A stretch of DNA of 42,363 bases from an uncultured Opitutia bacterium (lineage in GTDB: Bacteria > Verrucomicrobiota > Verrucomicrobiia > Opitutales > CAJWYM01). The position numbers and the translations under genes are program-made. The stretch spans positions 1-42,363 of the forward strand of contig CAJWYM010000025.1 of assembly GCA_913049555.1 (NCBI GenBank), written 5' to 3'. Below the pieces are notes generated by a model. The model saw only the letters and a list, made by a program, of their open reading frames with translations, made no database searches and had not been told where the DNA came from. Positions 1 to 42,363 of the stretch are shown piece by piece (the stretch's first letter is position 1; each line of letters begins with the position of its first letter).

Positions 1-909
1 ACAAAAAAGAACTTGAGAATAAGTGTGTGTCTCTCCTGGTGGAGCCCAGCGACTGGCAGCGGTCGGTCCAAAGAGTCCATGAGTTGGGATTCCTAGTGCA
101 GCAGCAATATGAAGAGGGGCTGTGTCGGGAGAAATAAAGAGTTTTGCCTGAGAAACAATATCGATAAAATCATAGAGGGTTCTTGTTTTTGGGATGGGAT
201 GAATGCTTGGATCCATTTCATTCAGATGATTGAGTAATGCTAATTCCCTATCGGAGGGGCCTGTCGAAAAGTAGACTCTTTTATTCATACTTTTGAATAC
301 TGAGTGAAGTTGGACCCAGTTGTTTAAAGACCACTCTTTTTTTGGCACACTGGTTGATAGATGGCAGACGATCGAGTCTTTGTGTATATGAAGCGATGGG
401 TGAATGTCCTTGCGCTCTTTTTGAGGCAATTCAAGTTCTAGGTTCGAGGAGGGTTTGATTCCCCACTGGGATAGGATATAGATATCTCTAATAATTTCAT
501 GTCGGGTGGTGTCCAGTTCTTCAATTTGTTCGTGATAACAAAAAGTGCGGATTGGCTTCCATCTTGGCTCCGCAGATGCAAGTCTTCTTTTGGCCCCGAT
601 AAGAAAACTCACAAAAGCACCTCGATCATTGCCAACAAAGTCCACGGATCGGTCAAACTTTTCCAAGCGCAAATTTTTGATAACTGGAAAAGAAGCTTTG
701 TAATTGGATTTCCCTCGAATGCGAGGAAATGACCATACTTTTTTAATCCATGGAATTGCCTTCAAAGCAGGAACTGCTTCTTCTGCGACTAGAGCATGCA
801 ATTCGCAATCCGGCCACTTTTCCTTGATAGATCTTAGCGCTGGAACCATGATTGCAACATCCCCAAGGTACTTGAATTTGATCGCTAATATCTTCCTTGG
901 AACGGTCAT
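1..909 (-). CDS. Glycosyltransferase family 9 (heptosyltransferase-like), 3' end cut by window edge
   Basis: Reading the minus strand from the ATG at 909 gives 303 uninterrupted codons that run off the left edge, so the C-terminus is missing. The N-terminus has the GT9 glycine motif (KYLGDV, residues 13-18). Near residue 270 is the family signature SPDTAPLHIAAALGIP followed by LFGPT, the nucleotide-sugar binding region of ADP-heptose:LPS heptosyltransferases (WaaF/WaaC/RfaQ type). The family transfers sugars to the lipopolysaccharide core on the cytoplasmic side of the inner membrane. The start overlaps the stop of the upstream dehydrogenase by one base (TAATG), which indicates translational coupling. 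The exact acceptor cannot be told from sequence. Confidence 0.87.
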   Translation of the reverse strand, partial: MTVPRKILAIKFKYLGDVAIMVPALRSIKEKWPDCELHALVAEEAVPALKAIPWIKKVWSFPRIRGKSNYKASFPVIKNLRLEKFDRSVDFVGNDRGAFVSFLIGAKRRLASAEPRWKPIRTFCYHEQIEELDTTRHEIIRDIYILSQWGIKPSSNLELELPQKERKDIHPSLHIHKDSIVCHLSTSVPKKEWSLNNWVQLHSVFKSMNKRVYFSTGPSDRELALLNHLNEMDPSIHPIPKTRTLYDFIDIVSQAKLFISPDTAPLHIAAALGIPTHGLFGPTAASRWAPPGETHTYSQVLFC

Positions 910-1808
910 TAGGTACTGATCGTTGCTGGATCAACATGATTCATTTGCGCCAAAACTTTGAAAAGTGCTTGAGTCCCATCTTCTTCCAGTCCTTGGGCCG
1001 CGGCAGCTGTATAAAATTGTTTGGCCAATGCCAAACCAGGCAAGGATAGATTCATGCGCATACTTTCGTGGAGGGCAATGTCCATATCTTTGATAAAGTG
1101 TTTTATGTAAAATCCAGGAGAGAAATCATTGTTTACAATCGCAAGGCCTAGATTGTTCAAGCTATAAGAAGCAGCGGCTCCATTACTGAGAATTTCAATG
1201 ACTTTTTTGGGGTTCAATCCAGATTTATAGGCATAAAGAAGGGCTTCCACAACTCCAATCATGGTGGTGGCAATGAGAGTTTGATTGCAAACTTTTGTAT
1301 GTTGTCCTGCCCCGGCTTCTCCCATCAGTTCGATGCTTTTTCCTAAAATTTTGAATAGAGGAAGGACCCGATGATAAGCTGAGGGATCTCCACCCACCAT
1401 GATAGATAAGCTAGCCTCTGAAGCTCCTTTTGGTCCTCCAGATACTGGGGCATCGAGACAGTAGATGGACTTCTTTACACCTTTTAGGCTCAGTTCTTTT
1501 GCCAAAGAGGGTCGGGAGCTTGTCATGTCTATGCAAATGGTATCTTTTCTGGCTGTCGAAAAAATGCCATCTTCTTCCAAATAAATGGAAGCAACATCTT
1601 GAGGATAACCAACAATACTAAAAACAACATCACTGTTTTGAGCAACTTCCGCTGGTGAATAACAAACAGTCGCCCCTTTAAATCCAAGTTTTTCAGCTTT
1701 TTCTGGACTTCGATTGTAAACAAAAGTTTTGTATCCGTTTTTCATTAAATGAGCGCACATAGGAGCTCCCATCAATCCTGTACCTATCCAACCAATATTT
1801 CCCTTCAT
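909..1808 (-). CDS. NAD(P)-dependent beta-hydroxyacid dehydrogenase (3-hydroxyisobutyrate dehydrogenase family)
   Basis: A 299-residue protein of normal family length. The N-terminal Rossmann fold carries GTGLMGAPM (residues 9-17). The substrate-binding signature DAPVSGGPKGA lies in the middle, and the catalytic lysine is K172 in GAGQHTKVCNQ. A helical C-terminal domain follows. Members oxidise 3-hydroxyisobutyrate or reduce tartronate semialdehyde, glyoxylate or succinic semialdehyde in the cytoplasm; the sequence alone does not fix the substrate. It lies 13 bp after rlmN and overlaps the glycosyltransferase start, so it is part of the long minus-strand run. A GLYR/GarR-type role is possible given gcvP in the same run, but that is inference. 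Confidence 0.88.
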   Translation of the reverse strand: MKGNIGWIGTGLMGAPMCAHLMKNGYKTFVYNRSPEKAEKLGFKGATVCYSPAEVAQNSDVVFSIVGYPQDVASIYLEEDGIFSTARKDTICIDMTSSRPSLAKELSLKGVKKSIYCLDAPVSGGPKGASEASLSIMVGGDPSAYHRVLPLFKILGKSIELMGEAGAGQHTKVCNQTLIATTMIGVVEALLYAYKSGLNPKKVIEILSNGAAASYSLNNLGLAIVNNDFSPGFYIKHFIKDMDIALHESMRMNLSLPGLALAKQFYTAAAAQGLEEDGTQALFKVLAQMNHVDPATIST

Positions 1809-1821
1809 AGTCTAACCTTAT

Positions 1822-2934
1822 TCAACGATTGCCTTTAGTAGCCGGTACGAGAGCGCCGTCTTTTTCTTTTTTGAGTCTAAGTTGTCCACAGGCCGCATCA
1901 ATATCATGCCCTTTTTCTTTTCTCAGAGTGACTGAGACTTTATGATCACTGAGAACCTTGGCGAAAGATTGTTGCTTGTTTAAGGGCGGTCGAATCCAAT
2001 CCAAACCCTCTACATTGTTGTAAGGAATAAGATTTACATGAGCATGCAAATCATTGGCTATTTTACTCAATTCTTTCGCTTGATCCAAGGAGTCATTCAC
2101 ATCTTGAATCAAAATAAATTCAAGAGTTACCATGCGTCCATGTTTTGATGAGAAAGACTTGATAGCGGGTAAGAGTTCCTCTAATGGATATTTTCGATTG
2201 ACAGGCATTATTTTTTGCCGGACTTCATTGGTTGCTCCATGCAAACTGACTGCTAAACGAAAGCTGAAAGGTTCTTCCGCTAATTTTAAGATACTGGGAA
2301 CGACTCCTGAAGTAGAAATGGTAACCCGCCTTGCTCCAAAGTTGAGCCCCCATTTAGCATTTACGATCCGAAGAGCTTGGATCAGGTTCTCATAATTGGC
2401 TAGAGGTTCTCCCATTCCCATGACAACAATGTTGTCAAAAGAGGCGATTTCTTCTTTTTTTCGATCGGTGTAGGGGTCCTCCAGTTCGCAAACTTGCATC
2501 AGCTGTGAGACAATTTCACCACTGGTTAAATCTCTCTTCCAACCGGCCAATCCAGAGGCACAAAATTTACAGCCATAAGCACAACCAACTTGGGTTGAAA
2601 TACAGATTGTCTTTCTCGAGTTTTCAACCCCAACTCCTTCCTGAGGAGCACGAATAATAACGGTCTCGATCAAAGACTCATCGCTCATTTTTAAGAGGAG
2701 TTTATTCGTCACATCTCTGGATGTATTTTTTAAAATCAAGTTTCCTTTGGAAATAGAATAATTCTCAATCAACCAATTTCTAAGTTTTTGAGAAAGATTT
2801 GTCATATCCTCGAATCTTGAAATCCTTTTTTTATAAAGCCATTCTAGGATCTGCGTAGACCGAAAAGTAGGTTCTTTGATCTTTTGCAGTTGTTCTGAAA
2901 GCGTTTCTTTTGTCTCTGAATAAATCGATCGCAT
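1822..2934 (-). CDS. rlmN: Dual-specificity RNA methyltransferase RlmN
   Basis: A 370-residue radical SAM enzyme that makes 2-methyladenosine at 23S rRNA A2503 and at tRNA position 37. The radical SAM cluster motif CAYGCKFC has its cysteines at residues 118, 122 and 125. The resolving/methyl-carrying C-terminal cysteine is C349 in the conserved AACGQL. The N-terminal region (about 1-80) is the usual RlmN accessory domain, with ILEWLYKKR. MGMGEPLANY matches the conserved GGEP-like stretch. The ATG start abuts the stop of the upstream ExoD-family gene. Length and all key residues are normal. Confidence 0.97.
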   Translation of the reverse strand: MRSIYSETKETLSEQLQKIKEPTFRSTQILEWLYKKRISRFEDMTNLSQKLRNWLIENYSISKGNLILKNTSRDVTNKLLLKMSDESLIETVIIRAPQEGVGVENSRKTICISTQVGCAYGCKFCASGLAGWKRDLTSGEIVSQLMQVCELEDPYTDRKKEEIASFDNIVVMGMGEPLANYENLIQALRIVNAKWGLNFGARRVTISTSGVVPSILKLAEEPFSFRLAVSLHGATNEVRQKIMPVNRKYPLEELLPAIKSFSSKHGRMVTLEFILIQDVNDSLDQAKELSKIANDLHAHVNLIPYNNVEGLDWIRPPLNKQQSFAKVLSDHKVSVTLRKEKGHDIDAACGQLRLKKEKDGALVPATKGNR

Positions 2935-3585
2935 TTAAAACAATCCTTTTAAGTTTTCAATCACTAGTTCTCTCATTTCATCCGTGGCTGACCATCCAAA
3001 CTTTAATAATAAAGGGAAACACCAAAATAGAATAAAACTGTACAGCACAACTGCGAAAGTTCCTAATAAAAAAGTCAAAAAGAGCAAAAGCCCATCCTCC
3101 TCCGAAAGAGCTGCTCCAATTAAAAAAATTACGCCCGCTGGAGCGGTGTTGGTAAATGGGATTGGTAAAATCATTAGAGCCGCCATCAACATGACTACTA
3201 GGCCCATCACTCGATGCCCCTGATTGCTTGTTAAAAAGTTGTTCCTAGGACGGATGATTTTTTCTAGTTTTTTAAGAAATTTAGCACCAGAGCCGATCAT
3301 TTTTTCAGCGATTCTGTAACTCAGTTCCAAGTTTCTTGCTTTTTTAAATAGCAAAGGTTTTCTACAACCTCTTAACATTTGTAACCCTAAGATAATTAAT
3401 GCAATCCCGAAAGGGGTACTGTATCCTGGAGCTGGAACAGGCAATGCACTGGGTAAGGATAAAATGAGTAGAATCAACCCAAAACCTTTCTCTTGTGCAC
3501 GATCAGTCAGGTCTCCAATACTGATAGGTGTGCCATCCGGTACTTCGAGCGTTTTTTGTAGTGTGTCCGATAAACTATGACTCAT
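2935..3585 (-). CDS. ExoD-family integral membrane protein
   Basis: A 216-residue protein that fits the ExoD (exopolysaccharide synthesis) family. A short cytoplasmic N-terminus contains the conserved phrase ISIGDLTDRAQEKGFG (residues 20-35). It is followed by hydrophobic segments with the family's proline pattern SLPSALPVPAPGYSTPFG, and by two or three further membrane segments near residues 125-200. ExoD was named for an exopolysaccharide and alkali-sensitivity phenotype in Rhizobium; its biochemical function is unknown. The ATG overlaps the stop of the amidase next to it by four bases (ATGA), which points to coupling. Confidence 0.88.
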   Translation of the reverse strand: MSHSLSDTLQKTLEVPDGTPISIGDLTDRAQEKGFGLILLILSLPSALPVPAPGYSTPFGIALIILGLQMLRGCRKPLLFKKARNLELSYRIAEKMIGSGAKFLKKLEKIIRPRNNFLTSNQGHRVMGLVVMLMAALMILPIPFTNTAPAGVIFLIGAALSEEDGLLLFLTFLLGTFAVVLYSFILFWCFPLLLKFGWSATDEMRELVIENLKGLF

Positions 3586-4442
3586 GCATCTATCCAGCGT
3601 TTGGTAATTTTTGTGTAACTATCTAATCTACGGTCTCTGTAAAAGGGCCATATTTTTCTAAAATCGTCAATTTCTTTTAAATCTACCTCGCAGATAAGGA
3701 TCTCCTCATTGTCAGGGGAGGCTTTCGCGATGATTTCTCCATAGGGATTGGATACAAAGGATTGTCCCCAAAATTGGGTTCCCTTTTCTTTACCAACTCG
3801 GTTCACTGCTGCGATAAAACACCCGTTTGCCACTCCGTGTCCTTTTTGAACTGTCTCCCAGGCGTTGTGCTGTGAAAAACCCAAACGTTCTTTTTCTTCT
3901 GGCAACCAGCCGATTGCAGTCGGAAAAAAAATGATTTTTGCTCCCTGAAGAGCTGTCAACCTCACCGCTTCAGGAAACCATTGGTCCCAACAAATAAGCA
4001 CCCCTATTTTCCCGTAAGAAGTTTCGATTGCGACATAGCCTAAATCACCTTCGGTAAAATAAAATTTTTCATGAAACCCAGGGTCTTCAGGAATGTGCAT
4101 TTTCCTATATTTTCCAAGGATATTCCCCTCCTCATTGTAAACAATCGTAGTATTGTGAAAAAGACCGGGTCCCCTCTTTTCAAATTGTGAGGCGATTAAA
4201 ACAATCCTATTCGCCCTTGCTAATTGAGAGATTTGATCACTGGATTTACCAGGAATTTTTTCAGCCAAATCAAAATGTTCCACCTTCTCTTCATTGCAGA
4301 AATAGTCTGTCAGGAATAGTTCCTGAAGGCAAACAATCTGAGCCCCTTGTTTGGAAGCTTTGACAATCGCTTCTTGGTGCTTCGCTAAATTGTTTTCTTT
4401 GCTGCCTGCAGATTCAAGCTGAATAAGTGCAATCTTGACCAT
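3582..4442 (-). CDS. aguB: N-carbamoylputrescine amidase (nitrilase superfamily)
   Basis: A 286-residue carbon-nitrogen hydrolase with the Glu-Lys-Cys triad visible: E41 (LQELFL), K114 (KYRKMHIPEDPGF) and C151 (VLICWDQWFPEA). The stretch CWDQWFPEAVRL then GAKIIFFPTAIGW is characteristic of AguB within the superfamily. AguB hydrolyses N-carbamoylputrescine to putrescine, CO2 and ammonia, the last step of the agmatine route. The usual partner, agmatine deiminase (aguA), is not in this window. It starts directly after the VOC gene stop and overlaps the ExoD gene by four bases. A related omega-amidase-like activity cannot be excluded. Confidence 0.9.
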   Translation of the reverse strand: MVKIALIQLESAGSKENNLAKHQEAIVKASKQGAQIVCLQELFLTDYFCNEEKVEHFDLAEKIPGKSSDQISQLARANRIVLIASQFEKRGPGLFHNTTIVYNEEGNILGKYRKMHIPEDPGFHEKFYFTEGDLGYVAIETSYGKIGVLICWDQWFPEAVRLTALQGAKIIFFPTAIGWLPEEKERLGFSQHNAWETVQKGHGVANGCFIAAVNRVGKEKGTQFWGQSFVSNPYGEIIAKASPDNEEILICEVDLKEIDDFRKIWPFYRDRRLDSYTKITKRWIDA

Positions 4443-4904
4443 CTATTTGTACTGAGCAAATTCAATGATCACCCCATCTGGATCCGTGAAGTAGCACAAG
4501 CTTTTTTCGCCATCATCGTGTTGAACCACACCCATAGGAACGGTTACGGGATGAGAAAAAGTTTGGATTCCATTGGCTTTCAAACGGTCTACCATTTCAT
4601 CCATATTATCGATTTGAATTGCAAAATGTCGAAGCCCTTGAGTATTGGCCTGGGAGTTCTCTTGAACTTTGCGACCTAAAGGTTCTATGTATTGAAGAAG
4701 TTCGATGCGAGGTTCCCCTCCCTGAGCTCGTACGTAGGCAACTTTTGCCTTTACTCCCTTGAGACCTACAATCCTATCAATCCACTCTCCTTCGAGGGTA
4801 GCTCGTTTGATTTCAGAAAAATTCAATACTTTTGTGTAAAAGTCTACCGACCTGTCTAGATTGGAAACAACGATGTTGAAATGGTCAATTTTCGAAAGGC
4901 TCAT
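4443..4904 (-). CDS. VOC-superfamily (glyoxalase/dioxygenase-fold) protein
   Basis: A 153-residue single-domain vicinal oxygen chelate protein. The opening KIDHFNIVVSNLDRSVDFYTKVL is the beta-alpha-beta start with a metal-ligand histidine (H8). A second half with LRHFAIQIDNMDEMVDRL and the end CYFTDPDGVIIEFAQ give another histidine and the terminal glutamate typical of metal sites. The family includes methylmalonyl-CoA epimerase, glyoxalase I, extradiol dioxygenases and lyases. The sequence does not settle which, although the layout resembles the lactoylglutathione-lyase-like proteins. Its ATG overlaps the stop of the coiled-coil protein by four bases and its stop abuts aguB. Confidence 0.88.
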   Translation of the reverse strand: MSLSKIDHFNIVVSNLDRSVDFYTKVLNFSEIKRATLEGEWIDRIVGLKGVKAKVAYVRAQGGEPRIELLQYIEPLGRKVQENSQANTQGLRHFAIQIDNMDEMVDRLKANGIQTFSHPVTVPMGVVQHDDGEKSLCYFTDPDGVIIEFAQYK

Positions 4905-6595
4905 TTGAATTTAAACTCTAAATTGTTCGTTCTTTTCATTCTGCTTTTATGAATTTCTAAAAATTGACTTACATTGAAGGAAGGGTAAATAGACATGGAT
5001 TCTTGAATCTCGATCTCAGTGGATTTTAAGGCGAATTTATTATTTCCCATGATGCCTAAGAATTCTCCTTTCAGGGTAAAGACCAAGTCGTTCACAGAGG
5101 GTGAAAAATCACCAAAGAGTTTACTTAAAATGCGACTGTCCATTTTTAAAAATTGGGGGTTTTCCGGCTCGATCTGAAAGGTCGTTTCCCCAAATTTTTT
5201 CTTTTCACTGTTAACAATCGCAACGGTAGAATGACTAAAGGGGTTTTGACTGATCGGGTAAATTGCGAGTTGGCTTGCTTCAGTAAGGCGTTCACTGATA
5301 GGAATGACCGCAATTCTTGGATCTGCTTTTAAAAAGCCAATCTTAGTGATTGGACTGGTTGCATTGCCTGCAATTAAAGTACCTTCTATGGAAAGAACAC
5401 TGTTGTTATAATTATTGGGTTCCAAGGGGGTTTGGACCGTATTAAAAAGCAGGTATTCTGAGTTCCCTTGCTTCAAAAGAATCGTGTCCATTTTAAAGTT
5501 TTTGGACCGTTCTCCGAATAAGGAATCGAGCTCAAATTTAAGCTGAACCTTCACTTTGTTTTGCGAAAAGGTTTGATAAATTTCGTTGCAAGTAAGCGCT
5601 TGTAGGTCCTCCACCTCTTTTTTGATGTCCCCAGTATTCAGAACAAGTTCAGAAACATTTTCAGAAAGTCTTTCCGTTTGTTTGTGCAGAATCTGTCTCT
5701 CTTGTCTCTCCAAAGAGACTTGTTCTTGAGTTTGAGCCAAGGATTGTCGCAACTGATCTTTTTCTTTATCCGCAGCCTCTAATTGAAATTGTAGGACGAG
5801 CGCTTGTTTTCTTTGGTTTTGAAGTTCTTGTTGGAGCAATGAAGTGATTTTTATTTGTTCCAAAATCTCTTCTTGACTGCTTTGTTCAACATCGGTTTTT
5901 TGTTTTTCGACATTGGAAAGTCTTGATTGTAGCTGAAGCGTTTCTATTTCAGTAATATTCAATTTTTCTAAAAGCTCCAATTTCTTTTGTTCTTCTTTCA
6001 TTTTTGCTGATTGTAACTCCACTAAAGAATCTTCAATTCTAGCTTTTTCTGTGATGGTGTTGTTGAGTTGGAGCACGACTTTGTCCGTATTCCTTTCTAA
6101 TTCAGCACTCTTTAGATTGACCTCATTCATTTCAGATTGAAGGGTCTGGTTGGTTTGAAGCAATTCATCGGCAGTTTTAACTGCGATTTCGAGGCTTTTT
6201 TCCGCTTTTTTAAGGGAAACTTCTTGATCTTCTTGGGACTGTCTCGCATTAGCAAGGTCCTTACTGAGTTTTTGTTTTTCCTCAATCACTTCCTTTTGTT
6301 CGAGTGCTAGCAGTCGTAATTCCTCCTCTGTCTTTTTTAAATCTGCAGCTTGCTTTGCAATTTCTTGTTCTGTACTACTTAAATCAGAGACTAAACTTGT
6401 CTGCGCTTGTTTTTGTTGTTCAAGGGAGATTTCCAAAGCCTCAATGAGGTCTTGACTGGCATCCGTCTTTTGGTTCTCTGCCATGGATTCGAGACCTTCA
6501 TTCAATGGATCCTCATTAGGCAAGTCAAAATTAACAAAACCTAAGAGGCTTAGTAAAAGGAAGTCACAAATGATAAGCAATAAGCTCTTATTCAT
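4901..6595 (-). CDS. Membrane-anchored coiled-coil protein with degenerate trypsin-like C-terminal domain; possible MotB/ExbD-like subunit
   Basis: A 564-residue protein not assignable to a named family by eye. It starts with one hydrophobic helix (residues 4-22) that contains an aspartate, ICDFLLLSLLGFV. This is the layout of the single TM segment of MotB/ExbD/TolR, where the Asp binds the driving ion. Residues about 33-330 form a long coiled coil rich in Gln, Glu, Lys and Leu. From about residue 345 there is a compact beta-rich domain ending in GDFSPSVNDLVF...GEFLGIM (near 493). This resembles the GDSGGP...G.VVGI end of trypsin-like folds but lacks the catalytic serine context, so it is probably inactive. 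It begins directly after the stop of the multi-TM gene. That it is a protein gene is secure; the MotB-like role is inference. Confidence 0.85.
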   Translation of the reverse strand: MNKSLLLIICDFLLLSLLGFVNFDLPNEDPLNEGLESMAENQKTDASQDLIEALEISLEQQKQAQTSLVSDLSSTEQEIAKQAADLKKTEEELRLLALEQKEVIEEKQKLSKDLANARQSQEDQEVSLKKAEKSLEIAVKTADELLQTNQTLQSEMNEVNLKSAELERNTDKVVLQLNNTITEKARIEDSLVELQSAKMKEEQKKLELLEKLNITEIETLQLQSRLSNVEKQKTDVEQSSQEEILEQIKITSLLQQELQNQRKQALVLQFQLEAADKEKDQLRQSLAQTQEQVSLERQERQILHKQTERLSENVSELVLNTGDIKKEVEDLQALTCNEIYQTFSQNKVKVQLKFELDSLFGERSKNFKMDTILLKQGNSEYLLFNTVQTPLEPNNYNNSVLSIEGTLIAGNATSPITKIGFLKADPRIAVIPISERLTEASQLAIYPISQNPFSHSTVAIVNSEKKKFGETTFQIEPENPQFLKMDSRILSKLFGDFSPSVNDLVFTLKGEFLGIMGNNKFALKSTEIEIQESMSIYPSFNVSQFLEIHKSRMKRTNNLEFKFK

Positions 6596-8227
6596 TTATT
6601 TGTTGTGTTGCTCCATAATTAGAGAGTTGCGAAGGGGGCGAACATTGAAAATTTTGAGGATTGCGACAAATATAATCCCAAATAGGGTGGATGCATATGC
6701 AGTAATTAAACTAGCATTTAAAACGCCAAACGCTAAAAGAATCAAAGAACAAACAGTTCCACCTAGACCAACATAAAGGCCTGCATCGAATAAGTTGTCT
6801 TCATTGTCCAGTAGTTTGAGTTTTAGGATTGGATCCTTCGTTTGTTTTTTAATATCGGCAATGCGAAGAAGACCATAATAGTAAATGGCGATTTGAGCTA
6901 AAAAGAAGAGGATTAAAATGATAATACTCACTTTATCTAATGGGTCGGCAGCGGATTTAAGCATGGTGTTTTCTGAATTTGCGGAGAGGTTAATTAAATC
7001 TAAAGTTGCAATGTCTGGTGGTCGCTTTGATTCGCCTTGCAAAATAGAGGGTTCTAAGGTCAAAACAACGAGGCTAGCAAAAAAAGTTGCAAAAGCCAGA
7101 TCGGCTGAGATTGCAAGACTGAATGAGTGGGCGCTGATTCTTCGCTCCCTAAACTGTAGGAGTAAAAAGTGTGAGACCGCTAATCCTGAAATCAACAGCA
7201 GGAAAAGTTTGAGTAAAATTCCGAGAGTTTTTGAGTCAAAGGTAGCTTTTCGCATTCCCTCTAAAATTAAATCAGGGATTAGAAACTGGATGGAACGCAT
7301 CGCTTTGTTCTCACGGTAGATCGGTTTTTCTGTATTTATCAACTCATTGAGAGAGGCAGTTCCTAGTGAAAGAGCAAATTCAATATCTGCCATTCCTGTT
7401 TTTGGGTGGAGTTGGTAATAGAAGTTGAGTTTCTGGACAGAATCACTCAGTAATGAAGCAGCAAGGATTGTATTAGAATCTTTGGGCGAATCGAGAGCCA
7501 TGCGAACTAAATCTTGAATTTCTTGGAGACTTTCACAATTGCTAATAATCGCTTTACAGATTCCCCAATTGTATCGGTTGAGCAGACTTAGAATCGATTT
7601 GTAAGTATTTTCAACTTGATTGAAAGAAGTGTCTACGGATTGAAGGCTTTGACTTCGGTGAAATTTAAAATCAATCAGCAACTCATCAAGAATAGAATTC
7701 TCCTCCATCATGAGTGCAAATGAATTGATGACGGCATCCAAAGGGGCTCCAGAAGAGGAGTCTACAGGTTTAAAAAAGCGCCAACCCATTAAATTTTTTG
7801 TGTCCAAGATCCATTGAATGTTTTGATTCACTGAATATTTGAAGTGGTATTTTAATTGATTTCTTACTTCTGGTTGCAATAAAAAAGGAAGAATGTTCGG
7901 CTCTTTGTATCTATAATTCAGTTCCGTCTGTATTTTAACTAACAATTGACTGCTGGATCCGATTGCATCCAAATTAGGCGAGGATTCTAAAAGGGTTCTA
8001 TCTTCGAACTCCTCGCCCTTTGCCAATCGTTGGTTCACATTTAATAAGAAGGCTGCGATTTCTTCTTTACCTGCCATCAATGCTTCTTCGGCATGAGCCT
8101 CTAAGGAATGGTTCTCATTTTTGAAACCTTGTAAAAATGTTTGAGAAGTGGCACTGAAATAAACAGGCATCCCAACTCCCAGAACGAGAGTAATGAGTGC
8201 TATGATAAATATGATACCACTTTTCAC
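6596..8227 (-). CDS. Multi-TM membrane protein with large extracytoplasmic domain; possible MotA/ExbB-like channel subunit
   Basis: A 543-residue protein starting at a GTG codon, 12 bp after gcvP. It has an N-terminal membrane segment (residues 4-24) and a mainly helical soluble region to about 330, probably extracytoplasmic. Four to five further membrane segments follow (about 333-357, 372-395, 428-450 and 485-530). The last pair reads GLGGTVCSLILLAFGVL then AYASTLFGIIFVAILKIFN followed by VRPL. This recalls TM3-TM4 of MotA/ExbB/TolQ proteins, with a GTV motif, a small-residue T-L-x-G-I segment and a basic exit. I do not recognise a named family. The next gene starts at the base after its stop, so the two proteins are very likely made together. 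The channel role is inference. Confidence 0.83.
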   Translation of the reverse strand: MKSGIIFIIALITLVLGVGMPVYFSATSQTFLQGFKNENHSLEAHAEEALMAGKEEIAAFLLNVNQRLAKGEEFEDRTLLESSPNLDAIGSSSQLLVKIQTELNYRYKEPNILPFLLQPEVRNQLKYHFKYSVNQNIQWILDTKNLMGWRFFKPVDSSSGAPLDAVINSFALMMEENSILDELLIDFKFHRSQSLQSVDTSFNQVENTYKSILSLLNRYNWGICKAIISNCESLQEIQDLVRMALDSPKDSNTILAASLLSDSVQKLNFYYQLHPKTGMADIEFALSLGTASLNELINTEKPIYRENKAMRSIQFLIPDLILEGMRKATFDSKTLGILLKLFLLLISGLAVSHFLLLQFRERRISAHSFSLAISADLAFATFFASLVVLTLEPSILQGESKRPPDIATLDLINLSANSENTMLKSAADPLDKVSIIILILFFLAQIAIYYYGLLRIADIKKQTKDPILKLKLLDNEDNLFDAGLYVGLGGTVCSLILLAFGVLNASLITAYASTLFGIIFVAILKIFNVRPLRNSLIMEQHNK

Positions 8228-8239
8228 AGAATTTAATTC

Positions 8240-11200
8240 TTAATCAATTTCAAAAAGGCGCTTCAAAATACTGTCAATGGGAGCTGTTTGCAATTCTCTC
8301 GGGCGAATTCTATTTTCAATAATATTTGGAAGTTCGTTTAATTCTTCACTCAGAGTCAGCACTCGATTGGCAGAGACTTCATCCACACGATTGATAGGGG
8401 TAAAGTGAGGAGCGGTTTTTGCCAGGTCGGGACGCTTCTCGATTACTTTTTTAATCGCGCGAACAGCTTCCACAAAACGGTCCAACTCATTTTTTCCGTA
8501 GGTTTCAGTAGGCTCTAACATCAATCCAAATACCTCAGGAAATGCAACTGTGGGAGAGTGGTACCCGAAGTCTAGGAAAAGCTTGCCGACGGATGCAATT
8601 GCCTGTGATTTTGGGATTCCAGCTTCTTCTAAAGTTTGGAACATTTCTTCACTCAAAGTGAGGATGAACTCATGCATCCTTGGTTCTGATTCAGCGTTGT
8701 AAGGAAGAGAGGGAAAGTCCTCTTTGAGTTGACCGAGTAAATATCTAGCGGAGAGAACCGAGAGCGCAGACATTTTTCGAACGCCCACTTTTCCAAGTCT
8801 TCTCAAATAAGTAAAACAACGAATTTTGTGCCCAAAGTTTCCCCAGTGCCTGTGAAAAGAGCCAATGCTTTTTTCCATCTTAACGGGGCGGTAGAAATTT
8901 TCTTCTTTGATGATTTGATAACCTGGCAAAAATGGAATGAGTTTTTCGCTGACTCCTACAATCGCATCTCCAGGGCCCCCTCCACCATGAGGAATTGTCC
9001 AAGTTTTATGAAGGTTATTATGGACGGCATCGACGCCCATTTTATTGAGATCTAACCATCCAGCGATTGCATTCATATTGGCACCATCCATGTAGACGAG
9101 ACCACCTATTTTATGAATTGCGTCTGCAATAGGCTTGAACTCAACTTCAAAAATTCCGCCAGTGTTTGGATTTGTTACCATAATTCCAGCAATATGAGGC
9201 CCATATTGGTCAATTTTAGAACGAAAATCTGACATATCGACCCGACCTGAGCTGTCTGCATCCAAAAGAACAATTCCTTTAGTTCTTCCATCTTCGGTTT
9301 TACCGTTGATAAAGCCAGCCATCGTTGCCGTTGCAAAATTAGTCCCATGGGCAGATTTTGGAACTAGAAGAATATCTCTTTCGAGTTCTCCCTTATCCTT
9401 AAAGTAGGCTTGGAATAGTTTGATTCCAACGAGCTCTCCCTGAGCTCCGGCAACTGGTTGGGTAGTGATTCCTGGGAGTCCGGTGATTGCCTTGAACCAC
9501 TCTTGAGTCTCGAAGAGCACTTCTAGATTCCCCTGAACATCTTCAATGGGTGCTTGGGGGTGACTTTCAGCAAAACCAGTTAGAGCAGCTGCCCACTCAT
9601 TGATGTAAGGGTTGTACTTCATGGTACAAGAACCTAGAGGATAGCATGTGGTGTCGGGGCTTATGTTTTGTTCGCCCAATCGGTTGTAGTAAGATTCTAC
9701 TTCCTCACGAGAATAACTCGGTAAGTTGAGAGTTCCATTACGAAGAATGGATTCTGAGGGCTTGGGGATCGGGTCTGCAAGTTCACAGAAATCTCCAAAT
9801 TTAGAAAAAACAGCAACCAAATCATTCACATCCGTTTCCGATTGAATGTCTGAAAAAGAAAGTTTAATTAAGTGGGAGTGCCCTTCAGAGCGATCGCTTG
9901 CATCCACTCCAATGTGAATTCCAATCGAGGAACCGTGTTGAATGATTTCAGAAACTGGAATCCGGCTTGAGATTACAAATTCATTGAAAAATGCTGATTT
10001 CGGGAATGCGAGTTGGAAACCGTCTATTTGGGTGATTTCAATCGCTGCTTTCAATGCCAATTTTCTGGCATTTGCACAAGCAGAAGTCATTCCTTCTTCT
10101 CCCTTTGTGAGTAGAGACGCACCCGCTATTGTGGCGAGAAAAGCTTGATTGGAACAGATGTTGGAAGTCGCTTTTTCTTTTCGGATGTGTTGCTCTCGGG
10201 TGGAAAGGATCATCACTCGACAAGTTCTTCCTTTTTCATCTTTTCCTTTGCCTACAAAACGCCCCGGAGTAGAACGAATGTCATTTTTATTTTTGGCGGT
10301 GTGGCGGATGCCAAAAATCCCAAGTCCCGGGCCTCCGAAGTTAGGTCCAATTGCTAGATGTTGTCCCTCACCGACAATCATGTCTGCACCCTCTTCACCG
10401 AATTCTGTAGGGGCTTTCAATCCACCCGTAACAATCAGCGCCGGGTCAAAGATTGCAATACTCTTGATCTTCGCTTTTGCGCAAATATTTGTAAGAGCGT
10501 CTACATCCTCACACAATCCAAATGTGTTTACTTGAGGGAAAACAAAAGCAGCCAATTGGTTTCCATATTTTTCGATTGCCGTATGAAGAGCCACAGTATC
10601 TACAAGACCTGTATTTAAATCATAGGGGATGTACTCGATTTTTAAATTTGTGGAGCGAGTTGTGGTGTTTAAAACTTCTTTGTCTCCTGGGTAAATGGCT
10701 TTAGCAACGAGGGCTACATTGGTTTTTCTTTTAAGACGAGTGGCACATTGGATCGCTTCAAAAATAGCAGTCGATCTTTCGTACAAAGAGGAGTTTACAG
10801 CTTCAAAGCCAGTAATTTTTGAGAGTAAGCATTGGTAGATCCAATGGGTTGCTAGGGTTCCTTGGCTTCTTTCGGGTTGATAAGGGGTGTAGGAAGTCGC
10901 TAAGTTTCGGATTCCACATATCTTACCAACGATGGGGTCTGTTTTCCAATGCGGGAGGCCATCTCCGATAAATGAAGTTTTTAAATTATTTTTGGAAGAC
11001 AAAGACCACATAGCGTCCTGCAGGTCGTTGTACTCTAAAGCATCGGGTAAATGGAGTTCCTGTTCGAATAAAATATCCGAAGGGATGTGAGAAAATAATT
11101 CCTCCAGTGAGGAGGAACCTACGTGTGAGAGCATGGAGTCAATATCCACTTCAGACGCGCCTATATAGAAGGGTTTTAATTCTCTTTCCAAGGACTCAGG

Positions 11201-11245
11201 ATCATAGCCAAGCGCTGGTTTTTCTAAAATATTCTCATTGTTCAT
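8240..11245 (-). CDS. gcvP: Glycine dehydrogenase (decarboxylating), P-protein, fused form
   Basis: The PLP-dependent P-protein of the glycine cleavage system, which decarboxylates glycine and passes the aminomethyl group to lipoyl-GcvH. Both homologous halves are in one chain. The N-terminal GcvPA-like part includes SYTPYQPERSQGTL and GPNFGGPGLGIFG. The C-terminal catalytic part includes YPLGSCTMKYNP and VHNNLHKTWTIPHGGGGPG, where the PLP lysine is K747. I start at the ATG at 11245 (1001 residues), because the in-frame extension to 11296 adds 17 unlikely residues and runs through the spacer to nth; TAGG at seven bases may be a weak ribosome site. gcvT and gcvH are not in this window. The shared E3 subunit could be lpd at 27745-29157. 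Confidence 0.96.
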   Translation of the reverse strand: MNNENILEKPALGYDPESLERELKPFYIGASEVDIDSMLSHVGSSSLEELFSHIPSDILFEQELHLPDALEYNDLQDAMWSLSSKNNLKTSFIGDGLPHWKTDPIVGKICGIRNLATSYTPYQPERSQGTLATHWIYQCLLSKITGFEAVNSSLYERSTAIFEAIQCATRLKRKTNVALVAKAIYPGDKEVLNTTTRSTNLKIEYIPYDLNTGLVDTVALHTAIEKYGNQLAAFVFPQVNTFGLCEDVDALTNICAKAKIKSIAIFDPALIVTGGLKAPTEFGEEGADMIVGEGQHLAIGPNFGGPGLGIFGIRHTAKNKNDIRSTPGRFVGKGKDEKGRTCRVMILSTREQHIRKEKATSNICSNQAFLATIAGASLLTKGEEGMTSACANARKLALKAAIEITQIDGFQLAFPKSAFFNEFVISSRIPVSEIIQHGSSIGIHIGVDASDRSEGHSHLIKLSFSDIQSETDVNDLVAVFSKFGDFCELADPIPKPSESILRNGTLNLPSYSREEVESYYNRLGEQNISPDTTCYPLGSCTMKYNPYINEWAAALTGFAESHPQAPIEDVQGNLEVLFETQEWFKAITGLPGITTQPVAGAQGELVGIKLFQAYFKDKGELERDILLVPKSAHGTNFATATMAGFINGKTEDGRTKGIVLLDADSSGRVDMSDFRSKIDQYGPHIAGIMVTNPNTGGIFEVEFKPIADAIHKIGGLVYMDGANMNAIAGWLDLNKMGVDAVHNNLHKTWTIPHGGGGPGDAIVGVSEKLIPFLPGYQIIKEENFYRPVKMEKSIGSFHRHWGNFGHKIRCFTYLRRLGKVGVRKMSALSVLSARYLLGQLKEDFPSLPYNAESEPRMHEFILTLSEEMFQTLEEAGIPKSQAIASVGKLFLDFGYHSPTVAFPEVFGLMLEPTETYGKNELDRFVEAVRAIKKVIEKRPDLAKTAPHFTPINRVDEVSANRVLTLSEELNELPNIIENRIRPRELQTAPIDSILKRLFEID

Positions 11246-11297
11246 ATTGCCTAGTAAGTTTATCTTACAACGGAAAGGATGCAAAGAGAAAAGCAAG
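11246..11297. promoter_or_regulatory. Divergent gcvP/nth spacer
   Basis: Only 52 bp separate the preferred gcvP and nth starts, so the two promoters must overlap each other or lie inside coding sequence. An AG-rich stretch just before the nth ATG can act as its ribosome site. I see no glycine riboswitch; the space is too short for one. Confidence 0.45.
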
Positions 11298-11951
11298 ATG
11301 ATTAAAAAAGAAAGAGCCCATTTTATTCAGACTAGGTTGAGCGAGCTGTATCCGGATCCTCCAATTCCACTGGATCATAAGGATCCTTATACATTATTAG
11401 TAGCTGTGCTGCTATCTGCTCAATGTACAGATTTAAGAGTGAATCTGGTGACCCCTGATTTGTTTCTTCTTGCAGACAATCCGATGGATATGCAAAACAA
11501 GAGCGTAGAATCTGTGAAGGAGATCATTCGACCATGTGGATTGTCACCTGCAAAATCAAAGGCAATTGTAAAGCTTTCTCAAATTTTGTGCGAAAAGCAC
11601 GGAGCTCAAGTTCCTGAGTCTTTTGAATCTCTAGAGGAATTGCCAGGGGTCGGACATAAAACAGCTTCGGTAGTAATGTCTCAAGCTTTCGGTCACCCTG
11701 CATTTCCTGTCGATACGCATATTCATAGATTGGCTCAGAGATGGGGGCTTACAAAAGGGAAAAATGTTACCCAAACGGAAAAAGATTTAAAAAAGTTATT
11801 TCCAATCACCCATTGGAATGATCTCCATATCCAGATGATCTACTACGGAAGGGAGTTTTGCTCCGCTCGTGGTTGTGATGGAACGGTTTGTGAAATTTGT
11901 TCTACTTGCTACCCGAGGAGAAAGAAGCCCGTTCTTTTACACAAACCTTGA
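11298..11951 (+). CDS. nth: Endonuclease III (DNA glycosylase/AP lyase)
   Basis: A 217-residue base-excision repair enzyme that removes oxidised pyrimidines and cuts AP sites. LLSAQCTD is near residue 40. The helix-hairpin-helix LPGVGHKTA carries the catalytic lysine, and the catalytic aspartate is in FPVDTHIHRL. The C-terminal cysteine cluster reads CSARGCDGTVCEICSTC. The E. coli spacing is C-x6-C-x2-C-x5-C; here the second cysteine is displaced, so cluster ligation must differ from the classical enzyme. The ATG at 11298 is preferred over an in-frame extension upstream because homology begins there and an AG-rich site precedes it. Confidence 0.95.
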   Translation: MIKKERAHFIQTRLSELYPDPPIPLDHKDPYTLLVAVLLSAQCTDLRVNLVTPDLFLLADNPMDMQNKSVESVKEIIRPCGLSPAKSKAIVKLSQILCEKHGAQVPESFESLEELPGVGHKTASVVMSQAFGHPAFPVDTHIHRLAQRWGLTKGKNVTQTEKDLKKLFPITHWNDLHIQMIYYGREFCSARGCDGTVCEICSTCYPRRKKPVLLHKP

Positions 11952-12148
11952 TCTTTTTTATAATTTTTTGATATTGAGGGATTTCATGATTTCCACCCTT
12001 TGTTTTAGAAAATGGGAACTCTGGATTTTTAATTGTTCTATCCTCTCTAAGGGCAATGGATAAATATTAAATTTGTTATTGTCTAGGAGTGCCTCGATCT
12101 ATTAGTGTAAACTTTCGATTGGATGGATTGATTTTATTGGATCGTTAA

Positions 12149-12225
12149 GCGGGCATAGCTCAGCTGGATAGAGCAACGGTTTTCTAAACCGTGGGTCGGG
12201 GGTTCAAGTCCCTCTGCCCGTACCA
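12149..12225 (+). tRNA. tRNA-Arg (anticodon UCU)
   Basis: A complete cloverleaf. The acceptor GCGGGCA pairs with TGCCCGT (one G-U at the end), and the D stem GCTC pairs with GAGC. The anticodon stem ACGGT pairs with ACCGT around the loop TTTCTAA, giving anticodon TCT at loop positions 34-36. The T stem encloses TTCAAGT. The discriminator is A and the CCA end is encoded (12223-12225). The gene-poor region with broken genes begins right after it. Confidence 0.96.
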
Positions 12226-13294
12226 TTTAGAACAAGCGTTATGTCCCAATTTTCAAGTAGCTAAGAGGGTTTTGGATTTAGAGGATTATTTTTAAATGAG
12301 TAACACGACTTAGTAAGAATTGGAACAGTTTGCATTTTAAATCAGCTATAAAAGTAATGCGGATTTAATTACTGTTTTTTTTGGTAGTAAAGTTCGAGTC
12401 ATAATTAATCTACAATGATTATACTGGATAATCATCAAAAGTTACTCTTTTGTTCAACTAAGGATCTATTTACCCCGCAGAAAGTTGATAAGGAACTAAA
12501 TATCAAGCCACCTGTAAAATTGATTTACCCTTAATTACCCTAACAGCATCCTATGCTTTTTAATTTATTAATAGTCTTATATTTACTGCTCCCAATATGT
12601 TCTGGCTCGTGGTAAGACTCTTTTCACATTCAAAAATCAACGTTAGCTTCGTAATTCCAGAATTATTTCTTATTATATCCAATATGATTAGCAACAAAGG
12701 TACTATTGTCTAAACTTTTGCGAAAATTAGTTGTTATTATTAAGAGATCGTTCCGATTCCGATTAATAGAACTCATTTTTGATCTATAACCTGATTTGGC
12801 TAAAATTAAAGCTTGTTGATTTACAGTTAGAAGATCTGAGTTTTTCAGCTATCTGGCTAATGTATAATAAAAAATACCTAATTACTAAATCTTTACTGCG
12901 TCTCAATTTTACTATAACGCTTTAAGATCTACAGTATGAAATTCAATGCAATAATGATATAAAGAGATTAGTAAGTTTATAAAATAAGCGTTTTAATGTT
13001 AAATTGACTGACATAGCCTGCAAAAGAAGCAGCTAGATCAATAAAACTAACTATTCTTCAATCTACTCAACGTTCACTAAGCTGCTTATTATAATGAATA
13101 GCATATAACACTTATTAATTTTTCCATTTATGTCCGTGCTTTTAAATGTAGTTCACCTGTAATATTTGTAGAAGCAATACGAGTATCGGATGCGAGTAGT
13201 AGAGATTTTTCTGGTTTTGGCACTTGGTCAAGCGAAGGCAATACTTTCAATATGCAAGGAGAAGTATTAAAAAATACCATTCAGATTGAATCTT
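12226..13294. other. AT-rich stretch after tRNA-Arg without recognisable intact gene
   Basis: About 1.07 kb without an open frame of 60 codons from a normal start codon, and visibly richer in A/T than the flanking genes. I see no insertion-sequence ends, CRISPR repeats or further tRNAs. I do not find the tRNA 3' end repeated downstream as an attachment-site copy. Only the last 200 bases contain a coding-like stretch (13098-13305). It reads like a decayed insertion or an old gene graveyard, which is inference. Confidence 0.5.
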
Positions 13295-13305
13295 TTAAAA
13301 CCTAA
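13098..13305 (+). pseudogene. Possible coding remnant, C-terminal fragment, family unknown
   Basis: A plus-strand frame follows a TAG and runs to a TAA at 13303-13305 without an ATG, GTG or TTG start before its last third. The last 45 codons have a protein-like composition (for example RVSDASSRDFSGFGTWSSEG). It overlaps the tail of the convergent lipoprotein gene by about ten bases. Read as the tail of a gene whose 5' end is lost. No family is recognised. Confidence 0.3.
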
Positions 13306-14083
13306 CAGTTAGATTAATGGTTTTACCTGCTCTTAAAATGGTTAAATCAGAATGGGTCTTATCAGCATTTACTTTCGTTAAGTTCATGAGACTTTGTGCG
13401 TGATATTCATCTTTTATATCAACTCCATCAACACCAATAATAACATCTCCTACTAATAAATTTGCATAGAATGCAGGACTCTGGTCATAAACTAATTTTA
13501 TAACAATCCCTGAATTTCGTTGGTATTTCATTCTTAATTCAGAACCTAGATTTTCAAATATAATTCCATATCGAAATTTTCTATTATCTTTAACAAAGTA
13601 ATTAGCCTTTTGATCATATAGTCTAAGCGGTTGTCTATAAGGGAAGCTTTTTATTCCATATGTTTTGTTCGTTTTAAAATAAGAGGTTCCGTCTTCATGA
13701 CCGCTACGATATGACGTTCGATTATCTGGTAAGATTAAATTCGATGAGTGAGTCTGATTGTCTGTGAACTGAGAATTTAATAATATCAGAGTTGCTCCTA
13801 TATTTACAGCATGAGCTTTGGCCCATTTAGTATCAACATAGCTTCCATTAAAAGAAGATGTTCCAAGCATAAAATAGCCATTGGCTTCATACAATCTCGA
13901 ATCGCCAATTAAGTCCTTTGTCGTAACAATTAAGGGTTCATCTCCTTCTTTTAGCAATTCTGGATTATTTAATTCACTTATATCGTAATATTTGTAAAAG
14001 AACTTAGAGTAATTATTTGTTGTTACGCATGAAACAGCAAAGGCAGTAATAATAAGGAAAGATAGCCGTGGGATACAGTTCAC
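13295..14083 (-). CDS. Putative lipoprotein with C-terminal PDZ domain
   Basis: A 262-residue protein. The start is GTG at 14083; no better in-frame start exists and the signal peptide begins there. Residues 1-19 form a lipoprotein signal (hydrophobic core, then AFAVSC with the lipid-accepting C19), so the protein should be anchored in the outer or inner membrane facing the periplasm. Residues 30-165 match nothing I recognise. Residues about 185-262 form a PDZ-like domain: GIVIKLVYDQSPAFYANLLVGD, then VIIGVDGVDI, ending ILRAGKTINLTVRF. No protease domain is attached. It stands alone in the AT-rich decayed region, so transfer or recent decay of its neighbours is plausible. The gene itself looks intact. 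Confidence 0.75.
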   Translation of the reverse strand: MNCIPRLSFLIITAFAVSCVTTNNYSKFFYKYYDISELNNPELLKEGDEPLIVTTKDLIGDSRLYEANGYFMLGTSSFNGSYVDTKWAKAHAVNIGATLILLNSQFTDNQTHSSNLILPDNRTSYRSGHEDGTSYFKTNKTYGIKSFPYRQPLRLYDQKANYFVKDNRKFRYGIIFENLGSELRMKYQRNSGIVIKLVYDQSPAFYANLLVGDVIIGVDGVDIKDEYHAQSLMNLTKVNADKTHSDLTILRAGKTINLTVRF

Positions 14084-14331
14084 ATTTTATTTGTAAAAAA
14101 AAGCCTTACTAGATTGCAAACTAAAGTTGATAATAAATCTTCAATTGCCCAAAAAATCAAGTCGCTTCTTTTCTTGCTCTTTCAGCCATTCACTAGCCTG
14201 ATTGACCGGCTCATGCAAATCTGATGTGGACTAGAAAAAGTAGACTGTAATTCATAAATTTATTGATCTCTAATGGAGAATCTTTCTATTTTATATATTA
14301 CATATGTAGTGTCCAATAATAGTATATTTAT
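14084..14331. other. Non-coding stretch with a short C-terminal coding remnant
   Basis: No intact gene. On the minus strand, 14230 down to the TGA at 14141-14143 reads as a 29-codon tail (NQASEWLKEQEKKRLDFLGN then stop) that looks protein-like but has no start. The rest is AT-rich. It is best viewed as part of the same decayed region as its neighbours. Confidence 0.35.
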
Positions 14332-14612
14332 TTATACGGCAATAACTAGATCGCCTAGGCTATAAATTCCACGGTTTGGAGAATCACAATTTGGTCGATT
14401 AATTATAACTTGTGCACTGGCTTCAACTCTTACTCTAAGTGGTGATCTACCGAAATCATCTTGACCAGATATAGTTTTAGAACAGATTTCCGCGGATGGG
14501 TCCCATTCCTTAAAGCACGTAGGTTGAAAAACTCCGACCCTTTGAGCTCAAGGAATCGATAATCATTGGAAATTTTAAGGGATGGATTTGGGGTAAAAGT
14601 TCCGTTTTCAGA
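14332..14612 (-). pseudogene. Frameshifted gene remnant, family unknown
   Basis: Two minus-strand frames read as one protein broken by a shift near a T-run around 14525-14535. The upstream part (from 14612) gives SLKISNDYRFLELKGSEFF. The downstream part, in another frame, gives QPTCFKEWDPSAEICSKTI and continues about 50 codons to a TAA at 14332-14334. Neither part has a start codon, and stops precede both. The composition (Cys, Trp, Asp, Asn, Pro) is that of a real, possibly secreted, protein rather than random AT-rich DNA. I do not recognise the family. Confidence 0.5.
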
Positions 14613-14635
14613 TTACACAATAAACAATCAATAAA

Positions 14636-17110
14636 TCATTTCAGGGTGATCAATTCTTTGATTGATTGAACATGATTTTTAAGAATGGAAACATCGGGTA
14701 TTTTCCCCACTAATTTGTTAAAAAGTTCTTTTTTGTGTGATTTGAGCTCTTGAATTTTTTCTTCAATGGTTCCTTCCGAAATCATTCTGAAAACCATGAC
14801 TGTTTTCTTTTGTCCGATTCGATGCACGCGGTCGATGGCTTGCTCCTCAACGGCTGGATTCCACCACGGATCCATAAGGAATAGATAATCTGCATTGTGA
14901 AGGGTAATTCCTGTTCCTCCAGCTTTTAAGCTGACCAATATAACGGTTGGTTTTTTGGCTCTTTGAAATTTTTGAACAGGCTCAGATCGATCTTTAGTAT
15001 TGCCTGTCAATTCATTGATGACGAGTTCAGGAAATCGTTTTTCTAAACAAGTTCTAACACGCTTTAACAATCCTACGAATTGGCTGAAAATGACAACCTT
15101 ATGATTGTTTGCAATGGTTTCCTCCATTTTATCAGCCAAAACGCTCAGTTTTCCGCTTTGATGGAGTTCCGCGTCTGTCCAAGGGAGTAAATCTGGATCG
15201 CAAGCTGTTTGACGCAGCCTCGTTAAAATTGTAAACAGATCCATCGTGTTTGATGAGTTGAGTTCATCCAAATCTTCTCCGTAGGTTTGAATACAGTTAT
15301 TTCCAATTTGAATGTATTCTTTCCTTTGTTTTTCGGTCAAAGGACAAATCAGATTGAATTCCATTTTGTCAGGGAGCTCTGGGGTGACCTCCTTTTTTGT
15401 TCTGCGAATAATAAAGGGCGTCAATTGCTTCTGAAGACGAACAATGCCCTCTTTAGGTTTTTCTAAGTAATTCTTTTTAAATTCAAACCGGTTTCCTAAA
15501 AGACCAGGCATTAAATAACGGAATATGGTCCAAATATCAAAGTGGTGATTTTCAACTGGAGTTCCCGTCAAAGCAATTCTGTAATCAGAGCGGATACTCA
15601 TGCAGGCAATGGTAGCTTTGGAGTCTGGATTTTTAATGAATTGAGCTTCATCGAGAACTGAGTACTGAAATTTCTTACTTTCCAATAAATTCTTGTGCCT
15701 TCGAATTTGAGAATAACTTGAAAGCCATATTCTGGGTTTCGATTCGTTTCCATTAAAAGGATTGTGGCTTGAAAGAACTTCCGTCTGTATAAAAGGGAAA
15801 AACTGGTCGATTTCTTTCTGCCATACAGGAATGACGCTGGCGGGACATACAATAATACTGTCCTGAATTTCTAAATTCGGTCGTGAGGTGATTAGGGATA
15901 ATATTTGAATGGTTTTGCCCAAGCCCATTTCATCGGCAATGAGAGGATGACAATCGCAATCTAGCATATGACTCAACCAACGAACCCCCCGATGCTGGTA
16001 CTGGCGGAGGAAGGGGGGAGTTTCAATTTCATGAGGATCTTTGGTTCCAAAGGTTCTTCTCCAATCATTGAGTTCATCACTTAGATCTAAGGTCGCATTT
16101 TCAATTTCCATGAGAGAAAAGAGCATATATTTAGGGTACTCGTCATTAGAAAATTGATACTTTTTACGGTCTACTTTCCATTTATTGATCAATTCCCCTT
16201 GCTCATCTTGCATCCGAACAAGACCCACCTTTTTAACAAATGCGATATTGTTATTGAAACCCAGAACTCGTTGGGCTTCCTTGTAAGAGACTCTTCCATG
16301 ACTTGTTTGAAACTCCCAGTTTAGTTTGATTTTTTGATCACTGGATCCCTGGTTTACATCCAGCTTGATTTCTACGTCTTCGATTCCTGTTGTAAAGAGT
16401 TTTGCTTCCTCATCCATTTGGATATCAAATTTTTCTCTCCAAGTATGAATATCTTCGACAAAAAAACGAGAAATTCGCATAGGGTTTCTAAGAGTAAAAG
16501 CATTCAATTTTTTTGAATATTTGAATTGAGCTTTGTGGGCCACGGAAGTTATGTGAATCAGTTCTTCTCTTTCACGGGGGCCTAATTGCTCTAAAAGTTT
16601 GGCTTTTGTATATCTCTTAATGGATCCTTCTTTATCTTTCCAAGCAATAATTAGGACAAGCCCTTCTGAGTCACAAGAGAGTTCAATCAATGACGAGTAA
16701 GTGGCATTCCCGACAATTTTAGGAGGTTCTTGTGGTTTCTCTTCTTTCTTTTTAGGTTTGAAAATAGGGGTTGTAGCGGATACTTCGTCTGCTATGAGTT
16801 CTTCTAATTCATAGAGCCCGGCGGCTGCTAGTTCTCTACCACTGAGGGCGTCATCGGTGGAGGATCTAACTACGAGTTTTTCTTTGTCCCATTCGACTAC
16901 CGAGTAAAGAGGTTCTCCTCCAATTTTAGAGTTTATGATTGCTTCACTTTGAGAAAGTTCTAATTCTAAAATTTCACCCTCTCGATAAAGATGCCTGCCT
17001 TTTTTAAGTTCAGAATCTGTAAATATCGATTCCCAATTGTGAGGGAGCGTTTTGAACCAAAATTCTAGTGCTGATTGTGAGTATATTTTTTTTGCGCTTC
17101 TGTCTTGCAT
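14636..17110 (-). CDS. SNF2-family DNA helicase/ATPase with degenerate SWIM region
   Basis: An 824-residue Swi2/Snf2 ATPase. The helicase core is complete: motif I ADEMGLGKT, motif II DEAQFIKN, motif III LTGTPVEN, and motifs V/VI with SLKAGGTGITL and AIDRVHRIGQ. The N-terminal 130 residues correspond to the SWIM-containing region of bacterial relatives, but the zinc-binding Cys/His residues are absent (RSSTDDALSGRELAAAGLYE). The function is presumably remodelling of DNA-protein complexes or RNA polymerase recycling. The open frame continues up to a TTG at 17140 right after the glgA stop. I prefer the ATG at 17110. It is likely cotranscribed with glgA. Confidence 0.93.
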   Translation of the reverse strand: MQDRSAKKIYSQSALEFWFKTLPHNWESIFTDSELKKGRHLYREGEILELELSQSEAIINSKIGGEPLYSVVEWDKEKLVVRSSTDDALSGRELAAAGLYELEELIADEVSATTPIFKPKKKEEKPQEPPKIVGNATYSSLIELSCDSEGLVLIIAWKDKEGSIKRYTKAKLLEQLGPREREELIHITSVAHKAQFKYSKKLNAFTLRNPMRISRFFVEDIHTWREKFDIQMDEEAKLFTTGIEDVEIKLDVNQGSSDQKIKLNWEFQTSHGRVSYKEAQRVLGFNNNIAFVKKVGLVRMQDEQGELINKWKVDRKKYQFSNDEYPKYMLFSLMEIENATLDLSDELNDWRRTFGTKDPHEIETPPFLRQYQHRGVRWLSHMLDCDCHPLIADEMGLGKTIQILSLITSRPNLEIQDSIIVCPASVIPVWQKEIDQFFPFIQTEVLSSHNPFNGNESKPRIWLSSYSQIRRHKNLLESKKFQYSVLDEAQFIKNPDSKATIACMSIRSDYRIALTGTPVENHHFDIWTIFRYLMPGLLGNRFEFKKNYLEKPKEGIVRLQKQLTPFIIRRTKKEVTPELPDKMEFNLICPLTEKQRKEYIQIGNNCIQTYGEDLDELNSSNTMDLFTILTRLRQTACDPDLLPWTDAELHQSGKLSVLADKMEETIANNHKVVIFSQFVGLLKRVRTCLEKRFPELVINELTGNTKDRSEPVQKFQRAKKPTVILVSLKAGGTGITLHNADYLFLMDPWWNPAVEEQAIDRVHRIGQKKTVMVFRMISEGTIEEKIQELKSHKKELFNKLVGKIPDVSILKNHVQSIKELITLK

Positions 17111-17140
17111 ATAAAGTGAGGAAACGGATTGCCTGTGCAA

Positions 17141-18586
17141 TTAATCTAACAAATTCAAATAGAGTTCTTTATACTTTTCTGCAGATCGACCCCATGAAAA
17201 ATCAAGGTTCATTGCCCGCTTTTGCATTTTCTTGAAGATATCAGGTTTCTTTTTGAATATGTGGATTGCTTCAAGAGTTATTTGTTGCAGGGTTTCGCTG
17301 CTGAGGTTCTCAAAATGAAATCCTGTGGCATGTTCATTAAGATCCCCTCCATGAACGGTATCTTTGAGTCCACCTGTGCTACGAACGATCGGAAGGGAGC
17401 CGTATCTCATAGAGTAGATCTGGCTGAGGCCGCAAGGTTCATAGCGACTGGGCATCATAAATAAGTCGCTGCCGGCCATGATCCCATGAGCCAAGTCTGC
17501 ATTGAATTCTAGAGATATGGAGATCTTGTCCGGATACATTTCCTGAAGCTTTGAGTATTGAGCCTCTTGTTTTGGATCTCCACTTCCTAAGAGAACAAAT
17601 TGAAAGTTTGTTTTTTCTAAAAGCTGTGGAATTTCATCTGCGAATCGGTCCATGCCCTTTTGGGAGAATAATCTGGAGACAGTTCCAAGTAGAGGAATTT
17701 CTAGATTTGATTCGAAACCCATTTCTTCTTGCAGAGCAAGTTTGCATTGGGCTTTACCGCTCAAGTCCTCAGCATTGAAATTGGCTGAGATTCTCTTATC
17801 GTTGGAGGGATCCCATTCACATTCGCGAATTCCATTGAGGATGCCAACAATATCTTGATCTCTAAACAAAACAAGCTTGTCTAGACCAAATCCATGGTCT
17901 GGGGTTTGAATTTCTTTAGCATATGTTGGACTTACAGTGGTAATTTTATGAGTCCACCACAACCCGGCCTCCATGAAAGAAAGTTCTCCTCGGTTTACTA
18001 AGCGGTCTGGATTGAAAAAATGAAAAGGAAGTCCTATTTTTTCTAGGGTTTTTTTGGGAAAGTGACCTTGGTGTTCCAAGCTATGAATGGTAATTAAGTT
18101 CGGTAGATGCTTTTGAGGATCTTCGTCCGCAAGCATTTTCTGATAAAGGGGAACCAAGGCTGCACCCCAGTCGTGACAGTGCAAAATTTGTGGGGCCCAA
18201 TCGACCAGATGTTTGATTTCTAGGCTAACTTTACATTGAAAAGCATAGCGAATATCGTTGTCCTCGTAAGCGCCTCCTTTGGGCCCATAGAGATCTGGAC
18301 GATCATAAAGTTCGTTGCAATGTATAAGATATACAGGGGTGTTGGATCCCTGAATGACCGCCTCTTCCACCGAAAACTCAAAATATTGATTGCCCAATTG
18401 AATTTTAGACGGATGGTAGGATTTATGTATTAATTTACTTCTATCTATGCTTTTGTAAGCAGGGATCATAAGGCGAACATCCAGCCCAATTTGATTCAGG
18501 AATTCGGGTAAGCTTCCTAGGATATCACCCAAGCCACCTGTTTTTGCAAGTGGGGAGGCTTCAGAAGAAATCATTAAAATGCGCAT
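17141..18586 (-). CDS. glgA: Glycogen synthase (ADP-glucose type, GT5)
   Basis: A 481-residue starch/glycogen synthase that elongates alpha-1,4-glucan from ADP-glucose in the cytoplasm. The N-terminus MISSEASPLAKTGGLGD carries the ADP-glucose-binding KTGGL (K15). The catalytic-domain histidine lies in ILHCHDWGAALVP. The C-terminal half has MMPSRYEPCGLSQIYSMRYG with the conserved glutamate, followed by STGGLKDTV. Length is normal. No other glg genes are near, but an alpha-amylase and a starch-binding-like protein lie at 35.5-38.4 kb. The neighbour downstream is the SNF2 gene with no gap. Confidence 0.96.
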   Translation of the reverse strand: MRILMISSEASPLAKTGGLGDILGSLPEFLNQIGLDVRLMIPAYKSIDRSKLIHKSYHPSKIQLGNQYFEFSVEEAVIQGSNTPVYLIHCNELYDRPDLYGPKGGAYEDNDIRYAFQCKVSLEIKHLVDWAPQILHCHDWGAALVPLYQKMLADEDPQKHLPNLITIHSLEHQGHFPKKTLEKIGLPFHFFNPDRLVNRGELSFMEAGLWWTHKITTVSPTYAKEIQTPDHGFGLDKLVLFRDQDIVGILNGIRECEWDPSNDKRISANFNAEDLSGKAQCKLALQEEMGFESNLEIPLLGTVSRLFSQKGMDRFADEIPQLLEKTNFQFVLLGSGDPKQEAQYSKLQEMYPDKISISLEFNADLAHGIMAGSDLFMMPSRYEPCGLSQIYSMRYGSLPIVRSTGGLKDTVHGGDLNEHATGFHFENLSSETLQQITLEAIHIFKKKPDIFKKMQKRAMNLDFSWGRSAEKYKELYLNLLD

Positions 18587-18761
18587 AATAATACATCATT
18601 ATGAGTGAAATCTTGAAGACAACAAGGGATAAATTTTGTATTTGCCTCTAAACTCCTTCGGGGTTAGATTTCACTTTACATGATTTACTCCTTTTTTAAA
18701 TTTTCTACTCAGAAAGCACGGTTTTCTCTCAAAACTATTTTAGTCTCTAATTGATACTATT
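18587..18761. promoter_or_regulatory. Divergent glgA/HIT intergenic region with inverted repeats
   Basis: A 175-bp spacer between divergent genes, so it must contain both promoters. AGTGAAATC at 18604-18612 is repeated inverted as GATTTCACT at 18667-18675, nine of nine bases, with 54 bp between. A small imperfect hairpin (CTAA...TTAG) sits at about 18650-18667. These could be operator half-sites. No factor can be named. Confidence 0.35.
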
Positions 18762-19241
18762 ATGAAGCATATGCATGCTTACTGGCGAATGGAATATGTC
18801 GAGTCGCCGCAAAAAGAAAAAAATTCGACCAACCCTTTTGCCGAGATTCCAAAGTTGAAAAACAAAGAGGCATTGATTCTTTTCCGCTCTGAATTTTCTT
18901 ATATCGTGATGAACAAGTTTCCTTACAACGCTGGACATTTATTAGTGGTCCCGTTTCGAGAAGTTTCGGATGTCTCCCTCTTGAATGAAGAGGAGTTGTT
19001 GGATTTTTGGGCGATGGTTATGAAGGCTAAAAAGATTGTTTCGGAAGCATTGTCACCGGATGGCTTTAATATTGGTATGAATATTGGTCAATGCAGTGGT
19101 GCTGGTATTCCTAGGCATGTCCATTGTCATATAGTTCCTCGCTGGTCTAGTGATACAAACTTTATGCCTGTTATTGATGAAACTAGGGTTTTGCATCGTG
19201 CCATGGATAAAATGTGGCTTCGATTGATGGAGTTTGTCTGA
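18762..19241 (+). CDS. HIT-family (histidine triad) hydrolase
   Basis: A 159-residue histidine-triad protein. The active site HVHCHIVPRW contains the triad, and the preceding NIGMNIGQCSGAGI is the nucleotide-binding loop. The N-terminal YWRMEYV is typical of the bacterial Ap4A-phosphorylase-like HIT group. These enzymes hydrolyse or phosphorolyse dinucleoside polyphosphates or AMP conjugates. The start could be any of the ATGs at 18762, 18771 or 18789. A -10-like GATACTAT just before 18762 would favour a later one. It heads the phoH/pgpH/ybeY cluster. Confidence 0.92.
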   Translation: MKHMHAYWRMEYVESPQKEKNSTNPFAEIPKLKNKEALILFRSEFSYIVMNKFPYNAGHLLVVPFREVSDVSLLNEEELLDFWAMVMKAKKIVSEALSPDGFNIGMNIGQCSGAGIPRHVHCHIVPRWSSDTNFMPVIDETRVLHRAMDKMWLRLMEFV

Positions 19242-19248
19242 TTTTATT

Positions 19249-20220
19249 ATGATGGAAAAAACTATAAGTTTAGATTCGCCGAGAGAGTTGAGTGAACTCT
19301 ATTTAGGAAAGATAAGTTTGTTAGAGAAAGTGGAGTCTACTCTCTCAGTAGATCTTGTCGCTCGCGACAATTGGATTAAAATCCATGGCATTCATGAAAA
19401 TATCAATCGTGCCGAAATCTTTTTTGAACTTTTAATTTTGAGTAAGAAGCAGGGACTTAAAATCCGAAAACATGAATTCTTAGATATTTTAAACTCCGTC
19501 AATCAAGGAAAAGAAAAAGACTACTTTGATCTACTCGATCCCCCATTAAAGCTTAAAATAAGAAGAAAAACAGTGGTTCCTAAAAATATTTCTCAAAAGC
19601 ATTATTTAAATGCTCTTTTGAAGGATGACATTGTTTTTGGAATCGGTCCTGCCGGGACCGGTAAAACTTATCTTGCCATAGCTGTAGCCTTACAGTCTCT
19701 CCTCAATGGAGAAGTGGAACGGATCGTTGTGACTCGGCCCGCTGTTGAAGCTGGGGAGGCTCTTGGATTTTTGCCGGGAGATTTGGAGGAAAAAATATTG
19801 CCCTATCTGCGTCCGCTCTATGATGCCATGGAAGATATGGTCGGAAAGGAAGATACAAATAAAATGATGGAGCGAGGGCTTATAGAAGTGGCCCCTTTAG
19901 CTTACATGAGAGGGAGAACGCTTTCAAAGGCATTTGTAATTTTGGATGAGGCACAAAATTCTACATCGGAACAAATGATGATGTTCTTAACCCGCTTGGG
20001 ATCTGACAGCAAAATGGTTATTACTGGAGACATCACCCAAGTAGATTTGCCCCGGTCTAAAAAATCTGGTCTTAAAATGGCAAGTAAAATTTTGGAGGCG
20101 GTGGATCGGATAAAGATCTTTTATTTTAAAGAAAATGATGTAGTCAGGCACCCTCTTGTGAGAAAGATTATAGAGGCTTACAACGCTTACGAATTTTCAG
20201 GAAAACAGGATGAAGGATAA
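19249..20220 (+). CDS. phoH: PhoH-like protein (ATPase/RNA helicase-associated)
   Basis: A 323-residue PhoH family member. A KH-like N-terminal region (about 1-110) is followed by the P-loop GPAGTGKT (about 133-140), TRPAVEAGEALGFLPGD, and the Walker B FVILDEAQN with TGDITQVDLP. PhoH is an ATPase linked to RNA metabolism and phosphate starvation, and it is usually encoded next to ybeY, as here. The open frame extends to a TTG at 19234 overlapping the HIT gene, but the ATG at 19249 (or 19252) is the more likely start. It overlaps the next gene by 11 bases. Confidence 0.95.
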   Translation: MMEKTISLDSPRELSELYLGKISLLEKVESTLSVDLVARDNWIKIHGIHENINRAEIFFELLILSKKQGLKIRKHEFLDILNSVNQGKEKDYFDLLDPPLKLKIRRKTVVPKNISQKHYLNALLKDDIVFGIGPAGTGKTYLAIAVALQSLLNGEVERIVVTRPAVEAGEALGFLPGDLEEKILPYLRPLYDAMEDMVGKEDTNKMMERGLIEVAPLAYMRGRTLSKAFVILDEAQNSTSEQMMMFLTRLGSDSKMVITGDITQVDLPRSKKSGLKMASKILEAVDRIKIFYFKENDVVRHPLVRKIIEAYNAYEFSGKQDEG

Positions 20221-22597
20221 TAACGGCAAGCCAAGTATTTTGGCTAAGAAACGAGGGAAAGTGGCATCGAAATATTCGGTGTTTCCACGATCCAATCGCA
20301 GGATCAATTCTGACAGCGTTGGTACATTCTTAGATACAAGCCGTTGGGTATCCTTAGTATTGGTTGTTTTCTTCACCTTGATTGCTACTTTTTTGTGTTC
20401 CATGAGACAAGCCCCAGTCGCTTTCCAAGTCAAAGAGGGAAAAATTGCTAGAAAAAGCATCACTTCTAAAGTCAATTTTCAATATAAAAGTGAGATTGAC
20501 ACTAAAATTCTTCAAGAAAAGCAAAGAAGTAAAGTCTATCCAATTTATAAATTGTCCGAGGCTCCGTTTTTAAAATTTGAATCCTTTGTAGGCTCCTTTT
20601 TTCAAGCTCAAATGGAGGTGATTGAAAAAATGGATGAACTCCTACCAGAGGAATTGGAAGAGTTGGTTTTTTCCAAAATCAAAGAGATTCAGAAAAAACA
20701 TAGTTTAACTATGAATTACTCTGTTTTTGATCGCTTTTTAAAGCACGAAAATCGCAAGCAATTAAATCGAGTTTTTGACGAGGGGTTATTAGTCCTCAAG
20801 GAAATTTATAACCAAGGAGTTGTGGATAATAATGATGATGGAAGTCTCATCATGTTCAAGCTTTCTGCAGATTCTGGGGATACCTTCATAAAGGAGGTTA
20901 TGAGTATGGAGAATGCTCTGCGAAGATTAAGATTGAACATTCGAGTTTTGCAAATTGAGGAATCTTTGCCTGAAGGATTGTATGAGATTTTTAGGAGAGG
21001 ACTCGTTACAAACTTAATCTATGATGAGATTGCAACCCAAGGGAAAATTGAAGAGAAATTAGCGGAGATCGAACCCGTTTTGATTCGCATAGAGGAGGGC
21101 ATGAACATTATTGAGGAAGGCCGCTCAATAAGCCCCCGAGATTATGAAAGATATTCCAACTACTATGAGCAATTGCTGGATCGAAGCAACGTGGATGAGA
21201 AATTCCTTAATCTTTATCTAGAGCGTCTGTTTATGGTGATTGCAATCTTTATGGCATTGCTTGTTTATTTATTGGTGGTTACCCCTGAGGTCATTGCTAA
21301 CAACCGACTTTTGTCTATCTGCGGGATGTCCATTTTGGTGACACTGGTATTGATTCGAATTTTATTAGAATTTGGTGGAGCCGCATTGTTTAAAGAAAAT
21401 CCGGAAATTATTTCTATTTTGCCTTATTTATCTCCAGTAATGTTAGGAGGAATGATTGTCATGATGATGATTGGAGTCGTCCCGGCTCTTATAACCGCTG
21501 TCGTAATTAGCAGCTTGTTTGCTTTGATTCAAAATGGCTCTATAGAAATCTTTGTTTTATCTATGGTCTCTTCGTTTGTGAGTATTCTTTTTTGCCGTGA
21601 TATTCGTTTTAGAGGGAGTATTGTTCGGGCTGGAGCAATGGGTGGATTAACGATGGCCGGGTTGGCTCTTATAATTGGATTTCTTAGCCACTATGACTTT
21701 ATAATCATTGGTTGGCATATGGTCGCATCTGTAGTCATTGGAATTATTACTGGAGTGGTTGCTGTTGGAATCATTCCCGTTTTTGAATCGGCATTCAATC
21801 GAACGACTGAGATCTCTCTCCTCGAATTGACTGACTTCAATCACCCCTTGTTGAGAAGGTTACAGAACGAGGCTCCTGGAACTTATCAACACAGTATGAT
21901 GGTGGCGAATCTCTCTGAAAATGCTGCGATGGCTATCGGATGTAGTCCTTTAGTCTGTAGAGTCTGTAGTCTTTTCCATGATATCGGGAAATTAGTGAAG
22001 CCAGAATATTTTGCTGAGAATCAGCGTGGAGGAAGCAATCCCCACCTAGATAGAAATCCATCTATGAGTGCCCTTGTCATAAAAAGTCATGTCAAAGAGG
22101 GAATCGATTTGGCTAGAAGGTATAAGTTGCCTAAAATAATGAAAGATGTGATTCGACAGCACCATGGGACCTCATTGATCCAGTATTTTTATTACGAAGC
22201 ACTTAAGAAAATCTCAGGTTCCGGGGCTGACTTATCCAAATTAAATGTAGATCATAATTTAGACAAAGTGGATGAGAGCACTTATCGCTATGATGGTCCC
22301 AAGCCTCAATTTAAAGAGAGTGCGATTATCTTTTTTGCCGACTCTATCGAGGCTGCGAGTCGAAGTTTGCAAAAAGTTCACAAAAGAAGTCTGGAAGAAT
22401 TACTGGATCAAATTGTAAAGGAGCGTTTGGAAGACGATCAGTTGGATGAGTGTCCATTGACAATGCAGGAAATTGCACAGATCAAGCAGAGTTTTATTTT
22501 TACTTTATTAAATGTATACCACTCTCGTATTGAGTATCCGAAGCTTAAACAGGACGCGCGAGGTTCGAAAGAACTTGCAAAGGTTTCAAGGATTTAG
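20210..22597 (+). CDS. pgpH: 7TM-HD family phosphohydrolase (PgpH-type c-di-AMP phosphodiesterase)
   Basis: A 795-residue membrane protein with the PgpH layout. A cytoplasmic start is followed by a TM helix (about residues 45-65) and an extracytoplasmic 7TM-HDED domain (about 80-335, with EEGRSISPRDYERY). A group of membrane segments spans about 340-530. The C-terminal HD domain has HSMMVANL near residue 560 and the metal-binding HDIGKLVKPEYF near 590. PgpH relatives hydrolyse cyclic di-AMP. Coupling to phoH by an 11-base overlap and a following ybeY is the standard arrangement of this family. No c-di-AMP cyclase is in the window. Confidence 0.93.
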   Translation: MKDNNGKPSILAKKRGKVASKYSVFPRSNRRINSDSVGTFLDTSRWVSLVLVVFFTLIATFLCSMRQAPVAFQVKEGKIARKSITSKVNFQYKSEIDTKILQEKQRSKVYPIYKLSEAPFLKFESFVGSFFQAQMEVIEKMDELLPEELEELVFSKIKEIQKKHSLTMNYSVFDRFLKHENRKQLNRVFDEGLLVLKEIYNQGVVDNNDDGSLIMFKLSADSGDTFIKEVMSMENALRRLRLNIRVLQIEESLPEGLYEIFRRGLVTNLIYDEIATQGKIEEKLAEIEPVLIRIEEGMNIIEEGRSISPRDYERYSNYYEQLLDRSNVDEKFLNLYLERLFMVIAIFMALLVYLLVVTPEVIANNRLLSICGMSILVTLVLIRILLEFGGAALFKENPEIISILPYLSPVMLGGMIVMMMIGVVPALITAVVISSLFALIQNGSIEIFVLSMVSSFVSILFCRDIRFRGSIVRAGAMGGLTMAGLALIIGFLSHYDFIIIGWHMVASVVIGIITGVVAVGIIPVFESAFNRTTEISLLELTDFNHPLLRRLQNEAPGTYQHSMMVANLSENAAMAIGCSPLVCRVCSLFHDIGKLVKPEYFAENQRGGSNPHLDRNPSMSALVIKSHVKEGIDLARRYKLPKIMKDVIRQHHGTSLIQYFYYEALKKISGSGADLSKLNVDHNLDKVDESTYRYDGPKPQFKESAIIFFADSIEAASRSLQKVHKRSLEELLDQIVKERLEDDQLDECPLTMQEIAQIKQSFIFTLLNVYHSRIEYPKLKQDARGSKELAKVSRI

Positions 22598-22633
22598 AGT
22601 TCTTAATCTCTCGCTTGGATTAAAATTGCTTTT

Positions 22634-23137
22634 ATGAAAACCAATGAATGCCCAGACAAGAGACCAATTCCTCAGATTCATAATCGTTGTTTCGGTTTGG
22701 AGTTGGATCAAAAAGAAGTTTTAACTTTGTTTGATTTGATTGATCAGCATCCAGACATAAAGATTCCCCCGGGCGAAATTTCATTTAATTTTGTCAATGA
22801 AGAGGAGATCTGTCGGTTGCATGATCAATTTTTTCAAGATCCAGAGCCTACTGATGTGATCACATTTCCCGGAGACCTTGAAGATCAAGTCAGTGGAGAT
22901 ATCTGTATTTCTCCAGAATATGCTATTTCTATGGCTAGGGATTTTGGACACACTTTTAGCAGAGAGTTGTCCTTATATTTAATTCATGGATGTCTACATC
23001 TTTCTGGATTTCGGGATCATGAAGTGGCTGAGAGAGCGGAGATGAGAAAAGGCGAGCAGACTCTAATGAATGCAGTAGAATCTGCGAATTTATTTCCTAC
23101 TTTTACCTACACCAAGAACTCGATTATTTATGCTTAG
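22634..23137 (+). CDS. ybeY: Endoribonuclease YbeY (rRNA maturation)
   Basis: A 167-residue metalloprotein needed for 16S rRNA 3' end maturation and ribosome quality control. TDVITFPGD is the conserved central motif. The metal site reads HGCLHLSGFRDHE, compared with the usual HGxLHLxGYDH. Here an extra residue precedes the third His, so the first two ligands are in place but the third is shifted by one. The start is ATG 36 bp after pgpH. The stop overlaps the ABC transporter start (ATGCTTAG), which implies coupling. Confidence 0.93.
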   Translation: MKTNECPDKRPIPQIHNRCFGLELDQKEVLTLFDLIDQHPDIKIPPGEISFNFVNEEEICRLHDQFFQDPEPTDVITFPGDLEDQVSGDICISPEYAISMARDFGHTFSRELSLYLIHGCLHLSGFRDHEVAERAEMRKGEQTLMNAVESANLFPTFTYTKNSIIYA

Positions 23138-24788
23138 CTGTGATCAATTATCACTCACTGTTGGAAGACAGAAGATTAGGATTTTAGACAATGCAGTTGG
23201 TCACTTTGGTGCCAATAAATTACATGCAATTATAGGTCCATCTGGTTGTGGAAAAACAACTTTGATGAAGTCTATATTAAGAATTTATGATTCAGAGGGT
23301 TCTGTCTGTTTCAATGGCAAAGATATTGAGAGCAGCGAGGATCTAATCGGAAAGGTTGGGTTTGCTCCTCAGTTTAGCATTGCGCCTATGCAACTCACTG
23401 TGGAAGAAGCAATTCGCTATTCACTCAGGTTGAATGTAGTCGGCAAAGTTCTTCAAGAGGAGCGATTGGTAAGCATCTTGAAAGTGACTGGACTGGAGCC
23501 CCATCGATCGAAAGTCATTCATTCATTGAGTGGGGGACAATTAAGAAGAGTTGGATTGGGTTTAGAACTCACAAACAATCCAAAATTTTTAATTTGTGAT
23601 GAGGTTACTTCGGGGCTGGATCCATTGTCAGAGGATCAAATTTTACAAGTATTGCGAACCTTGCAAAAAGAAGAATGCATGGCCTTTATTTGTATTATTC
23701 ACAATTTAGCAAAGTTAGATCAATTCGACCAAATAACAGTTGTTCACTCGGGGAGAATCATTTTTCAAGGGGATTTGGATTTGCTGAAAAGATACTTTGA
23801 AATCGAGGATGCATTGTATTTGTATGCTAGAATTAGTGAACACGACTTGGATTATTGGACTGATTATTGGGAGCAAAATTGTGAGCAATTAATGCCTTTA
23901 GATCCTCTCGAAGGAGAAATTGAGGACAAAAAATTCCCATCTTTGATTTCCCAGTTTTGCACACTTATTCATAGACGTTACAAACTTTTTTATCGAGATA
24001 TTGGTTATATAGGACTTACTTTAGCGATTACTTTTGGTTTTCCAATTCTAGTTGTTATTTTTGCCTTAGACGGTTTGCCTCAAATACAATCTGGGTCGAT
24101 GGATGCAAACGCTGGAATTTTAAATAAAATGCAGGAAAGCATTTCATTGCAGGTGGAATCTGTGAGCACGGCATCTTTGATAACAGGTTTGGTAATGTTT
24201 CAAGTCGTTTTGCTTGCTTTGATGGGAGCGAATAACGGAGCTAGAGAAATCGCAAGTGAAAGAAATCTTTATGAAAAAGAAAGACTTTCAGGCTTAAAAC
24301 CGCTTGCCTATGTCGGCAGTAAACTTTTCTTTGTTGGATCTTTGGCTATTTTTCAAGGCTTATGGATGACTTTTTTTGTTAAAAGTATTTGTGGTTTTCC
24401 TGGAGTCTGGGCGGAACAATCCATGATTTTGGCAGGTATGTGCGTATCAATGACCTTTATTTGCTTGGGTTTTTCATCATTGGCAAAAAATGCAGAGAAA
24501 GCATCTATTTTATCTATCTATTTAGTTGGGTTCCAGCTTCCATTGTCCGGAATCGTTCTGGCTTTGCCGGAGTACCTTGTTTGGTTATGTAGGCCTTTTA
24601 TCAGCGCTTTTTGGGGTTGGGCAGGTTTTATATTTTCTATGAAAGAGAGTCGTTTTTACGATGCTATGCAAATGGCAGAAAGGCTTTTTGTTCCCTCAGT
24701 CGTTGAATCTGCAATGGTTATTGGAGTTCAAATTATAGTTGGAACTTGGCTTGTGATGTGGGGCTGTTACAGAAAACAAAGTATTTAA
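23130..24788 (+). CDS. ABCG/White-type ABC transporter half-molecule (ATPase + ABC-2 permease)
   Basis: A 552-residue protein with an N-terminal ATPase and a C-terminal membrane domain in one chain, the ABCG order. Walker A is GPSGCGKTT (36-44), the signature LSGGQLRRVGLG starts at about residue 133, and Walker B is FLICDEVTSGLDP. Six hydrophobic segments lie between about residues 290 and 550, with NNGAREIASERNLYEKERLSG, typical of ABC-2 permeases. It probably exports lipids or other hydrophobic substrates as a dimer; the substrate is unknown. Translation appears coupled to ybeY. It ends 19 bp before a convergent gene. Confidence 0.93.
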   Translation: MLSCDQLSLTVGRQKIRILDNAVGHFGANKLHAIIGPSGCGKTTLMKSILRIYDSEGSVCFNGKDIESSEDLIGKVGFAPQFSIAPMQLTVEEAIRYSLRLNVVGKVLQEERLVSILKVTGLEPHRSKVIHSLSGGQLRRVGLGLELTNNPKFLICDEVTSGLDPLSEDQILQVLRTLQKEECMAFICIIHNLAKLDQFDQITVVHSGRIIFQGDLDLLKRYFEIEDALYLYARISEHDLDYWTDYWEQNCEQLMPLDPLEGEIEDKKFPSLISQFCTLIHRRYKLFYRDIGYIGLTLAITFGFPILVVIFALDGLPQIQSGSMDANAGILNKMQESISLQVESVSTASLITGLVMFQVVLLALMGANNGAREIASERNLYEKERLSGLKPLAYVGSKLFFVGSLAIFQGLWMTFFVKSICGFPGVWAEQSMILAGMCVSMTFICLGFSSLAKNAEKASILSIYLVGFQLPLSGIVLALPEYLVWLCRPFISAFWGWAGFIFSMKESRFYDAMQMAERLFVPSVVESAMVIGVQIIVGTWLVMWGCYRKQSI

Positions 24789-24803
24789 CCTCTTGATTAG
24801 AGG
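24789..24803. terminator. Weak hairpin between convergent genes
   Basis: CCTCT and AGAGG form a five-base-pair stem with a five-base loop directly after the ABC gene stop. There is no clean T-run on either strand, so terminator function is only likely from position. Confidence 0.35.
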
Positions 24804-24807
24804 CAGT

Positions 24808-25383
24808 TCACTTATTTTTAGAATTGGGTCTAATGATTCGTCTTCTAGCAATGGGTCTTCGGTTCGTAGGTTTTGGATTTTGATTATTTGGAGCGAGTTT
24901 CGAAGGAGAATTGTTGGAGGGATTTGAGGATTTCGAGATGCTTGATGGATTGGGTTGGAATTGGTTGGCAATGGGAGTAAAGCTAGGTTTTTTTTGACTA
25001 AGGGTCTCTATTTTTTGATTAGAACTAATGGTGATTTCTTTGGCTGCTATATCGAATTTTAAAAGCTTAACATCGGCATTAGTGGACTTGATTTCCTTGC
25101 CAATCCAGTAAGATTTACCGGATTTTTTCTCATAAACGCTAAATCTCCATTCATTGTTGATTTTAATCATACTTTTAAATTCAAACTGCTGTTGCTTTTT
25201 ATTTACAGTGGGAATCGAGTTCGAGGCTTTTTGTTTGAAATCTTTTGGTAAAAAGGGTGATTTTTCTAGGAGGTTTTTATAAACACTTTCTTCGGCTGAA
25301 ATGGAACTCATAAAGAAGAATGTAATTAAAGAAAATACCCATAGAAAACAAGGTATGAGAAACTTGTAAAATATGGCAATCAT
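24808..25383 (-). CDS. Small membrane-anchored partner of the secretin (GspC/PilP-like candidate)
   Basis: A 191-residue protein. The start is the ATG at 25383, preceded by GGGAG and 13 bases after the gspD stop; the longer open frame runs inside gspD. Residues 1-30 form a hydrophobic signal or anchor ending near SSISAEES. Residues about 65-130 contain a small beta-rich domain (WRFSVYEKKSGKSYWIGKEI, then LKFDIAAKEITI). This has the look of the GspC homology region or PilP, which bind the secretin N-terminal domains. The tail is rich in Ser, Pro and Asn and ends in a strongly basic cluster (NRRPIARRRIIRP). No named family is recognised with certainty; position right behind gspD is the main support for the role. 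Confidence 0.7.
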   Translation of the reverse strand: MIAIFYKFLIPCFLWVFSLITFFFMSSISAEESVYKNLLEKSPFLPKDFKQKASNSIPTVNKKQQQFEFKSMIKINNEWRFSVYEKKSGKSYWIGKEIKSTNADVKLLKFDIAAKEITISSNQKIETLSQKKPSFTPIANQFQPNPSSISKSSNPSNNSPSKLAPNNQNPKPTNRRPIARRRIIRPNSKNK

Positions 25384-25396
25384 CTCCCTATTCAAC

Positions 25397-27514
25397 TCAC
25401 TCGTTGTCACCCTTTTTATTTTGAAATAAATCTTTTTTGAATCGATCGATTGTGTTGTCAATCCACTCAATATCTTCGAAATACCCTTTGTAATCATTTT
25501 TACTGGTATCAAATTCGTTGTTTTCTAAATAATGAAGGATCTCTTTTTGTTGATTTGAATTGTTGATCCATTCCTCAGCATTTTCATTTCCAAATTGAGC
25601 ATCTTTAATAATTCTAGGTCTTATAAAAATGAGTAATTCTCGGGTGGTGCTACTATTGACTTTTCTGGTAAATAAAGAATCTCCTACGACAGGGATTTGC
25701 CCTAAAAATGCAATCTTGCCCTTCGTCTCAGAGGGTCTTGTTTCTTGTAAACCTCCTAAGATAACAATTTGCCGGTCGTTGACTGTCACAAATGATTTGG
25801 CCTCTCTTTTACCAATCACGGGTTGAGCATTTCCGTCGATGGTAACCTCTGAAACCTTATTTTCTACCAATTGTTCAATTTCCATTTGAATGGCGCCATT
25901 GGATCCAATTAGTGGAGTTACAGTCAGTTGAATCCCAATGTCTCTAAATTGGATGGAACTGGAAGTTGAGGTCCCTGTGCTGTCCGTTACAGATCCTGTA
26001 ATGACAGGCTCTGACTGACTTACATTGATTTTGGCTTCTTGATTGTGGGTAGTGACGATCGTGGGCGCAGACAAAACTTGAACATTTGATTTACTTTGAG
26101 CAACACCGAGAATGGACTGAAAATTAAAAGTTCTAGTCGCTTCTCGACCAATATTCATTGTAGTGATCCCTAAGGCTCCCAATGCTCCATTGGAAAAACT
26201 GTATAAGTCCCCATTACCTCCGGGTTCTGGATTTCCAACCGCGTCGTAATTGAAACCAAAAGAGTCGATGCCCCGAGTCTGTCCCTTTTCTAAAGTGACT
26301 TCCGCTATGATTGTTTCAATTTGCACTTGGGCGAGTTGAACATCTAATTTATCGACTAAATCTTTAATGTGTCTAAGGTCGCCTTTTGTGCCATAAGCGA
26401 CAATGGCATTGCTTCTTTGATCTGCGATTGTATTGACATGTTCGCTGAATTGGAGCGTTATATTTCCGGAAGGATCACTGGATGAAATGATGTCTTTTTT
26501 TGAGGGAGTTTCTGTTTTATCTGTTGGGGTTGTCTGCGGTGTTTTTGCGGGCTTTGTCGAATTCTGATCATTCTGCTTGCTTATGATTTGTTCAATCAGG
26601 GCTTGAACATCCTCTGCTTTTGCATGTTTTAGGTAAAGGACTTGGCTTTGCGTCAGAGGGTCCACATCAATATCCAAACGAGAGATGAGATCATTGAGGA
26701 TCTGGTGGTTAGCGGGGTGGGTTGTTACAATAAGTTGGTTGGTTCTTTCGGACGGGAAAATTTCAGTATTTCCTTCAAGTTTTTGTTTCAGTGTGGTTTG
26801 AATCATGGTTGTGAGCTCTTTGTCTAAATCAGTCACATTGACATTTTGCACACTGTAATACTTGATTTGATGATTCGATGTACTTGGCTGATCGATTCTA
26901 CCCAATAGATTTTCAACGCGCTGAAGATTAATGAGTGAATCGGTTATAAAAAACGAATTGTTTTTCTCATCCGCTAAAAGTAAAGAAGTTCCTGGCGTTA
27001 AAAAAGGTCTGATTGTATTCTCCGCTTGTTTTGTGTTTAGATAGCGAAGATGAATTTGAGCGGTATAAATTTTTTGGGAAGCGGGAAGACTGGACGCTTT
27101 TACCTTTAAAAACTCGGGAGCTTGGGTGCTGACCCCTTGAGTTGGAACTGCTTTTAAGAATTTATCTCCCAATGGGGTCAAAGCGATTCCATTCAGTGCT
27201 AATAAACTTTCAAGCAATCTGATAAAATCTGCATTAGACATCGGCTCAGTAGTTTCGAAAGAAATCTTAACCGCAGGCAAATTTTGAGGAGTTAAAATTA
27301 TTTTATGTGTGAGTGACTCTAATAATTTTAGCACTTGTTGGGGGGATTCATCCACCATGGATTGCGGACCCATTTGTTGATTCCTTTGAGCCAAAGGATC
27401 GCTTTGGTTCGATACGGGCAATGAATAAATCGAAGAAAGGATGAATAAATAAAAAACCAAATAACAAGACAAGGACTTGTTAATTAGCCCCCAAAGTGAA
27501 GTAAAATGTTTCAA
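25397..27514 (-). CDS. gspD: Type II secretion-type secretin GspD
   Basis: A 705-residue outer-membrane secretin. The start is TTG at 27514; no ATG fits before the signal peptide (residues about 12-32, hydrophobic, ending YSLPVS). Repeated periplasmic N domains follow: N0 near 60-120, then N1 to N3 with IQIHLRYLNTKQAE-like and QVLYLKHAKAEDVQALI segments. A Thr/Lys-rich insert sits near 315-345. The secretin core contains QVQIETIIAEVTLEKG, VLSAPTIVTTHNQEA and VNDRQIVILGGL. The protein would form the outer-membrane channel of a T2SS or type IV pilus-like machine. The other gsp genes are absent here; only a small anchored partner follows. Confidence 0.94.
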   Translation of the reverse strand: MKHFTSLWGLINKSLSCYLVFYLFILSSIYSLPVSNQSDPLAQRNQQMGPQSMVDESPQQVLKLLESLTHKIILTPQNLPAVKISFETTEPMSNADFIRLLESLLALNGIALTPLGDKFLKAVPTQGVSTQAPEFLKVKASSLPASQKIYTAQIHLRYLNTKQAENTIRPFLTPGTSLLLADEKNNSFFITDSLINLQRVENLLGRIDQPSTSNHQIKYYSVQNVNVTDLDKELTTMIQTTLKQKLEGNTEIFPSERTNQLIVTTHPANHQILNDLISRLDIDVDPLTQSQVLYLKHAKAEDVQALIEQIISKQNDQNSTKPAKTPQTTPTDKTETPSKKDIISSSDPSGNITLQFSEHVNTIADQRSNAIVAYGTKGDLRHIKDLVDKLDVQLAQVQIETIIAEVTLEKGQTRGIDSFGFNYDAVGNPEPGGNGDLYSFSNGALGALGITTMNIGREATRTFNFQSILGVAQSKSNVQVLSAPTIVTTHNQEAKINVSQSEPVITGSVTDSTGTSTSSSIQFRDIGIQLTVTPLIGSNGAIQMEIEQLVENKVSEVTIDGNAQPVIGKREAKSFVTVNDRQIVILGGLQETRPSETKGKIAFLGQIPVVGDSLFTRKVNSSTTRELLIFIRPRIIKDAQFGNENAEEWINNSNQQKEILHYLENNEFDTSKNDYKGYFEDIEWIDNTIDRFKKDLFQNKKGDNE

Positions 27515-27620
27515 TTGATTGATGGTTTAAATATTCCGAAATTTGGTACGTTGATTACAACAACAACAGGTTCATTTTCACAATAATTCGAAACCCCATT
27601 AAATACAATAGGGAATTACA

Positions 27621-27642
27621 TACGAAACCAACTGGTTTCGTA
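27621..27642. promoter_or_regulatory. Perfect 10-bp inverted repeat upstream of gspD, possible operator
   Basis: TACGAAACCA and TGGTTTCGTA are perfect inverted copies separated by two bases, in the 230-bp gap between the lpd end and the gspD start. No T-run follows on the minus strand, which argues against a classical terminator. The near-zero spacer suits a dimeric regulator binding site about 110 bp ahead of gspD. No regulator can be named. Confidence 0.45.
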
Positions 27643-27744
27643 TCGTTAGAGCTTGATTTAAAGCGGAATTAGATGGGTTAGATCCAAGCGCTTGGGGAAG
27701 CAAATAAAGAGATGAAAATAGACTTATACAATCTATAGCTATAT

Positions 27745-29157
27745 TTAGATTGAGTGAATTGCGATTTTATCTACCGCCAATGCAGCTTCTTTAAAACTTT
27801 CAGAAATAGTTGGGTGAGCATGAACAGTTTTTCCTAAATCTTCACAACTGGCTCCATACTCCATGTGAGCCACTGCAGATCCGATCATTTCTGAGGCTTG
27901 TTTGCCTATCATTTGAATCCCAAGGATTCGATCTGTTTTTTTGCAACCAATAACTTTTACAAGCCCGTCAGTAGCATCGGTTGCGAGAGCTCTTCCATTG
28001 GCGGCTAAGGAAAACTTTCCAGATTTCACCTCATAACCAGATTCAACCGCTTCTTTTTCCGAAAGACCAACACAGGCAATTTCTGGATCTGTATAGACGA
28101 CTCCCGGGATTGTTTTGTAGTTAACGTGCCCGTGTTTACCCGCTGCAATTTCAGCAACTGCAACGCCCTCCTCTTCTGCTTTGTGAGCAAGCATTGGCCC
28201 TGCAACTACATCTCCAATGGCAAAAATATTAGCTACGGAAGTTTCAAGTTTTGCATTCACTTTTATTCGACCTCTTGGGTCTGTGACTACTCCGCAGTTC
28301 TCAAGACCCAAATTTTCTGTATAGGCCGATCTTCCAATCGCTAACAATACTTTTTCAGCAGAAAAGGTGAGTTCTTCTTCTCCTTTTTTAGCGGATAGAT
28401 GTACTCGATTCTTCGAGATTTTAGCTGAAGTCACTTGAGTGTTTAAAGAAAATTCAATTCCTTGTTTTTTGAAGGTCTTGAGGGCGTGTTTTGAAATTTC
28501 TTCATCATAAGTGGGAGCGATCTGAGGTAAGAATTCAACTACAGTGACTTTCGAGCCCATACGAGACCAAACGGAGCCTAATTCAAGGCCAATGGCGCCC
28601 GCTCCAATAACTACCATATCTTTGGGTACGCTTTTCAAAGCAATTCCATGGTCGCTGCTAATTATATGCTCTCCGTCTACTTTTAAAAATGGCAACTCAG
28701 TAACTTTAGATCCAGTAGCAATGACAGTTTTTTGCGACTCTATTTCTGATCTTTGATCATTGTCGGTGATTTCGATTTTTGTGGAGTTTATGAATTTTGC
28801 ATGCCCCTTTAAAATTGTAATTTTACGTTTTTTCAGTAAATGTTGAATTCCTAATCGCAATGTTTGGACTACTTTGTCCTTTTTTTTCATCACTTTTGTC
28901 ACGTCCATAGAAACTTTACCCGTTTCAATGCCATTGTCTGCTGCTTGTTCTTGGATCGTGTGCAGAATTTCAGTGGAATGCAAAAGGGCTTTGGATGGAA
29001 TGCACCCAACATTCAAACAAGTTCCGCCAAGGTTTGGACTTTTCTCAATAATAGCAACCTTTAGTCCAAGCTGGGCTGCACGGATCGCACAAACATAACC
29101 CCCAGGACCAGAGCCGATTACTGTTAAATCAAATGGTTGTATTTTTTCTTGTGTCAT
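27745..29157 (-). CDS. lpd: Dihydrolipoamide dehydrogenase (E3)
   Basis: A 470-residue flavoenzyme that reoxidises dihydrolipoyl groups with NAD+. The FAD-binding GSGPGGYVCA (15-24) and the redox disulfide GGTCLNVGCIPSK (C47 and C52) are present. The NAD-binding segment is VIGAGAIGLELGSVW, and the C-terminal active-site base is in HAHPTISE. It is the last gene of the sucA-sucB-lpd run, 11 bp after sucB, so it chiefly serves 2-oxoglutarate dehydrogenase. It could also be the L-protein for the glycine cleavage system implied by gcvP. Confidence 0.97.
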   Translation of the reverse strand: MTQEKIQPFDLTVIGSGPGGYVCAIRAAQLGLKVAIIEKSPNLGGTCLNVGCIPSKALLHSTEILHTIQEQAADNGIETGKVSMDVTKVMKKKDKVVQTLRLGIQHLLKKRKITILKGHAKFINSTKIEITDNDQRSEIESQKTVIATGSKVTELPFLKVDGEHIISSDHGIALKSVPKDMVVIGAGAIGLELGSVWSRMGSKVTVVEFLPQIAPTYDEEISKHALKTFKKQGIEFSLNTQVTSAKISKNRVHLSAKKGEEELTFSAEKVLLAIGRSAYTENLGLENCGVVTDPRGRIKVNAKLETSVANIFAIGDVVAGPMLAHKAEEEGVAVAEIAAGKHGHVNYKTIPGVVYTDPEIACVGLSEKEAVESGYEVKSGKFSLAANGRALATDATDGLVKVIGCKKTDRILGIQMIGKQASEMIGSAVAHMEYGASCEDLGKTVHAHPTISESFKEAALAVDKIAIHSI

Positions 29158-29168
29158 TTTGAGGCTCC

Positions 29169-30398
29169 TTATATCCCAAACAATAAGCGAGAGGGGTCTT
29201 CTATTGCATTTTTGATGTTTACTAAAAATGTGACGGCTTCTTTGCCATCTACTAAACGGTGGTCATAGGAAACTGCTAGATACATCATAGGACGAATCAC
29301 AACTTCACCATTGATTGCAACGGGTCTTTCTGTAATGGAATGCATTCCCAATATACCACTTTGAGGAGGGTTGATAATTGGGGTCGACATCATCGATCCA
29401 TAAATTCCCCCATTTGTAATCGTGAAAACTCCCCCTTGCATATCATCGATTGTGATTTTACCTTCCCTTGCTTTCTTGGCGTATCCTATAATAGTCTGTT
29501 CGATGTCAGCGAATGAGAGCTGATCACAGTCGCGAAGAACTGGAACTACAAGACCTTTCTCAGTGCCAACCGCAACCCCAATATCATAAAATTTATTTTC
29601 AATGACCGCATTTCCTGCAATTTGAGCATTGAGTTGAGGCACGGTTTGCAGTGCATGCACGACTGCTTTTACAAAAAAGGACATAAAACCAAGTTTACAC
29701 CCATATTTTTTTACAAAGGAGTCTTGGTGGCTCTTTCTGAGCTTAATAATTGCAGACATATCCACTTCATTAAAGGTGGTTAGTATGGCAGCATTTTGCT
29801 GAGATTGAACGAGTCTTTCGGCAATTTTTCTACGCAACGGTGTCATCGGTTTCTTAATGAAACGCTCGTTTTCCTCAGCGGGGGTGTTTTTGTTTTTCGA
29901 TGGAGCCCTTGGTGCCGAAGTAGAAAGCGTCTTTTGAGAAGCCTTCGCGATTTCATTTTCCATATCTTCTTTTGTGACTCGATTGCCTTTACCCGAGCCA
30001 CTGATTGAACTTGGATCAATGCCAGACTCGGCAGCCAAGCGGACAACAGAAGGAGGGTAAGCTTCGTCTGGAGAGGGCGGTGCCTCTTCAACATTTGAGG
30101 CCGCAGGGACGGAAGAAACCTCAGAATCTTTGGCAACTGGGTCTTTCTCGGAAGGAGCAGTTGCGGATTCATCAATTTGTGCAACTTCTTGACCTACTTC
30201 AACTTCTTCACCTTCTGCTTCCAATATCTTTAATATTCCAGATACTGGGGCTGTAGCCTCTGAAGTTACTTTATCTGTCTCAAGTTCATAAATAACTTGG
30301 TCTTGTTTTACATAATCTCCGTCGTTTGCATGCCAAGCAGCAATGATGCCTGAGCTGATTGATTCACCAACGGAAGGGACTTTTACTTGTGTGGCCAT
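29169..30398 (-). CDS. sucB: 2-oxoglutarate dehydrogenase E2 (dihydrolipoyl succinyltransferase)
   Basis: A 409-residue E2. A lipoyl domain spans residues 1-76 with the lipoylated K43 in [10 protein letters not shown] Ser/Ala/Pro/Glu-rich linker follows, then a peripheral subunit-binding domain (about 112-147, [26 protein letters not shown]). The catalytic domain (about 180-409) ends with [13 protein letters not shown], which holds the catalytic His and Asp. The context between sucA and lpd, and the succinyltransferase-like sequence, identify it as the E2 of the TCA-cycle complex rather than the pyruvate complex. Confidence 0.97.
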
Positions 30399-30413
30399 GA
30401 TCTTATAATTTTA

Positions 30414-33155
30414 TTAAAGGTTGAATGCTTCTAAAACGAGTTGCTTTTGTTCTATTTTGTGTCTTGCAAGGGATCCTGATGCAGGGCTAGCGCTCTCTTT
30501 TCTGCCTGCATATTGGACGGGTTTTCCAATTTCTTCCATTAGAACAGAGGACAATTTAGTCCAAGAACCCATATTTTTGGGTTCTTCTTGGCACCATATA
30601 AAATCCGTAGCTAGTTTGTAAGGCTCTAAGATCTTTTTAAGCAATTCACCGTGGAAAGGATACAGTTGCTCGACCCTAATGATTGCTGTGTTGTTTATTT
30701 TTTCGGTGTGTTTATAATCTAATAAATCATAATAGACTTTACCGGAGCAAAATACAATTCTCGTAGCCTCAGAATTTGCAGTGTCGTCGTCTATTATTTC
30801 TTGAAAACTCCCTGTTGAAAGCTCTTTAATAGAGGAAGTAGCATTCTTATTTCTGAGCAAAGATTTTGGAGTCATAATAATCAGAGGCTTTCTAAAGTTT
30901 CTCTTCATTTGGCGACGTAAAAGATGAAAATACTGAGCGGGAGTTGTCAGGTTGCAAACTTCTATATTTTCTTCGGCTGCTAATTGAAGGAATCTCTCAA
31001 TTCTAGCGGACGAGTGCTCAGGTCCCTGACCTTCATATCCGTGGGGCAGGAGCATCACTAAATCACTGACCATGGCCCATTTAGACTCTCCACAACATAT
31101 AAATTGATCAATAATTACTTGAGCCCCATTAGCGAAATCTCCGAATTGAGCTTCCCAGATTGCCAACATTCTTGGATAGTCTACCGAATATCCATAATCG
31201 AAACCGAGAATACCAGCCTCAGACAAAGAACTGTTGTAAACACAAAATCTTTCTTGTTCTGGGTCTAGACTTCTGAGAGGTGTGTAACTTTCCCGATTTT
31301 CAACATCATAAAAAACGGCGTGTCTTTGACTAAAAGTTCCTCGCTCACTGTCTTGTCCTGATAAGCGTATCGGGGTTCCTTCAATCAGTAATGAACCAAA
31401 AGAAAGAGATTCTGCAAAGCCCCAGTCAATTCCCTCGCCGCTTGCAAAGGTTTTCATTTTGGAGGCAAGTAAACGCTTGATTTTAGGATTAACGTTAAAA
31501 TTTTCAGGGGTAGTGGTCAATCCAGTCGCAATTTTCTTCAAGTTTGCTTTACTTACTTTGGTATTGAAGGGACCAAAATGATAATTAGGCTGAAAGATCC
31601 CAGAGGATCCTTGAAATGTTCCATGGCGGGCTCCCGATGTTTTAACCCTTTTAAAAGCTGCATCCAATTTATTTTGAAATTCATCTCGGAGACGCTCTGC
31701 ATCAGCTTTAGTCAGCTCGTTGGAACGAATCAATTCATTGCTCAGTTGATCCGCGATCGTGCTGGTTTTTGCAATTCTCTTATACAAAGTTGGTTGGGTA
31801 AAAGTGGGTTCGTCTCCTTCATTGTGGCCATGCTTTCGGTAGCAGTTGATATCAATAACAACATCTTCTCCAAATTCCTGCCGATACTCAATTGCAAGTT
31901 GAGAAACCATAGCTACAGCCAACGCATCTCTTCCATTTACATGAAAAATAGGAGCATCAATCATTTTAGAGACATCCGTACAGTAGAGGCTGGATCTTGA
32001 GTCTGAGGGATCTGTCGTAAAACCAATATGGTTGTTTACAACTATATGAATCGTTCCGCCGGTTTTGTATCCAATAAGTTTGGAGTAATTAAAGACTTCC
32101 GCAACGATTCCTTGACCAGCGATTGCCGCATCTCCGTGGATTAAAACTGGGACAACGGATTTACGATCCGTGTCGTTTCTGAGCCTTTGTCTTGCTCTTG
32201 CCTTTCCCTCGACAACTCCATTGACAGCCTCTAAGTGGCTTGGGTTGGGACACAAATGAAGGTGAATCGGATAGTTGTTGGATGTTTTTTTATCAGACTC
32301 GTAGCCAAGATGATACTTAACATCTCCACTTCCATGAGGAGTGTCTGGAATGTAATTTTCTGAGAATTCCTCAAATATAAAGTCATAGGATTTATCCATG
32401 ATATTTGCCAAAACGTTCAAGCGTCCTCTGTGGGCCATCCCGATAACAAATTCTTCAATTTTGTGGTGTTCACTTTTTTCTATAATTGCATCCAAACAAG
32501 AAATTAAAGCTTCGCCCCCTTCTAGAGAAAAACGTTTCTGTCCCACATATCGAGTGTGAAGAAATTTTTCAAATTGTTCGGCTTCTGAGATCTTATTCAA
32601 GATCTTCATTTTTTGTTCTGTGCTAAAAATTGGCTGATTACAGTCCGGCTCCATTTTAGCTTGTAGCCACCGTCTTTTTTCCGTTTCTTGAATATGAATA
32701 TATTCGACGCCTATGGTTCCGCTGTATGTTTTTTGCAGACGTTTTAATAGATCTCCTATTTTCATGGAAACCCCACCAAGATAGTTCCCGGTATCGTAAG
32801 AATCATCGAGATCTGAAACATCAAATCCAAGGCGAGACAAACTCAGGCGAGGATTCATTTTTTGTTCAAAGTTCAGACAATCTAAGTCTGCTTGAGTGTG
32901 CCCTATAGATCTAAATGCATACAAAGCACCGATTACTTTTGCTTGTTTTTTCGCCCTGGCTTCGTTGTAGCCAACTCCAGTTGGGTCTTTTTCTCCTGTT
33001 TCTAAATCTGGGGATGAGTTGTTTTGGCCGAGTTCAAAACCTTCGAAAAAAGACTGCCATTCTGGTTCTAAATCTTGGGGGTTGTTGAGCCAAATTTCAT
33101 ATTTCTCATCAATTAAATCTGCATTGTAACTCGTTGCAAAGGAATTGGAATTCAT
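30414..33155 (-). CDS. sucA: 2-oxoglutarate dehydrogenase E1 (thiamine diphosphate-dependent)
   Basis: A 913-residue E1 with the usual N-terminal binding segment (EKYEIWLNNPQDLEPEWQSF, residues 18-37). The E1 core is present: GMAHRGRLNVLANI, HGDAAIAGQGIVAEV and VNNHIGFTTDP for thiamine diphosphate binding, and HGHNEGDEPTFTQP. The transketolase-like C-terminal half has LLPHGYEGQGPEHSSARIER. It decarboxylates 2-oxoglutarate and succinylates the E2 lipoyl arm. It is the first gene of the operon, followed by sucB after 15 bp. The promoter must lie in the 87 bp before it, shared with the divergent plus-strand genes. Confidence 0.97.
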   Translation of the reverse strand: MNSNSFATSYNADLIDEKYEIWLNNPQDLEPEWQSFFEGFELGQNNSSPDLETGEKDPTGVGYNEARAKKQAKVIGALYAFRSIGHTQADLDCLNFEQKMNPRLSLSRLGFDVSDLDDSYDTGNYLGGVSMKIGDLLKRLQKTYSGTIGVEYIHIQETEKRRWLQAKMEPDCNQPIFSTEQKMKILNKISEAEQFEKFLHTRYVGQKRFSLEGGEALISCLDAIIEKSEHHKIEEFVIGMAHRGRLNVLANIMDKSYDFIFEEFSENYIPDTPHGSGDVKYHLGYESDKKTSNNYPIHLHLCPNPSHLEAVNGVVEGKARARQRLRNDTDRKSVVPVLIHGDAAIAGQGIVAEVFNYSKLIGYKTGGTIHIVVNNHIGFTTDPSDSRSSLYCTDVSKMIDAPIFHVNGRDALAVAMVSQLAIEYRQEFGEDVVIDINCYRKHGHNEGDEPTFTQPTLYKRIAKTSTIADQLSNELIRSNELTKADAERLRDEFQNKLDAAFKRVKTSGARHGTFQGSSGIFQPNYHFGPFNTKVSKANLKKIATGLTTTPENFNVNPKIKRLLASKMKTFASGEGIDWGFAESLSFGSLLIEGTPIRLSGQDSERGTFSQRHAVFYDVENRESYTPLRSLDPEQERFCVYNSSLSEAGILGFDYGYSVDYPRMLAIWEAQFGDFANGAQVIIDQFICCGESKWAMVSDLVMLLPHGYEGQGPEHSSARIERFLQLAAEENIEVCNLTTPAQYFHLLRRQMKRNFRKPLIIMTPKSLLRNKNATSSIKELSTGSFQEIIDDDTANSEATRIVFCSGKVYYDLLDYKHTEKINNTAIIRVEQLYPFHGELLKKILEPYKLATDFIWCQEEPKNMGSWTKLSSVLMEEIGKPVQYAGRKESASPASGSLARHKIEQKQLVLEAFNL

Positions 33156-33206
33156 TGTGATAATATCTTGATTGATAGGTATTTGAATCGAACTGTAAAA
33201 TGTGAG

Positions 33207-33236
33207 TTGATACTCAACTATTTTAGTCTATATACT
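33207..33236 (+). promoter_or_regulatory. Putative sigma-70 promoter, possibly giving a near-leaderless mRNA
   Basis: TTGATA at 33207-33212 is followed by TATATA (33229) or TATACT (33231-33236) with a 16 or 18 bp spacer. The expected transcription start falls at about 33242-33244, on the ATG of the next gene, which has no clear Shine-Dalgarno sequence. Confidence 0.45.
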
Positions 33237-33242
33237 TGAAGT

Positions 33243-33449
33243 ATGAATGATCAAGTATTAATCAGTAAATTAGCAACAATTGTAAATAGAGAGGAAAAAG
33301 AGCTTGGACTGTCTCTGTCAAAAGCAATTCAGCAATTAGATAAATTTTTAGAAGAACCCACTCGCAAGTTGGATGGTAAATTAACTCACTATTTAGAAAA
33401 ACGATCTTATGTAAAAGCCTACGAATTTTTGAAAAATGCCCAAGAATAG
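33243..33449 (+). CDS. Small conserved-looking hypothetical protein (68 aa)
   Basis: A 68-residue, mostly helical, charged protein (VNREEKELGLSLSKAIQQLDKFL, ending YEFLKNAQE). Support comes from its place behind a promoter-like sequence and its 14-base overlap with the SUI1 gene start, the usual sign of an operon. No domain is recognised and no membrane segment is present. It could be a small regulator or simply a leader ORF that couples translation of SUI1. Confidence 0.55.
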   Translation: MNDQVLISKLATIVNREEKELGLSLSKAIQQLDKFLEEPTRKLDGKLTHYLEKRSYVKAYEFLKNAQE

Positions 33450-33816
33450 AATAGAAACCAGTGGGGGAGAAGAATTGGCCACGAACCCGTTTGAGTCTCT
33501 AAAAAAAGAAGGTTTAAAGCCCTTTAATTCAATGCCTGCTAAGGCCCCCAACAAAAAATTAAAAAAAATTCCCAAGTCCAAAGGGGTAGTGAAAATAAGA
33601 AAAGAGAAGAGTGGTCGTGGGGGCAAAACAGTCATCGTAATATATGAGATGCCAAATCACGTAAATATGCCAATGCGAGATAAATTATTGAAGTCCATGA
33701 AAGCCAAATTAGGGACTGGAGGAACAATAAAAATAAGAAACATTGAAATTCAAGGCGATAAACTTGAAGCAGTTAAAAACTTTCTTATCGAGGATGGATT
33801 TACTGTGAAAGGATAA
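33436..33816 (+). CDS. SUI1/eIF1-like translation initiation factor (YciH family)
   Basis: A 126-residue protein. Residues 1-45 are a basic, probably flexible extension (KAPNKKLKKIPKSKG). Residues about 48-125 are the SUI1 fold: VVKIRKEKSGRGGKTVIVIYEM, LGTGGTIKIRNIEIQGD and the end VKNFLIEDGFTVKG. Eukaryotic eIF1 controls start-codon selection. The bacterial homologue YciH has been linked to initiation fidelity and inhibition of translation under stress. The ATG lies inside the 68-residue gene. It is followed nine bases later by a TPR-glycosyltransferase gene. Confidence 0.92.
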   Translation: MPKNRIETSGGEELATNPFESLKKEGLKPFNSMPAKAPNKKLKKIPKSKGVVKIRKEKSGRGGKTVIVIYEMPNHVNMPMRDKLLKSMKAKLGTGGTIKIRNIEIQGDKLEAVKNFLIEDGFTVKG

Positions 33817-33825
33817 CTTTATTAA

Positions 33826-35376
33826 ATGCAGGATATAATTGTTAGGCTCAGTGAAGAGGAATTGATGATCCGTGGACATCAATGTCATCAAAAAAAACAG
33901 TTGTCAGAAGCAAATATTTTCTACAATGAAGTTCTGAATAGAAATCCCTCGAATCATAGAATTCTTCATTTGAAGGGAGTGCTTGAAAATCAAAATGGCA
34001 ATTCTTCAATGGGAATCGATTTCATTTTGGAAGCCCTTCGGTTGTTTGAATGCTCTCTTTACTACAATAATTTAGCAGGGATCTATTCCGGATTGAAATC
34101 CTACAATGATTCAGTTTGTTGTTATAAAAAGAGTTTAACCCTTGATCCAGATCAGGAAATTGTTAGAAGCCAAATCCGTAAGAATTATGGAAATCTTCCA
34201 TCCAACAAGGATAGAGCCTCTGCTGCAAATGAAATTGGTTCCAGTTATTTCCGGGTCGGAGATTACCAGTCTGCGATGGTTGCCTACAAAGAAGCCATTC
34301 AATACAAAGCGAAAAACGCCGATGCCTATTGTAACATGGGTCTCATCTTTAGTGTTTGTGGATCGATTGACAAAGCATTGCAGTGTTACCGTAAAGCACT
34401 GAAGTTTGATCCAAACCACATAGACGTAAATCAGAATTATGGACAGCTCTTACTCAAGTTAGGGGACTTTAAACAAGGAGCTAAAAAGTTTAGATATCGA
34501 TTGCAAAGACCTGAGAACGCATCCTTGAAACTATCCGAGATCCCTCAATGGCTTGGAGAACCCCTTGCCGGCAAACATTTATTATTACTTGCAGATCAAG
34601 GGGTGGGAGATGAGGTGATGTTCTCTAGTATTTTTGAACAACTCAATGATGCCTGCTCAAAACTCACAATCGAAGCAGATAAAAGAATGCTTCCAATTTT
34701 CAAAAGAACTTTCCCCTTTGCCAATTGGATAGAAAAAAAAGTAAATTTTAAGGACAGGATTCTTCCAGCTGGGTTGGATCTTTACTCTCCTCTAGGAGAT
34801 GCCTTCTATTATTGTCGTAAAAAAGAAGGAGACTTTAGTAAAAATAAAGTTGGTCTAAAAGCGAATTCCGATCTTTCAAAATATTTTAAAGATAAGTACA
34901 TACGCTTGTTTCATGCAGATGTAAGAAAAATTGGGATTTCATGGAAAACTCAAAGCATAACCAACCCAAGTGAACGGAGTATGAATCTAGATTGTATGCT
35001 GCCCTTATTTGAGTTAAAAAATACTGTTTTTATCAATCTTCAATATGGGAACGTGTTGGATGAGATTAAAAATTTCAAAGACACTCATGGAGGCTCCATT
35101 TATATAGATGAGGAGGTGGATTCTTTTGAAGATTTAGATTGTTTTTTGGCTCAAATTAATGCGCTTGATCATGTTATCAGTATAGACAATAGTACGGTCC
35201 ATTTTTCTGGAGCTATCGGGGTGGATACTCATCTTCTGCTACCTATAAGCTCCGATCATCGTTGGTTGTTAAATCGTTCGGACTGTATTCTTTACGATTC
35301 ACTTCGTCTTTACAGGCAAAAAAAAATAAATGAATGGAATCCTCTTGTAATGAATATTGTCAAAGCATTGGTTTGA
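33826..35376 (+). CDS. TPR-repeat protein with C-terminal GT9/GT41-like glycosyltransferase domain
   Basis: A 516-residue protein. The N-terminal half (about 1-225) contains several tetratricopeptide repeats, such as AANEIGSSYFRVGDYQSAMVA and ADAYCNMGLIFSVCGSIDKA. The C-terminal half resembles the glycosyltransferase-like domain seen with TPRs in many bacteria: LLADQGVGDEVMFSS, KIGISWKTQS, SIDNSTVHFSGAIG and HRWLLNRSD. No signal peptide is present, so it is probably cytoplasmic. The likely role is glycosylation or polysaccharide assembly; the substrate is unknown. It ends just before the hairpins at 35404-35453. Confidence 0.88.
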   Translation: MQDIIVRLSEEELMIRGHQCHQKKQLSEANIFYNEVLNRNPSNHRILHLKGVLENQNGNSSMGIDFILEALRLFECSLYYNNLAGIYSGLKSYNDSVCCYKKSLTLDPDQEIVRSQIRKNYGNLPSNKDRASAANEIGSSYFRVGDYQSAMVAYKEAIQYKAKNADAYCNMGLIFSVCGSIDKALQCYRKALKFDPNHIDVNQNYGQLLLKLGDFKQGAKKFRYRLQRPENASLKLSEIPQWLGEPLAGKHLLLLADQGVGDEVMFSSIFEQLNDACSKLTIEADKRMLPIFKRTFPFANWIEKKVNFKDRILPAGLDLYSPLGDAFYYCRKKEGDFSKNKVGLKANSDLSKYFKDKYIRLFHADVRKIGISWKTQSITNPSERSMNLDCMLPLFELKNTVFINLQYGNVLDEIKNFKDTHGGSIYIDEEVDSFEDLDCFLAQINALDHVISIDNSTVHFSGAIGVDTHLLLPISSDHRWLLNRSDCILYDSLRLYRQKKINEWNPLVMNIVKALV

Positions 35377-35403
35377 GATAAAAACAATCCTTCAACAAAT
35401 AAA

Positions 35404-35432
35404 AAAGGCATGATTCCGAGAATCATGCCTTT
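35404..35432 (-). terminator. Strong rho-independent terminator (bidirectional)
   Basis: A 12-bp stem (AAAGGCATGATT with AATCATGCCTTT) surrounds a five-base loop. On the minus strand it is followed by TTTTTTATTTG, a proper T-run, so it ends the H1-like gene at 35481-36146. On the plus strand it can help end the TPR gene. Confidence 0.85.
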
Positions 35433-35433
35433 G

Positions 35434-35453
35434 AACTGCGAAAAAACGCAGTT
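35434..35453 (+). terminator. Second hairpin, plus-strand terminator candidate
   Basis: AACTGCG and CGCAGTT form a perfect seven-base stem around AAAAAA. TTAAAA follows on the plus strand. With the neighbouring stronger hairpin it separates two convergent transcripts. Confidence 0.55.
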
Positions 35454-35480
35454 TTAAAATGTATGCAATTGTGTAATGGA

Positions 35481-36146
35481 TTAGAACTGAGGTGTGGAAA
35501 CTGAAGTTTGACCCTTTTTGACTACCAAATCAACCCCTTGTGCCCATTCAACATCGTTGATGAGAAACTTAAATGTTAATTTCTTATCTTTACTGCTTGT
35601 AGTGAACTTCCACTCATCATTAGAAACGCACTCAAGGATAATACCCTCGTCCCAAGAGAGTTCACCGCCTTCGCCCCTCACGAATAATGTGTTTCCATAA
35701 CCAACATCCACTCTAGCTATAATGGTTGTGCTGCCTGAAGATGAGGGAGAAGAAGGTTTCCCAACACTCTTTTTCGAAGAGTTAGAATCCTTAGCCACTT
35801 CTTTGGGAGAAGCTTGTTTTACAGCAGGAGCTGGTTTGGATGAAACTACTTTCTTGGCGGGTGCTTTTTTAGCCGGTGCTTTTTTGACCGGAACTTTTTT
35901 GACCGGAGCTTTGGGAGTCTTCGCTTCAGAAGGAGCTGCAGGAGCTGCTTTCTTCACAGGTGCTTTTTTAGCGGGTACTTTTTTGACAGGGGCTTTAGGA
36001 GCGGGTGCCTTTTTAGCGGTTGCTTTGGGAGCAGGAGCTTTGGGAGCCTCGGCTTTTGGAGCTGGTGCTTGTTTGGCGGGTGCCTTTTTTACTGCTTTCT
36101 TAGCTGCTTTCTTGGCAACTGTTTTTTTTGCTGATTTTGCGCTCAT
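35481..36146 (-). CDS. Histone H1-like Lys/Ala/Pro-rich tail fused to a starch-binding-like domain
   Basis: A 221-residue protein of two unlike halves. Residues 1-130 are repeats of the KKAPAK, KKVPVKK and PKAPAPK type, as in bacterial histone H1-like proteins, with pI far above neutral. After a Ser-rich linker, residues about 140-221 form a compact beta-rich domain with IARVDVGYGNTLFVRGEGG, LSWDEGI, EWKFTTSSKDK and FKFLINDVEWAQG. This pattern resembles CBM20/CBM48-type starch-binding or glycogen-binding domains. The adjacent upstream gene is an alpha-amylase. DNA or polyanion binding through the tail, and glucan binding through the domain, are inferences. Confidence 0.87.
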   Translation of the reverse strand: MSAKSAKKTVAKKAAKKAVKKAPAKQAPAPKAEAPKAPAPKATAKKAPAPKAPVKKVPAKKAPVKKAAPAAPSEAKTPKAPVKKVPVKKAPAKKAPAKKVVSSKPAPAVKQASPKEVAKDSNSSKKSVGKPSSPSSSGSTTIIARVDVGYGNTLFVRGEGGELSWDEGIILECVSNDEWKFTTSSKDKKLTFKFLINDVEWAQGVDLVVKKGQTSVSTPQF

Positions 36147-36272
36147 TCTAATTTTTGCTGTAACTTTTAGTTTCTAAATTGTAAAGAGAAGTTTTATTCC
36201 AATTGATCGAAGGTTGTCTGTCAATCTGGAATTTAGGTGTGACCTCTGAACTTAAAATAATAATAATTTTGA

Positions 36273-38420
36273 TTACTTTAAATATTCTAAACTTTCTCCT
36301 ATCTGTCCCGGTCCATCTTTGACATAAATTCCCGCAGAATTTGCAGAGACATGAAATTGAATGGATCCGTTGGATACTTGAATTTGCTCACCACTCACGC
36401 AATCTAAGTACGTTCCGTTTTCTATCTGTTCAATGCATATATTTTGATCCGATCCAATTGCTAACCCAATAAAGGCCAGACTTTCGCCGTGATTCCAATT
36501 TCTACTGAAATGCATTCCTGACCCCCATTCTCGAATGTGTCCCATGATTCCTTTTTGTAAAGCTGGAACTTTGGATCTAATTTGATTCAATCTTTGGATA
36601 TGCTTGTAAAGTGGATGCTCCATCGTCTGATGAATGGTATCTTCTTCCAAATGATCTCCAAAGTAAGCTCTTCCAGTGCTCTCCAAGGTATCTCTTTCTC
36701 CCATTACATCTTGAGGAGCCCCTTTTTTGAACTCAATTTCTTCACCGTAGTAAAGACAAGGAATACCGCGGATCGTCCATAATAAATTATAAGTGGCTGC
36801 AGCCATCCATTGATCGCCCTTAAATCGGAACATAAAATCATTGTCCGGTCCTACGTCGTGATTTTGTAGGAAAGTCACTAATTGTGTAGAATCTCCATAT
36901 ATCCAATCCATGGACAATACTTCACCTATTCCACCGAAGTTTCCTCTGCTAACATTGTCTCTAAAGGTTGAAAATAAGCCAAAATCTAATACAGAAAACC
37001 CTGAGTCCTCTCCTGATTTGGGGTCTTGGGGATTGTTTCCTAAACGAGTGTACCACCAAGGTCGGATAAAGGATGGGCCGTTGTCTCCCCCTCCTAAATC
37101 TCCCCAACCCAATCCTTTGACTAAATTTTCACCAAAAACAAAAGTATCTGGCTTGTGAAGTTTCCATTCATTTACATATTCTAGCAATATTTCTCTAGGA
37201 ATGTGTTTTACAGTGTCCAAACGGATGGCATCCACACCCATATCTAAATATTTTTTTATGGCATTATTGAGATATTCTTTAACTTGTGGGTTCTCAAGAT
37301 TTAGATTGATACAGTCTCCGGCTATATGCTTTGTTTGTAACGAAGGACTTTCCCAATCCCCTCCACATATAAAACCCTCTTGCATATACCAATCCGGATC
37401 GAGATTATTCGCATCAATTCCAAAAAAACGACCTGGATCATAACCGGAACATGGGACGGTGTGACCAGTTTTGGGGTCTATCAAAGGTTCTTTACCTTCA
37501 GGATCTGAATCATGCCTCTCGCGAAACCAATCTGGCGCAACTGGATTGTCAATATCATCCCGATATTCCCATTTATAATTTCCCAAGTTTTTCAGGTAAG
37601 GGCCCAGTTTTTCTTGGCCAATATTTTTGCCATGTGGAACGTAGTATTTTACAGGCAAATGATCAATATGCACTTTATTGCGAATCCCATATTGGCAAGA
37701 ATGATTGATAACGACGTCTTGAATAATTTTTAAATTTCTTTTGTGAGCTTCATCGATCAAATTTTGGTAAGTGGCTCCCTTAGATTCCAAGCGAGGATCT
37801 ATTTTTTCCCAGTCATAAGCATGATAACCATGATAGTCTAAACCACTTCTATTTTCTACTGGAGGGGTGATCCAAATAGACGTAAAACCAAGATTTTCAA
37901 TATAATCCAGCTTTGCAATGAGTCCTTTAAAGTCTCCTCTCCAGTGAGGGTCTTTCGCATCTCCTTTTTCGTCCCATTGAATGCGGTCTCTACAGAAAAA
38001 ATTGTTCTCAGGGTCGCCATCATAAAATCTAGCGGTCATTAAAAAGTAAATGGTTTCTTCTCTAAAATCTGCAGAGCTGGATGGAATTGTTTTAATTTTA
38101 GTTTTGGTGGACCCCTTGGCTTTTTTTTTCTGAGCGATTGGGGACTCCGATTTCATACTGGAAATTCTAAAATTTTTGTCGATGAACGAATTTTTATCAG
38201 CAAATAAATTGGTGGATTGATTTCCATGGCCATCATTGAGAACAAAATTAGAACTGGAAACTCCATCTAATAAAATTTGATATTGACCGCTTTGGTTCTT
38301 TTTAATCGGGATTCCTGGCCAGCAGGTAGATAGATCGTTTGGATTTGATTCCCAGTAATGGATATGGATGGAGTCATGCCAAAAGTTTGGTTTTTCAAAG
38401 TTTAAAGTGAGCTTACTCAT
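36273..38420 (-). CDS. Alpha-amylase (GH13) with N-terminal starch-binding module
   Basis: A 715-residue enzyme counted from the ATG at 38420; the longer open frame overlaps ruvC and is unlikely. Residues 1-90 resemble a CBM25/26 starch-binding module (IHIHYWESNP, CWPGIPIKK, FVLNDGHGNQSTN). The GH13 barrel follows, with DVVINHS, the nucleophile D402 (AIRLDTVKH), the acid/base E431 (FVFGENL) and the third acid D522 (FLQNHDVGPD). A C-terminal beta domain closes the protein. No signal peptide is seen, so it may act in the cytoplasm on stored glycogen rather than outside the cell. It neighbours the starch-binding-like H1 fusion protein. Confidence 0.95.
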   Translation of the reverse strand: MSKLTLNFEKPNFWHDSIHIHYWESNPNDLSTCWPGIPIKKNQSGQYQILLDGVSSSNFVLNDGHGNQSTNLFADKNSFIDKNFRISSMKSESPIAQKKKAKGSTKTKIKTIPSSSADFREETIYFLMTARFYDGDPENNFFCRDRIQWDEKGDAKDPHWRGDFKGLIAKLDYIENLGFTSIWITPPVENRSGLDYHGYHAYDWEKIDPRLESKGATYQNLIDEAHKRNLKIIQDVVINHSCQYGIRNKVHIDHLPVKYYVPHGKNIGQEKLGPYLKNLGNYKWEYRDDIDNPVAPDWFRERHDSDPEGKEPLIDPKTGHTVPCSGYDPGRFFGIDANNLDPDWYMQEGFICGGDWESPSLQTKHIAGDCINLNLENPQVKEYLNNAIKKYLDMGVDAIRLDTVKHIPREILLEYVNEWKLHKPDTFVFGENLVKGLGWGDLGGGDNGPSFIRPWWYTRLGNNPQDPKSGEDSGFSVLDFGLFSTFRDNVSRGNFGGIGEVLSMDWIYGDSTQLVTFLQNHDVGPDNDFMFRFKGDQWMAAATYNLLWTIRGIPCLYYGEEIEFKKGAPQDVMGERDTLESTGRAYFGDHLEEDTIHQTMEHPLYKHIQRLNQIRSKVPALQKGIMGHIREWGSGMHFSRNWNHGESLAFIGLAIGSDQNICIEQIENGTYLDCVSGEQIQVSNGSIQFHVSANSAGIYVKDGPGQIGESLEYLK

Positions 38421-38466
38421 AATTTTATTTTCTTTAGAATGGGGATGGAAATAGATTTTTAGTTTT

Positions 38467-39045
38467 TTACGTCTCTTTGTGTGACAATACATGACAGAGC
38501 GCAGTCCCTGCAGCATCTGCTTCGTCTAAAGGCAAGGGCTTTTTGAGTCCTGTCATATTTGAAACGGTTCGGGCTAGTTGTTCTTTACTAGCTCTTCCAA
38601 ATCCAACCACTGCTTGTTTAATTCTTAGAGGCGCATATTCAAAGACTGGGATTCCTTTAATCGCGGCTGCCGCAATCGCAGAGCCTCTTGCAGCTCCAAG
38701 TAACATGGCAGTTTGGAAATTTTGAACATAAATCGTTTGTTCAATCGCGACATGTCGAATGTCATAACGGTCAATATAGGATTCAACCGCCAAAAAGATT
38801 CGGGCTATACATTCAGGTTGACTTAATTTAGATTCAAGATCCAAAGTTTCGCTTTTGATCAAAATCGTTTGTTTTTTACCATCGAATTCTAAAAGAGCAA
38901 TTCCTGTTCCTCTTAAACTGGGATCGATTCCAAGCACTAGACCTTTAAATTGATTTTTTCCCACTGCAATTGGGGAGGAGGAGGACATCGAGGTCTTTCC
39001 CGACAACTTGTCCGCCCACATTTTTCTAGCTGATTGTTTTGCCAT
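38467..39045 (-). CDS. ruvC: Holliday junction resolvase RuvC
   Basis: A 192-residue endonuclease that cuts Holliday junctions with RuvAB. The RNase H-like fold begins GLVLGIDPSLRGTGIA with the catalytic D41. AIEQTIYVQNFQTA supplies the catalytic glutamate, and the C-terminal LDEADAAGTAL supplies the last two acids. A basic, Ser-rich extension of about 34 residues precedes the core, longer than in E. coli RuvC. ruvA and ruvB are not in this window. It lies 46 bp upstream of the amylase and 94 bp downstream of a tRNA. Confidence 0.96.
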   Translation of the reverse strand: MAKQSARKMWADKLSGKTSMSSSSPIAVGKNQFKGLVLGIDPSLRGTGIALLEFDGKKQTILIKSETLDLESKLSQPECIARIFLAVESYIDRYDIRHVAIEQTIYVQNFQTAMLLGAARGSAIAAAAIKGIPVFEYAPLRIKQAVVGFGRASKEQLARTVSNMTGLKKPLPLDEADAAGTALCHVLSHKET

Positions 39046-39139
39046 ATAAATTTGGTATTACCTACTAGTTAATAAAAAATCTAGAGTAAACGCAAGCGGG
39101 GTAAGCATCAGAATGTTGGGGAAAATAAGTTTACTAAGA

Positions 39140-39214
<75 letters not shown>

Positions 39215-39357
39215 TTAAAACAAAGATTGGAAATTAATAAATAAGGAGAGTGGGTGTCAATATATATTTGATAAAAACTTAATAAGTCGTTGAAATTTAG
39301 GAATATCAACCTCATTGTTATTCTATTTACAAACCGTATTTTGAGATCCCTAAAATT

Positions 39358-40425
39358 ATGGCATTATTACAAAAATTATCTGAAAAGTTAAAGAATTTCC
39401 AGCCTCGTGTAGTCTTCCCGGAAGGAGAGGATCCCAGAATTTTGCAAGCGGTCCGACAATTAAAGACTTCAAGGGTGATTGAACCAATCCTTTTAGGAGA
39501 TCGAGCTCATATCAAACAAAATGCTCGTAAATTAGATATCAATTTAGAGGGGATTCGAATTCTTGAGCCTAAGAGAAGTGATTTGACAGAACAATTTGTA
39601 AACAAACTTAAAACTTATGAACGGTTTAGTGAAATGTCTGAAGAGGAGTTAAACATCCAAGCTTCCTCCAGCAGTTATTTTGCTACCCTTATGTTGCTTT
39701 GTGATCATGCAGATGCCCTTTTAGGAGGTGCTACGATCTCTGCATCCAACACTTTAAGACCACTCATTCAATTGGTGCCACTGATAGAAGGCTTCAACAC
39801 TGTGTCTTCAATGATGATGGTGGAGTCTGATGATTATAGGATTGGGGGGAATGAAACTCTTTTCTTAGCTGATTGTGCGGTCATCCCTGATCCAACAAGC
39901 GAGCAACTTGCAGAGATTGCTGTCACGACCGCTCGGTTCAGCAATCATCTAACGAATCAAGTTCCTAGAGTTGCAATGCTCAGTTACTCAACAAAGAGTT
40001 CCTCTACAAAAAACCCGACCGTCAATAAAATGAAAGCGGCAACGACCATTGCTCAGAAAAAAGTGAAAGAATTGGGTTTAGATATCAATGTAGATGGAGA
40101 GATTCAAGTAGATGCCGCAATTGATGCATCCACAGCTAAAATTAAAAAAATCTCAAGTTCTGTAGCAGGTCGCTCCAACGTTTTAATTTTTCCTGATTTG
40201 CATTGTGCTAATATCTCTTCAAAGTTGATTCAAATTATTGGAGGAGTTTCTTCTTATGGTCAGATCTTATCAGGTTTGAGTAAACCTGCTGCAGAGGTGA
40301 GTCGAGGAGCGAGTGCCCATGAAATTTATGGTACTTCAATCATTGTTGCAAGTCAGGCAATCTCCCAATCTATTTTGCATGAAAATGAAAACGGAGCCAA
40401 GGGTTCAGAATCCCTAGAGAGGTGA
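39358..40425 (+). CDS. pta: Phosphate acetyltransferase, catalytic domain only
   Basis: A 355-residue phosphotransacetylase that interconverts acetyl-CoA and acetyl phosphate. VVFPEGEDPRILQAV opens the PTA_PTB domain. MMMVESDD, FLADCAVIPDP, ATTIAQKK and DGEIQVDAAID are the usual conserved blocks, followed by NVLIFPDLHCANI. It corresponds to the C-terminal third of long E. coli-type Pta. The domains that precede it there are encoded by the next gene, whose ATG follows three bases after this stop. Acetate kinase is not in the window. Confidence 0.95.
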   Translation: MALLQKLSEKLKNFQPRVVFPEGEDPRILQAVRQLKTSRVIEPILLGDRAHIKQNARKLDINLEGIRILEPKRSDLTEQFVNKLKTYERFSEMSEEELNIQASSSSYFATLMLLCDHADALLGGATISASNTLRPLIQLVPLIEGFNTVSSMMMVESDDYRIGGNETLFLADCAVIPDPTSEQLAEIAVTTARFSNHLTNQVPRVAMLSYSTKSSSTKNPTVNKMKAATTIAQKKVKELGLDINVDGEIQVDAAIDASTAKIKKISSSVAGRSNVLIFPDLHCANISSKLIQIIGGVSSYGQILSGLSKPAAEVSRGASAHEIYGTSIIVASQAISQSILHENENGAKGSESLER

Positions 40426-40427
40426 TT

Positions 40428-41627
40428 ATGGCAAAAAAGGAATTGTTATCAATCTCTCCGTTTTCTGTAGGAGAGGATCTAGTTCAAGATCATCCTCTCA
40501 ACACTACAACTAGAAGAATTTTTGTTGCCGCCTCCAAAATGAATGAAGGCAAAACCACCTCTTGCATGGGGTTGTTCAACCTACTGAAGCGAGAGAGTAG
40601 TAATGTTGGCTATATTAAACCAATAGGACAAAGATTTGTAGAAGTTGGTGAAGACAAGATAGACGAAGATTCCTACCTTTTAGACAAGGTTTTCAATTTT
40701 TCCGTTCCTATAAAAGCTTTGAGTCCCATTGCAGTCGATTCAATGTTTACAAGAAGATACATAGATGAAGATTCAGAGAACAGTTTAGAGTTGTATAAAG
40801 ACGAAGTTTGTAGAGCTTTTGACCGGGCCTCTTATGAAAAAGATTATATAATTATTGAGGGTTCTGGACATGCTGGAGTGGGAGCTTCTATTGGACTTTC
40901 TAATGCTCAGGTTGCTAAAATTTTAGGAGCTCAAGTAATTTTAGTCACTGAAGGTGGTATTGGGAGTGCTATTGATGAATTGGCCTTGAATAAGGCCTTG
41001 TTCGACAATTTGGGAGTTCCTATTATCGGGGCGATTCTAAACAAGGTCATTCCTGATAAAATTCAAATGGTGAAACATTATGCGGGTCGTGGCTTAGATC
41101 GTCTAGGAATTCCTTTGTTAGGGGTTATTCCGGTTGTAGAACAATTAAAAGCTCCTAATTTGGCGCAGGTTGTCCGAGATGTAGGGGGACGCTGGCTGAA
41201 TGCTCAACATGTAGGAAAAAAAGAAAGAATCAATAAAGTGGTGATTGGAGCCATGACAGCCAAAGGAGTTCTTGAATATATGCAGAAAGGGGTGCTTGTA
41301 GTTACTCCAGGGGATCGGCAAGATATTCTACTGGCTGCGATTGCCTGTATGAACTCGGATGAAACGCAAGGAGTTTCTGGGATTTTATTAACTTCAAATG
41401 TGCTCCCTTATCCAAATTTAATGCAAATGTTATCTCGAACGAATATACCCGTAATGATATCCAGTGATGATGCTTATACTGTAGTTGCAAAAATCAATAA
41501 GATGACAATCAAGACCCAACCTGAGGATAAAGATAAATTTTCAATCATTGAGGACTTATTTAAAGAAAATATGGACGTGGATACCATTATAAATGCTTTC
41601 TCAAATCCTCAATCCTCAAAGGAGTAA
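40428..41627 (+). CDS. BioD-like P-loop plus DRTGG domain protein (Pta N-terminal region as a separate gene)
   Basis: A 399-residue protein. The N-terminal half (about 20-215) is a BioD-like P-loop domain (VAASKMNEGKTTS, VGYIKPIGQ, IIIEGSGHAGVGAS). The middle (about 260-370) is a DRTGG domain (VVIGAMTAKGVLEYM, then VVTPGDRQDILLAAI). Together these equal the regulatory N-terminal region of long Pta proteins (COG0857 type). I start at the ATG at 40428 because GAGAGGTGAT is a good ribosome site seven bases before it, better than the GTG at 40422. It probably regulates or binds the preceding Pta. Confidence 0.92.
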   Translation: MAKKELLSISPFSVGEDLVQDHPLNTTTRRIFVAASKMNEGKTTSCMGLFNLLKRESSNVGYIKPIGQRFVEVGEDKIDEDSYLLDKVFNFSVPIKALSPIAVDSMFTRRYIDEDSENSLELYKDEVCRAFDRASYEKDYIIIEGSGHAGVGASIGLSNAQVAKILGAQVILVTEGGIGSAIDELALNKALFDNLGVPIIGAILNKVIPDKIQMVKHYAGRGLDRLGIPLLGVIPVVEQLKAPNLAQVVRDVGGRWLNAQHVGKKERINKVVIGAMTAKGVLEYMQKGVLVVTPGDRQDILLAAIACMNSDETQGVSGILLTSNVLPYPNLMQMLSRTNIPVMISSDDAYTVVAKINKMTIKTQPEDKDKFSIIEDLFKENMDVDTIINAFSNPQSSKE

Positions 41628-41838
41628 CAATTCCGAAGACTCTAAAACTCAAATTCCTCATTAAGAAAAGACTTTTATTCTCCCCCTCATGCTTTAAAAA
41701 TTGGCGGGATTCATAAAAACCCTTGTATTGAATCCAATCAATTTCTCTAAGTGATTTCAATCCATTCTGTTGTTTTATTTTCAAGTTTCTCATGCATCTT
41801 ACAGCTTAGACTTAAAAAGTTATAACAAGCAATTCGGG
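41628..41838. other. Spacer without supported gene
   Basis: A short spacer after the Pta partner gene. A minus-strand open frame of 68 codons (41587-41793) crosses into the 3' end of the Pta partner gene, but nothing else supports it. No terminator hairpin is obvious. Confidence 0.4.
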
Positions 41839-42363
41839 TCAAAGATTCTGTTCTTTTCGATATTGAACTGGAGACCTATTTGTCCATTTTTTAAACTGTC
41901 AACTGAAGAAATAGATATCTTTAAAGCCTGAATTTTCAGCGATTTGTCCCACTCGCAAGCTTGAATTTTCAATAGATCGACGCGCTTCAATCATTTTGGA
42001 GTGGATTAAAAATTTCTGACTTGATTGACCTATCTGTTGAATAAAGATTCGATCAAAATAGAAGCGTGAAATTCTTATTTTTTGCTAAATATCATGGATA
42101 GATCCAACGGAGGATAGATGATCGCGGAAAATTCTGAGTGCCTCATTTTATGCTTTGTTCAAAGCAATTCCTGGGAGTGCTTTGCCTTCACTGGTGCACA
42201 AGACCAAAAGGCATAGAAATTTTTTTCCAATCTTGAATGGCTTTTTGATGCAATCTTCAATCTATCCTCGCGTAAGGTTTTCCTGTAGAAATTCTTTTAT
42301 TGAAAATAGCACATAAAATAGAATTCTTGAGAACCAATTAGAAAGCTGAGAAGCCTCTCAACC
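41839..42363 (-). pseudogene. AraC-family transcriptional regulator, degraded by in-frame stops
   Basis: One continuous minus-strand frame, ending in TGA at 41839-41841, reads as an AraC DNA-binding domain. [20 protein letters not shown] is the first helix-turn-helix end, followed by [32 protein letters not shown] and FKKWTNRSPVQYRKEQ. Four in-frame stops interrupt it: TGA at 41899-41901 (probably from CGA, Arg in YFSRQFKK), TAG at 42085-42087, TAA at 42148-42150 and TAG at 42262-42264. The frame stays the same up to the window edge, so decay is by point mutation rather than deletion. The likely ancestor is a sugar or carbon-source regulator; its target is unknown. Confidence 0.8.

What the first reader, a model, noticed from the sequence alone, without database searches (positions are those of the whole stretch)
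4901..8227. Candidate MotA/MotB- or ExbB/ExbD-like pair with a giant coiled coil and dead trypsin-like domain
Two adjacent genes with no gap encode complementary membrane proteins of unrecognised family. The first ends in a TM pair reading GLGGTV...AYASTLFGIIFVAIL then VRPL, close to the TM3/TM4 pattern of MotA/ExbB channels. The second starts with a single TM helix with an embedded Asp (ICDFLLLSLL), as in MotB/ExbD, followed by about 300 residues of coiled coil and a trypsin-like fold lacking the catalytic serine. Together they look like an ion-driven machine with a new sensor/effector end. The multi-TM protein also carries an unusually large extracytoplasmic domain. The TM and coiled-coil features are seen directly; the family link is my inference.
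Basis: partly seen in the sequence, partly recalled or inferred. Interest (0 to 1): 0.65.

Follow-up and report, generated by a model that had tools for sequence, protein, structure and literature searches.

The report
Divergent MotAB/ExbBD-like membrane motor pair
Two neighbouring bacterial genes encode a membrane channel-like protein and a partner with a charged membrane helix, a long rod and an inactive protease-like head; they are inherited together across a bacterial phylum and look like a new, very divergent branch of the ion-driven motors that power flagella and nutrient import, though motor activity is untested.

Summary
Window 6596-8227(-) (A, 543 aa) and 4901-6595(-) (B, 564 aa) abut with no gap. 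Neither has a Pfam or NCBIfam match. B is one membrane helix with an Asp (D11), a 262-residue heptad coiled coil, and a trypsin/HtrA fold without catalytic residues. A and B are present or absent together in the order (36 of 36 against 0 of 14), usually as neighbours. Other classes of the phylum carry a 180-aa form of A (only the membrane core) with B directly downstream. Conservation sits in the membrane parts: B residues 1-24 share 70% identity and A TM5-6 68%, against 26-31% in most other parts. D11 is present in 135 of 135 B proteins, and A TM4-6 hold no charged residue in 153 proteins. The link to MotA_ExbB is below HMMER detection, but profile-profile comparison finds it: probability 77%, P 2e-5, both signature motifs in register (ExbB Thr148 and Thr181), against at most 11% in controls. 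Best reading: a divergent, probably 5:2, ion-driven A/B complex driving a periplasmic rod with a pseudoprotease head. Stoichiometry, ion flow and biological role are not shown. A cleaved signal peptide is unlikely.

The parts
6596..8227 (-). Gene A: 543-aa polytopic inner-membrane protein, six predicted TM helices, N-in/C-in
   Evidence: ORF; orthologues in 29 of 52 order genomes; AlphaFold2 mean pLDDT 88.6, pTM 0.84; TM and charge profile
7238..8152 (-). A residues 26-330: all-helical extracytoplasmic domain, found in the Opitutales form only; absent from the ~180-aa form of other classes
   Evidence: 31% mean pairwise identity
7040..7231 (-). A residues 333-396: TM2 and TM3
6635..6934 (-). 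A residues 432-531: conserved membrane core TM4-TM6, the only part shared with the short form
   Evidence: 58.6% identity, TM5-6 67.9%; no charged or His residue in the central columns of 153 sequences; short forms
6752..6769 (-). A residues 487-492 GLGGTV: motif 1, T491 aligned with ExbB Thr148
   Evidence: G487 and G490 153/153, T491 149/153; hhalign register; ExbB numbering
6674..6700 (-). A residues 510-518 AYASTLFGI: motif 2, T514 aligned with ExbB Thr181
   Evidence: S513 150/153, T514 131/153 (the rest Asn), G517 153/153; hhalign register
4901..6595 (-). Gene B: 564-aa single-pass membrane protein
   Evidence: ORF; orthologues in 30 of 52 order genomes
6527..6583 (-). B residues 5-23: N-in TM helix with the invariant D11
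   Evidence: D11 in 135 of 135; 70.4% identity over residues 1-24
6563..6565 (-). Codon of B D11, the candidate ion-binding residue
5666..6451 (-). B residues 49-310: coiled coil
   Evidence: 3.50 periodicity, 0 of 500 shuffles; helices 49-194 and 212-310
4922..5602 (-). B residues 332-558: trypsin/HtrA-fold domain without catalytic residues (pseudoprotease head)
   Evidence: pLDDT about 95; Foldseek E 5e-6; VIA Z about 11-12; no conserved Ser or His

Best explanation
A and B form an inner-membrane complex that works like MotAB, ExbBD or TolQR. Several A subunits, most likely five, form a ring whose TM5 and TM6 line a pore. The N-terminal helices of a B dimer sit in that pore. Ions, probably protons, pass by way of B Asp11, assisted by the hydroxyls of A T491 and S513/T514, and turn or shift B relative to A. 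The motion is carried by the B coiled coil to a catalytically dead trypsin-fold head, which binds a periplasmic or outer-membrane partner. The large helical periplasmic domain of the Opitutales A is a lineage-specific addition that could anchor or gate the ring. Shown here: the two proteins, their topology by prediction, the invariant Asp, co-inheritance, the concentration of conservation in the membrane core, the pseudoprotease fold, and a weak but controlled profile link to MotA_ExbB. Inferred: assembly, stoichiometry, ion flow, force and the target.
For: Linkage: A and B are both present in 36 and both absent in 14 order genomes, one of which keeps only a broken A and no B (Fisher 1e-12). 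They are neighbours in the order A then B in 25 of 28 order loci; in three genomes they have been separated and both kept. In other classes a minimal 180-aa A precedes B, usually with a 4-base overlap. Conservation is focused on the membrane: B 1-24 70.4% and A TM5-6 67.9%, against 26-31% for most of the rest. D11 135 of 135; an acid in the middle of an N-terminal hydrophobic segment occurs in 19 of 319 background proteins. No basic residue in A TM4-6 could pair with D11. Motif pair G[LIMVF].GT[VILAM].[SGAT]...[ST]..G[LIMV]: 101 of 125 A, 31 of 34 MotA_ExbB, 0 of 1302 other proteins. hhalign against MotA_ExbB: Prob 76.6, P 2.1e-5; reversed controls 0.2-0.4; best block shuffle 11; the value rose as both profiles grew. 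HMM rank test AUC 0.91 against 0.57-0.75 for shuffled profiles. The aligned Thr residues are ExbB Thr148 and Thr181, which with ExbD Asp25 are described as essential (PMC12905483; numbering read).
Against: No significant HMMER match of A to any family or solved motor; the A profile run over nine genomes did not recover their ordinary MotA_ExbB genes; Foldseek and VIA on the A model gave no motor. The helix of B shows no sequence link to ExbD or MotB beyond the Asp (rank AUC 0.51). The large cytoplasmic domain usual in MotA and ExbB is missing, and the loop between the two pore helices is about ten residues shorter than in ExbB. No plug or peptidoglycan-binding domain was found. T514 is Asn in 22 of 153. 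The same genomes already hold ordinary MotA_ExbB systems (12 matches in this one).
Confidence: 0.62

Rival explanations
1. A passive envelope sensor. B is a membrane-anchored pseudo-DegS that senses a periplasmic ligand with its head; A is a scaffold that passes the signal through the membrane, to a Ser/Thr kinase in some lineages. No ion flow takes place.
For: HtrA/DegS fold; in nine of the short-A loci a membrane Ser/Thr kinase with an FGE-sulfatase domain follows A-B; a dead protease domain suits ligand binding.
Against: Does not explain an invariant Asp in a membrane helix facing a partner without any basic residue, nor the MotA_ExbB motifs and profile match. The kinase was not seen among the neighbours in the Opitutales loci.
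Confidence: 0.22
2. A membrane complex of another kind (assembly factor, secretion or lipid-handling scaffold), in which D11 only helps packing or insertion and the GxGT and T..G motifs are convergent helix-packing motifs.
For: Small-residue motifs are common in tightly packed helices; no significant HMMER or fold match to motors.
Against: The motif pair is in 0 of 1302 background proteins; the profile alignment is in register over two helices and far above block-shuffled controls that keep local composition.
Confidence: 0.12
3. The N-terminus of B is a cleaved signal peptide, so B is a soluble periplasmic protein and the Asp is incidental.
For: Short basic n-region, hydrophobic stretch and an ALA-like c-region in many Opitutales copies.
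Against: D11 in 135 of 135; residues 1-24 are 70% identical while the rest of B is 17-28%, the reverse of what a signal peptide normally shows; the ALA motif is absent from the window copy (GFVNFD) and from most short-A partners.
Confidence: 0.04

Closest known systems
ExbB/ExbD and TolQ/TolR (PF01618 with ExbD)
   Same: Gene order; last three TM helices out-in, in-out, out-in with C-in; GLxGTV and T..G[LI] motifs in register (Thr148 and Thr181 of ExbB); single-pass partner with a conserved Asp in its TM helix
   Different: No HMMER match; tiny cytoplasmic loop; shorter pore hairpin; partner has a 262-residue coiled coil and trypsin-fold head, not the ExbD/TolR periplasmic domain; large helical periplasmic domain on the ring protein in Opitutales
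MotA/MotB flagellar stator
   Same: The short form of A has four TM helices as MotA has; A STLFGI resembles GTFLGI of MotA, and B CDFL resembles ADFx of MotB, in genomes of the same order
   Different: No torque-generating cytoplasmic domain; no OmpA-like peptidoglycan-binding domain; no flagellar genes among the neighbours seen
GldL/GldM of the type IX secretion system
   Same: Precedent for a 5:2 motor whose inner subunit spans the periplasm (PMC9389320); that GldL lies outside PF01618 is general knowledge, not tested
Zorya ZorA/ZorB
   Same: 5:2 membrane motor (PMC11890865) with a long coiled extension (general knowledge)
   Different: In Zorya the long tail is on the A subunit and cytoplasmic (general knowledge); PADLOC models give no match to A or B
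DegS/HtrA proteases
   Same: Membrane-anchored trypsin-fold domain in the periplasm
   Different: No catalytic Ser/His, no PDZ domain, long coiled coil between anchor and domain

Membership tests
MotA_ExbB (PF01618) | HMM match above Pfam cut-off | tested here: not met
   No match for A or any of 21 core sequences; the 12 matches of this genome lie on other contigs
MotA_ExbB (PF01618) | GLxGTV and T..G[LI] motifs in the two pore helices | tested here: met
   101 of 125 A proteins, 0 of 1302 background; conservation
MotA_ExbB (PF01618) | Homology by profile-profile comparison | tested here: inconclusive
   hhalign Prob 76.6, P 2.1e-5, controls at most 11; good but below usual certainty
MotA_ExbB (PF01618) | Last three TM helices out-in, in-out, out-in with C-terminus inside | tested here: met
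   Hydropathy and charge profile, helices in the model; prediction only
MotA_ExbB (PF01618) | Fold of solved motors | tested here: inconclusive
MotA_ExbB (PF01618) | Large cytoplasmic domain before the pore helices (MotA, ExbB) | tested here: not met
   About 28 residues between TM4 and TM5
5:2 rotary motor | Pentamer of A around a dimer of B | not testable with these tools
   No multimer prediction available
5:2 rotary motor | Ion flow coupled to movement through a membrane Asp | not testable with these tools
   Needs experiment; the Asp itself is invariant
ExbD/MotB partner | Single N-in TM helix with a conserved Asp | tested here: met
   135 of 135 B proteins
ExbD/MotB partner | Sequence relationship of the TM helix | tested here: inconclusive
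   24-residue profile ranks ExbD/MotB no higher than other N-terminal helices, AUC 0.51; too short to decide
ExbD/MotB partner | ExbD periplasmic fold or OmpA-like peptidoglycan-binding domain | tested here: not met
   No Pfam match; the C-terminal domain has a trypsin/HtrA fold instead
HtrA/DegS protease | Trypsin-like fold | tested here: met
HtrA/DegS protease | Catalytic His-Asp-Ser triad | tested here: not met
   No conserved Ser or His in the domain; only D425 and D503 are nearly invariant

The most novel reading that the evidence does not exclude
A previously undescribed family of ion-driven transenvelope motors, widespread in Verrucomicrobiota, with a minimal ring subunit lacking the cytoplasmic domain and with a periplasm-spanning coiled-coil axle that ends in a pseudoprotease; in some lineages it is paired with a Ser/Thr kinase, so that force or ion-motive force may be read out as phosphorylation.
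Probability: 0.4. Interest if true: 0.8.

Novelty: new variant of a known kind. Interest (0 to 1): 0.62.

Why it matters
Only a handful of 5:2 motor systems are known (Mot/Pom, Exb, Tol, Agl, Gld, Zor). A further one with a minimal ring and a new output module would show how little of the A subunit the motor needs, would widen the known uses of ion-motive force at the cell envelope, and would give a function to a conserved, unnamed gene pair of the Verrucomicrobiota. The invariant Asp makes the idea directly testable.

Tried and rejected
Pfam, NCBIfam and PADLOC scans of A and B: nothing credible. HMMER profile of the A core against the PDB: only weak rows such as designed helical bundles and tail-anchor receptors. 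Foldseek and VIA on the A model: best rows are unrelated helical membrane proteins at Z under the level the tool calls meaningful for helical bundles; neither for nor against. A core profile over nine genomes: only A itself, and one trivial match in the window genome. B N-terminal profile against ExbD/MotB: no signal. PDB profile search with B: matches only other coiled coils. Plasmid and phage tblastn with A: none, so mobile-element origin was dropped. Neighbours as a clue to function: in Opitutales the neighbours are housekeeping genes that differ between families (peptide deformylase and Fur, methionine synthase, GcvP here), so they say little. 19 of 73 named loci seemed to lack B; the ORF caller drops genes overlapped by longer antisense ORFs, and these were not followed singly. 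Paper searches found no description of the pair; the library holds open-licence papers only.
Full report
What is there. The window comes from a 3.1-Mb genome; its closest named relatives are almost all Opitutales and Puniceicoccaceae, phylum Verrucomicrobiota. On the minus strand, A (6596-8227) and B (4901-6595) abut without a gap, 12 bases after gcvP and followed by a 4-base overlap with a glyoxalase gene, then a carbon-nitrogen hydrolase, an ExoD and an rlmN-like gene (the last by eye). Pfam and NCBIfam give nothing credible for either protein.

Spread and linkage. A was found in 29 and B in 30 of 52 genomes of the order. In an even draw over the phylum the same 36 order genomes have both and 14 have neither; one of the 14 keeps only a stop-ridden remnant of A (Fisher 1e-12). 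A and B are neighbours, A first, in 25 of 28 loci; in the other three they lie far apart but both are kept. No plasmid or phage match was found.

A minimal form. The A profile also found, in other classes of the phylum, proteins of about 180-200 aa matching only the last 115 positions. They have four TM helices and B directly downstream, mostly with a 4-base overlap. Of 35 such loci examined in the second batch, a downstream gene was called in 28, and every one begins MN or MR with D at position 11. In nine loci a membrane Ser/Thr kinase with an FGE-sulfatase domain follows. So the shared unit is a small membrane protein plus B; the roughly 300-residue helical periplasmic domain of the window A is most simply read as an addition.

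Where conservation lies. Mean pairwise identity is 70.4% over B 1-24 but 26.0% in the coiled coil and 27.7% in the head; in A it is 67.9% over TM5-6 and 31% in the periplasmic domain. D11 is present in 135 of 135 B proteins (72 different 24-mers). In 153 A cores, no charged or His residue occurs in the central columns of TM4, TM5 or TM6, so D11 has no basic partner there. Q445, D481, G487, G490 and G517 are invariant, T491 is 97%, S513 98% and T514 86% with Asn otherwise. This is what a membrane-embedded A:B core with a functional buried acid would show, and it argues against a cleaved signal peptide.

Relation to MotA_ExbB. HMMER does not see it. Profile-profile comparison does, weakly at first and better as the two profiles grew: Prob 20 (ExbB-type only), 55-63 (with a divergent MotA_ExbB group of the same order), 76.6 with P 2.1e-5. 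Reversed profiles give 0.2-0.4 and the best of about 40 block-shuffled profiles 11 (at least one shuffle run failed with a format error). The alignment puts GLGGTV on GLLGTV and AYASTLFGI on the ALxTTxxGL segment, so T491 and T514 fall on ExbB Thr148 and Thr181 (numbering read), which together with ExbD Asp25 are called essential in a 2026 review (PMC12905483). Used as an HMM, the A core ranks 34 MotA_ExbB proteins above 155 other membrane proteins with AUC 0.91; shuffled versions reach 0.57-0.75. The motif pair is in 101 of 125 A, 31 of 34 MotA_ExbB and 0 of 1302 other proteins. The motif was written with both families in view, so the zero in the background is the informative number. The background is limited to proteins from the fetched loci.

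B beyond the membrane. Residues 49-310 have a 3.50 heptad period, no Pro or Gly, and 41% E+K+Q. Residues 332-558 are modelled at pLDDT about 95 and match HtrA/DegS. No catalytic Ser or His is conserved. A head of this kind most plausibly binds a peptide or protein partner; which one is unknown.

Conclusion. The best reading is a divergent 5:2-type, ion-driven complex with a new periplasmic output module. It works like an ExbBD or MotAB; it is not filed as a member of PF01618, since the HMM criterion was tested and not met, and a family of its own is the honest label. Steps that are inferred: ring and dimer, ion flow, force, gating by the helical domain, and target binding.

Noticed in passing
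L191-L198, L208 (short-A loci): A-B is followed by a membrane Ser/Thr kinase with a C-terminal FGE-sulfatase (SUMF1-like) domain in nine loci of one phylum-level group.
   Followed up: partly
L099 8218-9036 (+): A genome without A carries a 272-aa protein with a signal-like N-terminus and only the head domain of B, also without a recognisable catalytic triad.
   Followed up: partly
L210 (G347 C12): Stop-ridden remnant of A with no B in the genome: the pair seems to be lost together.
   Followed up: partly
L091-L093: One family has A proteins of 760-808 aa with an insert in the periplasmic domain, and B is followed by an STT3/PglB-type oligosaccharyltransferase gene.
   Followed up: no
L124 (PBCW01000002.1): A contig labelled Rhodospirillaceae bacterium SP3966 carries an Opitutales-type A and B pair; the record is probably mislabelled or mixed.
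   Followed up: no
L084/L085, L094/L095, L096/L097: In one family A sits before lpxA-like and pdxA genes and B elsewhere in the genome, yet both are kept.
   Followed up: partly
L237, L242, L244, L249: A divergent MotA_ExbB group (AIPSxGFxGTVRGI ... AFNSTL) in genomes of the same order; in L237 a downstream gene starts with NLSFMDCICCGFGAIILLF and carries a VWA-like region (by eye), apparently another uncharacterised motor-like system.
   Followed up: no
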